Positions 1-55,681 of a stretch of 55,681 nucleotides of DNA are shown here, piece after piece. A program made the position numbers and the translations under genes. How positions within the stretch are numbered: position 1 is the stretch's first letter; each line of letters opens with the position of its first letter. Origin of the DNA: Acidobacteriota bacterium (GTDB lineage Bacteria > Acidobacteriota > Terriglobia > Terriglobales > Acidobacteriaceae); NCBI GenBank assembly GCA_021793405.1, contig JAJYSV010000022.1, positions 1 through 55,681 on the forward strand, read 5' to 3'. The notes beneath the pieces are model-generated. The model did not search any database, was not told where the DNA came from, and saw nothing but the letters and a program-made list of their open reading frames with translations.

Positions 1-132
1 CCGGGCGTGGGTCCGATCACAGCGCTGGCGTTTGTGCTGACGATCGGGGATGTGGGCCGGTTCAAGCACAGCAAGCAGGTGGCCAGCTACCTGGGGTTAA
101 TTCCGCGCGAGCACTCGTCGGGCGGCATATGA
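1..132 (+). pseudogene. IS110-family transposase, C-terminal fragment
   Basis: Frame 1 reads from the window edge to a TGA at 130-132 and gives PGVGPITALAFVLTIGDVGR, then FKHSKQVASYLGLIPREHSS. This is the helix-hairpin-helix-like Transposase_20 region of IS110/IS1111 transposases. Family members continue about 60-90 residues past this motif, but here the frame ends three residues after HSS, so the copy is truncated at its 3' side. The 5' part lies outside the window. No inverted repeat can be seen. Bases 133-229 hold nothing recognisable. Confidence 0.75.
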
Positions 133-229
133 GTGCCTTCTTTGCCAGTATTGCATGCCGCGGGGTGCCCCCTATGTACCGCCGTCGTGCCAGTGGACGT
201 GGGCGGCCTCGTTCGTCGTCACGCCAGAA

Positions 230-910
230 TCACTTGCCTTTGTAATCCTGAAATAAATCCGGAAATTCCTTCTTGAGCGCCTCGATCTTTGGCCGGTCGC
301 AGATTTGGATATAAGGATTGTCAGGATTGTGCAGCGCATAATCCTGGTGATACGCCTCGGCCGTATAAAAGCCCTCAAGCGGCACCACCTGCGTCACAAT
401 CGCTTTAGGAAACACCTTCGCCGCGTCCAGTTGCGCAATGTACGCCTTGCTGATGCGCTCCTGTTCCGGGTTCGTATAGAGGATCACCGACCGGTACGAC
501 GAGCCAACATCCGGCCCTTGACGATTGAGTTCGGTCGGATCGTGCGCGACCGAGAAAAAGATGCGCAGCAGTTGCCCGTACGTAATTTTCGACGGGTCAT
601 ACACCACCCGCACCGACTCCGCGTGCCCGGTATTTTCCTGCGTCACCTGCGCGTAGGTTGCCGTGGCCGCCGATCCGCCCGCATAACCCGCCGTCGTCGC
701 CAGCACGCCTTTCACGCGTTCAAACACAGACTGCGTCCCCCAGAAACAGCCTCCCGCAAACACAGCCGTCTGCTTGCCGGGCTTCTGTGCAAGCGCTGCA
801 TCCATCTTGGCCGCAGGCACAGGCGTCTTCGCCGCGCTGCATCCCAGACAAAAAACAAACCCAATCAGAATCGTAAAGATCGTGCTGCGCCGCGCAAAAG
901 AACCGGTCAT
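230..910 (-). CDS. msrA: Peptide-methionine (S)-S-oxide reductase MsrA, lipoprotein form
   Basis: The 226-residue product carries the MsrA signature GGCFWG, with the catalytic Cys, followed by TQSVFERVKGV, GYAGG and GHAESVRVVYDP. It reduces the S epimer of methionine sulfoxide in damaged proteins. The N-terminus (about residues 1-22) is a hydrophobic signal ending in a lipobox-like FCLGC, so the enzyme is probably membrane-anchored outside the cytoplasm rather than cytosolic. I chose the ATG at 910 because GAGGAG sits six bases upstream; a longer reading frame reaches 961. It stands alone, downstream of thiE on the same strand. Family assignment is secure; export is inferred from the lipobox. 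Confidence 0.93.
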   Translation of the reverse strand: MTGSFARRSTIFTILIGFVFCLGCSAAKTPVPAAKMDAALAQKPGKQTAVFAGGCFWGTQSVFERVKGVLATTAGYAGGSAATATYAQVTQENTGHAESVRVVYDPSKITYGQLLRIFFSVAHDPTELNRQGPDVGSSYRSVILYTNPEQERISKAYIAQLDAAKVFPKAIVTQVVPLEGFYTAEAYHQDYALHNPDNPYIQICDRPKIEALKKEFPDLFQDYKGK

Positions 911-985
911 GGAAATCTCCTCGAGCGTCACCGTCAACGCCCAGCCATCAGACGCCACCACACAATTAGGTTACAGCCGGCATCG

Positions 986-1714
986 CTACACCAGTTGCTC
1001 CCACATCGATGACTTCTCCTGCAGCAGCCGAATCGCGGCAACCCCAGCAGCACCGGCACGAATGCAGTCCGCGGCGTTCTCTGCCGTCACTCCGCCCAGC
1101 GCAAACACAGGCACGGGCGCAGCCGCGCGGCACGCTGCTTGCAGCACCTCCAACCCCGTCCCAGGAAGGACCGGCGAAGCCCCTCCAGTCGCGGCCATTC
1201 CTCGCTCACGCAGCACCTTCTCAAACACCGGCGCGAACAGAATGCAGTCCGCCGATTGCCTCCGCGCCGTCTCCACTTCCTGCATCGTATGGCACGATAC
1301 GCTGATGATCGGCGGCTGCACGCGCTCGGCGGCGGCAAAAATCCTGCGCACTTCCTCCGGCGTCAATGCATCCGGACCCGCAGGCAGATGAACACCGTCC
1401 GCGCCAGCAGCCAGCGCCACGTCCGCGCGGCCATTCACCAGCAGCCGCGTCGCCCGCGGTCCCTGCCCCGTTGCTACGGATCGGACTCCGCCAGCAAAGA
1501 GCCCGTCGCCGGCAGATCGCCAACCCACCGAGCTGATGGTCATCAGCATCGCCCGCGCCAGCTCCACCTGCTCCCGCGCTGTCAGGTCCTTCTCCCGCAG
1601 TTGGATGAACGCCACCCCGCTCGCCGCCCACTCCGCCGCTAGCTCCAGCAATCGCACGCGGGCGTTCGCCTCGCTCTCCGCATACAACCGGCGATCTGTA
1701 ATGGCGTACAGCAC
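986..1714 (-). CDS. thiE: Thiamine-phosphate synthase
   Basis: A 242-residue TIM-barrel protein of the ThiE/TenI family. It couples hydroxymethylpyrimidine pyrophosphate to thiazole phosphate in thiamine synthesis. Visible signatures are FIQLREKDL near residue 36, LLVNGRADVALAAGADGVHL near 90, and the phosphate-binding ALGGVTAENAADCIRAGAAG near 210. The start is GTG, giving MLYAITDRRLY, with a purine-rich GGGAGAAGAG upstream. The FAPVFEK segment resembles the active-site loop of ThiE, but TenI-like paralogues share much of this, so the exact activity is slightly open. No TPP riboswitch was recognised upstream. Confidence 0.85.
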   Translation of the reverse strand: MLYAITDRRLYAESEANARVRLLELAAEWAASGVAFIQLREKDLTAREQVELARAMLMTISSVGWRSAGDGLFAGGVRSVATGQGPRATRLLVNGRADVALAAGADGVHLPAGPDALTPEEVRRIFAAAERVQPPIISVSCHTMQEVETARRQSADCILFAPVFEKVLRERGMAATGGASPVLPGTGLEVLQAACRAAAPVPVFALGGVTAENAADCIRAGAAGVAAIRLLQEKSSMWEQLV

Positions 1715-1902
1715 TTCTTCTCTTCTCCCGCGTCCAATCAGTGTAGGCCACGTGCCAGGATGCTTTCATCGCAAGAGCATGTGGTAGTGTCGAAAATACA
1801 ACCGGAGGCGGGCAGCCCGTCCACTCCGGACAAATTGTTGCTTGTTGCGGAGTTCAATCTATATGACCGCTGGCCCTGCGCCGGCAGAAACACCATCCGC
1901 CT

Positions 1903-3306
1903 ATGGAAACATACGATCTGCTCATCCTTGGTTCCGGCCCTGCCGGGCAACGCGCGGCAATTTCGGCCTCCAAGCTGGGCAAGCGCGTCGCTGTCATCGA
2001 ACAGCGAGAATTTGTCGGAGGCGTCAGCGTCAACACCGGCACCATCCCCAGCAAGACCTTTCGCGAGGGCGTGCTGCACCTGTCCGGCTACAATTTCCGC
2101 TCTATCTATGGCATGAATTATCGCGTCAAAGACAAGATCACCATGGCCGATCTTGCCTTCCGCGTGCAGCACGTCATCAAAACGGAAGTCGACGTGACCG
2201 AGGCGCAGCTCTCACGCAACAACGTCGAGGTGCTCACCGGCACGGCCAGCTTTGAAGACGCCACCCACATTCGAGTGACGAATTCGCGCGGCTCCAGCGT
2301 CTACGAAAGCCGAAACACTCTGATTGCCGTCGGCTCGCGCCCCGCCACCAATCCCAAAGTTCCGCTCAACGGCCGCAACATCATCAACAGCGATCAAGTT
2401 CTTTCCATGCCCGACCTGCCCAAGACGCTGATGGTGGTTGGCGGCGGCGTCATCGGCGTCGAATATACCTGCATGTTCGCCGTGCTCGGCGTGCGCGTCA
2501 TCCTTATTGAAAAACGTCCCAAGCTGCTGGAGTTTGCCGACCAGGAAATTATCGAGGCCATCAGCTATCACCTGCGTGACAGCCGCGTCACCATGCGGCT
2601 GAATGAAGAAGTGGAGAGCGTCGAAGACCTTGCCGATGGCTCCGTGGTCGCCAACACGGAAAGCAAGAAAAAGATTTCTGCCAACGCGCTGTTATACGCG
2701 GTCGGGCGTCAGGGCAATGTCGATGATCTCAATCTGGCCGCCGCTGGTTTAGAAGCCGACAAGCGCGGCCGCATCACCGTCGACGAAAATTATCGCACCA
2801 AGGTGCCGAACATTTTTGCCGCCGGGGATGTCATCGGCTTCCCCGCGCTGGCCTCCGTTTCCATGGAACAGGGACGCATCGCCGCTGCGCGCATCTTTGG
2901 CGACGACTGTGTGACGTCGAATCCAAAATATTATCCCTACGGGATTTATACGATCCCGGAAATTTCCTTCATTGGCAAAACGGAAGAGCAGTTGACCGAC
3001 GAGGATGCGCCGTATGAAGTGGGCATCGCGTACTATCGCGAGATCGCACGCGGTCAGATTCGCGGCGACAGCACCGGCCGGCTGAAGCTCATCTTCCATC
3101 GCGAGACGCGCCACCTGCTCGGCGTCCACATCATCGGCGAGGGCGCCAGCGAGCTTGTCCACATCGGCCAGACCGTCATGGCGCTGAATGCAACCATCGA
3201 CTATTTTGTCGATACGGTCTTCAACTACCCGACCCTGGCGGAGTGCTACAAAGCCGCGGCCTTCAACGGTCTGAACCGCCTCAGCAAGACGGTTGAGGAG
3301 ATCTGA
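1903..3306 (+). CDS. sthA: Soluble pyridine nucleotide transhydrogenase (SthA/UdhA)
   Basis: A 467-residue flavoprotein of the disulfide-reductase fold that equilibrates NADPH + NAD+ with NADP+ + NADH in the cytoplasm. The FAD dinucleotide motif is at residues 7-12 (GSGPAG), the NAD(P) motif near 180 (VVGGGVIGVEY), and the second FAD contact is FAAGDVIG near 305. The usual redox CxxxxC pair is replaced by Ser/Thr in GGVSVNTGTIPSKTFRE. That is the hallmark of SthA and separates it from lipoamide or mercuric reductases. It starts at ATG 1903, and the ROK gene follows after three bases, so the two are co-transcribed. Confidence 0.93.
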   Translation: METYDLLILGSGPAGQRAAISASKLGKRVAVIEQREFVGGVSVNTGTIPSKTFREGVLHLSGYNFRSIYGMNYRVKDKITMADLAFRVQHVIKTEVDVTEAQLSRNNVEVLTGTASFEDATHIRVTNSRGSSVYESRNTLIAVGSRPATNPKVPLNGRNIINSDQVLSMPDLPKTLMVVGGGVIGVEYTCMFAVLGVRVILIEKRPKLLEFADQEIIEAISYHLRDSRVTMRLNEEVESVEDLADGSVVANTESKKKISANALLYAVGRQGNVDDLNLAAAGLEADKRGRITVDENYRTKVPNIFAAGDVIGFPALASVSMEQGRIAAARIFGDDCVTSNPKYYPYGIYTIPEISFIGKTEEQLTDEDAPYEVGIAYYREIARGQIRGDSTGRLKLIFHRETRHLLGVHIIGEGASELVHIGQTVMALNATIDYFVDTVFNYPTLAECYKAAAFNGLNRLSKTVEEI

Positions 3307-3309
3307 ATC

Positions 3310-4206
3310 ATGGGAAAAAGTCTTGGCATCCACTTGACCGGACGCATCACGACGGGCGTCATCGAACAACAAAAACCTTGTTCTCGGCTGTTTCATTTTC
3401 CTGAAGATCGCGACGATGCCGATTCGCTGCTGGATATGCCGCTCGATGGCCTGATCGATTTAGTGCGCGAGGAGGCGCTGCGCGCCACCGGAGAGTGCGG
3501 TCCGATCGACGCCGTTGGCCTGGCGTTGCCGGGAATCGTGCGCGACGGCGTGGTGGAAGATTCACCCAACCTGGCCCAGTTGAAGGGCGCTCGTATGGCG
3601 AAAAAAGTGCATCGCTCCCTCAGCGATGCGGGCATTACCGCGCCTGTAACCGTGTTGAACGACGCCGCCGCCATGGCCGCTGGAGTGGCCGCCAAATACG
3701 ACCGGCTCGATCATTTCATTCGCCTGTGGGCGCTGGGCTACGGCATTGGATTTGGTCGCTACCCCTACGCACCAGGAATCTGGGAAGGAGGCCACTGCGT
3801 GGTCACGCTCGATTCGACAGAAAACTATTGCGGCTGCGGCGGGCGCGGCCACCTGGAAGGTATCATGGGCCATCGCGCCATGCGGCTGCGCTTCCTCGAC
3901 ATGGAGCCGGAAGAGGTTTTTGCCCATGCAAAAGCGGGCGATCCGCGTTGCAAGGAATTTGCGCGGCTCTGGCATCGCGGTCTCGCGGCCGCCACCGCCA
4001 ACTCCATCCATATGCAGGGGCCGGGCCGCTTCTACTACACCGGTTTCAATGTCCGCTTCCTCGACATGCAACTGCTGCAGCATTATCTGCAGCAGATGGT
4101 GACCATGAGCCCCCTACAAAATTACACCCTGGAAATAGTCCCGATGAGTGACGATCTGGCCGTCACCGGTGCCGCCATCGCCGCCTCCCAGGCCGCCGCA
4201 ACATAA
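3310..4206 (+). CDS. ROK-family protein with a degenerate nucleotide-binding motif
   Basis: A 298-residue protein of the ROK (sugar kinase/repressor) fold with no helix-turn-helix. The core retains GLALPGIVRDG, the catalytic-type VLNDAAAMAAG, GYGIGFG, and the zinc/substrate segment GGH...CGCGGRGHLEG. Two departures are visible. The N-terminal phosphate motif, usually DxGGT, reads GIHLTGR, and the third zinc cysteine is replaced by His (GRGHLE). Kinase activity is therefore doubtful. It sits 3 bp downstream of sthA, which suggests a role tied to pyridine-nucleotide or sugar metabolism, but no substrate can be named. Confidence 0.7.
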   Translation: MGKSLGIHLTGRITTGVIEQQKPCSRLFHFPEDRDDADSLLDMPLDGLIDLVREEALRATGECGPIDAVGLALPGIVRDGVVEDSPNLAQLKGARMAKKVHRSLSDAGITAPVTVLNDAAAMAAGVAAKYDRLDHFIRLWALGYGIGFGRYPYAPGIWEGGHCVVTLDSTENYCGCGGRGHLEGIMGHRAMRLRFLDMEPEEVFAHAKAGDPRCKEFARLWHRGLAAATANSIHMQGPGRFYYTGFNVRFLDMQLLQHYLQQMVTMSPLQNYTLEIVPMSDDLAVTGAAIAASQAAAT

Positions 4207-4229
4207 TCGTTAGAGCGAAATCCTGGGTG

Positions 4230-4257
4230 CCCCAGGTCTCGCTTCTGAGACCTGGGG
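4230..4257 (+). terminator. Perfect 11-bp hairpin after the sthA-ROK operon
   Basis: CCCCAGGTCTC at 4230-4240 and GAGACCTGGGG at 4247-4257 are perfect complements around a six-base loop. The hairpin follows the ROK stop by 24 bases and faces the convergent esterase gene. There is no clean T-tract. The leading TGGGTGCCCC matches other palindromes in this window, so it is also a member of a dispersed repeat family. Confidence 0.55.
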
Positions 4258-4316
4258 TTCTGTCGCAGCGCGTTCCTACGCACTGGCGCATTTCGCGGGA
4301 ACTTCCCCTCGCCCTC

Positions 4317-5630
4317 TTACTTCTTCTTCGTGAACAGACTTAGATCGATCGAATCCGCCATCGCCTCGTATCCCGCATCTTTGGGATGAAGATGGTCACC
4401 GGAATCGTATTGCGCGGCGAAATGCTGCGGATTCTGCGGGTCGCGCACGGCTTTGTCGAAGTCCGCAACACCGTCGAAGATCGGGCTGGTGCGGATCCAA
4501 TCATTCACCGCATTGCGTACCTGATTGCCCGCATCGGAATAATATCCGCAGCCCTGATACGGAGTGATCGTCGCGCCAATCACTCGGATTCCGTGTTGAT
4601 GAGCCTGCGCGGCAATCTGCGCGATGCCCGCCTCCAGCCTCTGCGTCAGATCGCCGTAGGGTTGACGATCGGCTTCAAATGTCCCTATATCGTTGATGCT
4701 TTCCAGCACGATCACATAGCGTGCGCCGCTGCGCCCAACAACGTCCCGATTGATGCGCGACACCGCATTCGGCCCGGCGCCGTCCAGCAGCACGCGATTG
4801 CCGCCGATGCCGACATTCACCACGCCCAGCACTCCCGCTTTTTTCGTGTTCGCATCCGCGGCCAGGCGTCCCGCCAGGTAGTCCGGCCAGCGATGGTTTT
4901 CGTTCACCGTGGCATAGGCCCCATCGGTGATCGAGTCTCCAATCGCAATCACAGTGGAATCTCCCGGCGCATCCACATCCACCCCGGAGACGACATACCA
5001 CGACTTCTCCGTCCAATCCTTCCCCACCAGAGTGGCCGCATCCACTTGATTGCCTGTCGCTGCGTACGAGATTTGCGCGGCATAGGAATGTTCCGTCGTC
5101 GTCATCGTGTGGTCCGGGAAATACATGCTGACCGCCAGATTGGATAACGCTGGCACGTCCAGCGTGACCGGATCGCTCACTACCTCCGCTCCGGGAGGAA
5201 TGATGACCGAATCGCTTTGGTTGAACGTCAGGGCCCGGTCCGTCCCCGCCGTTATGCCGCTTTCCTCTGCGGTTCCGTCTGGATTAACACCCGCGCTTCC
5301 GCTCGCGCCGAGTGCGACATGCGCCGCTCCCACGTGTAGCGGCTCGCTGCCGAAGCGGTTGGATAGCCACACCCGAACCTGGCTGCCGCCCACGCTGGTA
5401 TGAACGATCTCGCGCAGCGTTTGCCCGGTAATATCCCGTCCTCTGCCCGACGTCATGCCCGCGCCCCAGGTCGCAACCCATGGCGAGCGAGGCACCCCAT
5501 TCGCGGCGTAGCCAGCCGGAACAGTCCATATCAAAGTTGCCAATACAAAGGCTGAGAAGCCGACGGCTCGCCGGCACACGACGCTGCGACCGCGCCCCTG
5601 AAAATACAATAAAGTTGGAATGAAATCCAT
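4317..5630 (-). CDS. Secreted SGNH/GDSL-type hydrolase (paralogue 1)
   Basis: A 437-residue secreted esterase/lipase-like protein. A hydrophobic signal lies at about residues 20-45, then a beta-rich region (PWVATWGAG..., VRVWLSNRFG), then an SGNH domain. Block I is intact (IGDSITDG), block II is GIGGNR, and block V is SGDHLHP with the Asp/His pair. Block III reads ESINDIG, so the usual Gly of GxND is Ser. ATG 5630 was chosen because GGAGGAG lies five bases upstream. It is a tandem duplicate of the next gene (4317 and 5715 are their stops, same strand). The substrate is unknown; related enzymes act on acylated carbohydrates. Confidence 0.83.
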   Translation of the reverse strand: MDFIPTLLYFQGRGRSVVCRRAVGFSAFVLATLIWTVPAGYAANGVPRSPWVATWGAGMTSGRGRDITGQTLREIVHTSVGGSQVRVWLSNRFGSEPLHVGAAHVALGASGSAGVNPDGTAEESGITAGTDRALTFNQSDSVIIPPGAEVVSDPVTLDVPALSNLAVSMYFPDHTMTTTEHSYAAQISYAATGNQVDAATLVGKDWTEKSWYVVSGVDVDAPGDSTVIAIGDSITDGAYATVNENHRWPDYLAGRLAADANTKKAGVLGVVNVGIGGNRVLLDGAGPNAVSRINRDVVGRSGARYVIVLESINDIGTFEADRQPYGDLTQRLEAGIAQIAAQAHQHGIRVIGATITPYQGCGYYSDAGNQVRNAVNDWIRTSPIFDGVADFDKAVRDPQNPQHFAAQYDSGDHLHPKDAGYEAMADSIDLSLFTKKK

Positions 5631-5714
5631 GCGTTCTCCTCCAAAAATTTGGTCAGAAAATACAACACGCGATTCTACATGCACGAAGCCCCCGCGTTTC
5701 ATCCGAAAATCAAT

Positions 5715-7058
5715 TCAATGCCCTGCGGACCCCCCACGGGCGGCTTTCGTGAACATGTTCAGATCGATGGCATTCGCCATCGCTTGATAGCCCGCATCGT
5801 TCGGATGCAAATGGTCCCCCGAGTCATATTGCGGCAGATAACGCTGTGGATTTTCGGGATCGCGCGTCGCCTTGTCGAAGTCCACCACGCCATCAAACAC
5901 CGCGCTGGTGCGAATCCACTGGTTCACTTCCTGCCGAACTTCATCCCCCGCGGCAGAGTAGTAGAAACAATCCTTATAAGGTGTGAATGTAGCTCCGAAC
6001 ACCAGAATGCCATGCTGATGGGCCTGCATCACCAGTTGCGCCAGGCCCGATTCTATTTGCTGCGCCAGGTCGCCGTACGGTTGGTGGTCGGTGGCAAACC
6101 GTCCAATATCGTTGGTGCCCTCCAGCACAATCAAATACCGCACGCCGCTCCGCGCCAGAACGTCCCGGTTGAACCTCGACGACGCATTCGAGCCGTAACC
6201 GTCCAGCAGCACGCGATTTCCACCGATCCCAACATCCACCACTCCCAGCACTCCGGCCTTTTTCGTGTTCGCATCCGCCGCTAGACGCACCGCCAGGTCA
6301 TCGGGCCAACGATGGTTATCATTCCATGTGGAGTGAAACCCATCGACAATCGAGGCTCCCATCGCGATCACCGCGGATTCTCCAGGCGCATCCACGTCGA
6401 CGCCGGACAGAACGTACCAGTGTCTCTGTGGCCAATCTTTCCCCGCCAGATTCGCCGCATCCACTAGATTGCCTGTCGCCGCGTACGAGGTTTGCTGCGC
6501 GTCTGTGTGTTCCGTCGTCGCCATGGTGCGGTCTGGAAAATACATGCTGACCGCCAGACTCGATAATTCCGTAACATCCAGCGCGACCGGATCGCTGACC
6601 ACCTCCGCCCCAGGAGGAATCACGACCGAATCGCTCTGATTGAATGTGAGCGCGCGGTCGGTACCCGGCTCAATGCCGCTTTCATCCGCGCTTCCTTTTG
6701 GATCAGCTCCCGCACTCATACCCGCACTGACCGCAATGTGAACCGCCCCCACGTGCAGTGGCGCACGACCGAAGCGATTCGACAACCACACGCGAACCCG
6801 CTTTCCGCCAACGCTGCTGTGAACAACCTCGCGCAGTGTTTTCCCGGTTAGATCCGGCGCGCCCCCCGGCGCCGTAGCCACCATGCCCGCGCCCCAAGTC
6901 GCAACCCATGGCGAGCCCGGCGTTGCATCCGCGGCGTGTCCAGCGGCAACTGTGCACACCAAAACAGCGATCGCCAGTACAGCGAAGCCAATAGCTCGCC
7001 GACACGAGACGCGGCGATCGCGCCCCGGAAAATCGAAAGAAGAAGAAAGGAAATACAC
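5715..7058 (-). CDS. Secreted SGNH/GDSL-type hydrolase (paralogue 2)
   Basis: A 447-residue paralogue of the preceding protein, with the same signal region (RRAIGF...TVAAGHA), beta-rich N-terminal half and C-terminal SGNH domain. Here block III is canonical (EGTNDIG) and block V is SGDHLHPNDAG. Block I reads MGASIVDG, so the Asp after the first Gly of GDS is Ala while the Ser nucleophile is kept. I prefer the GTG at 7058: it aligns with the start of paralogue 1 and has GAGGAG four bases upstream. The open frame itself extends to a TTG at 7151, where it touches the stop of the RDD gene. Confidence 0.8.
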   Translation of the reverse strand: MYFLSSSFDFPGRDRRVSCRRAIGFAVLAIAVLVCTVAAGHAADATPGSPWVATWGAGMVATAPGGAPDLTGKTLREVVHSSVGGKRVRVWLSNRFGRAPLHVGAVHIAVSAGMSAGADPKGSADESGIEPGTDRALTFNQSDSVVIPPGAEVVSDPVALDVTELSSLAVSMYFPDRTMATTEHTDAQQTSYAATGNLVDAANLAGKDWPQRHWYVLSGVDVDAPGESAVIAMGASIVDGFHSTWNDNHRWPDDLAVRLAADANTKKAGVLGVVDVGIGGNRVLLDGYGSNASSRFNRDVLARSGVRYLIVLEGTNDIGRFATDHQPYGDLAQQIESGLAQLVMQAHQHGILVFGATFTPYKDCFYYSAAGDEVRQEVNQWIRTSAVFDGVVDFDKATRDPENPQRYLPQYDSGDHLHPNDAGYQAMANAIDLNMFTKAARGGSAGH

Positions 7059-7147
7059 AGCGCTCCTCAAAACGGCCTTCCGAAACAATCTACCAGCAAG
7101 CAGGCCGCAGGAGCGAGGGTTGTATTTCAGCCCGCGGAGAAACGCGT

Positions 7148-8713
7148 TCAATATTCGCGCTGATACGTGTGCGTAATGCGGTCATGCCAGCAGAGATTGT
7201 CCTCATCGACAAAACACCAGAGGAATCCTATTCCTAGCGGCAGCAACGAAAGCCACCACGCTCCGAGGCGCAGCCGCAACGCCGCTCGCGGAGGGTTCTG
7301 ATCGTCGAACGTACACAGCGCAATATGCGCGTACAACATACCCGCCGTCGCGCCGCTCAGTGAGAAGAACAGCATCTGATACAACACCCACAACGCTACG
7401 TACACCGCGCCCGCCAGTACCACGGCAGTCAGTCCCGTAGGCAAGTGAGGAGTCGCAGTTGCAAAGACTGCAAGAAATCCTAGAAAGCCGGCGGTCACCG
7501 CGGCAAAATCCACAGCGAACGCCATCACACGGCGATCGATGGAAGCCGGATCGACCATGAACGGCACGTAGTCCGCAACGCTGGTTTCAGCGCGGCGACG
7601 GTACGACGCCGGTTCCTTATCGAGCGAAATAGAAGCCCATTCCAACCCCCGAAACGTGTTTGCCGGCGGCGTCTTCGATGCCGACGACGCGACAGTCCCA
7701 GATGTCCCCCTGCGACTCTCTCCCGCCGCGCTGTACGTCACGCGATTCGCCGCGGGATGAAGCGGCGCGGATGCAGACTTGGAGCTTGGTGTGGAGATGT
7801 CGCCCGAATTTGGCGCTGCCGCTAGCGGGGCAACTTCACTCAAGACCGGATCAGTCCCGCCCTCCACCGCAGTGTCAGGCAAGCTCGGCAGCAGAATCGA
7901 GTCTTGTTCCGCTGTTGCTGAAGCCTCGGCTTCCGGTTGCACCTCAAAGATGCGGAGCTGCTCCGTTTCCTGCTCCTGAAAGAGTAGGTCCTGTTCGCCG
8001 CTGGGAACTTCCGGCAGGTGGGGTCGAGTTCGACGAGAGGAGACCAGCTCACGCGGAAATTCGATCAGCTTGGAAGGTAGCATGGCTCTCGGCTCGACCA
8101 ATGCCGACGCCAGCAAATCTTCCAGCGATGGCTCCGGTTCCAGCGCAGTCTGGTGCAGATGCATCTCTCGAGTTCGCGCCGCGAACTGCGGCATCACCGC
8201 TTTTCCAGGAATGACGGGATGCAGCGGTTGAGTGACAATGGCAGAGCCATACCGGTCCGAAAACGCTCGTTCTCCATCGCCCGACCGATTGCTGGACAGT
8301 GTCTCCGTCGAAGTCAAGAAAGGCGAGGGCTTAATGCTGACGTGCGAATCTAAATCCTGAAACAAATTCCTCGCCGACTCCTGCGCGGCTTCCGCGGCTT
8401 GCTGCAAACGCCGTTCTTCCGCAGCCTGCGCTTCCGCACGGGCGGCCGCTTCGGCTTCGGCAGCTCGCGCGGCCGCAGCCAACAAGTCACTGTACGTGGG
8501 GGCAGCGGCATACCGCGACGCAACCGCACGAGCTATTTTCGTAGCTCGCGCATTGTCCGTCGTGCGCGCCGGAGCCGGAGGTTGGACCGCTACTCGCGGA
8601 CGATGCGACCTGTATGCATCCAGACGCTCCGCCACCTCCTGTTTCCAGTCATCGCACAGGAGCTGCTGCTGGGGAACCAATGGGGACTGTGGCGCGGACA
8701 ATGCTGTACTCAC
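7148..8713 (-). CDS. RDD-family membrane protein with a long low-complexity N-terminus
   Basis: A 521-residue protein. The last 150 residues form an RDD domain: DRRVMAFAVDF, three hydrophobic spans, SGATAGMLYAHIAL, and a C-terminal FVDEDNLCWHDRITHT that matches the RDD loop. The first 370 residues are soluble, with an Ala/Glu/Arg-rich stretch near 80-115 (AAEAEAAARAEAQAAEERR, probably helical coiled coil) and then Pro/Ser-rich disorder. The start is GTG, with AGGAG eight bases upstream. RDD proteins are poorly characterised membrane proteins, some linked to ion transport. No specific function can be claimed. Confidence 0.75.
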   Translation of the reverse strand: MSTALSAPQSPLVPQQQLLCDDWKQEVAERLDAYRSHRPRVAVQPPAPARTTDNARATKIARAVASRYAAAPTYSDLLAAAARAAEAEAAARAEAQAAEERRLQQAAEAAQESARNLFQDLDSHVSIKPSPFLTSTETLSSNRSGDGERAFSDRYGSAIVTQPLHPVIPGKAVMPQFAARTREMHLHQTALEPEPSLEDLLASALVEPRAMLPSKLIEFPRELVSSRRTRPHLPEVPSGEQDLLFQEQETEQLRIFEVQPEAEASATAEQDSILLPSLPDTAVEGGTDPVLSEVAPLAAAPNSGDISTPSSKSASAPLHPAANRVTYSAAGESRRGTSGTVASSASKTPPANTFRGLEWASISLDKEPASYRRRAETSVADYVPFMVDPASIDRRVMAFAVDFAAVTAGFLGFLAVFATATPHLPTGLTAVVLAGAVYVALWVLYQMLFFSLSGATAGMLYAHIALCTFDDQNPPRAALRLRLGAWWLSLLPLGIGFLWCFVDEDNLCWHDRITHTYQREY

Positions 8714-9011
8714 CCTTTATTCTCCTATTTATAGCCCAAAAATCGGTGCAGTTTACAATAAAAAAAATTCGCTTGCGAAACTACTTCCATGGCAAACGGC
8801 AACCGTTCGCATCAGAAGCATTCCGCGCACACACGCGCACTGAATTGAGAAGAAAGTATCGCGGAGAGACTAGTAGGATTGGGCGCGCCCAAGTACAGCA
8901 CGAAAGCGACGTTGATCCAGGTTTGTCTTGTTGCCAGAGCGGCGGGTCGGAAATCGATTGGCCAGAACTTTCATCGCAGCAGGAACGTTTACACTGAAAG
9001 TGTTCCGGCCA

Positions 9012-11639
9012 ATGAGAACCCGTGTTTGTATCTGTACCATGCTGCTTGCGTTTTGTCATGTGCGAATGAAAGCGCAGGCATTGACCATGCGGCTTCCGCC
9101 GTTCATTTCCGGAACCCAGCGCGCTGTCGTCTCGACGCCGAAGAGCCAACCGACAAGTTCAAATTCAAGTGAAGATTCCTCTTCCTCCTCGTCCTCTTCA
9201 TCTGCGGTGCTTCCCGATGCGCCCCAGGCGGCACTCGACAACCTGCCTATTGCCGTGCCCATCCCAGCGCCGCCCACCGGCGTGCCCGTTACCATCCGCG
9301 CGCGCCAGCAGGAGAGACAAGACGACACATACAATCTTCGCGGCGAGGTGGAAATCGACTACGAAGATTACGTCATCCTCGCCGACCACGTGCAATACAA
9401 CTCCGCCACCGGCGACGTGAAAGCCGACGGCCATTTGCAGGTCACTGGCGGACCCGATCACGAGGACTTTGCCGCGGATCATGGCACATTGAATCTGAAC
9501 CTGCAGACCGGCCACTTCTACGACGTCATCGGATCGGTGGGTGTGCTGCACTCGGCGGCGGCGGGTAATGCCTTTGTACCCGAACTTTTCGGACTTGGGC
9601 CGACCAGCAATCGCAGCTTGTACACCTCAACGAACCCCTTCCTGATCACTGCCAAAGAGCTCATCAAAAAAGGTCCCGACAGTTATGAGTTAGTCGGCGG
9701 CAGCATGACCTCCTGTCGCCTGCCCAAACCCGATTGGCGCATTTTCGCGCCTCATATCGTCGTTGCCAACGGCACGGCGAAGGCGGCAAACGCCAATTTC
9801 CGTGCAATGGGATATCCGATCTTGTACCTGCCCTATGTCACCCATGGCATCGATACAGCCAGCCGGCAATCGGGCTTCTTGATTCCCGCGCTGGAAGTCG
9901 GCTCCACCATCAAAGGCACCGTGATTGGCGAGGAATACTACTGGGTCATCGGCCGCACTGCGGATTTGCTGGTGGGCTTCCAATATTATTCCCTGCGCGG
10001 ATGGGAGCAGAACGCCGAGTTTCGCTACAAGGGTATGGGAAAAACCTTCGTGCATGGGCTGTATAACGGACTGGAGGACCGCGGTCTTGCGCCTCAGTAT
10101 GTCAATCAGGGCGGCCAGGACACCATCGTAGCCGCGCGGCATGACATGACGCCCTATACCCGCGCCATCATCAATGCGGAGTATCTCAGCTCCTACCTAT
10201 ACCGGCTGGTCTTCGCGGAAAACTATTCACTGGCCGTCGCTTCCGAAGTCAAATCGTGGGCCTTCCTGGCGCATGAAAAAAATGGCTTCGCGAGCAGTTT
10301 CGAGATCGATCGCTATGAGAAGTACGCCAGCACTGTCTCTGGAGATGAGGTACACATCTTCCATTTGCCGCGACTGGAGTTCGACACTGCGGACCGCGGC
10401 TTGGGCCGATCGGGAGGACTGGCGGGCGGAGAAGCATCCTTCGGGATCCTGGCGCGCTCAGAGCCATATTATCGATCCCATCACGTCGCCCGGCTCGATT
10501 TGTTCCCGCACGTCTCGCTTCCCTGGATCGCCGATGGATGGACGTTTCGCCCAACCCTCGGATTGCGCGAAACCGCGTATTCGCACAGTCAGTTGCTCGG
10601 TCCAGTCCCATCCACGGTAACGCCCCAGCCAGCTGCGGCGTTGCCGGGTGAAGACGCTGTGCCGACTGCCAAAGATGCCGGGATCAATCGCGCCGCCATG
10701 GAAGCCGATCTCCAGATTTTGCCTCCAGTTCTGGAGCGCGATTTCGATGGACCCTATCTGGCGAACCATTTCGGAGTCACCCTCCGCCACACCATCGAGC
10801 CAGAAGTTAACTACCGCTACGTGGCCGGCATTCACAACTTCAACCGCATTCCACGCTTCGACGCCACAGACATCTACAGCGACACCGACGAAGTGGAATA
10901 TGGCGTGACGCAGAGACTCTTTCTGAAACGGCTTCACCCGGCACCGTGCGACAAAGATCTTCTCCAGGCAGAACCACAGCCGTCTGAAAATCGCACCTGC
11001 GGAGAAGGTTCGCGGCAACTGTTCTCCTGGTTTGTCGGACAAAAATATTTTGCCGACCCATCTTTCGGCAACGCCGTCGTAGCTGGACGCCGAAACGTAT
11101 TTACCTCGACGCTGGACTTCAGCGGCATCGACTACCTCACCGAGGCGCGCGACCTCTCCCCAGTGGTCTCCAGGCTGCGAATCGATCCCAGCTTCACCAC
11201 GAACCTGGAGTGGGATGCCGACTACGATACGAAAACGGGCCGATGGGCGGCCAGCGATGTGTACGCCGATTACCATCGCGGCAATTTCTTTTCCGGCCTT
11301 GGCCACTCTCTGCTCAATGCCGTCGGCGAAACGCCCATGCCGCCCGGCCAGCCGCCCAATGTTGTGAACTATAACCAGATGCAGCTCCTGCTGGGTTACG
11401 GAGCCATCACCAAGCCCGGCTTCAGCGCGGCGGCGAAAACCAACTTCCAGTTGGAAGGACGCGCGCTCGAATACGGAGGCCTGCAGGTAACCTATAACCG
11501 GAATTGCTGCGGTCTTACAGTCGAGGTCCAGCGTTTCGCGCTGGGCGCGGTCCGCAACGAGACCTCTACAACCTTCAACCTCACGCTGTCCGGCGTGGCC
11601 GCGGTCGGCAGCCTCGTGCGCGCGGAACGGTTGTTCTAA
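9012..11639 (+). CDS. lptD: LPS-assembly protein LptD
   Basis: An 875-residue outer-membrane protein that inserts lipopolysaccharide into the outer leaflet with LptE. After a signal peptide come a Ser-rich linker near 70-90, an OstA/LptA jellyroll (NLRGEVEIDYEDYVILADHV, then GDVKADG) and a long beta-barrel. The cysteines expected for the LptD disulfide pattern are visible: one in SMTSCRLPKPDW after the jellyroll, and an adjacent CC pair near the C-terminus (YNRNCCGLTVEVQRF). ATG 9012 precedes the signal sequence MRTRVCICTMLLAF; an upstream extension to 8928 is less likely. A DsbA-like and a SurA-like gene follow. Confidence 0.92.
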   Translation: MRTRVCICTMLLAFCHVRMKAQALTMRLPPFISGTQRAVVSTPKSQPTSSNSSEDSSSSSSSSSAVLPDAPQAALDNLPIAVPIPAPPTGVPVTIRARQQERQDDTYNLRGEVEIDYEDYVILADHVQYNSATGDVKADGHLQVTGGPDHEDFAADHGTLNLNLQTGHFYDVIGSVGVLHSAAAGNAFVPELFGLGPTSNRSLYTSTNPFLITAKELIKKGPDSYELVGGSMTSCRLPKPDWRIFAPHIVVANGTAKAANANFRAMGYPILYLPYVTHGIDTASRQSGFLIPALEVGSTIKGTVIGEEYYWVIGRTADLLVGFQYYSLRGWEQNAEFRYKGMGKTFVHGLYNGLEDRGLAPQYVNQGGQDTIVAARHDMTPYTRAIINAEYLSSYLYRLVFAENYSLAVASEVKSWAFLAHEKNGFASSFEIDRYEKYASTVSGDEVHIFHLPRLEFDTADRGLGRSGGLAGGEASFGILARSEPYYRSHHVARLDLFPHVSLPWIADGWTFRPTLGLRETAYSHSQLLGPVPSTVTPQPAAALPGEDAVPTAKDAGINRAAMEADLQILPPVLERDFDGPYLANHFGVTLRHTIEPEVNYRYVAGIHNFNRIPRFDATDIYSDTDEVEYGVTQRLFLKRLHPAPCDKDLLQAEPQPSENRTCGEGSRQLFSWFVGQKYFADPSFGNAVVAGRRNVFTSTLDFSGIDYLTEARDLSPVVSRLRIDPSFTTNLEWDADYDTKTGRWAASDVYADYHRGNFFSGLGHSLLNAVGETPMPPGQPPNVVNYNQMQLLLGYGAITKPGFSAAAKTNFQLEGRALEYGGLQVTYNRNCCGLTVEVQRFALGAVRNETSTTFNLTLSGVAAVGSLVRAERLF

Positions 11640-11789
11640 GTGGACTCCTTACGCCCTATAGAGAGTCAGAAATCGTTGCCGTGTTAGGAAACAGTCTCCG
11701 GCGCGACGAACCGCCCGGCTCCTGCCATTCTCGCGCACCGTCCAGCAGCAACAGGGCTCTGCGTGTGATAATGGGGAATAATACAGTCG

Positions 11790-12749
11790 ATGGGGAACTC
11801 GTTGCGCATATCTCGCTTTTTCATGATTTTTTTCCTCGTTGCCGGAATAGGCTGCAAGGCGCAGTCGGCGCCCGGCAACAATACCCTCCAGGCCAAACTG
11901 GACCGCCGGATTGAGCTGACCATCCGCTCGCAATACAATGTGCCTCCGGACTACACCGTAACACTGGGCCAGCGCGCCAAGAGCGACGTGAATGGATTCG
12001 ACACCCTGCCGGTGACCTTCAGCAACGGACCGCAGAAGAAGACCACAATTTTCCTGATATCGACCGACAACAACACTCTGGCGCGCTTGGAGAAATTCGA
12101 TCTTTCGAAAAATCCGGCCGCCAGCATCAACACGCTGGGGCGTCCTATTCGGGGGAACCCGGCGGCGAAAGTCACGATCATCAGCTTTGACGATCTGGAA
12201 TGCCCATTCTGCGCGCGCATGAATCAGGTTTTGTTTCCCGCCACGGAACAGCATTACGGAACGATGGTTCGCTATATCTATAAAGACTTTCCTCTTCCGG
12301 AACATCCCTGGGCCATGCATGCCGCGGTTGATGTCAACTGCATGGCGGACCAGAGCCCAGTCGGCTACTGGAACCTGGTCGACTATTTCCATGACCACGG
12401 CAGCGAGATCTCCGGCGAGGGCAGCCAGCAGAACGTCGCTGCAAGCTTCAAGAAGCTCGACGATGCTACTCGCGCGGAAGGGCAGCGCGATAATGTCGAT
12501 ATGGGAAAATTGAACGCCTGCGTTGCCAAGCAGGACGACTCCGTCATTCGCGATTCCATCAAAGAGGGCGATTCGCTGGGCATCGATGGCACCCCGACTC
12601 TGTTTATCAACGGAGAGCGCGCCGTCGGCGCACTTTCTCAGGCGATGCTTTGGACCATTGTGGACCGGGCCATTCGAGATGCAGGCGAGGTCCCCCCTCC
12701 GCAAACAAATAGCACTGCAGCAACATCTCCCGCGCCGCCCAGCAATTAG
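11790..12749 (+). CDS. DsbA/DsbG-like thioredoxin-fold lipoprotein
   Basis: A 319-residue protein with an N-terminal lipoprotein signal (FFLVAGIGC) and a thioredoxin fold at about 125-290. The redox site is CPFC in DDLECPFCARM, and the cis-Pro loop is GIDGTPTLFING. The central VRYIYKDFPLPEHPWAMHAA matches the DsbA/Thioredoxin_4 group, so it acts as a periplasmic thiol-disulfide oxidase or isomerase. Its position between lptD and a SurA-like gene suggests it may oxidise envelope proteins such as LptD; that link is inference. The C-terminus is Pro/Ala/Thr-rich and probably flexible. Confidence 0.87.
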   Translation: MGNSLRISRFFMIFFLVAGIGCKAQSAPGNNTLQAKLDRRIELTIRSQYNVPPDYTVTLGQRAKSDVNGFDTLPVTFSNGPQKKTTIFLISTDNNTLARLEKFDLSKNPAASINTLGRPIRGNPAAKVTIISFDDLECPFCARMNQVLFPATEQHYGTMVRYIYKDFPLPEHPWAMHAAVDVNCMADQSPVGYWNLVDYFHDHGSEISGEGSQQNVAASFKKLDDATRAEGQRDNVDMGKLNACVAKQDDSVIRDSIKEGDSLGIDGTPTLFINGERAVGALSQAMLWTIVDRAIRDAGEVPPPQTNSTAATSPAPPSN

Positions 12750-12848
12750 CAGCTCGCAGGGAGCGGATTGGGACACACAGTTTCAGGCAAGGGCCCGAGG
12801 CAATTGGAACACCGGGCAGGCATGCGAATGGAGAACAGATTGAACGTC

Positions 12849-13961
12849 ATGATGCGGAAATCCTTTTTATCTTCCAGCTATGTTGTCTCTCGCGGGGCCT
12901 CTGAAATCGCCCTGTTGCCCACCCGCAGCATCGGCTTGGCCGCAATGGCCAGCGTATTTTTCCTCGTCGCGCTCGCCGGTTGCTCGCGCACGCCGAACCC
13001 CAATGTTTGGGCCACCGTGGACGGTCATCCGATTATGAAATCGGAGGTGGACAAGTATTACCAGGCAAAAGTCAATTCCATGCAGCAGCAGCCTACGGCG
13101 GATGAGGAAGCCACGCTCAAGCTGGATATCCTGCATCAGCGGATCGGGGAGGAAATGATTCGGCAGCAGGCGGAAAAACTGCATCTGGTGGCGACGGATG
13201 CAGAGGTGGATGCCAAAATCGCGCAATTGAAGGCGCCTTATACCGACGAGCAATTCGACGCCAAGTTGAAATCCCAGGGACTCACTCTGGCAGATGCCCG
13301 CCGTGAAATCTGGCTGAACCTGACCGAGGAAAAGGTGCTCAATAGGGAGATTGAATCGAAGATCAACATCACCGACGATGACGTCTCCAATTTCTACAAC
13401 CTGCACAAGGCCGACTTCAACCTGATTGAGCCGGAATACCACCTAGCCCGAATTATTGTCACTTCTTCTCCAAACCAGCAGGTCAAGAACCTGCAAAACA
13501 GCAAGGCTCGCAATGACGCGGAGGCGCGAAAGGAGATCCAGGCCCTGCACAACCAGTTGGAAACTGGCGCGGATTTTGGCACCCTGGCGGCGAACTACTC
13601 CGAAGACCCCAATACCAGCTCTAGCGGAGGCGACATGGGCTTTATTCCCGAATCCCAACTGAAATCCGATCCGGCGGTTTTTGGCGCAGTCAGCAAACTG
13701 CAACCCGGGCAGATCACCTCGGTCCTTCCAATTCTCCAGACCGGTTCCAAACAGCCCGCCGGTTACATGATTTGCAAACTAATCGCCATTGAGCCCGCTG
13801 GGCAGCATCCGCTCAGCGATCCACGCGTGCAGCAGATGATTCGTCAGCAACTGCACGACAGCCGTTCCCGCCTCCTGCAAGGCGCCTATCAGGAAGTGCT
13901 GCGCGATCAGGCCAGAGTGGTTAACTACTTTGCGGAAGACATTCTAAAGAACGCCCACTAG
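12849..13961 (+). CDS. SurA/PpiC-like periplasmic peptidyl-prolyl isomerase lipoprotein
   Basis: A lipoprotein of about 370 residues with signal MASVFFLVALAGC, a SurA_N-like helical region (ATVDGHPIMKSEVDKYYQAK) and one parvulin domain near 195-320 (YHLARIIVTS, ADFGTLAANYSEDP, GGDMGFIPESQL, VFGAVSKLQPGQI). It is a chaperone and prolyl isomerase for outer-membrane protein folding. The start is uncertain: ATGs at 12822, 12828 and 12849 are in frame, none has a strong Shine-Dalgarno, and the frame opens at 12768. Its place after lptD and the DsbA-like gene matches the known lptD-surA neighbourhood of proteobacteria. Confidence 0.85.
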   Translation: MMRKSFLSSSYVVSRGASEIALLPTRSIGLAAMASVFFLVALAGCSRTPNPNVWATVDGHPIMKSEVDKYYQAKVNSMQQQPTADEEATLKLDILHQRIGEEMIRQQAEKLHLVATDAEVDAKIAQLKAPYTDEQFDAKLKSQGLTLADARREIWLNLTEEKVLNREIESKINITDDDVSNFYNLHKADFNLIEPEYHLARIIVTSSPNQQVKNLQNSKARNDAEARKEIQALHNQLETGADFGTLAANYSEDPNTSSSGGDMGFIPESQLKSDPAVFGAVSKLQPGQITSVLPILQTGSKQPAGYMICKLIAIEPAGQHPLSDPRVQQMIRQQLHDSRSRLLQGAYQEVLRDQARVVNYFAEDILKNAH

Positions 13962-14039
13962 CTAGAGCAGTCCTGCTGCGATAAGGAAATAGCGCCATTC
14001 TGAGCACAGCGAAGCATTCATGCATCGATTTTCCCCAGC

Positions 14040-14876
14040 AACATAGATATACGTCGCTTCGCTCACAAACTCGCAGGTTGAAATTCAACGTGTTGTCCCC
14101 GAACCCAAGAAAAGTGCCGTTCGGCTCTGGCACCTTCAGTACGTCCGGGTGAGCGTCGCAATCTGCAACAGTATCTTCCGGATCATGGTCGGATCGCTGC
14201 CATAGGAAACTCCCACAGGAACTTGGGCGCGCATCTTCCAATCGTTCGCCGTCCAGTTGGTCACCTGCTTCTCGACGAATTCCGAGTTGGGTACAATGAT
14301 CACCGCGTTGTCGCCGGTCCGCACCCAGGTGCTCCGCCCCTTGCTGGCGATGATGTCTCCATAGAATGATCCCAGCGCGACCCTGTCCCCGCTGCGCACC
14401 GGCTGCTCTACCAGCAGAATTACCCCAGCACAAAATTGGTGGCGATCGGCTGTAGCCCAAGTTCCACCCCCAGGCGGAGCGAGCCACCCACCACGACCAG
14501 ACTGCTCAGATTCAGCCAAGAACTTCCAGTCCGATGATCCCGCCGAAAACGAAAATCAGATATGAGACGATGCGAGCCACCGCGTACTGCTGCGACACAG
14601 CCAGCGATGTGTGGATCCTGACCTCGCTCGCTAAAACACGCAGCGTGAAGCGCGATAGCAGGCCAAGCGCGACGATGAAGATCGTAATCTGGCTCAAGAA
14701 GAGCAGCGTGATCGAGGTATGGCCCACAGAAAACGGCGGCGCATAGAGAGTGTGGCGGAGTTTTCTTCCGAGATCTCCCAGCAACGGCGACCACAGGCTG
14801 CCAAATCAATGCCAACGAGCAGTAGGAGTAATACGGAAAAGATGATCGAAATGAGCCGTCGACTGGAAATACTCAT
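14040..14876 (-). pseudogene. Broken MscS-type mechanosensitive channel
   Basis: MscS-like peptide is spread over several frames that read in order on the minus strand. ATG 14876 (AAGGAG upstream) gives MSISSRRLISIIFSVLLLLL. A shift near 14790 leads to LLGDLGRKLRHTLYAPPF through FVFGGIIGLEVLG. A further frame has LNLSSLVVVGGSLRLGVELG then LQPIATNFVLG. The next has GVILLVEQPVRSGDRVALG and IIVPNSEFVEKQVTNW. A last frame has PEPNGTFLGFGDN. At least four frame changes are needed, and the C-terminus is lost near 14040, so this is a decayed gene rather than a single sequencing slip. Bases 14877-15148 upstream hold no gene. Confidence 0.85.
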
Positions 14877-15148
14877 CCATTCCGCTCCTTGACCATGGCT
14901 CCGCCTCGACCAGCCTTCCTGCTGGCCTCGAATATATGCATCGATGTACTCCCAGCCTAGTCGAAAAAAAGTTACGAGCGCACCGCTGCAAGTCCAGGAC
15001 CAATTGATAGCCCTCTCCGCGGCGGTTACGCTCCATCGAAGCCGTGTGTTTGCAGCCATGCAGTTCAATATAGAACGTCGCGAGCGAAGCGCCTCTCTGC
15101 GCGCCGTCATCCTCCATCCCGACGCAGCTCATGCATCGGCAGGAAAAA

Positions 15149-15179
15149 GCAAGGCCCCCGAGCGATTCGGGGGCCTTGC
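15149..15179 (-). terminator. Rho-independent terminator of the TPR lipoprotein gene
   Basis: Read on the minus strand, a perfect 13-bp GC-rich stem (arms 15149-15161 and 15167-15179, five-base loop) is followed by CTTTTTCC. It lies 31 bases beyond the stop of the TPR gene and would also close the tonB-exbBD-TPR transcription unit. Confidence 0.85.
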
Positions 15180-15210
15180 CATTTCCAGTCACGCACTGAT
15201 TTTCGAAAAG

Positions 15211-16029
15211 CTATTTCCCTAGCTCAATGCCCTTCTGCACATTCTGGTTTGCCTTGATTTGATTTGCCTTGCGCGCGGCCAGGCCCTTCTCTACCCACCC
15301 CTGAGCGGCTGCGAGATCCGCTTGGCGGGCAGCATCATCTCCACACTCGATGTCGGCCTTCCGGCGTAGCATCAAGTTGAGGTAGGACATGGCATCGTCA
15401 TAGTTCGCCCGCAGTTGAACCGCCTTGTTCAACGCATCCAGTCCCTCCTGGATGAGTGGCCCGTTCTGTTCCGCCAGCGCGGCACAGGCCTTTTTGTCCT
15501 TGATCGGATCCCCATTGTCATGCAGACCTAATGACTGGCGCACCGGAACCGCATTCTTGTATGCCAGTGTCCAATCGATCACTCCAATGGTGTAATACGC
15601 TTCCGCGTCGTTCGGATCTATGGCGATGATTTTCTTCTGGTATAACTTCGCGTTATTTAAATCCTGAATGTTGAAATAAAGTGCGGCAATCCCTTTCAGC
15701 GCGTTTAGATTGTTGGGATCCCTTTGCAGGACAAGCTGAAAATTCTGAATCGCCAGCTGCGCATTCTTCATATTGTCTGGCGTTTGCATGTTGGGAACGA
15801 CTTGCTGGGAATAGGCCGTCGCCAGATACAAGCGCGCCATCGGCAAGGTGGGATCAAGTTGGACCGCCTGCTGAAAGTGATCGATGGCTGCTTCGTAGCT
15901 GGCTGTTTTAAAGGCGTTCACGCCCTTGTTCAGCTGGTCCCGGGCTTTCAGTTTGTTACATCCAGTGGTAAGGGCCAGGCCCGCACACAGCAACGCAGCC
16001 ATGACCGGAAGACGTACAATGCGATTCAT
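15211..16029 (-). CDS. TPR-repeat lipoprotein
   Basis: A 272-residue lipoprotein. Signal and lipobox are MNRIVRLPVMAALLCAGLAL then TTGC. TPR units follow: ARDQLNKGVNAFKTASYEAA, IDHFQQAVQLDPTLPMARLY, LALKGIAALYFNIQDLNNA-type and AEAYYTIGVIDWTLAYKNA. TPRs mediate protein-protein contacts, so it is probably an adaptor anchored to the envelope. ATG 16029 has AAGGAGAGG upstream. It lies 184 bases downstream of exbD on the same strand and may be a late member of the tonB/exb transcription unit. No enzymatic motif is visible. Confidence 0.8.
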   Translation of the reverse strand: MNRIVRLPVMAALLCAGLALTTGCNKLKARDQLNKGVNAFKTASYEAAIDHFQQAVQLDPTLPMARLYLATAYSQQVVPNMQTPDNMKNAQLAIQNFQLVLQRDPNNLNALKGIAALYFNIQDLNNAKLYQKKIIAIDPNDAEAYYTIGVIDWTLAYKNAVPVRQSLGLHDNGDPIKDKKACAALAEQNGPLIQEGLDALNKAVQLRANYDDAMSYLNLMLRRKADIECGDDAARQADLAAAQGWVEKGLAARKANQIKANQNVQKGIELGK

Positions 16030-16213
16030 TCGGATTGACCTCTCCTTACAATCAGTCGACACCCACACAGGCTGGAACGGCAGGGAAGGCCCGCTGGGAA
16101 ATGTGATTTTCCTTACCGTGTGATCTTACTCTGTTTCTTGCAATTGAGAAAGTTCGGCCACCCGAATCCAAGCTCCCGTTGCGAGTAGAACGCACAGCGT
16201 ATGCCACCGCTCG

Positions 16214-16648
16214 CTATTGTCCCGCCGCGATCTTGGGGGTGATGACGCCGATGTGATCGACGCCTGCCTGACTACCGATATCCACAACGTCCGCAATTGC
16301 CGCCCAATCGAGATTCGGATCGCCCTTGATGAACATCACCTTGGTCGCGCGAATCGCATAAATCTGCTCCAGCTGCGCCAGCAGCTGGCTATGCTGTACA
16401 GGCGTCTCATTGATCTTATACTGCACGTTCCGGTTGCCAGAACCCAATACTTGCAGCACGATCGTAGTATCGCTCTGCTCCTGGTGTTGCGGATTTTTCG
16501 GCGGCTGGGGCACCAGAGCATCGAGTCCGTGCGGCGTGGTCGGCGTGATGACCATAAAAATGATCAGCAACACGAGAAGCACGTCGATTAGAGGAGTGAC
16601 GTTCGGGGTCGACGACAGGCCGCCGACGTTACCACCTGACATTGCCAT
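16214..16648 (-). CDS. exbD: ExbD/TolR-family biopolymer transport protein (copy 2)
   Basis: A 144-residue protein with one N-terminal transmembrane segment containing the family core NVTPLIDVLLVLLIIFMVIT; the Asp in LIDV is the proton-pathway residue. A periplasmic domain follows, ending in DVVDIGSQAGVDHIGVITPK. With ExbB and TonB it transmits the proton motive force to outer-membrane receptors. GAGGAT precedes the ATG. It is the second of two tandem exbD genes, which differ in the periplasmic part, as is usual where a heteromeric ExbD pair is used. Confidence 0.92.
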   Translation of the reverse strand: MAMSGGNVGGLSSTPNVTPLIDVLLVLLIIFMVITPTTPHGLDALVPQPPKNPQHQEQSDTTIVLQVLGSGNRNVQYKINETPVQHSQLLAQLEQIYAIRATKVMFIKGDPNLDWAAIADVVDIGSQAGVDHIGVITPKIAAGQ

Positions 16649-16764
16649 GAGATTATCCTCGTTTCAAAAAATGCGGTTTGAAAAGCGCGTCCGCCAGGGC
16701 TGTGCTGCGTCCAACTGGAGTTGCGAAAACGTGGCTGAGATCTTCCCATGCCAGGCGTTCTGGC

Positions 16765-17238
16765 TCACGTACCGGGCGCGGGCGCTGGGGTCGGCGGAGT
16801 CGGTTGCGGTGGTGGCGGCGTCTGCGACGGCTCCGTAAGGAACGCCACTTCATCCACACCGGCGGTGCGCAGCGCATCGATCGCATCCATCACGATGCCG
16901 TAGCGCGCGCGTATATCCGCCCGAATGTACACGGTCTTGTTAGGCTTGTCCTGTAAAAGATCCTGAGCCTTGGGCCCAAGATCCGCCAACACAATCTGAT
17001 TGGCCCCCAGATACACCTTACCGTCGCGTGTGATCGACACCTTCACGCTGTCCTCATGGTCGGCATCCGGCAATGGCACAGCACTGATCGCCCTGGCCAG
17101 GTCCACGTTCACCTTGTTGTTCAACATGGGCGTGACGACCATGAAAATGATCAGCAGGACTAGCATCACGTCCACCATCGGGGTGACGTTGATGTCTGAG
17201 TTTACCTTCTTGCCTTCGTCTCGTACTGCAATTGCCAT
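16765..17238 (-). CDS. exbD: ExbD/TolR-family biopolymer transport protein (copy 1)
   Basis: A 157-residue protein with the membrane core INVTPMVDVMLVLLIIFMVV and a periplasmic domain (VYLGANQIVLADLGPKAQDL, KTVYIRADIRARYGIVMDAI). The C-terminal 20 residues are Pro/Thr-rich (PPPPQPTPPTPAPAPGT). It is part of the energising complex with ExbB. GGGAG upstream supports ATG 17238. It is 116 bases upstream of the second exbD and 159 bases downstream of exbB. Confidence 0.93.
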   Translation of the reverse strand: MAIAVRDEGKKVNSDINVTPMVDVMLVLLIIFMVVTPMLNNKVNVDLARAISAVPLPDADHEDSVKVSITRDGKVYLGANQIVLADLGPKAQDLLQDKPNKTVYIRADIRARYGIVMDAIDALRTAGVDEVAFLTEPSQTPPPPQPTPPTPAPAPGT

Positions 17239-17397
17239 AGAGAAACTCCCGTGGCCTGGAACTCTCGCCGCTGGTGGGCATGGAGCTTGGCCGAAATCGT
17301 TTCAGGCTCAGCCCGGTGGGCTGGCGAAGTTTTCAATCTCCGCCAGCCGCAACCGTGATTCCTGTTTGCAACCGGTTCCTGAACTGCGAGTTTCCTG

Positions 17398-18141
17398 TTA
17401 GCGGCGCGCGCCTTGTTTCAGGAAGTAATCCACCAGCTCGCTGGAAGAATTATCCATTTCGACGTCGAACGCTTCCACTCGGTTGGTGAAGTAGTTGAAG
17501 GCCATAACAGCCGGGATGGCGACGAAGAGACCGAACGCGGTGGTGACCAGGGCCTCGGAAATTCCGCCGGCTACTTGTCCGATACCGGAAGTCTTCGACG
17601 TGGCAATCGACTGGAAAGCATCCAAGATGCCAATAACCGTCCCAAACAGTCCGATGAACGGCGCCGTCGAGCCGATAGTAGCCAATCCGCCTAAGCCGCG
17701 CTTCAGCTTGGCATGGACAATCGCTTCCGACCGTTCGAGGGCGCGCTGGCTGGCTTCTACCTGGTCCTCGGTGACGGTGCCGCCGCTGCCATAATTGCGG
17801 AACTCCTGGAGTCCCGCAGTTACGACTTCAGCAAGATGGGATTTCTTGCTGCGATCGGCAACTTTGATTGCTTCATCCAGGCGGCCTTCCTTCAGGGCGC
17901 CTGCTACCTTGGGGGCGAACTCCCGAGACTGCTTGCGGGCCGCCGAGAAATAAAGGGCACGGTCAATCATCACAGCCAAAGACCACACCGACATGATCAG
18001 CAGTAGAAATACGACGCCCTTGGGCAGCCATCCCATATTGTGCCACATATCGACAATACTGAAGCCGACGGGCTGCTGATCTTGAAAGAACGCGGCCAAT
18101 GCAGCCGGGTGAGCGAATTGCGTTAATTGTGCGAGAATCAC
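17398..18141 (-). CDS. exbB: ExbB/TolQ/MotA-family proton channel protein
   Basis: A 247-residue inner-membrane protein with three transmembrane spans. Signatures are PKGVVFLLLIMSVWSLAVMI, the long cytoplasmic helix, and the family core GLGGLATIGSTAPFIGLFGT followed by VIGILDAFQSIA and ALVTTAFGLFVAIPAVMAFN. It forms the proton-conducting ring around ExbD and drives TonB. The start is GTG with AAGGAGG about ten bases upstream. It lies directly after tonB. Confidence 0.93.
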   Translation of the reverse strand: MILAQLTQFAHPAALAAFFQDQQPVGFSIVDMWHNMGWLPKGVVFLLLIMSVWSLAVMIDRALYFSAARKQSREFAPKVAGALKEGRLDEAIKVADRSKKSHLAEVVTAGLQEFRNYGSGGTVTEDQVEASQRALERSEAIVHAKLKRGLGGLATIGSTAPFIGLFGTVIGILDAFQSIATSKTSGIGQVAGGISEALVTTAFGLFVAIPAVMAFNYFTNRVEAFDVEMDNSSSELVDYFLKQGARR

Positions 18142-18225
18142 AGGAATTTATCCTCCTTAAGGATAAGCTTGCTTGGGTTACAACCGGGCTACGAAGCTTG
18201 TAGAGAGCGAGTGAATGCGAATTTA

Positions 18226-18939
18226 TCACTCATTCAAGGTGAAAACAACACTGATTGTCGTATCGACGTCGACAGGTACCCCATCTAGTATCGTTGGCCG
18301 ATAGCGCCAGCGTCGCACTGCGTCCAACGCGCTCTGCTGAAGCATAGGCGGCCCGCTGACGACCTTCAGGTCCGCAATGGTCCCATCCTTCCCAATGGTT
18401 GCAGCCAGAACGACGGTGCCCTGAATGCGCGCTGCTTTCGCAATCGCCGGATAGGTAGGAGTGATCTGCTCAATCAGCTTGCTCTGCTCGACGCCGGAGG
18501 ACACCACAATCTTTTTCGGCGGAGCCACCTTCACGACCGGGCCGTTTCCCATGCCGCCGAGAATGCCCCCCATCACGCCCCCGGCACTGCTGCCAAGGCC
18601 ACCCATACCCTCCACAGCTCCCGGAGGCGGGGCCGAGGTCTTCACCATGCTGATGGTATGTGGAATCGTGCTGGGCGCTCTTAGTTGTTCCTCCATCGAC
18701 TGGACATGGACCTGCACAACTTTGACCTCCGGCGGCGGTGGTGGCGGCGGCGGTGGTGGCGGCGGCGGTGCCACGAGCAAGGTCGCCAGGGCCTGGTTGG
18801 GCAGCGCTTCCGGATAAATCAGAGGAATCAGGACCAAAATGATGACCACGCTGGCGTTCAAAATTGCCGTTGCGATCATCCAATACTTGCTTTTTGTTTT
18901 TATTTTGCCAGCCGACTCAAACATGCTGTCTTCGAACAT
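18226..18939 (-). CDS. tonB: TonB-family energy transducer
   Basis: A 237-residue protein with an N-terminal membrane anchor (YWMIATAILNASVVIILVLI) and a tract of about 13 consecutive Pro followed by EVKVVQVHV. After a Gly-rich linker (GMGGLGSSAGGVMGGILGG) comes a C-terminal TonB domain (QITPTYPAIAKAARIQGTVV, then VVSGPPMLQQSALDAVRRWR and YRP). It couples the ExbBD proton channel to outer-membrane transporters. It leads the operon and has GGGGG before the ATG. The Pro tract spans the periplasm and is shorter than the Pro/Lys spacer of E. coli TonB. Confidence 0.92.
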   Translation of the reverse strand: MFEDSMFESAGKIKTKSKYWMIATAILNASVVIILVLIPLIYPEALPNQALATLLVAPPPPPPPPPPPPPEVKVVQVHVQSMEEQLRAPSTIPHTISMVKTSAPPPGAVEGMGGLGSSAGGVMGGILGGMGNGPVVKVAPPKKIVVSSGVEQSKLIEQITPTYPAIAKAARIQGTVVLAATIGKDGTIADLKVVSGPPMLQQSALDAVRRWRYRPTILDGVPVDVDTTISVVFTLNE

Positions 18940-19112
18940 ATCAACCCCCTAGGCACCGTACCACCAAAGTCCATTTTTCCTTAGACACCGGAAGCCCGGT
19001 GCAAGGTTCCCGGATCCTGAAAAATAATTGTGGCCATGTCGCTTGCGGGGCACCCAGCTGCGCTTATGGTTCGCCGCGCCTCGCCATGGTCGTTCTGAAA
19101 GATTGTCGTCAT

Positions 19113-20318
19113 TTATGTCCGCGCCCGTTTCCCCGCCGGCAACGCGGCCGCCTTGCCCCGCCTCGCCCGCCAATCCTGATAGGCAACCAGCATCGGTGCC
19201 GCCACCGCAATCGAAGAGTAGGTTCCAATCAGAATGCCGATGACCAGGGCGAACGAGAAACCATTCAGTACTTCTCCGCCAAACAAGAACAGCGACAAGA
19301 CCGTCAAAAACGTCAGGCCGGAGGTCAATACGGTTCGGCTCAGCGTCTGGTTGATGCTCTTGTTCACAATTTCGGACAGCGTGGCGCGGCGCAACAGGCG
19401 CAGGTTCTCGCGGATACGATCGAATACCACGATGGTGTCATTCATGGAATAGCCGATCAGCGTAAGGATGGCGGCCACCACGGTCAACGTCATCTCCCGA
19501 TTCGCCAGACTGAAGGCTCCCACCGTAATCAGCGTGTCGTGGAAGACTGCCACCACTGCGGCCACGCCATAGATCAGCTCAAATCGGAACCACAGATAAA
19601 CCAGCATTCCGGCCAGCGAGTAGAGCGTGGCCAGCAATGCCTGGCGGCGCAGTTGCGCGCCCACCTGCGGCCCAACAATCTCCACATTGCGCACCGTGAA
19701 GCCGGATAAATCTGCTCCCTGCTCCAGCGCGGCCACCACAGACGGATCTACCTGCCCATTCAGCTCGGCAATGGAGCCGAGCAGCCCATCTTTCACCTTG
19801 TCACGATAGTTCAAAATTGCGTCCGCAATTTGCGGATAGCGCACTTGCTCAACCGCCGGATTATTGAGATGCATCGGATCGGCCTGCATCAAAAAGGCTG
19901 TGAGCGTCTCTTGCGTGGCGTTGTCCAGATCCAGCTTCCCCGCATTGGCAGCCCCGTTGAGCGCATAATTTCGTTGCAGCGTCTGCACGATGGCGGCGCG
20001 TCCGGTATCGAGCGCAGCCTCCCTGGTATCGCGCTGCGGCAGCGAAACGATGATTTCGTTGTCCGCCGGGTGCCCAAACCTCACGATACTCACATCGTGC
20101 AAACCGACCCGGTCGGCTGCCTGTCGAACGCGATTCAGGTCCGGCGACTGGTCGAACTTCAGATAGATGAGCGTGCCGCCCTTGAAGTCCACCCCCAGCG
20201 GCAGGCCGTGCCAGAAGAACAGTGACAGCAGGCCCGAAACGCTGAAAATCAACGAAAAGGCGAGAAAATACCACTTCTTTCCCAGCCAGTCGATATTTAC
20301 TTCATGAAAAAATTCCAC
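19113..20318 (-). CDS. secF: Protein translocase subunit SecF
   Basis: A 401-residue protein with six membrane spans and the SecF features VDFKGGTLIYLKF after the first span and YSMNDTIVVFDRIRENLRL in the RND-type domain, ending in LVIGILIGTYSSIAVAAPML. With SecD it uses the proton gradient to pull secreted proteins across the inner membrane. The frame is open to 20399, but GTG 20318 has GGAG six bases upstream and starts directly at the typical SecF N-terminus (EFFHEVNIDWLGKKWYFLAF). It is the last gene of tgt-yajC-secD-secF. Confidence 0.95.
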   Translation of the reverse strand: MEFFHEVNIDWLGKKWYFLAFSLIFSVSGLLSLFFWHGLPLGVDFKGGTLIYLKFDQSPDLNRVRQAADRVGLHDVSIVRFGHPADNEIIVSLPQRDTREAALDTGRAAIVQTLQRNYALNGAANAGKLDLDNATQETLTAFLMQADPMHLNNPAVEQVRYPQIADAILNYRDKVKDGLLGSIAELNGQVDPSVVAALEQGADLSGFTVRNVEIVGPQVGAQLRRQALLATLYSLAGMLVYLWFRFELIYGVAAVVAVFHDTLITVGAFSLANREMTLTVVAAILTLIGYSMNDTIVVFDRIRENLRLLRRATLSEIVNKSINQTLSRTVLTSGLTFLTVLSLFLFGGEVLNGFSFALVIGILIGTYSSIAVAAPMLVAYQDWRARRGKAAALPAGKRART

Positions 20319-20401
20319 GCCGTGCTCCGATACATAACATTCAAAAAAGTGAAGCCGCTCTCCGCAGTTGCGGGCTCTCACCCGGCGGAGTCGCTGCAAC
20401 C

Positions 20402-22015
20402 TTACCCGATCGAAATCGCCTCGCCACGCTGCCTGCGGTTCAAATTCGCTTCAAAGATAACCCGCGAGACAAACACCGCGGTAAACAGGTTCGCCAGCAA
20501 ACCAAACACCAGCGTGGTGGCGAAACCCTTGACCGGTCCGGTTCCGAACAGGAACAGGATGGCGGCGGAAACAATCGTCGTCACGTGCGTATCGATGATG
20601 GTCTGGAAAGCATGGGAAAATCCCTGGTCGACGGCCGCCGCGGGTGATTTCCCGGCCCGCAGTTCTTCTCGTATTCGCTCAAAGATCAGCACGTTGGAAT
20701 CCACGCCCATACCAATGGTCAGAATCACTCCCGCAATTCCCGGCAAGGTCAGCGTTGCATGGGTATATCCCATGAATCCCAGCAGAATCACCAGGTTTAG
20801 AATCAACGCCAGGTCCGCATTGATGCCCGCGCCATGGTAGTAGAACAACATGAACGCCAGCACCGCGATCAAACCCGCGATTGCCGCCTCTACGCCATGA
20901 CGGATCGAATCCGCCCCCAGCGAAGGCCCGATCGTGCGCTCCTCCAGAAAGCGAATCGAAGCCGGCAGCGCGCCCGTGCGCAGCATCAGCGATAAATTCT
21001 GCGCTTCCTCCTGCGTAATCCCGCCCCCGGAAATCTGTCCCTGATCGCGAATGGCGCCCTCGATGGTCGCCACTTCGCGGACGCTGTTGTCGAGCACAAT
21101 CGCCATACTCTTGCCAATGTTGGCGCTCGTGTATTGGTAAAAATGGTCGCCACCGGCAGTCGTCAGCGTAAAACTGACATCCGGCCGGCCATTGACGTCG
21201 GTCGACGGTTGGGCATCGCGGAATTCCGTGCCTGCCACAATTGGAATTCTGTTCAGCAGATAATACTGTCCGCCTGCGCTGGCGCCTTGCTCAGCCTTGA
21301 GCAGCTCGGAATTTACGGGCAAGGTCCCGCCGTTGGCCTGCAGTGCACCCTGCTCGTCCGGATACGGTCCGCCCAGTACCTCGTGGATTTCCAGCCGCGC
21401 GGTCGATTGGATCACGTCCTTCACCCGGCCTGGATCGTCGATGCCCGGCAGCTCCACCAAAATCTCATTCGTCCCCGGACCATACTCCTCAATCACCGGT
21501 TCACTCACGCCCAAGTTATCGATCCGCTCGCGGATGGTCTCAATCGACTGCTGCAATGCGCGCTGTTCGATATCCCGCACCACCGAGACCTTCATGGTCA
21601 GCGCGTAAGAGTTGTCGGCGCCGGAGGCAATATCGTACTGCGCCGCGTAATGGTCTTCCAATACGGATCGCACCGCATTATCCTTGTCCAGCGGCACGCC
21701 GGTCACGCGAATGATCTGCGGCTGGCCTTTCGGATCGGGCTTCGTTGCTGTTGCCCCGGTCGCGCCGGACGTCTGCAAGTCCGTGAGGATACGCTGCAGA
21801 TCGCTGTCGCTGGTCGCGCCCACGGCTTCCGACACCATCACCTGCAAAATCAGGTGGGTACCGCCGCTTAAGTCGAGTCCGAGATGAATGCGGTCCGTGA
21901 TCGATTGCTTCAGCGCCGCCGGACTGAATCCCTTGGGAACACCGACGAAGCCGCCGATAAAGATCAGCAGAATGGCGAGGATCAGGATAGTTTTTTGAGT
22001 CAGATTCTTACGCAT
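20402..22015 (-). CDS. secD: Protein translocase subunit SecD
   Basis: A 537-residue inner-membrane protein. The first span is followed by IHLGLDLSGGTHLILQVMVS, then the large periplasmic P1 head (RIDNLGVSEPVIEEYGPGTN, VELPGIDDPGRVKDV), and then five C-terminal spans with TIGMGVDSNVLIFERIREEL. It partners SecF and YajC. The usual SecD length is 500-620, so the gene is complete. No convincing Shine-Dalgarno is visible before ATG 22015, so it may depend on coupling to yajC, whose stop is 54 bases upstream. Confidence 0.95.
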   Translation of the reverse strand: MRKNLTQKTILILAILLIFIGGFVGVPKGFSPAALKQSITDRIHLGLDLSGGTHLILQVMVSEAVGATSDSDLQRILTDLQTSGATGATATKPDPKGQPQIIRVTGVPLDKDNAVRSVLEDHYAAQYDIASGADNSYALTMKVSVVRDIEQRALQQSIETIRERIDNLGVSEPVIEEYGPGTNEILVELPGIDDPGRVKDVIQSTARLEIHEVLGGPYPDEQGALQANGGTLPVNSELLKAEQGASAGGQYYLLNRIPIVAGTEFRDAQPSTDVNGRPDVSFTLTTAGGDHFYQYTSANIGKSMAIVLDNSVREVATIEGAIRDQGQISGGGITQEEAQNLSLMLRTGALPASIRFLEERTIGPSLGADSIRHGVEAAIAGLIAVLAFMLFYYHGAGINADLALILNLVILLGFMGYTHATLTLPGIAGVILTIGMGVDSNVLIFERIREELRAGKSPAAAVDQGFSHAFQTIIDTHVTTIVSAAILFLFGTGPVKGFATTLVFGLLANLFTAVFVSRVIFEANLNRRQRGEAISIG

Positions 22016-22069
22016 GGAGGTCTACAAAGGTGCTGATAAATTGTGGGGATTTCCGGCTGGCGTCACGCT

Positions 22070-22384
22070 TCATGGCTTCGATTGATCCTCGTCCGTGGTG
22101 ACGCTCGCAATGGCAGACTTGACGACTTCCAGTTTGATATTGTCCGGCGCCACGCGCAATTGAACGATATCTTCCTTCACTGAAATAACCATTCCCCGAA
22201 TGCCACCCGTGGTGGTCACCCTGTCACCCGACTTCAACTTGGACAGCATCTCCTGCCAGGTCTTCTGCCGCCTCTGGCCAGGACGAATCATGAACAGATA
22301 AAAGACGACAAAGATAAGAATGAACGGCGCGAACGTAGTCAGGCTCTGCAGCGGGTTCGCGGCGAAACAAAGAAGCGAGATCAT
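22070..22384 (-). CDS. yajC: Preprotein translocase subunit YajC
   Basis: A 104-residue protein with a single N-terminal membrane span (TFAPFILIFVVFYLFMIRPG) and a basic cytoplasmic tail with GDRVTTTGGIRGMVISVKED. It is an accessory factor of SecDF. ATG 22384 is preceded by GAGGAAAG. Its position between tgt and secD matches the widespread tgt-yajC-secD-secF order. Confidence 0.94.
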   Translation of the reverse strand: MISLLCFAANPLQSLTTFAPFILIFVVFYLFMIRPGQRRQKTWQEMLSKLKSGDRVTTTGGIRGMVISVKEDIVQLRVAPDNIKLEVVKSAIASVTTDEDQSKP

Positions 22385-22569
22385 GCGGTGCTTTCCTCTT
22401 GTCTTGCGGCAGCCAGTCTTTTTTAGGAGGCGGGGCCGGTGGTCCAATGTGAAATTCCTGCTGCCGGCAATTGCGCGAGCCAGAAAACTGGTTCCTGCTC
22501 CATCTCAATTTCCTGCATCTACCATCCAAGTGGGTAGTGTGTGGATCCTCTGGGTTTGCCCTGAATCTT

Positions 22570-24768
<2,199 letters not shown>

Positions 24769-24819
24769 CTGAACCTTCGTCGGCTGACACAACCAGCATT
24801 TGAATAAACCTCCGCGCAG

Positions 24820-25317
24820 CTAGGGCTCGTCCGTGTACGACTCGCAGCGGATCTGGCCCAGCGGAGCAACCAGATCTGCTGCCGGAATCGTAAACCAGGG
24901 CTGCCCCTCGATCTGCTGAATCGCGGCTGCAAACGAACCTTCCGTCGCCTCTCCACCGAAGGGCGGCTCGACGAAATGGATGTCCCCTGCCCCATCGCCG
25001 GAGCGGAGAAAGCTGGTGCCATTTTGTATGTCGAGAATCGGATGACGGCCTTTTTCCGTGAAAAAGATAGAAAATGCCTTGCCGGTCGAGTGACTCGATC
25101 CTGCGGTCGCCACGACGTACAGAGTTTTGTGCCCCGGATACGACGTTGCATCGATCCTGTATCCGAAGCTGAGTGCCGCGGCTCCGGGGCTAGGTAGTTG
25201 CTTCTTCGCCGTTAAACACGCAGCGGCATGCACCAGCAGCGGCGGTGCCTGCTCCTGCGCAATTGCCACACAACTCAACCCTCCCAGGCATAGGAGTAGC
25301 ATGCAGAACTTTTTCAA
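24820..25317 (-). CDS. Small secreted protein of unknown function
   Basis: A 165-residue protein with a clear signal peptide (MKKFCMLLLCLGGLSCVAIA then Q). The mature part is hydrophilic, with TLYVVATAGSSHSTGKAFSI and a few Cys near each end (HAAACLTAKK, GQIRCESY). No family was recognised. It is encoded convergent with the previous unknown secreted gene. Bases 25318-25564 upstream, before the clpB stop, hold no supported gene. Confidence 0.55.
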   Translation of the reverse strand: MKKFCMLLLCLGGLSCVAIAQEQAPPLLVHAAACLTAKKQLPSPGAAALSFGYRIDATSYPGHKTLYVVATAGSSHSTGKAFSIFFTEKGRHPILDIQNGTSFLRSGDGAGDIHFVEPPFGGEATEGSFAAAIQQIEGQPWFTIPAADLVAPLGQIRCESYTDEP

Positions 25318-25564
25318 ATCGGTTCTCCCCAGTCGCGATCAGTGTAGCTGAATACGGGTTGCCCCTGCCGCCCGAATCGATCGCACCCCATTTCTTCGCC
25401 ACGACTCACGAAAAAATTCCGGCGGGGCCTGTTATTAACGAAGGGAGTTATTACAGCGGACTTAAAAATCCTCCACTCGCCCCGAGACATGGGAATCAAG
25501 AAGGTCGGCATCGCGAGAAGCTTGTTTGACATGACTTCCGGCAGAATTGTCTCCGCCGGCGTCA

Positions 25565-28195
<2,631 letters not shown>

Positions 28196-28255
28196 CGTCA
28201 ATGTCCTGCTTTCGTGTGAACTTTCTGAACCAATATATATATGGATGGAGAAAAC

Positions 28256-28293
28256 AGGGCAGGGGTCGCGCCTTCGCGCGAAAGACCTGCCCC
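28256..28293 (-). promoter_or_regulatory. Hairpin in the hsp20-clpB gap
   Basis: Arms GGGCAGGGGTC (28257-28267) and GACCTGCCCC (28284-28293) pair with one bulge around a loop that itself contains CGCGC complements. It lies between the hsp20 stop and the clpB start, with no T-tract on the minus strand, so an attenuating or mRNA-stabilising structure is more likely than a full terminator. Confidence 0.45.
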
Positions 28294-28322
28294 TGGATAG
28301 GAAAAATACTGCGACAACACCT

Positions 28323-28829
28323 TTATGCTGCGGGTTTCGATTCGGTCGATTTCGACTCCACAGTTTTCGGCCCGCCGCCGGCAGTTGCCCCGCTCACCGA
28401 GACCTTAATTTGTTTCGGCTTCGCTTCCGCACGTTTGCCCAGCTCGATCGTCAAAACGCCGGCATCGTAATGCGCCTTCACGCTCTCCTGGTCCAGCGTA
28501 TTGGGAAGCGTAAATACGCGGGCAAAACTGCCATAGCGGCGCTCCACGCGATGATAATTTTCTTCCTTGGTTTCTTTTTCAAAGCGGCGCTCGCCGCGAA
28601 CCGTCAGCGCGTTGTTCTCCAATTGAATGTCGAAGTCCTCCAGCTTCATGCCGGGAACCTCCAGCTTCAGCACAATATGGTTCGCATCTTCATAGATGTC
28701 GACGGGCGGAACAAATGCACTGGATGAAAGGGATTCATCCTCACCGCGATTCGCCTCCCGTAGCAGCGAATTCAGGCTGTTTTGCAGAGCATACATCTCT
28801 TGAAACGGCGTCCAACGAGTAATTGCCAT
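28323..28829 (-). CDS. Hsp20/alpha-crystallin small heat-shock protein
   Basis: A 168-residue holdase. The N-terminal arm has [20 protein letters not shown]. The alpha-crystallin domain spans about 45-140 ([74 protein letters not shown]). A Thr/Ser/Lys-rich tail lacks a clear I-x-I motif. It binds unfolding proteins and hands them to ClpB/DnaK. GGGAGG precedes ATG 28829. No CIRCE element was found upstream. Confidence 0.92.
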
Positions 28830-29015
28830 GGAATTTCCTCCCTACAGATGAAATAGGTGGGGACGCGGCGGACGAGTTGCGCCAGTCCAGCCGGTTCGCC
28901 TGGAAAATACTATAACACAACAGGAAGATAATGTGAGTGAAATATTGTCATATTCCAAAAATTATCGGCGTCCGGGTCCCAGATTCCTTGCATTCTCCCC
29001 AATCCTGTCCCCATG

Positions 29016-29044
29016 TGGCCTCCAAGTGTTGGAAAAGGAGGCCA
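29016..29044. repeat. 8-bp inverted repeat upstream of hsp20
   Basis: TGGCCTCC and GGAGGCCA flank a 13-base spacer in the 288-base gap between the flavoprotein stop (29118) and hsp20. It could close the flavoprotein transcript or serve as an operator. The rest of the gap shows no gene. Confidence 0.35.
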
Positions 29045-29117
29045 TTTGAGGTTGGATTGCGGATTTCCCACCTGCCCTGGTGGTATTTGGAGGCGAAACG
29101 CAACGATTGGAGTAATG

Positions 29118-30473
29118 TCAGGCTGTCTCGACATGGTCCCGGATGTACCTGTTGCGGAATTTTCCCTTGGAGTCGAATTCCTGGGTGAGGGCCCGGAAGT
29201 CCTGGATGCGAGGGTAGAGCGGCGCGATTTCACGGGTTTCCATGGTAAAGACCTTGGCCCAGTGGGGGCGGGCCCCGTATGGGGCGAGCTTGGCCTCAAT
29301 CTGCGGAAGCACGTGCATTACTGCGTCGGATTCGAGCTTCCAGGTGAAGTGGATGGCGAGCGAGGGGCGCTGGTAGGCCATGCTCATCCAGAGGTCGTCG
29401 GCGGCAATGGTGCGGAGTTCCGTGATGTAGAGGTGAGGGGTGATGCTGTCGCGAAGGGTTTCGACAGCGCGGATCGCTTCATACCCGCGATCAAAGGGAA
29501 CGAAAAACTCGGTTTGCAGTTCCTGTCCGCTCGAAGGCGTGAAGTTCATCTTGAAGTGCGGGAGCCGCTCGTACCAAGGCCCCACAATGTTCAGCTGGTC
29601 GGTGCAGGCTTCGGCGGAGTGGCCGGGAATGGGATGGAGTTTTTTCGTCGCGAGCGTTGCGTTGTAAAAGCGGGCGGGAGGGGTGGAGGCGCCGCCCTGA
29701 TCGACCCGGCGCTTGATCCAGACCTCGCTGGCGCGACCGTTCTGCCAGTCCGTAAACAGGGACACACTGTAGCCGGCTCCCATAATGTCGGCGAGGTGGT
29801 GCTCGAGTTCGCTGAAGGGAAGATCCTGGTAGACGATCTGGGTCATGTCGTAGCGCGGCTGGACGGCGAGGGTCAAATGGGTCACCACGCCGAGGGTTCC
29901 GAGAGCCACGACCGCTCCGGCGAAGCGGTCGCCATCCTTGTCGCGGGAAAGGGTGCGAACGGTTCCGTCCGCGGCGACGAACTGGATCGCAGTCACCGCT
30001 GTGGCGAGATTGCCGTTGCCCATTCCTGAGCCGTGTGTCGCGGTGGCGCACGCTCCGCCCACGGAGATGTGCGGCAGAGAAGCCATGTTATGCAGAGCAA
30101 AACCCTTCGCGTCGAGGATGAGCGCCAAGTCGCCGTAGCGGATACCTGCGCCTACGGTTGCGGTGCGCGCTTTGGGGTCGAGGGTCACGTCCGTCAGCTT
30201 CAGCGTGGAGATTTGCGCAATGTGTGAATCGGCGATTCCGTTGAACGAGTGCCGTGTGCCGAGTGCGCGCACCCGCGCAACACTGGAGACGGCATCCTGC
30301 ACTTCAGCAATCGATGCCGGCTGGAAGACTTGATTGGTCGAGTAGTGATAGTTGCCCGACCAATTGGTTCTCGGAATCGTTTCGTCCGCGAATGCCTCGC
30401 GTTTGGGAAGAGTTGTCACCATCATCGCTGCAGCCGTCGCGGCTGAGCCCTTGAGAAATTCTCGTTTGTCCAT
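29118..30473 (-). CDS. FAD-binding alditol/sugar-lactone oxidase-like protein
   Basis: A 451-residue oxidase of the vanillyl-alcohol-oxidase fold. The FAD_binding_4 domain shows VRALGTRHSFNGIAD, where the His is the expected covalent flavin attachment, ATVGAGIRYGDLALILDAKG and SVGGACATATHGSGMGNGNL. The C-terminal D-arabinono-1,4-lactone oxidase domain ends in RPHWAKVF and FRNRYIRDHVE. This resembles alditol (xylitol) oxidases, which oxidise sugar alcohols and release H2O2. The N-terminus MDKREFLKGSAATAAAMMVT is Tat-like but with KR rather than RR. The substrate is not determinable. Confidence 0.8.
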   Translation of the reverse strand: MDKREFLKGSAATAAAMMVTTLPKREAFADETIPRTNWSGNYHYSTNQVFQPASIAEVQDAVSSVARVRALGTRHSFNGIADSHIAQISTLKLTDVTLDPKARTATVGAGIRYGDLALILDAKGFALHNMASLPHISVGGACATATHGSGMGNGNLATAVTAIQFVAADGTVRTLSRDKDGDRFAGAVVALGTLGVVTHLTLAVQPRYDMTQIVYQDLPFSELEHHLADIMGAGYSVSLFTDWQNGRASEVWIKRRVDQGGASTPPARFYNATLATKKLHPIPGHSAEACTDQLNIVGPWYERLPHFKMNFTPSSGQELQTEFFVPFDRGYEAIRAVETLRDSITPHLYITELRTIAADDLWMSMAYQRPSLAIHFTWKLESDAVMHVLPQIEAKLAPYGARPHWAKVFTMETREIAPLYPRIQDFRALTQEFDSKGKFRNRYIRDHVETA

Positions 30474-30879
30474 TGCGCGCCGCCGTTCGGTTCTGTCGGA
30501 ATAATTCTAAGGCAGGAAACTCCGATGGCCGGATCTCGTCCGAATATCCGTTCTTGCTCACGAGCGAGCCTGCCACTGGCATCCAATGTACCCGCACGCC
30601 TCGCAAGCCGTCGAGCAGTCTTCCTCAAGCGGCTACGCCGGAACGCAACTCACGAGTGCGAATCAAAGAAGTCCATATAATATGAAAATCCATCCTCGAT
30701 GAGCGCATTGGCGACTATTCACTTATTGAGAGTTCACTAACGCAGAGCCCGTTTCCGGAGAGTAATCGTACCCAGAAGGAGTTCTTACGCAGAACTCTCG
30801 AAATGGATCAAAATACCCTCATCCGTGGGCGAGCCATGGGGCCTGATTTCCAGTTTGCTGAGAGTATTGCGAATCAATG
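30474..30879. other. Intergenic stretch without a recognisable gene
   Basis: About 400 bases between the flavoprotein start and the stop of the next minus-strand gene. Only very short frames occur. No tRNA, hairpin or repeat was recognised. The local composition is AT-richer than the flanks. Confidence 0.5.
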
Positions 30880-31476
30880 CTATTGAGCACCTAGCTCCCG
30901 CATCATCCTATCCACCGACTCCGCTGGACACATAACTGCATGGCGCTCATTTACCCGCCCAGAAGGTTGCACTTCATAGCAGAGATTCAACGAATCGGAC
31001 TTGAACCATTTGCCCAACGTGTCCCAATAAGGAATCGTGCAGACTACATCCCAGTTAGTATCAGGGTTCAAACGCAGCATGAGCGGATTCATCCGCATCG
31101 CGACATCGGGATCAATCGAGACCGGCACGAGCAGGTCAAGAGTGTCCTGCTGGTCAGGAGCGAGGAAAGAGCGCCGGAAAATGTCAGGCGTCGAGGCATT
31201 TATAAATTTTGTGATCTGAGCCGCTCCCGGCGTGAGGTAGGCGCCAGCTCCGCACCACCCCTTACCAATTCGCGCAGTCCTTCCCTTGTTGGTTATCGTC
31301 ACCGTAAGTTGGTCGCCGGAGACGCTCGCATTTGAGTCGTATAAGGTAGGACTATTCGCCCGTAGGCTCAAGTAGGTGAGCGCCAGACCCAGCACGGGGA
31401 TTAGAAAAGCAAGGAGCACTCGATACGATTTTGGCTGCTTGACTGGCCGTATCGTGGCCGCCTTTGATTTAGGCAT
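30880..31476 (-). CDS. Membrane-anchored protein of unknown function
   Basis: A 198-residue protein. A basic N-terminus is followed by one membrane span (YRVLLAFLIPVLGLALTYLS) and an external domain with NASVSGDQLTVTITNKGR, which resembles a beta-sandwich. The external part has Cys in GKGWCGAG, WDVVCTIPYW, LNLCYEV and VMCPAES. No family was recognised. ATG 31476 was chosen; AAGGAG is rather far (about 15 bases) upstream, and TTG 31518 or GTG 31509 are alternatives. Confidence 0.5.
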   Translation of the reverse strand: MPKSKAATIRPVKQPKSYRVLLAFLIPVLGLALTYLSLRANSPTLYDSNASVSGDQLTVTITNKGRTARIGKGWCGAGAYLTPGAAQITKFINASTPDIFRRSFLAPDQQDTLDLLVPVSIDPDVAMRMNPLMLRLNPDTNWDVVCTIPYWDTLGKWFKSDSLNLCYEVQPSGRVNERHAVMCPAESVDRMMRELGAQ

Positions 31477-31610
31477 AATTGCATTGTATTGCTCCTTAAA
31501 TCGAATCACACACGTCAAGTCGGCCTGTCTTTACTAACGCCAGATGATTGAGAATCTCAACTGGCGATAATTGGCCAATGCGCTCACTGAAACCGGGATA
31601 CGCACACTTT

Positions 31611-31656
31611 GCCGGATGCCCCATCCTTCCGCGGCCTTATCGCGGAAGGGTGGGAA
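31611..31656. repeat. Dispersed palindrome, GATGCCCCATCC...GGGTGGGA type
   Basis: CCATCCTTCCGCG and CGCGGAAGGGTGG pair with one G-T mismatch around a six-base loop, preceded by GATGCCC. It has the same architecture as the palindromes near 4224 and 41024. It lies in the 31477-31988 gap, which otherwise has only one more inverted repeat. Confidence 0.6.
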
Positions 31657-31806
31657 GTACACAGCCTGAGTTCCGAAGCAGCCCCTTGTAAACGTCCTTA
31701 TAACCTTCCAACCGCCTTGACGAGTCTCGCAGTCCGCAAGCCGGCACTGCATACCGGTCAATGGCTGCAAAAGCACGTTCTCGCCGCCCGCCTGCAACAC
31801 TCACCT

Positions 31807-31844
31807 CGCCAACATCGAGGGCGCGCTCACCCCCGATGTTGGCG
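31807..31844. repeat. 11-bp perfect inverted repeat upstream of the antiporter gene
   Basis: CGCCAACATCG (31807-31817) and CGATGTTGGCG (31834-31844) are perfect complements across 16 bases. It lies 145 bases before the antiporter start. It may be a regulatory hairpin or a remnant palindromic element. Confidence 0.45.
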
Positions 31845-31988
31845 CTAACTCGGTGGATGCAACCTGTCGCCTCCCCAGAAATTTGGCGTTCTCGCCGTCC
31901 TGCCGTAGAAATAGAGTTAGGCGAAACTTTCCCAGACCGCGTTCGATCCAACATCCTGATAGAACAGGACAAGGCATTTCGATTCTTC

Positions 31989-33236
31989 ATGAGCGCACTC
32001 GCACTGTTTCTTTTGCAGATCGCTGTCATTGTTCTGGTTACCGGCCTGTGCGGTGTTCTGCTGGGCAAACTCGGCCAGCCGCAAGTCGTGGGCGAAATGC
32101 TGGGCGGCATTCTTCTCGGGCGTTCGGTCTTCGGCTACGCCATGCCGCATTTGATCGCCAATCTGTTTCCCCCCAGCTCCCTGCATGAACTGTCGCTGGT
32201 CAGCGAACTCGGCATGGTCCTCTATCTATTTTTGGAAGGGATGAACCTCGATTTCGAGTCGGTGTGGCAGCAGCGCCAGAGTGCCATGAAGATCAGTCTG
32301 CTCTCCATGGTCATTCCATTTGGGCTGGGTTGCGGGCTCGGCGTCGTCATGTACCGCAACTTCCACGGAGTGAGCGCCAACTTCGCCGCCTTCCTGCTGT
32401 TTGTCGGCGTCGGACTCAGCACCACAGCCTTTCCCGTCCTGGCACGCATGTTGCGCGACAATGGCACAGGCGACGCCAAGCTCAATATGCTGGCACTGGT
32501 CTGCGCTGCCATCGCCGATGTCCTTGGCTGGATTCTGCTGGCCGTCGCCTTGATGATCGACTCCGCCAATGCTTCCATCTGGATACTCCTGCTGAAAATG
32601 CTCTTGCTCGTTGCGTTTGGAGTTTTCCTCCTCGGCGTGGTGCGCTCGGCGCTGGCCAGGCTGGTCCGCTGGAAAGGCGCGCCCAACATTTCGCAAGTGC
32701 TGCTCGCGGTTTTTCTGGTCTTCATTCTCGGCTGCGCCTTCGTCACCGAACGCCTGGGAGTCCACGCGCTGTTTGGCGCATTCCTCGCGGGCATGTGCAT
32801 TCCGCGCCTGCACCACTGGCATCGTCAGTTGGAGCGCACGATCCATCCGTTGGTTTCCGTTCTGTTGTTGCCCGTCTTCTTCGCGGTCACAGGCATTCAC
32901 ACCGAGTTTCGCGATCTTGGCGGCAAGAATGTACTGCTCTGGTTTCTGGTGCTGCTCGTCGTCGCCATTGCAGGCAAAGTGGGGGGAACCTATCTGGGCG
33001 CGCGCCAATCGAATCTGCCGCCGCGCGAATCGCTGCTTCTCGGCTTCCTTATGAATACGCGCGGCCTCATCGACCTTGTGGTCGTCAACCTCGCGCTCCA
33101 GGCTGGCGCCATCAATACCCAGTTATTCACCATCCTGGTGCTGGTCGCCCTCATCACCACCGCCATGACTGCTCCCGCCTTGAAGCTGCTCAAGAAAAAT
33201 CCAGACGCTCCCGCGCCTGTTGCCGCCCCCGGGTAA
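31989..33236 (+). CDS. CPA2-family cation/proton antiporter
   Basis: A 415-residue integral membrane protein with about 12 hydrophobic spans, starting MSALALFLLQIAVIVLVTGL. Family marks are GKLGQPQVVGEMLGGILLG, ELGMVLYLFLEGMNLD, GVGLSTTAFPVLARMLRD, AAIADVLGWILLA (the paired-Asp-type ion site region), GAFLAGMCIPR and LLGFLMNTRGLIDLVVVNLA. It probably exchanges Na+ or K+ for H+. There is no C-terminal TrkA-N domain, unlike KefB/KefC. The frame is open upstream to 31761 but carries no homology there, and no strong Shine-Dalgarno marks the start. Confidence 0.88.
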   Translation: MSALALFLLQIAVIVLVTGLCGVLLGKLGQPQVVGEMLGGILLGRSVFGYAMPHLIANLFPPSSLHELSLVSELGMVLYLFLEGMNLDFESVWQQRQSAMKISLLSMVIPFGLGCGLGVVMYRNFHGVSANFAAFLLFVGVGLSTTAFPVLARMLRDNGTGDAKLNMLALVCAAIADVLGWILLAVALMIDSANASIWILLLKMLLLVAFGVFLLGVVRSALARLVRWKGAPNISQVLLAVFLVFILGCAFVTERLGVHALFGAFLAGMCIPRLHHWHRQLERTIHPLVSVLLLPVFFAVTGIHTEFRDLGGKNVLLWFLVLLVVAIAGKVGGTYLGARQSNLPPRESLLLGFLMNTRGLIDLVVVNLALQAGAINTQLFTILVLVALITTAMTAPALKLLKKNPDAPAPVAAPG

Positions 33237-33442
33237 TCCCGTCCTTCGGCGAACGACAGCGAAGGAATCAGGGGATGTCGGACGGCATGGTTGAGGTGTG
33301 CGATGAAAAGGACGGCCAGCTCTTCGGGTTGAACGCGTGGCGACACTGCTGACGGTACGTCCTCCGCGCTTCACGTTGCCGATGCAGCGGACAGGAGAGA
33401 ACCTCTCGCCGCACAAGACTTTTCCGCCGATTGCGCGAATCT

Positions 33443-34405
33443 CTACGGTAGTTTCTTGATCTTCGTACCAGGCGGGATCTTCAGTTCAAACTGATCGTTG
33501 GCCAGCGGATGATTGAACGACAGTTTCACGATCGTCAGCGCAATCTGGTAGCCGTCGATTGGACGGTTGATCACGATTCTGGTGGGATATTGGATTTGAT
33601 CGAACGTCTCATACTTGCTATACAGCGTGCGCGTCACCAGCACGCCATGCGCGTCATACTCATCCCGTTGGTAGGGAAGCAGGTCCGTTCGACTAATGTG
33701 GATCACGCGCTCCGGCAGCAGCTCCTGGCTGTTCCCCTGTCGCCGCAATATTCCCAGATCGTAGTCCGGCTCTTCCATCAAACGGTGGGAGTGCGGGTCG
33801 CGCGCAACACCCGTATCGCTGGTCACGTAGACCAGATCGTTCGGCCCGACTTTTCCGACCAGCAGCGAATCGTAAAACACTGCGGGCCGCAAATTCATCA
33901 ACGGATTTTGTGATGGTGTCGTCACCGGACCCGACCCGGTGACCGCTTCATCTTTCGGCGGAATCAGCAGCGTGAAATTCTCTCCGTCGCTGGCCATGTC
34001 GAACGCCCGCGTCTCCACCACCGGCAACAGCCCCAGCACCCGCAACATCGATGGCTGGCGGAGCAGAATGTACCCGCGCACCGACGTGTAATCCGTCTCC
34101 TTGCCTTTTGCGGCGCCGCCGACGGAGGCCTGGAACAACACCGTCGCATTCATGGAATGGATCGCATCGTATCGCGCGTTCAGCGCCTGAATCAGTTGCT
34201 GCGCGCTCGCGCTCATCACCACTCTTGGCGCCTGCGGCCGCTCCAGAATCAACGTGTGTTTCAGGCAGCCGCTCAGCATCAACACCGGGCAAGACACAAG
34301 TATCGCCAGCCATCGGCGGCCATAGCTGCGCCGACGGTTGCCTTGCTGAACCCCGAAATCAATTTTGCGAAAAATAGCCGCCACTCGCTCCAAATTACCT
34401 GCCAT
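33443..34405 (-). CDS. Outer-membrane lipoprotein (LolB/DUF4292-like)
   Basis: A 320-residue protein with a lipoprotein signal (RRWLAILVSCPVLMLSGC). The mature part looks like a LolA/LolB-type half-barrel: IHSMNATVLFQASVGG, YILLRQPSMLRVLGLLPVVE, GENFTLLIPPKDE and a C-terminal SFNHPLANDQFELKIPPG. It may carry or sense lipoproteins at the outer membrane. ATG 34405 overlaps the end of mltG by 11 bases, so the two are translationally linked. An open frame reaches 34480. The family name is tentative. Confidence 0.6.
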   Translation of the reverse strand: MAGNLERVAAIFRKIDFGVQQGNRRRSYGRRWLAILVSCPVLMLSGCLKHTLILERPQAPRVVMSASAQQLIQALNARYDAIHSMNATVLFQASVGGAAKGKETDYTSVRGYILLRQPSMLRVLGLLPVVETRAFDMASDGENFTLLIPPKDEAVTGSGPVTTPSQNPLMNLRPAVFYDSLLVGKVGPNDLVYVTSDTGVARDPHSHRLMEEPDYDLGILRRQGNSQELLPERVIHISRTDLLPYQRDEYDAHGVLVTRTLYSKYETFDQIQYPTRIVINRPIDGYQIALTIVKLSFNHPLANDQFELKIPPGTKIKKLP

Positions 34406-35402
34406 TCCCTTGTGGTTGTGACGCTTGTTCCTTGCGATACGCCGCAACATTTTTCTCGTGTTCTTCCAGCGTGGTCGCAAAGCGGGAATGGCCCGGATTC
34501 GCGGGATCGCTCACAAAATACAGGAAATCCGTCTTCGCCGGATGCATGACAGCCTCCAGCGATGGAATCCCCGGATTGCAGATCGGCCCGGGAGGCAGCC
34601 CCGCACGCATATACGTGTTGTACGGAGATCGGGCCTTTAGATCAGATGCATAAATCGTCCCGCGGTAGCGCTTTTCTAGCAGGGCCGCGTAGATGACAGA
34701 GGGGTCCGTGTCGAGCGGCATGTTTTTGGCCAGGCGATTCTCAAATACGCTCGCAACCATCGGTCGATCGCTCCCCACCGGAGTTTCCCGCTCGACCAAG
34801 GACGCCAGAATCACCGTCGCGGGGATATTTTCGGTCAGTCCCAACCGGCGCGCCTCTTGGCGAAAGTGCTCCACCATTTCCCCCAGGATTTGTTCCGGCG
34901 TCATCGTGGGAGCCAGACGGTACGTGTCGGGGAACAAATAGCCTTCCAGACTCGGCGCTTTTGCATCCAGGTCGCGAATCAGGCCCGTGTCCTGCTGTTC
35001 GGCGGTCAGAAATGCCTCTCGAGAACCGAGGCCCGCTTTGGCCACGGCGTCGGCAACGTCAAACATGTTGTAGCCCTCGGGAATGGTGAGGGCAATCGTA
35101 TACACATCCCCGCTGCGCAGGCGTTGATAGACATCCAGCATCGGCGCGGGATGGTCGAAGCGGTACACCCCCGCCTTCAGCGTGCCCCGCTCTACCCGCG
35201 CGACCAGGTCGAAGGCAAATCGATTGCGAATGATGCCGTTTTGCTGCAGCGTCCATGCAATGCCGTTGACCGATGTGCCCGGCGCAATCGTCACCAGCCG
35301 CGCCGTCGTGGGTCCGAACGGCAGGATCAACAGATAATATGCGCCTGCAGTGGCCAGCACCAGTACTAGAAGAAACAATAGAAAAACGCGCACGTCTGCC
35401 AC
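34395..35402 (-). CDS. mltG: Endolytic murein transglycosylase MltG
   Basis: A 335-residue YceG-like protein with one N-terminal span (FLLFLLVLVLATAGAYYLLI), a LysM-like module (TIAPGTSVNGIAWTLQQNGI) and a catalytic domain. It shows EGYLFPDTYRL, the catalytic Glu in ILASLVERETPV, and YNTYMRAGLPPGPICNPG. It cuts nascent glycan strands at the inner membrane and sets their length. The start is GTG at 35402 with GGAG upstream. It is followed by the overlapping lipoprotein gene and is divergent from ruvX (97-base gap). Confidence 0.93.
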   Translation of the reverse strand: MADVRVFLLFLLVLVLATAGAYYLLILPFGPTTARLVTIAPGTSVNGIAWTLQQNGIIRNRFAFDLVARVERGTLKAGVYRFDHPAPMLDVYQRLRSGDVYTIALTIPEGYNMFDVADAVAKAGLGSREAFLTAEQQDTGLIRDLDAKAPSLEGYLFPDTYRLAPTMTPEQILGEMVEHFRQEARRLGLTENIPATVILASLVERETPVGSDRPMVASVFENRLAKNMPLDTDPSVIYAALLEKRYRGTIYASDLKARSPYNTYMRAGLPPGPICNPGIPSLEAVMHPAKTDFLYFVSDPANPGHSRFATTLEEHEKNVAAYRKEQASQPQGNGR

Positions 35403-35499
35403 TGACTCCAGGGGATCAAAAAAGCCTGTCTATAGTATTGTAGGCGGTGCGCGCCACTTCCAGACCGCTCCACCTTGCATTTCGGGTACCATCACACTC

Positions 35500-35961
35500 G
35501 TGGAGCCGGCCCCGTCCTCGCAAATCGTACCGCCGCCTGTCCCGAGAATCCTCGGCCTCGATCACGGTGCGCGGCGCATCGGCGTCGCCATATCCGACGA
35601 ACTCGGCCTGACCGCGCAGCCCTTGCTGACCATCGTTCATACCAATCCACGTAACGATCTGCGCTCCCTCGGCCGACTGCTGCGCCGCTATACCTGCGTG
35701 GAGATCGTCCTGGGCTGGCCCATTCATCTTTCAGGCGATCGCAGTCCACGAGCCATCGCTGCGGAAAGATTTGCTGACAGCCTGCGCGCGAAGTTTGCTC
35801 TTCCCGTCCACCTGTGGGATGAACGCCTCAGCACCGCCGAGGCCCATCGCCATCTCGACGCCGCCGGTCGCGGAGCGCGCGACAGAAAAGATGTCATCGA
35901 TCAGGTCGCCGCTGTGCTCATTTTGCAAAGCTGGCTCGACGCCCATCGCCGACTTCGCTAG
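35500..35961 (+). CDS. ruvX: Putative pre-16S rRNA nuclease / Holliday junction resolvase YqgF
   Basis: A protein of about 153 residues with an RNase H-like fold. ILGLDHGARRIGVAISDELG carries the first catalytic Asp, LWDERLSTAEAHRHL carries the Glu, and KDVIDQVAAVLILQSWLD carries the last Asp. It is usually essential and trims pre-16S rRNA. I chose GTG 35500 because it gives the normal family length; an open frame reaches 35350, across the divergent mltG start. Pairing with mltG is common. Confidence 0.88.
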   Translation: MEPAPSSQIVPPPVPRILGLDHGARRIGVAISDELGLTAQPLLTIVHTNPRNDLRSLGRLLRRYTCVEIVLGWPIHLSGDRSPRAIAAERFADSLRAKFALPVHLWDERLSTAEAHRHLDAAGRGARDRKDVIDQVAAVLILQSWLDAHRRLR

Positions 35962-36018
35962 GCCCGTAGGTCCGGAAGCATCCACATGCATAGGGAATTG
36001 TTTCCCTATCGTCATCCA

Positions 36019-36056
36019 CCGACAAACTCGTCTTTTTGCGAAGACGAGTTTGTCGG
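36019..36056. terminator. 16-bp perfect hairpin between convergent genes
   Basis: Arms 36019-36034 and 36041-36056 (CCGACAAACTCGTCTT and its exact complement) surround the loop TTTGCG. It lies 57 bases after ruvX and 16 bases beyond the stop of the convergent LamG-like gene, so it can serve both strands. T-tracts are weak. Confidence 0.7.
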
Positions 36057-36072
36057 TTAGGGTCCTCTTGTT

Positions 36073-37101
36073 TCACCAGCGATAGACGGTCAGATCGTCC
36101 AAGTACACCGTGGAGGAACCGCTTGCGCCTAGCCCATCCACTTGGAAGTTGGTCAATAACGTCGGACCCCACCCCAGTGCGAAGGCGGACGGTACAGTGG
36201 CGTTCATGGCTGATTCGACGCCATCCAGCCACACAGACTTATATGTGACCATTCCGCTGTTGGTGCGGGAATAGGTGATCTCAACGTGATGCCAGGCATC
36301 CCTGCTCCAACTGCGCGGGTTGCACCCCGCCGTCGAGTGAGCCCAATGGCCCTTCGGTGCCTCGGGAGTTCCCAGATTCTCCGTGTAATCCCAAGTGCTT
36401 GAGTAGCCGTCGCATTGCACCCCGAAGATCACAGTCTGGCCGTTGGGCATGGTTTGGTTCATATCCATTTCCAGATTGCCGATGTAACCTGCGGAACTTG
36501 TCAGGTACACCCACCCGTCATATAGGAAATTTGTAGCTGTTTGGTCGTCTCCGAAGGAGACCCAATATCGAACACCGCCTCCATTCGAGTACGTACTGAC
36601 AAACGCACGCGGGATCCCAGTATGGGATGGCGACCCGACCAAGCTCATTTTTCCGCTTGAATAGCCGCTGGTGCCGCTGTCATGGATTCCATTCCAGGTG
36701 TTCAACGTCTGGATGCTGCTGACGCTCACTGCATCCAGGGGAACAACGGAAGCGTCGGCTGCGGGATCGTCGATAGCACGAGTGACTTGGATGGCGACAT
36801 CTGTGACGCATACCGCGCCCCTATTGCCCCACGACTTGACATGCAGAGTTTGCGTGCCCAGCGAAGCCGATACTTTGCTATGGATGGACGAAGTTCCCTT
36901 CAAGATGGTCGTATCCGAACTATTTCCCAGCGAATAGCCCATGGAAACGATCGGTTGATTCGAACAGACTGTGGCATACGCCTCCAGGTCGAAGGGCGAG
37001 GTAACACTCTCACCATCTTGCGGACTGTTGACGGTAACGCTTGCAAAGGCAGGTGCTGTGGACATAAGAACTATCAGGAAAGTGTAGGGTAGGAATTTCA
37101 T
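36073..37101 (-). CDS. Secreted Ig-like plus LamG-like beta-sandwich protein
   Basis: A 342-residue secreted protein. The signal is MKFLPYTFLIVLMSTAPAFA. Residues 25-110 form an Ig-like repeat (VTVNSPQDGESVTSPFDLEA, TQTLHVKSWGNRGAVC). Residues 130-342 form a concanavalin/LamG-like sandwich (GGVRYWVSFGDDQTATNFLY, DAWHHVEITYSRTNSG, STVYLDDLTVYRW). Such proteins are typical of acidobacterial secretomes and may bind polysaccharide. No catalytic residues are evident. ATG 37101 has GAGG six bases upstream; the frame is open to 37326. Confidence 0.7.
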   Translation of the reverse strand: MKFLPYTFLIVLMSTAPAFASVTVNSPQDGESVTSPFDLEAYATVCSNQPIVSMGYSLGNSSDTTILKGTSSIHSKVSASLGTQTLHVKSWGNRGAVCVTDVAIQVTRAIDDPAADASVVPLDAVSVSSIQTLNTWNGIHDSGTSGYSSGKMSLVGSPSHTGIPRAFVSTYSNGGGVRYWVSFGDDQTATNFLYDGWVYLTSSAGYIGNLEMDMNQTMPNGQTVIFGVQCDGYSSTWDYTENLGTPEAPKGHWAHSTAGCNPRSWSRDAWHHVEITYSRTNSGMVTYKSVWLDGVESAMNATVPSAFALGWGPTLLTNFQVDGLGASGSSTVYLDDLTVYRW

Positions 37102-37296
37102 GAATTGCCTCGGCACGTTTAATACCGCCACGTGCTTGTTGTGGTTTGCGTTGGACTCTCGGCACTCCTTGAGTGTCAGGTGGGGGAAGCGACCCACCAG
37201 GAACGAAGGTTTCGCCCCGGACGTTCGCAAAACGGCCCGCTCCCGGCAAAAAATTGCCAAAAGAATGGATTGAAATGCGGCTGCTTGGAAATTATT

Positions 37297-37350
37297 GGTA
37301 ACTGAATAGTAACTCGGCTTCCGCAAATAAGTAACCTCATAGTGGTTACT
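37297..37350. promoter_or_regulatory. Cluster of GTAAC boxes upstream of the LamG-like gene
   Basis: GGTAAC (37297-37302), AGTAAC (37308-37313), AGTAACC (37330-37336) and GGTTACT (37344-37350) occur within 54 bases. The last two form a perfect 7-bp inverted repeat with a 7-base spacer. This looks like binding sites for a dimeric regulator in the 660-base gap between the LamG-like gene and greA. The regulator is unknown. Confidence 0.4.
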
Positions 37351-37611
37351 AAAGTGCGGTTCCTCAACTGGAGCGACCGGGAAGGGAACAGTGAAAAACC
37401 GGCGAGACTAAAATCGGCGGATGGATCGCTGAAGTGGAAAATTGATACGCAGGCCGTGCCTGCCCTACGTCCTGCCGAGCTGAAAAAAATCCAGGAGCGA
37501 GGATAGACTTACTTCGTGATCTACTGCTGCCATCCTCGCCGAGAGTCGCTTCTTGATGCGTCGGCAAAACATAGCTCTGAAGTTGCCCCTCGAAGGCGTC
37601 AGCTTTGTGCC

Positions 37612-37629
37612 GCGTGGGCTAGCCCACGC
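37612..37629. repeat. 18-bp perfect palindrome in the LamG-greA gap
   Basis: GCGTGGGCTAGCCCACGC is its own reverse complement. An imperfect partner structure, GCGAGGAT (37497-37504) with ATCCTCGC (37532-37539), lies just upstream. Both resemble small mobile palindromes rather than operators. No gene is seen in 37102-37762. Confidence 0.5.
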
Positions 37630-37762
37630 AAGTCAGTCCTCTGCGACACACTCCACTCGACCGTATATATAATGGTTCATTGCAACAAGCCGATGCTGTG
37701 GCATCCCCTTGTCAGGGATTGCGCGTGCCTCTTGCTGTATCTATGCAGTCCCGGATGGTCTC

Positions 37763-38236
37763 ATGACGGAACATATCAAGAAGCAACTGGAAGCTGAGAT
37801 TCGCCAGCTGGAACATGAGCTGACGCACGAACTTCCACTCGAAATCAAGAAAGCCGCCTCTCTCGGCGACCTCAGCGAGAACGCCGAGTATCACATGGCC
37901 AAGCAGCGCCAGGTCTTCGTCAACGCGCGCCTGGGTCAGTTGAAACAGCGTATGGCGGAACTGTCGCTGGTCAATTTGTCGAACATTCCCCGCGACCGTG
38001 CCGCGTTTGGCTCGAAGGTGTTGGTTTATGATTCTTCCAAAGACGAGAAGATTGAATACAAACTCGTCACCAGCGAGGAGTCCGACGTCAGTAGAGGTTT
38101 GATCTCGACCACATCGCCGATCGGCCGAAGTTTGGTGGGCAAGCAGGTTGGAGACACCGCCACCGTCGTCACCCCCAACGGCAACCGAGAGTTGGAAATT
38201 CTCGAACTCATCACCATCCACGACGCCAAGGAGTAA
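37763..38236 (+). CDS. greA: Transcription elongation factor GreA
   Basis: A 157-residue protein with the N-terminal coiled coil (EAEIRQLEHELTHELPLEIK), the acidic tip GDLSENAEYHMAKQRQ that enters the RNA polymerase secondary channel to promote transcript cleavage, and a C-terminal FKBP-like domain (AFGSKVLVYDSSKDEKIEYK, SPIGRSLVGKQVGDTATVVT). ATG 37763 is preferred over the open frame to 37709; the Shine-Dalgarno is weak. Its stop TAA overlaps the ATG of the next gene (TAATG). Confidence 0.92.
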   Translation: MTEHIKKQLEAEIRQLEHELTHELPLEIKKAASLGDLSENAEYHMAKQRQVFVNARLGQLKQRMAELSLVNLSNIPRDRAAFGSKVLVYDSSKDEKIEYKLVTSEESDVSRGLISTTSPIGRSLVGKQVGDTATVVTPNGNRELEILELITIHDAKE

Positions 38237-38904
38237 TGGCATCGTGCAGCGGCAGCATGCCGAAATGGCGGAATGAAATGACCTGGACAAGCGCGTTCGG
38301 AAAAGGTTGCGGCTTCATCCTGCAGAAGATCGTGAATGGGCTGTCTCTGACGCGAATTTCACCCAACATTCTCACCTTCATGGGCCTGGTAATCAACACA
38401 GGCGCGGGTTTCCTGTTCGGCTACGCCAATACGCAGAACAATGTCCGCATGTTTGTCTACGCTGCGCTAGTCATCATTGGCGCTGGCATCTTCGACATGG
38501 TGGATGGCCGCGTCGCGCGCCAGACCCAGCAGGTCACGGTCTTCGGCGCCTTCTTCGATTCCGTTATCGATCGCTACTCGGACGTCGCGCTGTTCTTCGG
38601 CCTACTCGTTTACTACGCCCGCGCGGACCGCCTGTTCTACGTTTTCCTGGCCGCGTTTGTCATGGTCACGTCCTTAATGGTCAGCTATACCCGAGCCCGC
38701 GCCGAAGCCCTCATCGGCTCCTGCAAGGTCGGCTTTATGGAGCGCCCGGAGCGCGTGGTGCTCATCATTCTCGGCGCCCTGTTCAATCGCTGGGGAGCGA
38801 TGGCGCCCGTTCTCTGGATCCTCGCCGTCCTCTCCACCATTACCGTGATTCACCGCATTCGCTACACCTACGAGCAGACCCGGCACCTCGCCCCCGTCCG
38901 CTGA
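38236..38904 (+). CDS. CDP-alcohol phosphatidyltransferase
   Basis: A 222-residue membrane enzyme with about six spans and a complete CDP-OH-P motif D-x2-DG-x2-AR-x8-G-x3-D-x3-D, seen as DMVDGRVARQ at its start and GAFFDSVIDR at its end. It transfers a phosphatidyl or similar group from a CDP-alcohol, for example in phospholipid or inositol-lipid synthesis. YTRARAEALIGSCKVGFMER resembles the phosphatidylinositol-phosphate synthase/PgsA2 type, but the substrate is not certain. It is translationally coupled to greA by the TAATG overlap. Confidence 0.88.
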   Translation: MASCSGSMPKWRNEMTWTSAFGKGCGFILQKIVNGLSLTRISPNILTFMGLVINTGAGFLFGYANTQNNVRMFVYAALVIIGAGIFDMVDGRVARQTQQVTVFGAFFDSVIDRYSDVALFFGLLVYYARADRLFYVFLAAFVMVTSLMVSYTRARAEALIGSCKVGFMERPERVVLIILGALFNRWGAMAPVLWILAVLSTITVIHRIRYTYEQTRHLAPVR

Positions 38905-38953
38905 CGTCTCGATCGACCGACGTATTCGATGTATTTTCACGGATTGTGCAATG

Positions 38954-39010
38954 TCCTGGGTGCCCATTCCGGCGTAGCTAGGCTGGGATAGAACGAAGCC
39001 CGCATCCCAG
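38954..39010 (+). repeat. Dispersed repeat, GGGTGCCC...GCTGGGATAGAACGA type
   Basis: It begins CCTGGGTGCCCATTCC. Its right half (38977-39010) matches 46668-46700 at about 31 of 34 positions by eye. It lies in the 500-base gap after the phosphatidyltransferase and belongs to the same loose family as the GGGTGCCCC palindromes elsewhere in the window. Confidence 0.6.
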
Positions 39011-39033
39011 TATCAGCGAAAATGCATTAGGGA

Positions 39034-39162
39034 ATGAAGACCGTGGACGGGCAACTACGCCTGGTTGCGCCACGCAAACAAGTGCTCGACGTGTTCAAGC
39101 TGACCTGTACCGATACCATCCTCACCATTGACCCCGACCGCGCCACCGCGCTGGCCGACTAA
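39034..39162 (+). pseudogene. Possible STAS-domain remnant
   Basis: A 42-codon frame (MKTVDGQLRLVAPRKQVLDV, then FKLTCTDTILTIDPDRATAL) resembles the last third of a STAS anti-sigma-factor-antagonist domain: the strand, the helix and the TILTI strand. The expected N-terminal part with its phosphorylated Ser is absent upstream. It could be a fragment left by the neighbouring repeats. The similarity is short, so the call is tentative. Confidence 0.35.
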
Positions 39163-39335
39163 AGCGTTCCCAGATAGCGAAAAATGTTGTTTCGCACGAA
39201 CCAATTCGGCTAGAGCATTTTCAGGTCAAGTGATAACAAAAGTTTCGGGGTGGGAGTCCAAGACTCTTTCCAACCGTCAGCACCCTGACCGAATCCGCTT
39301 TAGGGGAAGCTCTGATTAAGCCTGTTTTGTATCAG

Positions 39336-39395
39336 GGCACGACTTCAGTCGTGCCGTACATGGCTGAAAATCTGTAGGGCTTTAGCCCCTGCGGT
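39336..39395. repeat. Paired REP-like palindromes before the isoaspartyl peptidase
   Basis: GGCACGACTTCAGTCGTGCC (39336-39355) is a near-perfect palindrome. A second small hairpin, GTAGGGCTTTAGCCCCTGC (39375-39393), follows after 19 bases. The double unit ends about ten bases before the ATG of the next gene. This two-hairpin structure is typical of REP/BIME elements. Confidence 0.65.
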
Positions 39396-39405
39396 ACCAG
39401 CTACA

Positions 39406-40368
39406 ATGGATTCTGTGAGCTTCAAAATTGCACCTGTTCTGGTCGTGCACGGCGGCGCCTGGGACATTCCGCCAGATCTGATTGAGCCGCATCGACGGGG
39501 TGTTGCGCGCGCTCTCGCCGTCGGCTACGCGCTGCTGGAAAGGGGTGCGTCCTCCGTCGACGCCGTAGAGGCCGCCGTCGCCGTCATGGAAGAGGACGAG
39601 GCGTTCGATGCCGGTCGGGGAAGTTTTCTCACCAGCGATGGCCGGGTCCAGCTGGACGCGCTGCTCATGGACGGCGCCACTCTGCGCGCCGGCGGTGTCG
39701 CCTGCGTTGAGCGGTTGCGAAACCCGATTCATGCTGCTCGCCTGGTGATGGATCTCAGTCCGCACGTGTATTTCGTCGGTGCCGGCGCGGAAGCCTTTGC
39801 TGCCGAACATGGCATGTCCCTCATCGACAACTCAGAACTGGTCATCGATCGCGAACGCCGCCACCTTGCCGAGGCCCAGAACCAGGCGAGGCAAACCCGA
39901 CAGGGGCGCGGCGCCGATCCCATTTCTGACGCGTTGCCGATCAGCGCTTCGCCTGGGACCGCATGTCATGATACCGTCGGCGCAGTCGCACTTGACGGCC
40001 GCGGCAATCTCGCCGCCGCTACCTCCACCGGTGGCACATTGAACAAATCTCCCGGCCGCGTTGGAGATTCCTCTCTGATCGGCTGCGGATGCTATGCCGA
40101 CAATCAGTCGGCCGCGGTTTCGCTCACCGGCTGGGGGGAGCCCATCATGAAATTGGTCCTCGGCAAATGGGCTGTCGATCGCGTCCAGCAGGGAACTCCT
40201 CCCGCGCAGGCCGCCGAGGAAGCCATCGCCTACCTCTTCCACCGGCTGGGCGGTCACGGCGGCATCATCCTGCTCGGTCCGCTGGGTCGCGTTGGCTCCG
40301 CCCACAACACGCCCCACATGGCATGGGGCACCCACACCGCCCGCGGCATGGAAGTCCACGTCGACTAA
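39406..40368 (+). CDS. Isoaspartyl peptidase / plant-type L-asparaginase
   Basis: A 320-residue Ntn-hydrolase precursor. The N-terminal half shows VLVVHGGAWDIP and DAGRGSFLTSDGRVQLDALL. The autocleavage and nucleophile Thr lies in ACHDTVGAVALDGRGNLAAA, and substrate contacts appear as STGGTLNKSPGRVGDSSLIG. It removes isoaspartyl dipeptides and hydrolyses asparagine. The start region has no Shine-Dalgarno; a REP-like element ends ten bases upstream, so initiation may be weak or at the later codon FKIAPVL. Maf follows 32 bases downstream. Confidence 0.88.
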   Translation: MDSVSFKIAPVLVVHGGAWDIPPDLIEPHRRGVARALAVGYALLERGASSVDAVEAAVAVMEEDEAFDAGRGSFLTSDGRVQLDALLMDGATLRAGGVACVERLRNPIHAARLVMDLSPHVYFVGAGAEAFAAEHGMSLIDNSELVIDRERRHLAEAQNQARQTRQGRGADPISDALPISASPGTACHDTVGAVALDGRGNLAAATSTGGTLNKSPGRVGDSSLIGCGCYADNQSAAVSLTGWGEPIMKLVLGKWAVDRVQQGTPPAQAAEEAIAYLFHRLGGHGGIILLGPLGRVGSAHNTPHMAWGTHTARGMEVHVD

Positions 40369-40400
40369 ACATTCGCTTTGACATCCATCCCCCACTCACG

Positions 40401-41021
<621 letters not shown>

Positions 41022-41023
41022 AA

Positions 41024-41062
41024 TCTGGGTGCCCCGTGCTTCGCCCATGAGACATGGGATTC
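41024..41062 (+). repeat. Dispersed GGGTGCCCC palindrome after maf
   Basis: CTGGGTGCCCCGTGCTTCGC followed by CCATGAGACATGGGATTCTC. It starts three bases after the maf stop and shares its ends (TGGGTGCCCC and GAGAC-TGGG-TTC) with the element at 4224-4262. Pairing of CCCCGTG with CATGGGA leaves an imperfect stem. Confidence 0.55.
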
Positions 41063-41126
41063 TCAACTCGTCCGCTTGCGCTTTTCCTTCCCCGATGAAA
41101 CCCTGCTTCCTTGAGGTGTTTTCGAT

Positions 41127-43579
41127 ATGCATGCTGCATCGAGATGGCTCCGTGCTCTGCCGATTTTTCTTCTTGCATCCGCCGCTTGCTCGCTTGCCTC
41201 TTCTGCCCAGTCACGCCCGCAGCCTGTTGACCCGCATCGCGGCCTGTTGAATGGACCGCGCAATGGATTGCCGCGCGCCCCAACTCCGCCCCCGCCATGA
41301 ACTCCACGCCGCTGCCGCTCTTTCGCAACAGCTTTGTCGTCTCGAAGAAGATTTCCATCGCAACTCTGTACGTTTCCGGCCTCGGTCAGTTTGAAGCGCA
41401 CATCAATGGCCAAAATGTAACCGACACAGTTCTTAATCCCGCGTGGAGCGACTATCGTAAGCGCGTTTACTACTGCACCTACGATGTCACCGCTCTGCTG
41501 CGCCCAGGAAAAAATGCTATCGGCGTAATGCTGGGCAACGGCATGTACAACGTGCCCCTGACTCCCGGACGCTATCAAAAATTTCACGGCTCCTTCGGCC
41601 AGCCCAAGCTCATCCTGCAACTGCAAATCAAATTTGCCGACGGCACCAGCCGAACCATCGCGAGTGACAACGCTTGGAAGACCTCGCCCGGCCCCATCAC
41701 CTTCACATCCATCTATGGCGGCGAAGACTACGATGCGCGCCTCGAGCAGTCAGGCTGGGATCGTCCCGCCTTCGACGATAAAAATTGGCCCAGCGTTGAT
41801 GTCGTCAGCAGCCCCGGCGGCGGCCTCGTGCCGGAAACCATTCCGCCCATCCGCGTCTTCAACCGCTACGATCCAGTCAAGATCACCCACCCGCAACCCG
41901 GCCGCACCGTCTATGACCTGGGAGAAAACTTTGCCGGCTGGCCGGAGATCACTGTACATGGTCCCCGCGGCTCCCGTGTAAAACTGGTTGCCGGTGAGCT
42001 GCTGGATTCCCACGGCTTGGTGACGCAGCGCAGTGCGGGCGCTCGACCGGGTTGGCAAAACTCATTTACCTACATTTTGAAAGGCGGCGGCGCGGAAACC
42101 TGGCACCCACAATTCACCTACTATGGCTTTCGCTACGTGCAGGCGGAATTGACGCCCCCGCGCGCCTGGGCTGAACTTCCAACGATCGACCGCCTCGATG
42201 GCCGCTTTCTTCACGACGCCGTGCAGGTCGATGGCAGCTTTCATTCCTCTGACGTGTTGCTGAATCGCATCCACACCCTCATCACTCGCGCCATGCTCAG
42301 CAATATGGTCAGCGTCCTCACCGATTGCCCGCATCGAGAAAAACTCGGCTGGCTGGAGCAGTCTCATCTGGCCGCTGCTTCGCTCATGTACAACTACAAT
42401 CTTTCCGCCCTCTACGCGAAAATCGCGGACGATATGCAGGACGCGCAGCTCCCCAGCGGGCTGGTGCCGGATATCGCGCCTGAATACACGGTCTTTGTGA
42501 AGGGCTTCCGAGACTCGCCGGAGTGGGGCTCGGCCGTTGTGCTCAGCACCTGGGCCGCCTATCAGTTCTACGGCGACCGCACCCTGCTCCGCGATCATTA
42601 CGGCTCCATGCAGCGCTACGTCGCCTATCTGCACTCGCGCCTGCAAGGCAATCTGCTCACTTACGGCCTCGGCGATTGGTTCGATATCGGCCCGCGTTCC
42701 CCCGGCGAATCGCAGTTGACCAGCAAGGGCGTCACCGCGACCGCCACCTATTATCAGGACCTCACCACCATGGCCCGCATCGCAAAGCTGCTCGATCGTC
42801 CCGCCGACGCGGCTGCATATTCTCGCGAAGCGGGTACCATCAAGCGCGCCTTCAATGCGCGTTTCTTCCATCCGGAAACCGATCAGTACGACACCGGCAG
42901 CCAAACCGCAAATGCCATGCCGCTGGTCGTCGGCCTGGCTCCCGAAGGCCGACGTGAAGCAGTCCTCAACAATCTCATCGCGGATATTCGCAAGCACAAC
43001 AACCACGTCACCGCCGGAGACATCGGCTTTCACTACGTCGTCCGCGCGCTTACGGATAATGACCGCTCCGATGTGCTGTTCGACATGCTGTCGCGTACCG
43101 ATGCGCCCAGCTATGGCGATCAGCTCGCGCGCGGCGCTACCACGCTTACTGAAGCGTGGGACGCGAATCCGGATGCGTCGCAAAATCATTTCATGCTGGG
43201 CCACGCGGAGGAATGGTTCTACCGCGGACTCGCCGGCATTCGCTTTGACCTCACACGCCCGCGCGATTCGCGCATCCTCATCCATCCCGCTATCGTTGGC
43301 AACATGCACAGCGTCGCCGCAACTTTCCACTCCAGCCTGGGAGAAATTCAGAGTGGCTGGTCGCGCAGCGGCCACACTCTGCGCATGAACGTTTCCATTC
43401 CAAAAGGCGCCACGGCAACCATCCTGTTTCCGTCGGCCTATCGCAAATCGATCACTGTCAACGGTCACGACCTTGGTGTCGATCCTTCCATTCATAACAT
43501 CGAAATGGCTGGATTCCACCCGAGTTGCATCGTTGCTGCGGGAACGTATCATTTTCTCGCGCATGATGCGCAACAATAA
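41127..43579 (+). pseudogene. GH78-type alpha-L-rhamnosidase with signal peptide in another frame
   Basis: The long frame runs from ATG 41297 to 43579 (760 residues) and encodes a rhamnosidase that releases alpha-L-rhamnose. It shows YVSGLGQFEAHINGQNVTD, YDLGENFAGWPEITVHGPRG, the catalytic region TDCPHREKLGWLEQSH, GDWFDIGP and TTLTEAWDANPD. The same frame continues upstream as EWTAQWIAARPNSAPA, the typical GH78 start, until an in-frame TGA. A signal peptide (MHAASRWLRALPIFLLAASA) is encoded from ATG 41127 in a different frame that ends at 41300. One frameshift near 41240-41250 separates them. Either the gene is broken or this is an assembly error; the catalytic part itself looks intact. Confidence 0.75.
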
Positions 43580-43703
43580 TCTGCATAATTAAATTCTGCA
43601 GTTACAACAAGTTCTCTTGGAGCTTTAATCGGCAAACTCGACATTTGGTTTGCTGGCGCAACTTTTTCTGGCGCATGCCGTTCTAACTACCCGAGGTGAG
43701 CAA

Positions 43704-44120
43704 ATGCGAGTCATGAAATATTTGGTAGTCTTCGGGGTTGTTATTGGGCTTTCCTTTTTCGCCGCGTCACCGGCAAATGCACAGGTGTCGCTCAATTTTG
43801 GCGTCAATGTCGGCCCGGAACCCGTATGTCCCTACGGCTACTTCGACTACGCTCCATACAATTGCGCCCCCTATGGCTATTACGGACCGGAATGGTTCTC
43901 GAATGGATTTTTCATCGGGGCCGGTCCATGGTTCCATGGCCCGCGAGGCTTCTACGGCCACGTGGATAACCGCTTCGATCCGCATCACGGCTACCGCGGC
44001 GGCCTCCCGCATCGTGGGGAACATGGCAACTTCCGCGGCTATGGGCATGACGGCTTCCACGGGAATGAAAGACGCGGCGGCTATAACCACGGCGGGCATG
44101 GGCATGGGCATGGGCACTAA
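43704..44120 (+). CDS. Secreted Gly/Tyr/His-rich protein
   Basis: A 138-residue protein with a signal peptide (MRVMKYLVVFGVVIGLSFFA, cleavage after ANA). The mature part is low in complexity: YGYFDYAPYNCAPYGYYGPE, then Gly/His/Arg-rich repeats ending HGGHGHGHGH. Such tails can bind transition metals, but no function is shown. GAGGTGAG precedes ATG 43704. It is convergent with the arsenite pump gene. Confidence 0.6.
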   Translation: MRVMKYLVVFGVVIGLSFFAASPANAQVSLNFGVNVGPEPVCPYGYFDYAPYNCAPYGYYGPEWFSNGFFIGAGPWFHGPRGFYGHVDNRFDPHHGYRGGLPHRGEHGNFRGYGHDGFHGNERRGGYNHGGHGHGHGH

Positions 44121-44147
44121 ACGCGAATAGAAGTCAGCCCAAAATCG

Positions 44148-44180
44148 GAATGGGCCCACCAGAGGGCCCATTCTGCTTTT
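44148..44180. terminator. Terminator between the His-rich gene and acr3
   Basis: GAATGGGCCC (44148-44157) and GGGCCCATTC (44164-44173) form a perfect 10-bp stem with loop ACCAGA, followed on the plus strand by TGCTTTT. It closes the His-rich gene and, read on the minus strand, lies just beyond the acr3 stop at 44196. Confidence 0.8.
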
Positions 44181-44195
44181 GCGGCGCGAAACCCT

Positions 44196-45275
44196 TTACG
44201 CCACAAAGTAGCGCTTGCGTATCCAGAAGGCGACGTTGACCAGGCTAATCAGCGCAGGCACTTCGATCAGCGGGCCCACCACGCCCACGAATGCTTCACC
44301 GGAGTTCAGCCCGAACACCGACACAGCCACCGCAATCGCAAGCTCAAAATTATTGCCCGCCGCCGTGAACGACAGCGTCGCGGACTGCGCATAATCCGCG
44401 CCCAGCCGCTTGCCCATCCAGAAGCTGATCAGAAACATAATCAGAAAATAGATGACCAGCGGAATCGCAATGCGAATCACATCCAGCGGTAACCGCACAA
44501 TCAGATCGCCCTTCAGCGAAAACATGACGAGGATCGTGAACAGCAGCGCCGCCAGCGTCAGCGGGCTGATGCGAGGGAGGAAACGCGTCCGATACCACTT
44601 CTCCCCTTTCGCGCGGATAAGAATCCAGCGCGTCAGGATCCCGGCCCCAAAGGGAACGCCGAGGTAGACCCCCACACTCTTTGCGATCTGACCAATGCCG
44701 ATGTGGACGATGCTACTCTCCAGCCCGAACCATCTCGGCACCACCGTCATGAAGACCCACGCATAGACGCTGTAAAACAGCACCTGAAACACGCTGTTCA
44801 GCGCAACCAGCCCGGCAGCGTAGTCCGTGTCGCCTTCTGCCAGTTCATTCCATACCAGCACCATCGCAATGCAACGCGCGATCCCGATCAGGATCAGGCC
44901 CCGCATGTACGCCGGCTCGCCGCGAAGAAAAAGAATGGCCAGCAAAAACATCAGCACCGGCCCGATGATCCAGTTCTGCACTAGCGACAACCCCAGCACC
45001 CGCTTACTGCGGAAGACTTCCCTCAATTTCTCGTAGCGCACCTTCGCCAGCGGCGGATACATCATCACGATCAGCCCAATGGCGATGGGAACGTTGGTGG
45101 TCCCAACCTGGAACCGGTTCACGAATGCGGCGGATCCGGGAACGAAGTGACCGACCGCCACGCCTATCGCCATTGCCAGAAAAATCCATAGTGTCAGCCA
45201 GCGATCGAGAAACGACAAGTGCTTCCGCTGGGGCGGAGCGCATACCTGGCCCTCGGTGGCGAGTGCGTTGGCCAT
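44196..45275 (-). CDS. acr3: Arsenite efflux permease Acr3
   Basis: A 359-residue carrier with ten predicted spans. The Acr3 hallmark is the conserved Cys in [20 protein letters not shown], followed by [20 protein letters not shown] and, near the C-terminus, [20 protein letters not shown] and [19 protein letters not shown]. It exports arsenite (and weakly antimonite) using the proton gradient. Its ATG at 45275 overlaps the last base of the arsR stop, so the two are translationally coupled. No ArsA ATPase is present in the window. Confidence 0.93.
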
Positions 45276-45709
45276 CACGGTCTGGCCTCACAGGCGCAAT
45301 CCGTATCGACAGGCATGGGAATGGGCGCGCCTTCCAGCGCCGCGAATTTCTTCGGGCTGCAACATGCCTTCGACAGCCGCACCCGGTCCGCCTGCATCTT
45401 CCTGTCTTCTTTCAGCCATGCCAGCGTTTGCCGCAGAACCTGCGCCGCCCCGGTCTGAGCGGTTCCCATATTATCCGGCGGCATCACGATCCTGTAGTGC
45501 ATCCATTTGCCTTCGCGCCGCGCCGCCACAATTCCGGCGCGCCGCAGATACGCTAGATGCCGCGAGATCTTCGGCTGCGGCTGCTCTAGAATTTCCACCA
45601 GGTAGCAGACGCAAATTTCCTGCTCTCCCATCAGGTTCAGCAGGCGCAGGCGCGTGGTATCGCCCAGCGCCTGAAAGAAGCGCTCCGCATTGAAGGATGA
45701 CTTTGCCAT
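45275..45709 (-). CDS. arsR: ArsR/SmtB-family arsenic-responsive repressor
   Basis: A 144-residue winged-helix repressor: [20 protein letters not shown], then the metal-sensing helix [20 protein letters not shown] (CxC site) and [20 protein letters not shown]. It is longer than classic ArsR, with a Cys-rich tail (SKACCSPKK and [10 protein letters not shown]) that could add an As(III) site. It is probably autoregulated from the shared operator at 45719-45757. ATG 45709 lacks a strong Shine-Dalgarno, and the -10 is only ten bases upstream, so the message may be leaderless or nearly so. Confidence 0.9.
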
Positions 45710-45718
45710 CACGTTTTA

Positions 45719-45757
45719 CTTATACGCCTTGACGAATATGTTTTCAACGGATATATT
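45719..45757. promoter_or_regulatory. Opposed overlapping promoters of arsR-acr3 and arsM-arsC
   Basis: On the plus strand, TTGACG (45729-45734), 17 bases, TATATT (45752-45757) points to arsM. On the minus strand, TTGAAA (complement of 45742-45747), 17 bases, TATAAG (complement of 45719-45724) points to arsR. The two cores interlock by about 19 bases. The overlap holds an imperfect palindrome, GAATATGTTTTC then AACGGATATATTC, which is a good ArsR operator candidate. Confidence 0.65.
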
Positions 45758-45789
45758 CGCCTTGAAAGATATGTTGTAAGGAGGTTGTT

Positions 45790-46671
45790 GTGACGGAGCA
45801 TCTTTTGGATTCAGTCAAGTCTAAATACGCCGCCGTGGCCGAAAGCACGCTGTCCAGCGATCACTCGGGCGTCAAGGCTGTTGCCGAGGCATTCGGCTAC
45901 ACCGCCGAGGAACTGAGATCCATTCCCGCCGCCGCCAACATGGGCCTTTCCTGCGGCAACCCAACAGCCACCGCGCACCTCAAACCCGGCGAAGTCGTTG
46001 TCGATCTTGGCTCCGGTGGCGGTCTCGATGTCTTTCTCGCCGCGAAAATGGTCGGTCCCCAGGGCCGCGCCATTGGCATCGATATGACCCCTGCGATGAT
46101 CGATCGCGCCCGCGCCAACGCTGCCGCCGGCGGCTACAACAACGTCGAGTTCTATCTCTCCACCATCGACAAAATTCCCCTGCCGGATGCATCCGTCGAT
46201 TGCGTCATCTCCAACTGCGTTCTCAATCTCGCGCCGGACAAGCCCGCCGTCTTCCGCGAAATCGCGCGCGTCCTCAAACCCGGCGGCCGTCTCGCCGTCA
46301 GCGACATCGCCTTGAAGCACGAGCTTCCTGAGGCGGTCTCTCGCAGTATCGCCGCTTACGTCGGCTGCATCGCCGGAGCGATTCGCATCGACGACTACCG
46401 CAACGGCCTGCTCGCCGCCGGCTTCCAGCACGTCGAAATTGTCGACAGCGGCGCCGACCTCAACGCCTACGCCAAAGTCGAGAACCAGTCCGGCTGCTGC
46501 TCGCCCACCATGGATGCCGCCGGTTCACTGCAAATCCTCGACGAGCCGTGTTGCACTCCCGCATCCGGCGCGCCCGCTTCCCTGCACGACGAACTCGCAG
46601 CACTTCTCTCGCAATACGACGTCAACGCCGCTGCGGCCAGCGTCAAGGTCTACGCCATCAAGCCAAGCTAG
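45790..46671 (+). CDS. arsM: Arsenite S-adenosylmethionine methyltransferase
   Basis: A 293-residue class I methyltransferase that methylates arsenite to volatile or less retained forms. The SAM motif is [20 protein letters not shown], then [20 protein letters not shown]. Arsenic-binding Cys candidates are in [25 protein letters not shown] and YVGCIAGAI. The tail adds further pairs (SGCCSP, EPCCTP). The start is GTG at 45790 with AAGGAGG seven bases upstream. It is divergent from arsR and probably derepressed by arsenic. The stop codon lies in a repeat element. Confidence 0.92.
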
Positions 46672-46700
46672 GGTGGGATAGAACGATGCCCGCATCACAG
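46668..46700 (+). repeat. Dispersed repeat overlapping the arsM stop
   Basis: This stretch matches 38977-39010 with about three differences by eye (GCTAGG-TGGGATAGAACGA, then GCCCGCATC-CAG). The TAG of arsM is part of it. It falls between arsM and arsC. Confidence 0.6.
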
Positions 46701-46746
46701 GAACAGGGATACTGCAGCTAACCCGGGATTGAAAGTGGGACGCGCC

Positions 46747-47235
46747 ATGCCGCACTACAATGTTCTGTTTCTCTGCACCGGCAACTCCGCCCGCTCCATC
46801 CTTGCGGAGGCCATCCTCAACCGCAAAGGAGCGCCCCACTTTACCGCCTACAGCGCCGGCAGCCATCCGTCAGGAACGGTGCGCCCGGAAGCACTGCGGC
46901 AATTGCAGGCAGTCGGCCTTCCAGTCGAAGGACTGCGCAGCAAATCCTGGGATGAGTTTGCCGCCCCCGGCGCGCCGCATTTCAACTTCGTCTTCACCGT
47001 CTGCGACAACGCCGCAAAAGAAGTGTGTCCCATCTGGCCCGGTCAACCCATCACCGCGCACTGGGGAGTGCCCGATCCCGCCGCCGTCCAAGGCACTCCG
47101 CACGAGATCGACCGCGCTTTCGCGCAGGCCTTCGCCACGCTGGAACGCCGCATCTCCCTGCTGCTCGCCCTTCCGCTCGCGTCCCTCGATTCGCTCGCCA
47201 TCAAGCAGCGCCTCGACTCCATCGGCCGGCAGTAA
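46747..47235 (+). CDS. arsC: Arsenate reductase, low-molecular-weight phosphatase type
   Basis: A 162-residue protein with the P-loop VLFLCTGNSARSILAEAIL (CX5R), SAGSHPSGTVRPEAL, and a pair of further Cys in NFVFTVCDNAAKEVCPIWPG that fit the thioredoxin-coupled redox relay. It reduces arsenate to arsenite for Acr3 export or ArsM methylation. ATG 46747 is chosen over the TTG at 46729. The alternative reading is a protein-tyrosine phosphatase, but the context and the extra Cys favour ArsC. Confidence 0.9.
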   Translation: MPHYNVLFLCTGNSARSILAEAILNRKGAPHFTAYSAGSHPSGTVRPEALRQLQAVGLPVEGLRSKSWDEFAAPGAPHFNFVFTVCDNAAKEVCPIWPGQPITAHWGVPDPAAVQGTPHEIDRAFAQAFATLERRISLLLALPLASLDSLAIKQRLDSIGRQ

Positions 47236-47346
47236 CGCGGCCGTCGCAGAATTGTGCAGGTTGCTCTTCGAACGGGCGTAGGATGGTTTGCGAGACATTA
47301 TCAACTTTTGGTGCGGCACGCGCGCCCAAACAGGTCCGAGGGAAAC

Positions 47347-48858
47347 TTGGCACGCTCAAAGACGACATCGAAACGTGTTCCACGGCCGTATATCAAAGAT
47401 CTGACCGAGTTTGATTATCCAGATTCAGAACTCGTATTCGGGTTTGTCTGCCCTACCGGAACAGATTTCACGCCAATCCTTAAAGAGTTCAAGCGCCTCC
47501 TTAAGCAATACCGCTATACATCAGACGAAATTCACCTCAGCGATTATCTTGGAAGACTTGGATACAAACTCAAGAACACACCTGAATGGTCTAGGATCGA
47601 GTCCCGCATGGATGCAGCACGACAAGCGTGCGAGGATGCAAAAAGAAAAGACTTGATGGCAATCGCCGCCGTCAATGCCGTTTCGAAGAAAAGAGATTTT
47701 GAAGCCCTAAACAAGCGGGTGAATACAAAACCCAGGGAACGCGTCGCGCATCTCTTGATTTCGCTAAAGAGACCCGAAGAGGTGTCGACGCTCAGGAAAA
47801 TATATGGCCCGGGCTTCTACTTGATCGGCATCTTCGCCACAGAGGAGGAACGCCTCGCATATTTAATAGGTCGCAACACGCCCAAAAATAAGGCTTCGGA
47901 ACTGATTGAGCGAGACCAGAACGAGGAACACCCATACGGGCAAAAAACCCGGAAAACCTTTCACCTATCAGACGTTTTTGTCCGCACTTCAAAATTCAAA
48001 GACGAACTGAGCAGGTTCCTTCAACTAATTTTTTGCAACCCGTATGTCACGCCAACTCAGGAAGAGCGCGGGATGTTTTTTGCATATGCCGCCAGTATGC
48101 GTTCTGCTCAACTCGGAAGGCAGGTCGGAGCCTGCCTAGTCTCAACAGGTGGAGAGGATCTGCTTTCAATTGGGTGCAATGATGTCCCGAAGGTCGGCGG
48201 CGGACTTTATTGGCCAGGGAAAAATGATCGCCGAGATCACAGGTTGAAATATGACACGAACGACGCTGAAATCGACAAGATAATAGAAAGCATGTTCGAA
48301 AGAATCGAGCAATCTTGGCCATCCATCCACGATCTAAGGCCGTTTTTCAAGGAAACATTGGATATTACTGAATTTGGCAGAGCTGTTCATGCCGAGATGG
48401 ATGCTTTATTGAGCTGCGCTAGGATCGGAGCGTCTCCCAGGGGCGCAACTCTCTACACCACGACATTCCCATGTCATAACTGCACCAGACACATCATTGC
48501 CGCAGGAATCAAAACTGTCTATTACATCGAACCATACGTGAAATCTCGTGCCAAGACTTTACACGCAGACGAAATATGTATCGAGGAATCTTCCACGACA
48601 GCAAGAATTTCTGCACGATCCACAGCACATGCCGATAAAGTAGATTTTAATAGTTTCGTCGGAATCGGACCACGACGTTTTGTTGATCTGTTTTCGATGT
48701 CCCTCGGCGACGGCTATGAGTTGGAGAGGAAATTAGACGGAAAAACAATATCGCGGGAAGCAAAAACGGCGATTCCACGGGTTTCCATGAGGCCCACGTC
48801 ATATCTGCAGCGTGAGATGATTGCTGCGCATCAAATTGATAGAACGAAAAAGGAGTGA
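47347..48858 (+). CDS. AvcD-like anti-phage dCTP/dCMP deaminase
   Basis: A protein of about 503 residues with two parts. The N-terminal half looks like a degenerate P-loop kinase domain (ELVFGFVCPTGTDFTPILKE). The C-terminal half is a cytidine-deaminase fold with the zinc site GRAVHAEMDALLSCARIG and FPCHNCTRHIIAAGIKTVYY. This architecture is that of anti-phage deaminases (AvcD/DCD type), which deplete dC nucleotides during infection. TTG 47347 has GAGGG upstream; the frame opens at GTG 47254. Base composition is clearly AT-richer than in the ars and lpxC genes, suggesting transfer. A small ORF follows after three bases. Confidence 0.85.
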   Translation: MARSKTTSKRVPRPYIKDLTEFDYPDSELVFGFVCPTGTDFTPILKEFKRLLKQYRYTSDEIHLSDYLGRLGYKLKNTPEWSRIESRMDAARQACEDAKRKDLMAIAAVNAVSKKRDFEALNKRVNTKPRERVAHLLISLKRPEEVSTLRKIYGPGFYLIGIFATEEERLAYLIGRNTPKNKASELIERDQNEEHPYGQKTRKTFHLSDVFVRTSKFKDELSRFLQLIFCNPYVTPTQEERGMFFAYAASMRSAQLGRQVGACLVSTGGEDLLSIGCNDVPKVGGGLYWPGKNDRRDHRLKYDTNDAEIDKIIESMFERIEQSWPSIHDLRPFFKETLDITEFGRAVHAEMDALLSCARIGASPRGATLYTTTFPCHNCTRHIIAAGIKTVYYIEPYVKSRAKTLHADEICIEESSTTARISARSTAHADKVDFNSFVGIGPRRFVDLFSMSLGDGYELERKLDGKTISREAKTAIPRVSMRPTSYLQREMIAAHQIDRTKKE

Positions 48859-48861
48859 ACA

Positions 48862-49056
48862 ATGTCTTTCAATCCCGATTTGACTGTCCCGGAAAACCGA
48901 GAGTATTGGGATCATGTAAAAAAGCTTTCTGAACAGGTGAAAACCTGGCCAGATTGGATGAAGGGAAGGGATGTAACGGAATGCAGCGAATCCAAAGCCG
49001 ATAGTAAGGAGCGCAAAACTTCAGTATTTTCTGCATCAAAAAAAGCACTGAAATAA
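48862..49056 (+). CDS. Small acidic/basic ORF coupled to the AvcD-like gene
   Basis: A 64-residue protein (MSFNPDLTVPENREYWDHVK, then KLSEQVKTWPDWMKGRDV). The start is strongly supported: AAGGAG overlaps the end of the deaminase gene and the ATG is four bases after its TGA. The helical YWDHVKKLSEQVKTWPDW core is compact; the last 25 residues are Ser/Lys-rich and probably disordered. No named family was recognised. Its coupling and shared AT-rich composition suggest it acts with the deaminase, for example as a regulator or cofactor; that is inference. Confidence 0.65.
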   Translation: MSFNPDLTVPENREYWDHVKKLSEQVKTWPDWMKGRDVTECSESKADSKERKTSVFSASKKALK

Positions 49057-49085
49057 TTTAAGCAAAGCGGTGCTGCCCCCTTTTG

Positions 49086-50267
49086 TTACCCCGCAATCAT
49101 CGCGGCCAGCAACGCCGTGCGCTTCGCCAACTCGCTCAGCAGGATCGACTCATGCGCGGCGTGCGCGCCTTCGCCCACTGCGCCCATCCCATCCAGCGTT
49201 GGAATTCCCAGCGCGGCGGTAAAGTTTCCATCCGAGCCGCCGCCAGTGCTGGCTTCCTCCAACGCGAATCCCATCGCCCGCGCTATTTCTTGTGCCTGGC
49301 GAAATAGCTGAACCGTTGCTCGGCTGCGTTCCATCGGCGGACGATTCATGCCGCCAGTAACGGTCACGCTGCAACCTCGGTCCGTGGGTCGCAATCCGCG
49401 AAACAGCCGTTCCACCCGCGCCGCATCGCGCACCCGTGCAATGCGCACATCCACTTCCACCTGCGCTTCCGCCGCAATCACATTCACCCGCGTGCCGCCG
49501 CAAATCGTTCCCGGATTCACCGTCAGCCCAGTTTTTAAATCGGTAAACCGAGAAATCTTTTCAATCAGGCGAGCCAGTTCCAGCACCGCGGAATGTCCCG
49601 CCTCAAAATCAACGCCGCTATGCGCCGCCACTCCCTGCACGTGGATCGTATACTCGCCGACTCCTTTGCGCGCCGTTTTGTACGCGCCCTGCGGACCCTG
49701 TGCCGGCTCCAGCACGAAGACCTTCGAACATTCCAGCGCAATCTCTTGCGTCACCGCGCGTGAGACAGGACTGCCAACTTCTTCCTCGGAGTTCAACAGC
49801 ACCACCACTGGCGATGCCATCGCCTCGGCTTCGCGCAACATCGCCAGCGCATGCAGCGCCATCACCACGCCCGCCTTCATGTCGTACACGCCAGGCCCGA
49901 AGAGTTTTCCCTTCGCCTTTCGAAACGGCATTGTCGCCAGCGTTCCCATTGGCCAAACCGTATCGAGATGGCCCAGCAGCAGAATCGGCTTTTGCCTTGC
50001 GCCTGCAGCTTGCCGAGGTCTCGAACCCATCGCCCGGAGTCGCACTTCCAGCAGATCGCCAAATTGCTTCTGCCGGTACCAGCGGATTTTTCCGCCGAGT
50101 TCTTCAAACCAGCCCGCGACGAGATGACTGGCGCGGTCCACCGCACCCTTGTTTTCGCTCGGCGACTCTACGGAAACCAGCGCCTCCAGTTCCTGCACCA
50201 TTCTTTCCTGGCGCTCTTTCGCGTCTTTAAGCAGGCGTCTGGGTTCATATTCTGGGATAGTGCTCAT
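49086..50267 (-). CDS. M20-family metallopeptidase (carboxypeptidase G2-like)
   Basis: A 393-residue di-zinc peptidase. Metal and catalytic residues are visible in LLLGHLDTVWPMG (His and catalytic Asp), FGPGVYDMKAGVVMALHALA (bridging Asp), LLNSEEEVGSPVSR (catalytic Glu pair) and EGAHAAHESIL (last His). The dimerisation domain lies at about 185-300 (GVGEYTIHVQGVAAHSGVDF). It cleaves C-terminal residues, often Glu, from peptides or folate-type conjugates. No signal peptide was seen. It is divergent from lpxC. Confidence 0.87.
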   Translation of the reverse strand: MSTIPEYEPRRLLKDAKERQERMVQELEALVSVESPSENKGAVDRASHLVAGWFEELGGKIRWYRQKQFGDLLEVRLRAMGSRPRQAAGARQKPILLLGHLDTVWPMGTLATMPFRKAKGKLFGPGVYDMKAGVVMALHALAMLREAEAMASPVVVLLNSEEEVGSPVSRAVTQEIALECSKVFVLEPAQGPQGAYKTARKGVGEYTIHVQGVAAHSGVDFEAGHSAVLELARLIEKISRFTDLKTGLTVNPGTICGGTRVNVIAAEAQVEVDVRIARVRDAARVERLFRGLRPTDRGCSVTVTGGMNRPPMERSRATVQLFRQAQEIARAMGFALEEASTGGGSDGNFTAALGIPTLDGMGAVGEGAHAAHESILLSELAKRTALLAAMIAG

Positions 50268-50412
50268 GGCTCAACATCCTTTCAAGGGCGATTTTCGCAC
50301 CGCTCGAGGTGCAGCCACGACACAAGGTGTGGTAATTTTGCCACATCCGTCTCGGCGCGACTACTTATAGGATAAGCGTTTACAGGATTGGAGCTTCGCG
50401 ATCGCGCGCAAT

Positions 50413-51318
50413 TTGCAGTTCGAACAGACCATTGGTGACTCGGTCGAGTTTTCCGGAATCGGTTTGCACAGCGGTGCCCCGGTGCATCTGCGTTTGCTGC
50501 CCGCGCCGGGTGGCGCGGGAATTTTATTTCGCCGCACCGATCTCGACAATTTTGAGATTCCCGCCATCGGACGCAATGTAGCAAAGGTCAGCTATGCCAC
50601 CAGTTTGATGCGGCAAGGCGTGCTGATTTCCACCACGGAGCATCTGCTTTCCGCGCTGGTCGGCTACGGCGTCGACAACGTCATCGTCGAACTGGACAAC
50701 CTCGAACTGCCGATTCTCGATGGCAGCGCGCTTCCTTATATAGAAGCGTTCCAGTCGGTCGGCTTGCGCATGCAGCGCCGCCGTCGAGAATATCTTCGCA
50801 TCCGCAAAACTATCGAGGTGCATGATTCCAGCAAGTTCATCGGCGTGTATCCGGGCGAAGGCTACAGCGTTTCCTATGCGATCGATTTTCCATCGCCCAT
50901 CGGCAAAGAGTCATTTCAACTCGATCTGAATACCGGCGCGTACGCGTCCGAACTTGCTGCGGCCCGGACGTTCGGCTTCCGCGAAGATGAACAGATGTTG
51001 CGGGACATGGGCCTGATTCGCGGCGCATCCGAGGAAAATGCAATTGTCCTGACGCGCCAGGGCGTGCAGAATGGCCCTCTGCGCTTTCCCAATGAGTTTG
51101 TTCGCCATAAAATCCTCGACCTGATTGGAGATTTGGCACTGGCGGGCAAACGTATCCAGGGTCACGTTGTCGCGGAGCGCGCCGGCCACGCCATGCACAC
51201 GGCTTTGGTCGCGCGATTATTGCAAGATCGATCGGCGTGGGAGCTGGTCCATCTGCCGGTCATGGAACAGGAAATGCCGATCCCATCGCTGCTGCGTCCG
51301 GCGAGACTCTCCGCATAA
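50413..51318 (+). CDS. lpxC: UDP-3-O-acyl-N-acetylglucosamine deacetylase
   Basis: A 301-residue zinc amidase that makes the committed step of lipid A synthesis. Zinc ligands are in ISTTEHLLSALVGYGVDN and FVRHKILDLIGDLALAG, and the general acid/base His is in ERAGHAMHTALVARLL. The start region VEFSGIGLHSGAPVHLRLLP is typical. The start is TTG 50413 with no clear Shine-Dalgarno nearby, which could keep translation low for this tightly controlled enzyme. Length is normal for the family. Confidence 0.95.
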   Translation: MQFEQTIGDSVEFSGIGLHSGAPVHLRLLPAPGGAGILFRRTDLDNFEIPAIGRNVAKVSYATSLMRQGVLISTTEHLLSALVGYGVDNVIVELDNLELPILDGSALPYIEAFQSVGLRMQRRRREYLRIRKTIEVHDSSKFIGVYPGEGYSVSYAIDFPSPIGKESFQLDLNTGAYASELAAARTFGFREDEQMLRDMGLIRGASEENAIVLTRQGVQNGPLRFPNEFVRHKILDLIGDLALAGKRIQGHVVAERAGHAMHTALVARLLQDRSAWELVHLPVMEQEMPIPSLLRPARLSA

Positions 51319-51370
51319 TCCAGCTTTGCGCCACCCATCCGGAATATTTTTCCACAGTAAAAATGTCCCT

Positions 51371-51423
51371 TTGAAAATAGTTGCTAAGGCAACTAATATT
51401 GCTCATATGGTTGCTAAGGCAAC
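51371..51423 (+). promoter_or_regulatory. marR promoter with two palindromic operators
   Basis: TTGAAA (51371-51376) and TAATAT (51394-51399) are separated by 17 bases. The perfect palindrome TAGTTGCTAAGGCAACTA (51378-51395) fills the spacer. A second copy with GTTGC-TAAG-GCAAC arms is at 51410-51423, 30 bases downstream centre to centre (about three helical turns). This fits autorepression by the MarR protein encoded just downstream. Confidence 0.75.
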
Positions 51424-51442
51424 TAATTTTCAGGAGGCTCCC

Positions 51443-51910
51443 ATGTCCCGGTCAAAAAGCCAGCGGGTCAGCCGTCTCGAAGATCATGTCGGGTATTGGC
51501 TGCGCTTTGTCTCTAATCACGTGTCGGCGTCGTTTGCCCTGCGCCTGGAAAAGCTCGACATTAGCGTCTCGGAATGGGTGGCGATGCGGAAACTCTACGA
51601 CGAGCCCGCACCCACTTCTTCGTCCGCGCTGGCGGAGGCCATGGGCATGACCAAGGGCCCGGTCTCGCGACTGGTGGAGCGGCTGGTTCAGAAGGACCTG
51701 GTCGAACGCAGAGCCAGTCAAGAGGATGGTCGCGCGCAGGAGATTCGGCTGAGCTCCATCGGGCAGAAACTTGTTCCCAGGCTGGCCGCCATAGCCGATC
51801 AGAATGACGAGGCATTTTTTGGCGACTTGCCAGAGAACACTCGAGCCGCGTTGATTGCCCTGATGCGGCAGATCGCGCAGTCGCAGCTTACGAAAACACC
51901 CATCGACTAA
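51443..51910 (+). CDS. MarR-family transcriptional regulator
   Basis: A 155-residue winged-helix dimer. Helices LEDHVGYWLRFVSNHVSASF and ISVSEWVAMRKLYDEPAPTS precede the recognition region LAEAMGMTKGPVSRLVERLV and the wing VERRASQEDGRAQEIRLSSI. ATG 51443 has CAGGAGG upstream; the ATG at 51407 is in frame but would place the second operator inside the gene. Two palindromes upstream indicate self-regulation. The DUF1398 gene 54 bases downstream is a likely target. Confidence 0.88.
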   Translation: MSRSKSQRVSRLEDHVGYWLRFVSNHVSASFALRLEKLDISVSEWVAMRKLYDEPAPTSSSALAEAMGMTKGPVSRLVERLVQKDLVERRASQEDGRAQEIRLSSIGQKLVPRLAAIADQNDEAFFGDLPENTRAALIALMRQIAQSQLTKTPID

Positions 51911-51964
51911 GCGCGCGAGGATTCGCGATTCGCTACGGGAATACAAAATGAAAGGGATCATCCT

Positions 51965-52387
51965 ATGTTCAACCAAGAAACAAGCCAGGTTCTGCACGAA
52001 TGCAGTGAGCGTTCCGTTGCGGGCAACATCACGTTTCCTGAAGTTGTCGGCAAGCTGATGGCTGTTGGTATCGAGCAATACCATGCCGATCTCTATCGAC
52101 GGGAGAAGACGTACTATGCGGCGAACGGCGACTCCCATGTGGAAAGCGAAAGCGGGCTCGACCCGAAAGTGTTCGGCGCCCACGCCGTCGCTGAGGAATT
52201 GAATCCAGCGGGCGTCGCGGAGGCGCTGCGGCAGATTCAGTGGAAAGAAATCGACTATCAGCAGTTTCTGCGCGGCATCCAATCCGCAGGCGTGGCCAGT
52301 TACTCGGTGTATCTGGCGGGCAAGCGAGCCATCTACACCGGGCGCAAGGGCGACGCCTACGTGGAATGGTTTCCCGGAGCGCGATGA
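51965..52387 (+). CDS. DUF1398-family protein
   Basis: A 140-residue protein with GIEQYHADLYRREKTYYAAN, IDYQQFLRGIQSAGVASYSV and YLAGKRAIYTGRKGDAYVEW. This is the pattern of DUF1398 proteins (E. coli YbcV type), whose biochemical role is unknown. It probably shares the marR transcript, so its expression would respond to the MarR ligand. The stop overlaps the folK start (ATGA). Confidence 0.8.
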   Translation: MFNQETSQVLHECSERSVAGNITFPEVVGKLMAVGIEQYHADLYRREKTYYAANGDSHVESESGLDPKVFGAHAVAEELNPAGVAEALRQIQWKEIDYQQFLRGIQSAGVASYSVYLAGKRAIYTGRKGDAYVEWFPGAR

Positions 52388-52932
52388 CAATGCAAAACCC
52401 GCGGCAGGGTGAGGGCGCGACCGCGTATGTTGCGTTGGGCTCGAACCAGGGCGATCGCGTGGAACATTTGCGTTCCGCCGTGGCCGCGCTGCGGCAAGTT
52501 GGGAGGGTGGAAGCGGTTTCTTCGTTCTACGAAACCGCGCCGGTCGGCGCGGTCGCACAGCCGGATTTTCTGAATGCCGTGGTCGCGCTGCAAACAATAT
52601 TGCCGCCGCTGGAATTGATGGCCGCGCTGCTGCGGATCGAGCAGCAGCATGGGAGGGATCGCAGCGTCTCCGTGCCCAAAGGGCCGCGCACGCTCGATCT
52701 GGATTTGCTGTCGTATGGCGATGTGGTGATGGAAACGCCTTCGCTGACATTGCCGCATCCGGCGCTGGCGGAGCGGCGCTTTGTTCTGGTCCCGTTCGAA
52801 GAGATCGCACCGCATTGGAGGCATCCAGTGAGTGGAAAAACAGCCGCAGAATTGCTCGCCGCGGTATCGCGCGCCGACGAGAAACTCAGCCAAACGGTGC
52901 GCAAAATGCAAACGCCGGAACCTGCCCCTTGA
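52384..52932 (+). CDS. folK: 2-amino-4-hydroxy-6-hydroxymethyldihydropteridine pyrophosphokinase
   Basis: A 182-residue folate enzyme that pyrophosphorylates hydroxymethyl-dihydropterin before dihydropteroate synthase. Motifs are AYVALGSNQGDRVEHLRSAV, SSFYETAPVGAVAQPDFLNA, the Mg/ATP signature VPKGPRTLDLDLLSYGDV and FVLVPFEEIAPHW. ATG 52384 overlaps the DUF1398 stop by four bases. The CADD gene 70 bases downstream also serves folate. Confidence 0.93.
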   Translation: MTMQNPRQGEGATAYVALGSNQGDRVEHLRSAVAALRQVGRVEAVSSFYETAPVGAVAQPDFLNAVVALQTILPPLELMAALLRIEQQHGRDRSVSVPKGPRTLDLDLLSYGDVVMETPSLTLPHPALAERRFVLVPFEEIAPHWRHPVSGKTAAELLAAVSRADEKLSQTVRKMQTPEPAP

Positions 52933-53002
52933 GACTCGCCGCAGAATCGCGTACAGTGCAGGAAACGCGCACAGTTTCCACGCGATCCCAAGGAGGCACA
53001 CC

Positions 53003-53704
53003 ATGCCAGCAAATACGGATTTCTTCCAATCTCTAGAAAGCCGCATCGCACCCTACAATTTGCTGACTCATTCCTTCTATCGCGCCTGGACGGCGGGGGA
53101 GTTGACCTCGGACGATCTGCGCGAGTATGCCGCTGAATACTGGCACCATGTGTCCGCATTTCCTACCTACCTGAGTGCGCTGCACTCGCGTCTGGAAGAT
53201 ACGGAACTGCGCCGCACCGTGCTGCGCAACTTGGTGGATGAAGAAGGGATCGACTCACCCGACCGCAAGCCGCACAGCCAGTTGTGGATGGACTTCGCCA
53301 ACGGCATGGGCGCGAACGATGCCAGCGTGCGCCAGCGCGAACTGCAGCCGGAAACCAAGGCACTGATTGGAACATTCTTTCGGCTGATCCAGCAGGAGAA
53401 TGCCGCGGTCGGGCTGGCGGCGCTCTATGCGTATGAGTCGCGGGTGCCAGAGATTGCGAAACAAAAGGCCGCCGGCCTGTGCGATCACTATAAGGCGGGC
53501 GCGAAAACCTGCCGCTACTTCAACGTGCATGAGACAGCCGATGTGTATCACGCGGAAGTCTGGAAGCAGGCGATCACGAAGGAACTGGAGCGCGATCCCG
53601 CGTCGGCGGACAAGGCTCTGGATGCAGCGGAGACCGCAGCCAAGGCACTGTGGGACGCGCTGGACGGGGTGGAGCGGCTGCGCATGCAGCGCATAGCGAA
53701 CTGA
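53003..53704 (+). CDS. CADD-family protein, putative p-aminobenzoate synthase
   Basis: A 233-residue all-helical protein of the haem-oxygenase-like diiron superfamily (TenA/PqqC fold, CADD group). Candidate metal and cofactor residues match the chlamydial protein by spacing: Tyr26 in HSFYRAW, Glu80/81 in LVDEEG, His91 in KPHSQLW, Glu145 in YAYESRVPE, Lys near 153-155 and the H176/D180/H183 cluster in VHETADVYHAEVW. Chlamydial CADD makes the p-aminobenzoate ring from its own Tyr, bypassing PabABC. AAGGAGG precedes ATG 53003. Location after folK supports a folate role. Confidence 0.87.
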   Translation: MPANTDFFQSLESRIAPYNLLTHSFYRAWTAGELTSDDLREYAAEYWHHVSAFPTYLSALHSRLEDTELRRTVLRNLVDEEGIDSPDRKPHSQLWMDFANGMGANDASVRQRELQPETKALIGTFFRLIQQENAAVGLAALYAYESRVPEIAKQKAAGLCDHYKAGAKTCRYFNVHETADVYHAEVWKQAITKELERDPASADKALDAAETAAKALWDALDGVERLRMQRIAN

Positions 53705-53721
53705 TCTTTTCTCAGAAAAAA

Positions 53722-54129
53722 TTATGAAATAGATGCAGGCTTCCGGAATGTGGAAGCTTCCGCTAACTGCTGCGCAATAGATTTTTGCGCGGCCTTGTCT
53801 GCCGGCCATCCAGAAATAATCGCGTGGTTCGGGTTATCGTGGACTGGATCAGGTGCGATTTCCAACGATTGACATCTTACGGTTGCCGCAGAAACATCTG
53901 CCCTTCCTAGCAATGGCTTTTGACGGCTGATCGCGATATTTCGTCCTATATCCCAAAGTTGTTGTCCGGAAAGGTCGTTATGACGCGTGACTGATAGATC
54001 GTGGTGCGGGTGCGGGATAAAGGCATCGGGCCTAATTGTTGAGTCTGAACTGCGAATCCATCCCTTGTAGAAAACAAATCGAGCTAATTGTTCGTTCGGC
54101 CCAACGGCTAATGCTTCTTCTTCACTCAT
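53722..54129 (-). CDS. Unknown protein, third gene of the TIGR04255 cassette
   Basis: A 135-residue soluble protein. RFVFYKGWIRSSDSTIRPDA and FIPHPHHDLSVTRHNDLSGQ form a conserved-looking core, followed by QLWDIGRNIAISR. No named domain was recognised. The HPHHDLSVTRH segment has several His and an Asp that could bind metal or be catalytic, but this is unproven. Its ATG overlaps the stop of the second gene (ATGA), showing translational coupling. Confidence 0.6.
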   Translation of the reverse strand: MSEEEALAVGPNEQLARFVFYKGWIRSSDSTIRPDAFIPHPHHDLSVTRHNDLSGQQLWDIGRNIAISRQKPLLGRADVSAATVRCQSLEIAPDPVHDNPNHAIISGWPADKAAQKSIAQQLAEASTFRKPASIS

Positions 54130-54617
54130 TCAGCTTCGACTCTGGCAATCGGCTCGATAATTGTGTCCGGAACTGTACCATAAAACGGCTCTGTCCCATA
54201 TTGCCTGCTCGGTCCGATGAGGGCTGCGTAATGAAGTTTTCCATCAGGGCTCACGCTCACGGATAGGGTTCGGCGCGGTGACCTGTACCACTCCAGGGTT
54301 ATGTGTCCGTCTGGTTCAGCCCCAATAGAAGGGGCCGGAGTACCAAGAGGAAGTGCACTTAAAAATCGATATGCAAGCCAGAAAACATCGCTTGATACTG
54401 GTTCAGCCCCGTAACCATCCCAGTCTGTGTGGCTGCACTCCTTATACACATAGTGAAGTGCATCAAACGAGCCCTTCGCAAGCTGGCCAAGTGCAAACGA
54501 CTCTTGGATCTTTTGGCGGCTTTTTTCGTATTCTTCGGCAACAAAGGTAGCAGTTGGACCTGTCCCACCGGACATTGAAATAGCATATTGCGGGGACGAG
54601 ATAGTATGGGTAGCCAT
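54126..54617 (-). CDS. Unknown protein, second gene of the TIGR04255 cassette
   Basis: A 163-residue soluble protein with a helical N-terminal half (ATFVAEEYEKSRQKIQESFA) and the motif TDWDGYGAEPVSSDVFWLAY, followed by a beta-rich end (GHITLEWYRSPRRTLSVSVS). I recall small unknown proteins with the DWDGYGA motif in sporadic loci but know no function. It starts two bases after the TIGR04255 stop and overlaps the next gene, so the three form one operon. Confidence 0.6.
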   Translation of the reverse strand: MATHTISSPQYAISMSGGTGPTATFVAEEYEKSRQKIQESFALGQLAKGSFDALHYVYKECSHTDWDGYGAEPVSSDVFWLAYRFLSALPLGTPAPSIGAEPDGHITLEWYRSPRRTLSVSVSPDGKLHYAALIGPSRQYGTEPFYGTVPDTIIEPIARVEAE

Positions 54618-54619
54618 GA

Positions 54620-55396
54620 TTATCGAAACATCTCCAAGGACCTTCGTTTGATGGAGCCGAAGAAAACCTTATTCTTTAGCCATCGCATTTTGGACAGATG
54701 CACTCCAAGCTTTATATCGTCCATTTCAAGGAATTGAGTAGTACCGACATCAATGTCCAATATAAGGCCTAAACCAGTTCCAGTCGTTAAATTTGGAGGC
54801 TGTATGGTTTTAATTATATTGATCGCATATGGGTTATTGGGTACGACAACGCTGTCCTGATGCATGAACCCGGAAATGGGGAAGTCCAGCTCTGGAGGGG
54901 TAGATGGAGAGACTTGGAGATATTCTTCAAAATTTACTTCGCCGAATGGAAGCTGGATTCGATTGACATAGCGAAGTCCTACCCGGTCAATTTGCAGGGG
55001 TTTTAGAAATTCGATGTAGCTGCTCCATAACCTCTTCGCCTCTCTCGAAAGCTTTTCCCAGGTCTCATATGGTTCCAGTCGACTCAAAACAAATCCGTCT
55101 CGATTGAATTGTGCAATATATTTTCGATCATCGGATTGAAATCGTAAGCCTTTCCACCCGAGATCTTTGGTAACTTGATTAGGTAGAGCATTGCTTGAAA
55201 ATTGGGCTCGGAACTGAAATTCACGCTGCGAATTCAGAAATTTGTAATCGGCGAATTCACTCTCCACGAAGTTCCGCAGAGCCTCTTCCCGTGGTCGATC
55301 CGCAGGCATTGCGCGGATGTCAATGACTGCCTCGACGATTGGCGCTTTTGGAAGGTTCTCAAACTGTTCTTCGAGATCGATGACAAATTCGTTCAT
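54620..55396 (-). CDS. TIGR04255-family protein, first gene of a three-gene cassette
   Basis: A 258-residue protein matching the sporadically distributed TIGR04255 family: ENLPKAPIVEAVIDIRAMPA near the start, SSYIEFLKPLQIDRVGLRYV then NRIQLP in the middle, and GLGLILDIDVGTTQFLEMDD near the end. The family has no assigned function. No membrane span or known catalytic motif is visible. The cassette is AT-richer than folK and CADD, which it follows on the opposite strand. A palindrome at 55439-55460 may control it. Confidence 0.75.
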   Translation of the reverse strand: MNEFVIDLEEQFENLPKAPIVEAVIDIRAMPADRPREEALRNFVESEFADYKFLNSQREFQFRAQFSSNALPNQVTKDLGWKGLRFQSDDRKYIAQFNRDGFVLSRLEPYETWEKLSREAKRLWSSYIEFLKPLQIDRVGLRYVNRIQLPFGEVNFEEYLQVSPSTPPELDFPISGFMHQDSVVVPNNPYAINIIKTIQPPNLTTGTGLGLILDIDVGTTQFLEMDDIKLGVHLSKMRWLKNKVFFGSIKRRSLEMFR

Positions 55397-55438
55397 GATT
55401 AAGAGATCAAATACAGGCGATACATGTCCATTATGCCT

Positions 55439-55460
55439 GATCTCAGTTAATCAAGAGATC
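55439..55460. promoter_or_regulatory. Possible operator upstream of the TIGR04255 cassette
   Basis: GATCTC (55439-55444) and GAGATC (55455-55460) form an inverted repeat with a ten-base spacer. A further GATTAAGAGATC (55397-55408) touches the start codon and repeats the same half-site. This could be the site of a local regulator. Confidence 0.35.
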
Positions 55461-55516
55461 GCGCTGGGTGTAACGTGCTCCATATAGCTGTAAACTGTAT
55501 GTTTTAGCGGGCGAGA

Positions 55517-55562
55517 TGTGGGGCACCCAGGTTTCGAGCTAACGTCAGCTATAAACCCAGGG
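55517..55562 (-). repeat. Dispersed GGGTGCCCC-type element
   Basis: TGTGGGGCACCCAGGTTTCG, then AGC, with AAACCCAGGGC downstream, is the reverse complement of the GGGTGCCCC family seen near 4224 and 41024. It lies between the TIGR04255 cassette and the truncated ORF at the window edge. Confidence 0.45.
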
Positions 55563-55572
55563 CAATCGCATT

Positions 55573-55681
55573 TCAAAATAGCTCCAGTAGGCGGAATAGG
55601 TAGTGATCGTCCCACCCGGCGCGTTTGAACTTGCCGCGCAGGGAGCCTTTCGATCCCTTTTTTTGCATGGCGTTGATGGCC
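55573..55681 (-). CDS. Partial ORF at window edge
   Basis: The minus-strand frame enters from the window edge and ends with TGA at 55573-55575. It gives AINAMQKKGSKGSLRGKFKR then AGWDDHYLFRLLELF, a basic C-terminus. No family was recognised from this short piece, and the start is outside the window. Confidence 0.35.
   Translation of the reverse strand, partial: AINAMQKKGSKGSLRGKFKRAGWDDHYLFRLLELF

Follow-up and report, generated by a model that had tools for sequence, protein, structure and literature searches.

We found that an anti-phage deaminase gene of the AvcD/DCD type in a contig of a soil acidobacterium is followed directly by a small, unannotated protein gene, and that deaminase and small protein stand together in relatives from many bacterial groups. 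This pairing is well supported and almost certainly functional. The best explanation of the data is a two-gene phage-defence unit, in which the protein partner most likely acts as an inhibitor in the role of the RNA AvcI and phage copies of the partner are possible mimics; we favour this explanation, with considerable reservation. The DNA analysed, hereafter called the window, is the whole stretch of 55,681 nucleotides, and the features under study are listed in Table 1.

Table 1. Features of the deaminase locus in the window.
Feature	Position	Strand	Basis
Gap between arsC-like gene and deaminase, no excess RNA structure	47236..47346	+	fold z, repeats, Rfam
Deaminase, AvcD/DCD type	47347..48858	+	503 aa; NF041025 and PADLOC dCTPase
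Zinc-site motifs HAE (residues 348-350) to PCHNC (375-379)	48388..48483	+	11-sequence alignment
AGGAG ribosome-binding site of small gene	48851..48855	+	sequence
Small partner, 64 aa: helix 10-27, WPDWM motif 29-33, disordered tail	48862..49056	+	profile, fold, conservation

The deaminase scored 417.4 bits against the NCBIfam model NF041025 ("anti-phage dCTP deaminase"), passing the curated cut-off of 400 with a match that spans model positions 1-433 of 437. The PADLOC dCTPase model matched residues 22-499 (3e-151), and the only Pfam domain above cut-offs was the deaminase domain (PF00383, PF14437). Both zinc motifs are intact, with H348, E350, P375, C376 and C379 invariant in an alignment of 11 sequences that includes the window's deaminase. 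In a structural model of the homologue L076, one part resembled the dCMP deaminase 2hvv (TM-score by target 0.73) and the other part the adenylate-kinase-related protein 3h0k (TM-score by target 0.77). A predicted two-domain build, with an N-terminal nucleotide-kinase-like part and a deaminase part, is thus supported by the PADLOC span and by the L076 model, which is not a model of the window's own protein. Deamination of dCTP/dCMP and protection against phages by the window's enzyme are inferred by analogy with the known family. The TTG from which the frame was called is not certain as the start, since the frame is also open further upstream, with a GTG at 47254, and conserved sequence begins only at about residue 25.

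The GC content is 47.5% at 48001-49000, while the other 1-kb steps range from 53 to 65% except for 54001-55000 (48.2%). The deaminase is preceded by what we take, from reading the translations, to be an arsM-like and then an arsC-like gene, and a convergent gene, by the same reading presumably an M20 peptidase, ends 30 nt past the small ORF. As a side observation, the M20 peptidase-lpxC stretch (window 49086-51318) was matched in 59 of 60 genomes of the family while the arsM-arsC matches (window 45790-47235) sit elsewhere in the genomes compared, so that the ars genes and the deaminase may occupy a variable spot.

The small ORF starts with an ATG at 48862, leaving a gap of 3 nt behind the deaminase TGA (48856-48858), and its AGGAG abuts that stop codon. 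Since the two genes adjoin on the same strand, the layout criterion for a type II toxin-antitoxin pair is met; the enzyme-first gene order is less usual for such pairs. The sequence-only reading had proposed an AvcD/DCD-like enzyme with kinase-like and deaminase domains and intact HAE and PCHNC motifs, lying in an AT-richer patch and tightly coupled to a 64-residue ORF with a Shine-Dalgarno sequence, and all of this was borne out by the model scores, the alignment, the L076 model, the base composition and the gene spacing described above.

To be recognised, the small protein required a profile. When the profile was built from 44 partners of loci not labelled Acidobacteria, so that the window's protein was not in the training set, that protein scored 29.4 bits (E 6e-8), against 8.9 bits for the best of 2403 decoy ORFs. 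AlphaFold predicted a single helix (residues 10-27) and a tail of low confidence. Single-sequence searches with the small protein were too weak, as is evident from the plasmid query, which returned no match although the plasmid locus L146 has a partner. The same kind of search in 297 genomes gave matches at E up to 1 in 97 of them, the bulk of which are noise; the strongest hit apart from the query itself (G145, E 0.001) and those in G073, G176 and G255 turned out to lie behind deaminases. Pfam, NCBIfam, PADLOC and the PDB gave no consistent match for the partners, and the PADLOC and NCBIfam models used for dCTP deaminase name the enzyme alone and do not match the partner. In PHROGs, 33 of 54 partners matched phrog_38465 and 16 of 54 phrog_29728, both of unknown function. 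The 64-residue ORF is nevertheless a genuine second gene and, by sequence comparison, a conserved, protein-coding, downstream partner of the deaminase.

The pairing was followed in two samples. Within the phylum, 13 of 396 genomes, counting that of the window, carry the deaminase. Seven of these deaminases (G000, G145, G176, G254, G073, G193 and G297) are followed by a clear WPxW small ORF and three (G163, its near-copy G094, and G255) by a degenerate one; two have a different ORF in this place (G152, G061) and one has none (G362). A scan of named species confirmed 572 relatives, of which the best-scoring 80 were analysed, so that the resulting fractions are not random-sample rates. Behind 50 of these best 80 we observed a helix followed by a W-P-x-W-K-type motif, in 49 cases in a separate frame (in L101 without a clear start) and in one case fused to the enzyme. 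One further locus, L052, is a weak case. In ten of the best 80 the small ORF lacks the motif and is not significant taken alone; another 19 are without a downstream partner, though two of these offer less than 130 nt of downstream sequence. The 50 partner loci are labelled Acidobacteriota, Pseudomonadota, Planctomycetota, Myxococcota, Bacillota, Fibrobacterota, Bacteroidota and Omnitrophota (about eight phyla); several are metagenome bins, which makes claims for any single phylum soft. The pattern W[PST].W[KMRQ], sought on the same strand from -60 to +300 nt of the deaminase stop, was present in 51 of 81 loci (the best 80 of 572 plus the window), whereas 0.45 were expected from the rest of the same DNA. 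The ten relaxed small ORFs (L036, L048, L054, L055, L056, L064, L069, L077, L084 and L110) were not counted as partners; against the held-out profile L056 reached E 0.041, L054 0.28 and L069 3.5, and the others were absent up to E 5.

In 15 whole genomes with the deaminase, 16 of 17 module matches adjoin a deaminase, one of them being a second, broken deaminase (Pyxidicoccus); the one exception, in Cohnella, is a weak match (8.5e-4) without a deaminase in its vicinity. Across 297 genomes of the phylum, matches with E <1e-14 occurred in nine genomes, all on the list of deaminase genomes, and the next genome's best match (6.8e-4) has no deaminase near. The 15 genomes were chosen for carrying the deaminase and their partners are in the profile, and the same bias holds for eight of the nine strong-match genomes of the phylum; only the lack of other matches is therefore informative. 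Among 158 Pseudomonadaceae-type genomes around the carrier G399, one other has the module, within a prophage-like protein of 396 residues, and no deaminase was found in it. Neither of the two outcomes that the sequence-only reading had named as refuting it was seen: related deaminases do not all lack the small ORF, and the strong bacterial matches that were found adjoin deaminases, bar the one prophage-like protein.

The core of the partner, up to the motif, is under purifying selection at the protein level, as judged from codon comparisons. Core dN/dS was 0.06-0.28 in 16 of 17 pairs with a deaminase dS <1.1, the remaining pair being not computable; examples are 0.06 (L060/L075), 0.08 (L089/L146), 0.09 (L087/L091) and 0.12 (L042/L043). 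For the whole ORF the range in pairs below the same limit was 0.03-0.61, and in some more distant pairs core values rose to 0.3-0.75. The pairs are not independent, the cores comprise 23-43 codons, and in many pairs a few codons overlap the deaminase gene, which adds some constraint.

The two genes also behave as a unit. The DNA shared by L062 (Pseudomonas fluorescens) and the human-gut scaffold L149 runs from the deaminase start to the partner stop (L062 2674-4582), and between the two Pseudomonas loci L062 and L065 similarity is lost right after the partner. Such a boundary at the partner's stop was seen in only two of 12 locus pairs compared; of the other ten, the L042/L051 block ends inside the partner, L039/L041 have no partner, and the rest remain similar past it. 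In Methylocucumis oryzae (L076) the deaminase ends in an in-frame fusion to the module, on the evidence of one short draft contig. Because small proteins aligned with the deaminases were misplaced in folding, this natural fusion was folded with deaminases only. The genome G193 has three small ORFs in tandem, two of them alike. Two of the three (L150, contig C373) lack WPxWK and resemble the ORF behind the L055/L007 deaminase ("FW..V..GA..Y.ALP"), and perhaps represent a putative second partner subfamily. In E. coli elements at tRNA-Sec, which we read from their neighbours as P4-like, the partner is annotated as a hypothetical protein and lies one base behind the deaminase. An intact partner ORF stands beside a broken deaminase in two loci, L008 (G094) and L181 (Pyxidicoccus G408:C7), where an assembly error is possible.

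The deaminases themselves were compared in a quick tree of 92 rows, which has several long branches and does not include Vibrio AvcD sequences. The p58 deaminase of ETEC H10407, which we infer to be the ETEC system of the AvcID papers, forms one long branch (length 1.98, support 100) with four other plasmid/ICE/prophage-type deaminases (plasmid and E. coli). The partner is absent from this branch and spread through the rest of the tree, and the window's deaminase lies outside the branch. Partnerless groups also occur elsewhere, namely a nine-member clade with E. coli ETEC1747 (100), three acidobacterial rows (95) and L058/L003 (98), together with the single rows L013, L098, L102, L104 and L112. 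Independently of the partner question, 19 of 83 loci matched a simple pattern for an N-terminal extension of the deaminase of about 60-150 residues with the signature W(Y/F)..T...(FQG) (L060, L062, L065, L072-L075, L079, L080, L082, L088, L093, L094, L099, L100, L104, L105, L111 and L149); L153 was noticed apart from this count, and L049, which also fitted the pattern, was dropped as likely spurious. The extension co-occurs with a WPxWK partner in some branches and is found without a partner in the L153 clade; Pfam assigned it no domain in either L153 or L080.

If the TTG start is right, the gap upstream of the deaminase measures 111 nt. Its fold gave a z of +0.84, with 157 of 200 shuffles folding at least as well; no repeats were found in it, and Rfam, in which the presence of AvcI was not verified, gave no match up to E 1. 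An upstream RNA in the window is accordingly without support from fold, repeats or Rfam, and, to the extent of these tests, the earlier statement that no obvious structured RNA lies there stands. An undetected RNA regulator remains possible in the absence of transcript data; we have not filed the system as type III toxin-antitoxin. In the Acinetobacter locus L087 only some 60 nt separate a terminator from the start of the deaminase, which leaves little room for an upstream RNA; the gene upstream in this locus was recognised by eye as presumably the end of dnaK. Upstream alignments of relatives were limited to six groups, some of them spoilt by wrong starts (L083, L146, L091). Separately, an annotated ORF of some 60 codons lies immediately upstream of plasmid/ICE deaminases of the p58-type branch (L147:2348-2530, L148:2688-2873, L154:2055-2243, L159:2618-2803); three of the four end in W, and they look poorly alike. 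What is encoded there may be the RNA AvcI and not a protein.

The sequence-only reading had not foreseen that phages carry the module without this deaminase beside it, alone or within other proteins. In Erwinia phage Kaldavass (38 residues) and Xanthomonas phage XbC2 (37 residues) the protein consists of little beyond the module. A 92-residue gene with the module near its end is common to Pectobacterium phages CB5 and phiTE, with a longer version in Peat1, and in Pantoea AAS21, Vibrio pVa-3 and P018-4, and phage 15G the module lies inside larger proteins. The bacterial profile scored all nine phage proteins at 21.8-44.2 bits. A deaminase search of the whole records of five of the nine phages gave weak zinc-region matches (19-20 bits) in two and none in three. 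The occurrence of the same small gene in the Phimunavirus phages Peat1 and CB5 and in the Certrevirus phage phiTE (L160, L161, L162) is a mosaic pattern, which would fit an anti-defence gene. A pattern search of IMG/VR (K-x-V-x-x-W-P-x-W-K, in DNA) returned 32 stretches, which were thus chosen by the motif itself; 13 of them scored at least 24 bits (11 distinct sequences) with a profile built without phage-database rows other than the gut scaffold L149, and 19 had a lower score or none. No deaminase match was found in any of the 32, within the stretch examined. One of them, L223, is 64% identical over 44 residues, some of the tail included, to the partner of a planctomycete deaminase.

As the partner is found with the enzyme in many bacterial groups and without it in phages, it probably controls the enzyme. 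The mechanism that we propose draws its enzymology from the known family: the deaminase would turn dCTP/dCMP into dUTP/dUMP and so starve phage replication. The second gene, translated right behind the first, would supply a protein with a helix, then W-P-x-W-K/M, then a disordered tail, which would most likely bind the deaminase and keep it inactive in uninfected cells, thereby standing in, within this part of the family, for AvcI, the upstream RNA of the characterised systems. A phage that shuts off host expression would cause the loss of the partner and free the enzyme, and phages carrying the module may provide it in trans, so preventing activation of the enzyme. Binding, inhibition and trigger are inferred here, as is the inhibitor role of the phage copies. 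We lean to an inhibitor because related enzymes are inhibited, because the partner persists beside broken enzymes (G094, G408) and because a phage would gain from an inhibitor. That the partner inhibits the deaminase seems to us reasonably probable; the evidence cannot separate an inhibitor from an activator or stabiliser, and there is no experiment. Mimicry of the antitoxin by the phage copies is a conjecture that we consider possible and no more. The broadest claim must likewise remain tentative: a large share of anti-phage dC-nucleotide deaminases would be controlled by protein antitoxins of a widespread and still unnamed family (helix plus W-P-x-W-K), making a protein-regulated counterpart to RNA-regulated AvcID, and phages would repeatedly have captured the module, alone or as a mobile domain, as an anti-defence inhibitor that turns these deaminases off. 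Weighing against the best explanation are the relatives without a partner and the variety of phage proteins, in which the module may have a different function.

Pairing, fusion and unit transfer would equally be produced by an activator, sensor or stabilising subunit for assembly or infection sensing, the phage copies then being decoys that titrate the enzyme or the trigger. The fusion is even somewhat easier to understand in this way, since a fused inhibitor would be harder to lose on infection than a fused activator. Such a role is a serious alternative that we nonetheless think rather unlikely, given that related enzymes are controlled by inhibition, according to the accessible part of the source (PMC10511110), that 19 of the best 80 relatives do without a partner, and that two loci keep the partner beside a broken enzyme. 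Less credible still is the reading that the module is a peptide with some general phage-related or host-interaction role, such as docking or marking for degradation, that operon and phages use independently and that has no action on the deaminase. It would account for the module in quite different phage proteins and in the prophage-like protein of a genome in which no deaminase was found, and no family of known function matches the module; the fusion to the deaminase and the near-exclusive position of module matches beside deaminases in the 15 whole genomes argue against it.

The two remaining alternatives deny the protein its part. By analogy with AvcI, an RNA encoded next to the enzyme gene, either the upstream gap or the conserved stretch downstream might be an RNA antitoxin with the ORF secondary; we consider this very improbable, since it is the amino-acid sequence that is conserved, even across phyla whose DNA is not, and since the upstream fold does not exceed that of shuffles. 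An ORF of 64 codons could arise by chance behind an ordinary deaminase, and the single-sequence search gives almost nothing significant, yet the excess of the motif over expectation, the held-out profile and the selection on the core leave practically nothing of this idea. The suggestion of a possible protein partner instead of, or alongside, RNA control has strong comparative support in its first part, the conserved partner, whereas control itself and the replacement of the RNA remain inferences.

A single-gene anti-phage dCTP deaminase was reportedly described by Tal et al. in 2022; the PADLOC and NCBIfam models for that system recognise the same enzyme and lack the partner. In the open-access literature we found no description of a downstream small protein of these deaminases, and no paper using "WPxWK" as a word that could be attributed to this partner; supplements as well as Hsueh et al. 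and Tal et al. 2022 were outside the scope of this search, so that absence is unproven. For AvcID of Vibrio and ETEC, the accessible parts of the sources give the inhibitor of AvcD as a small RNA, AvcI, encoded beside avcD or upstream of it; infection leads to the loss of AvcI, and this loss activates the system (PMC10511110, PMC9455884, PMC12409362). The window's locus shares with AvcID the enzyme family (NF041025, PADLOC dCTPase), the zinc motifs and a small putative regulator beside the enzyme; it differs in having no structured RNA seen upstream, in having a conserved protein gene downstream, and in the position of its enzyme outside the ETEC p58 branch. Rpn nucleases, so far as their source was available, are toxic anti-phage enzymes with a small protein inhibitor encoded at the 3' end (PMC10327210), but the enzyme is unrelated, and its inhibitor is one of the toxin's own domains, translated separately. 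DarTG, again on the portion of the source accessible to us, offers a demonstrated precedent for a phage-encoded antitoxin mimic (PMC11481870), although its proteins are unrelated and mimicry is merely suggested here.

If the partner inhibits the deaminase, one enzyme family would be under antitoxins of two unrelated kinds, one part of it controlled by RNA and another by protein, and the change between the two would be open to direct study. The motif is short and sharp enough for residue-by-residue mutation. The single-gene picture of this defence would also be corrected, and a set of phage genes would become candidate inhibitors.
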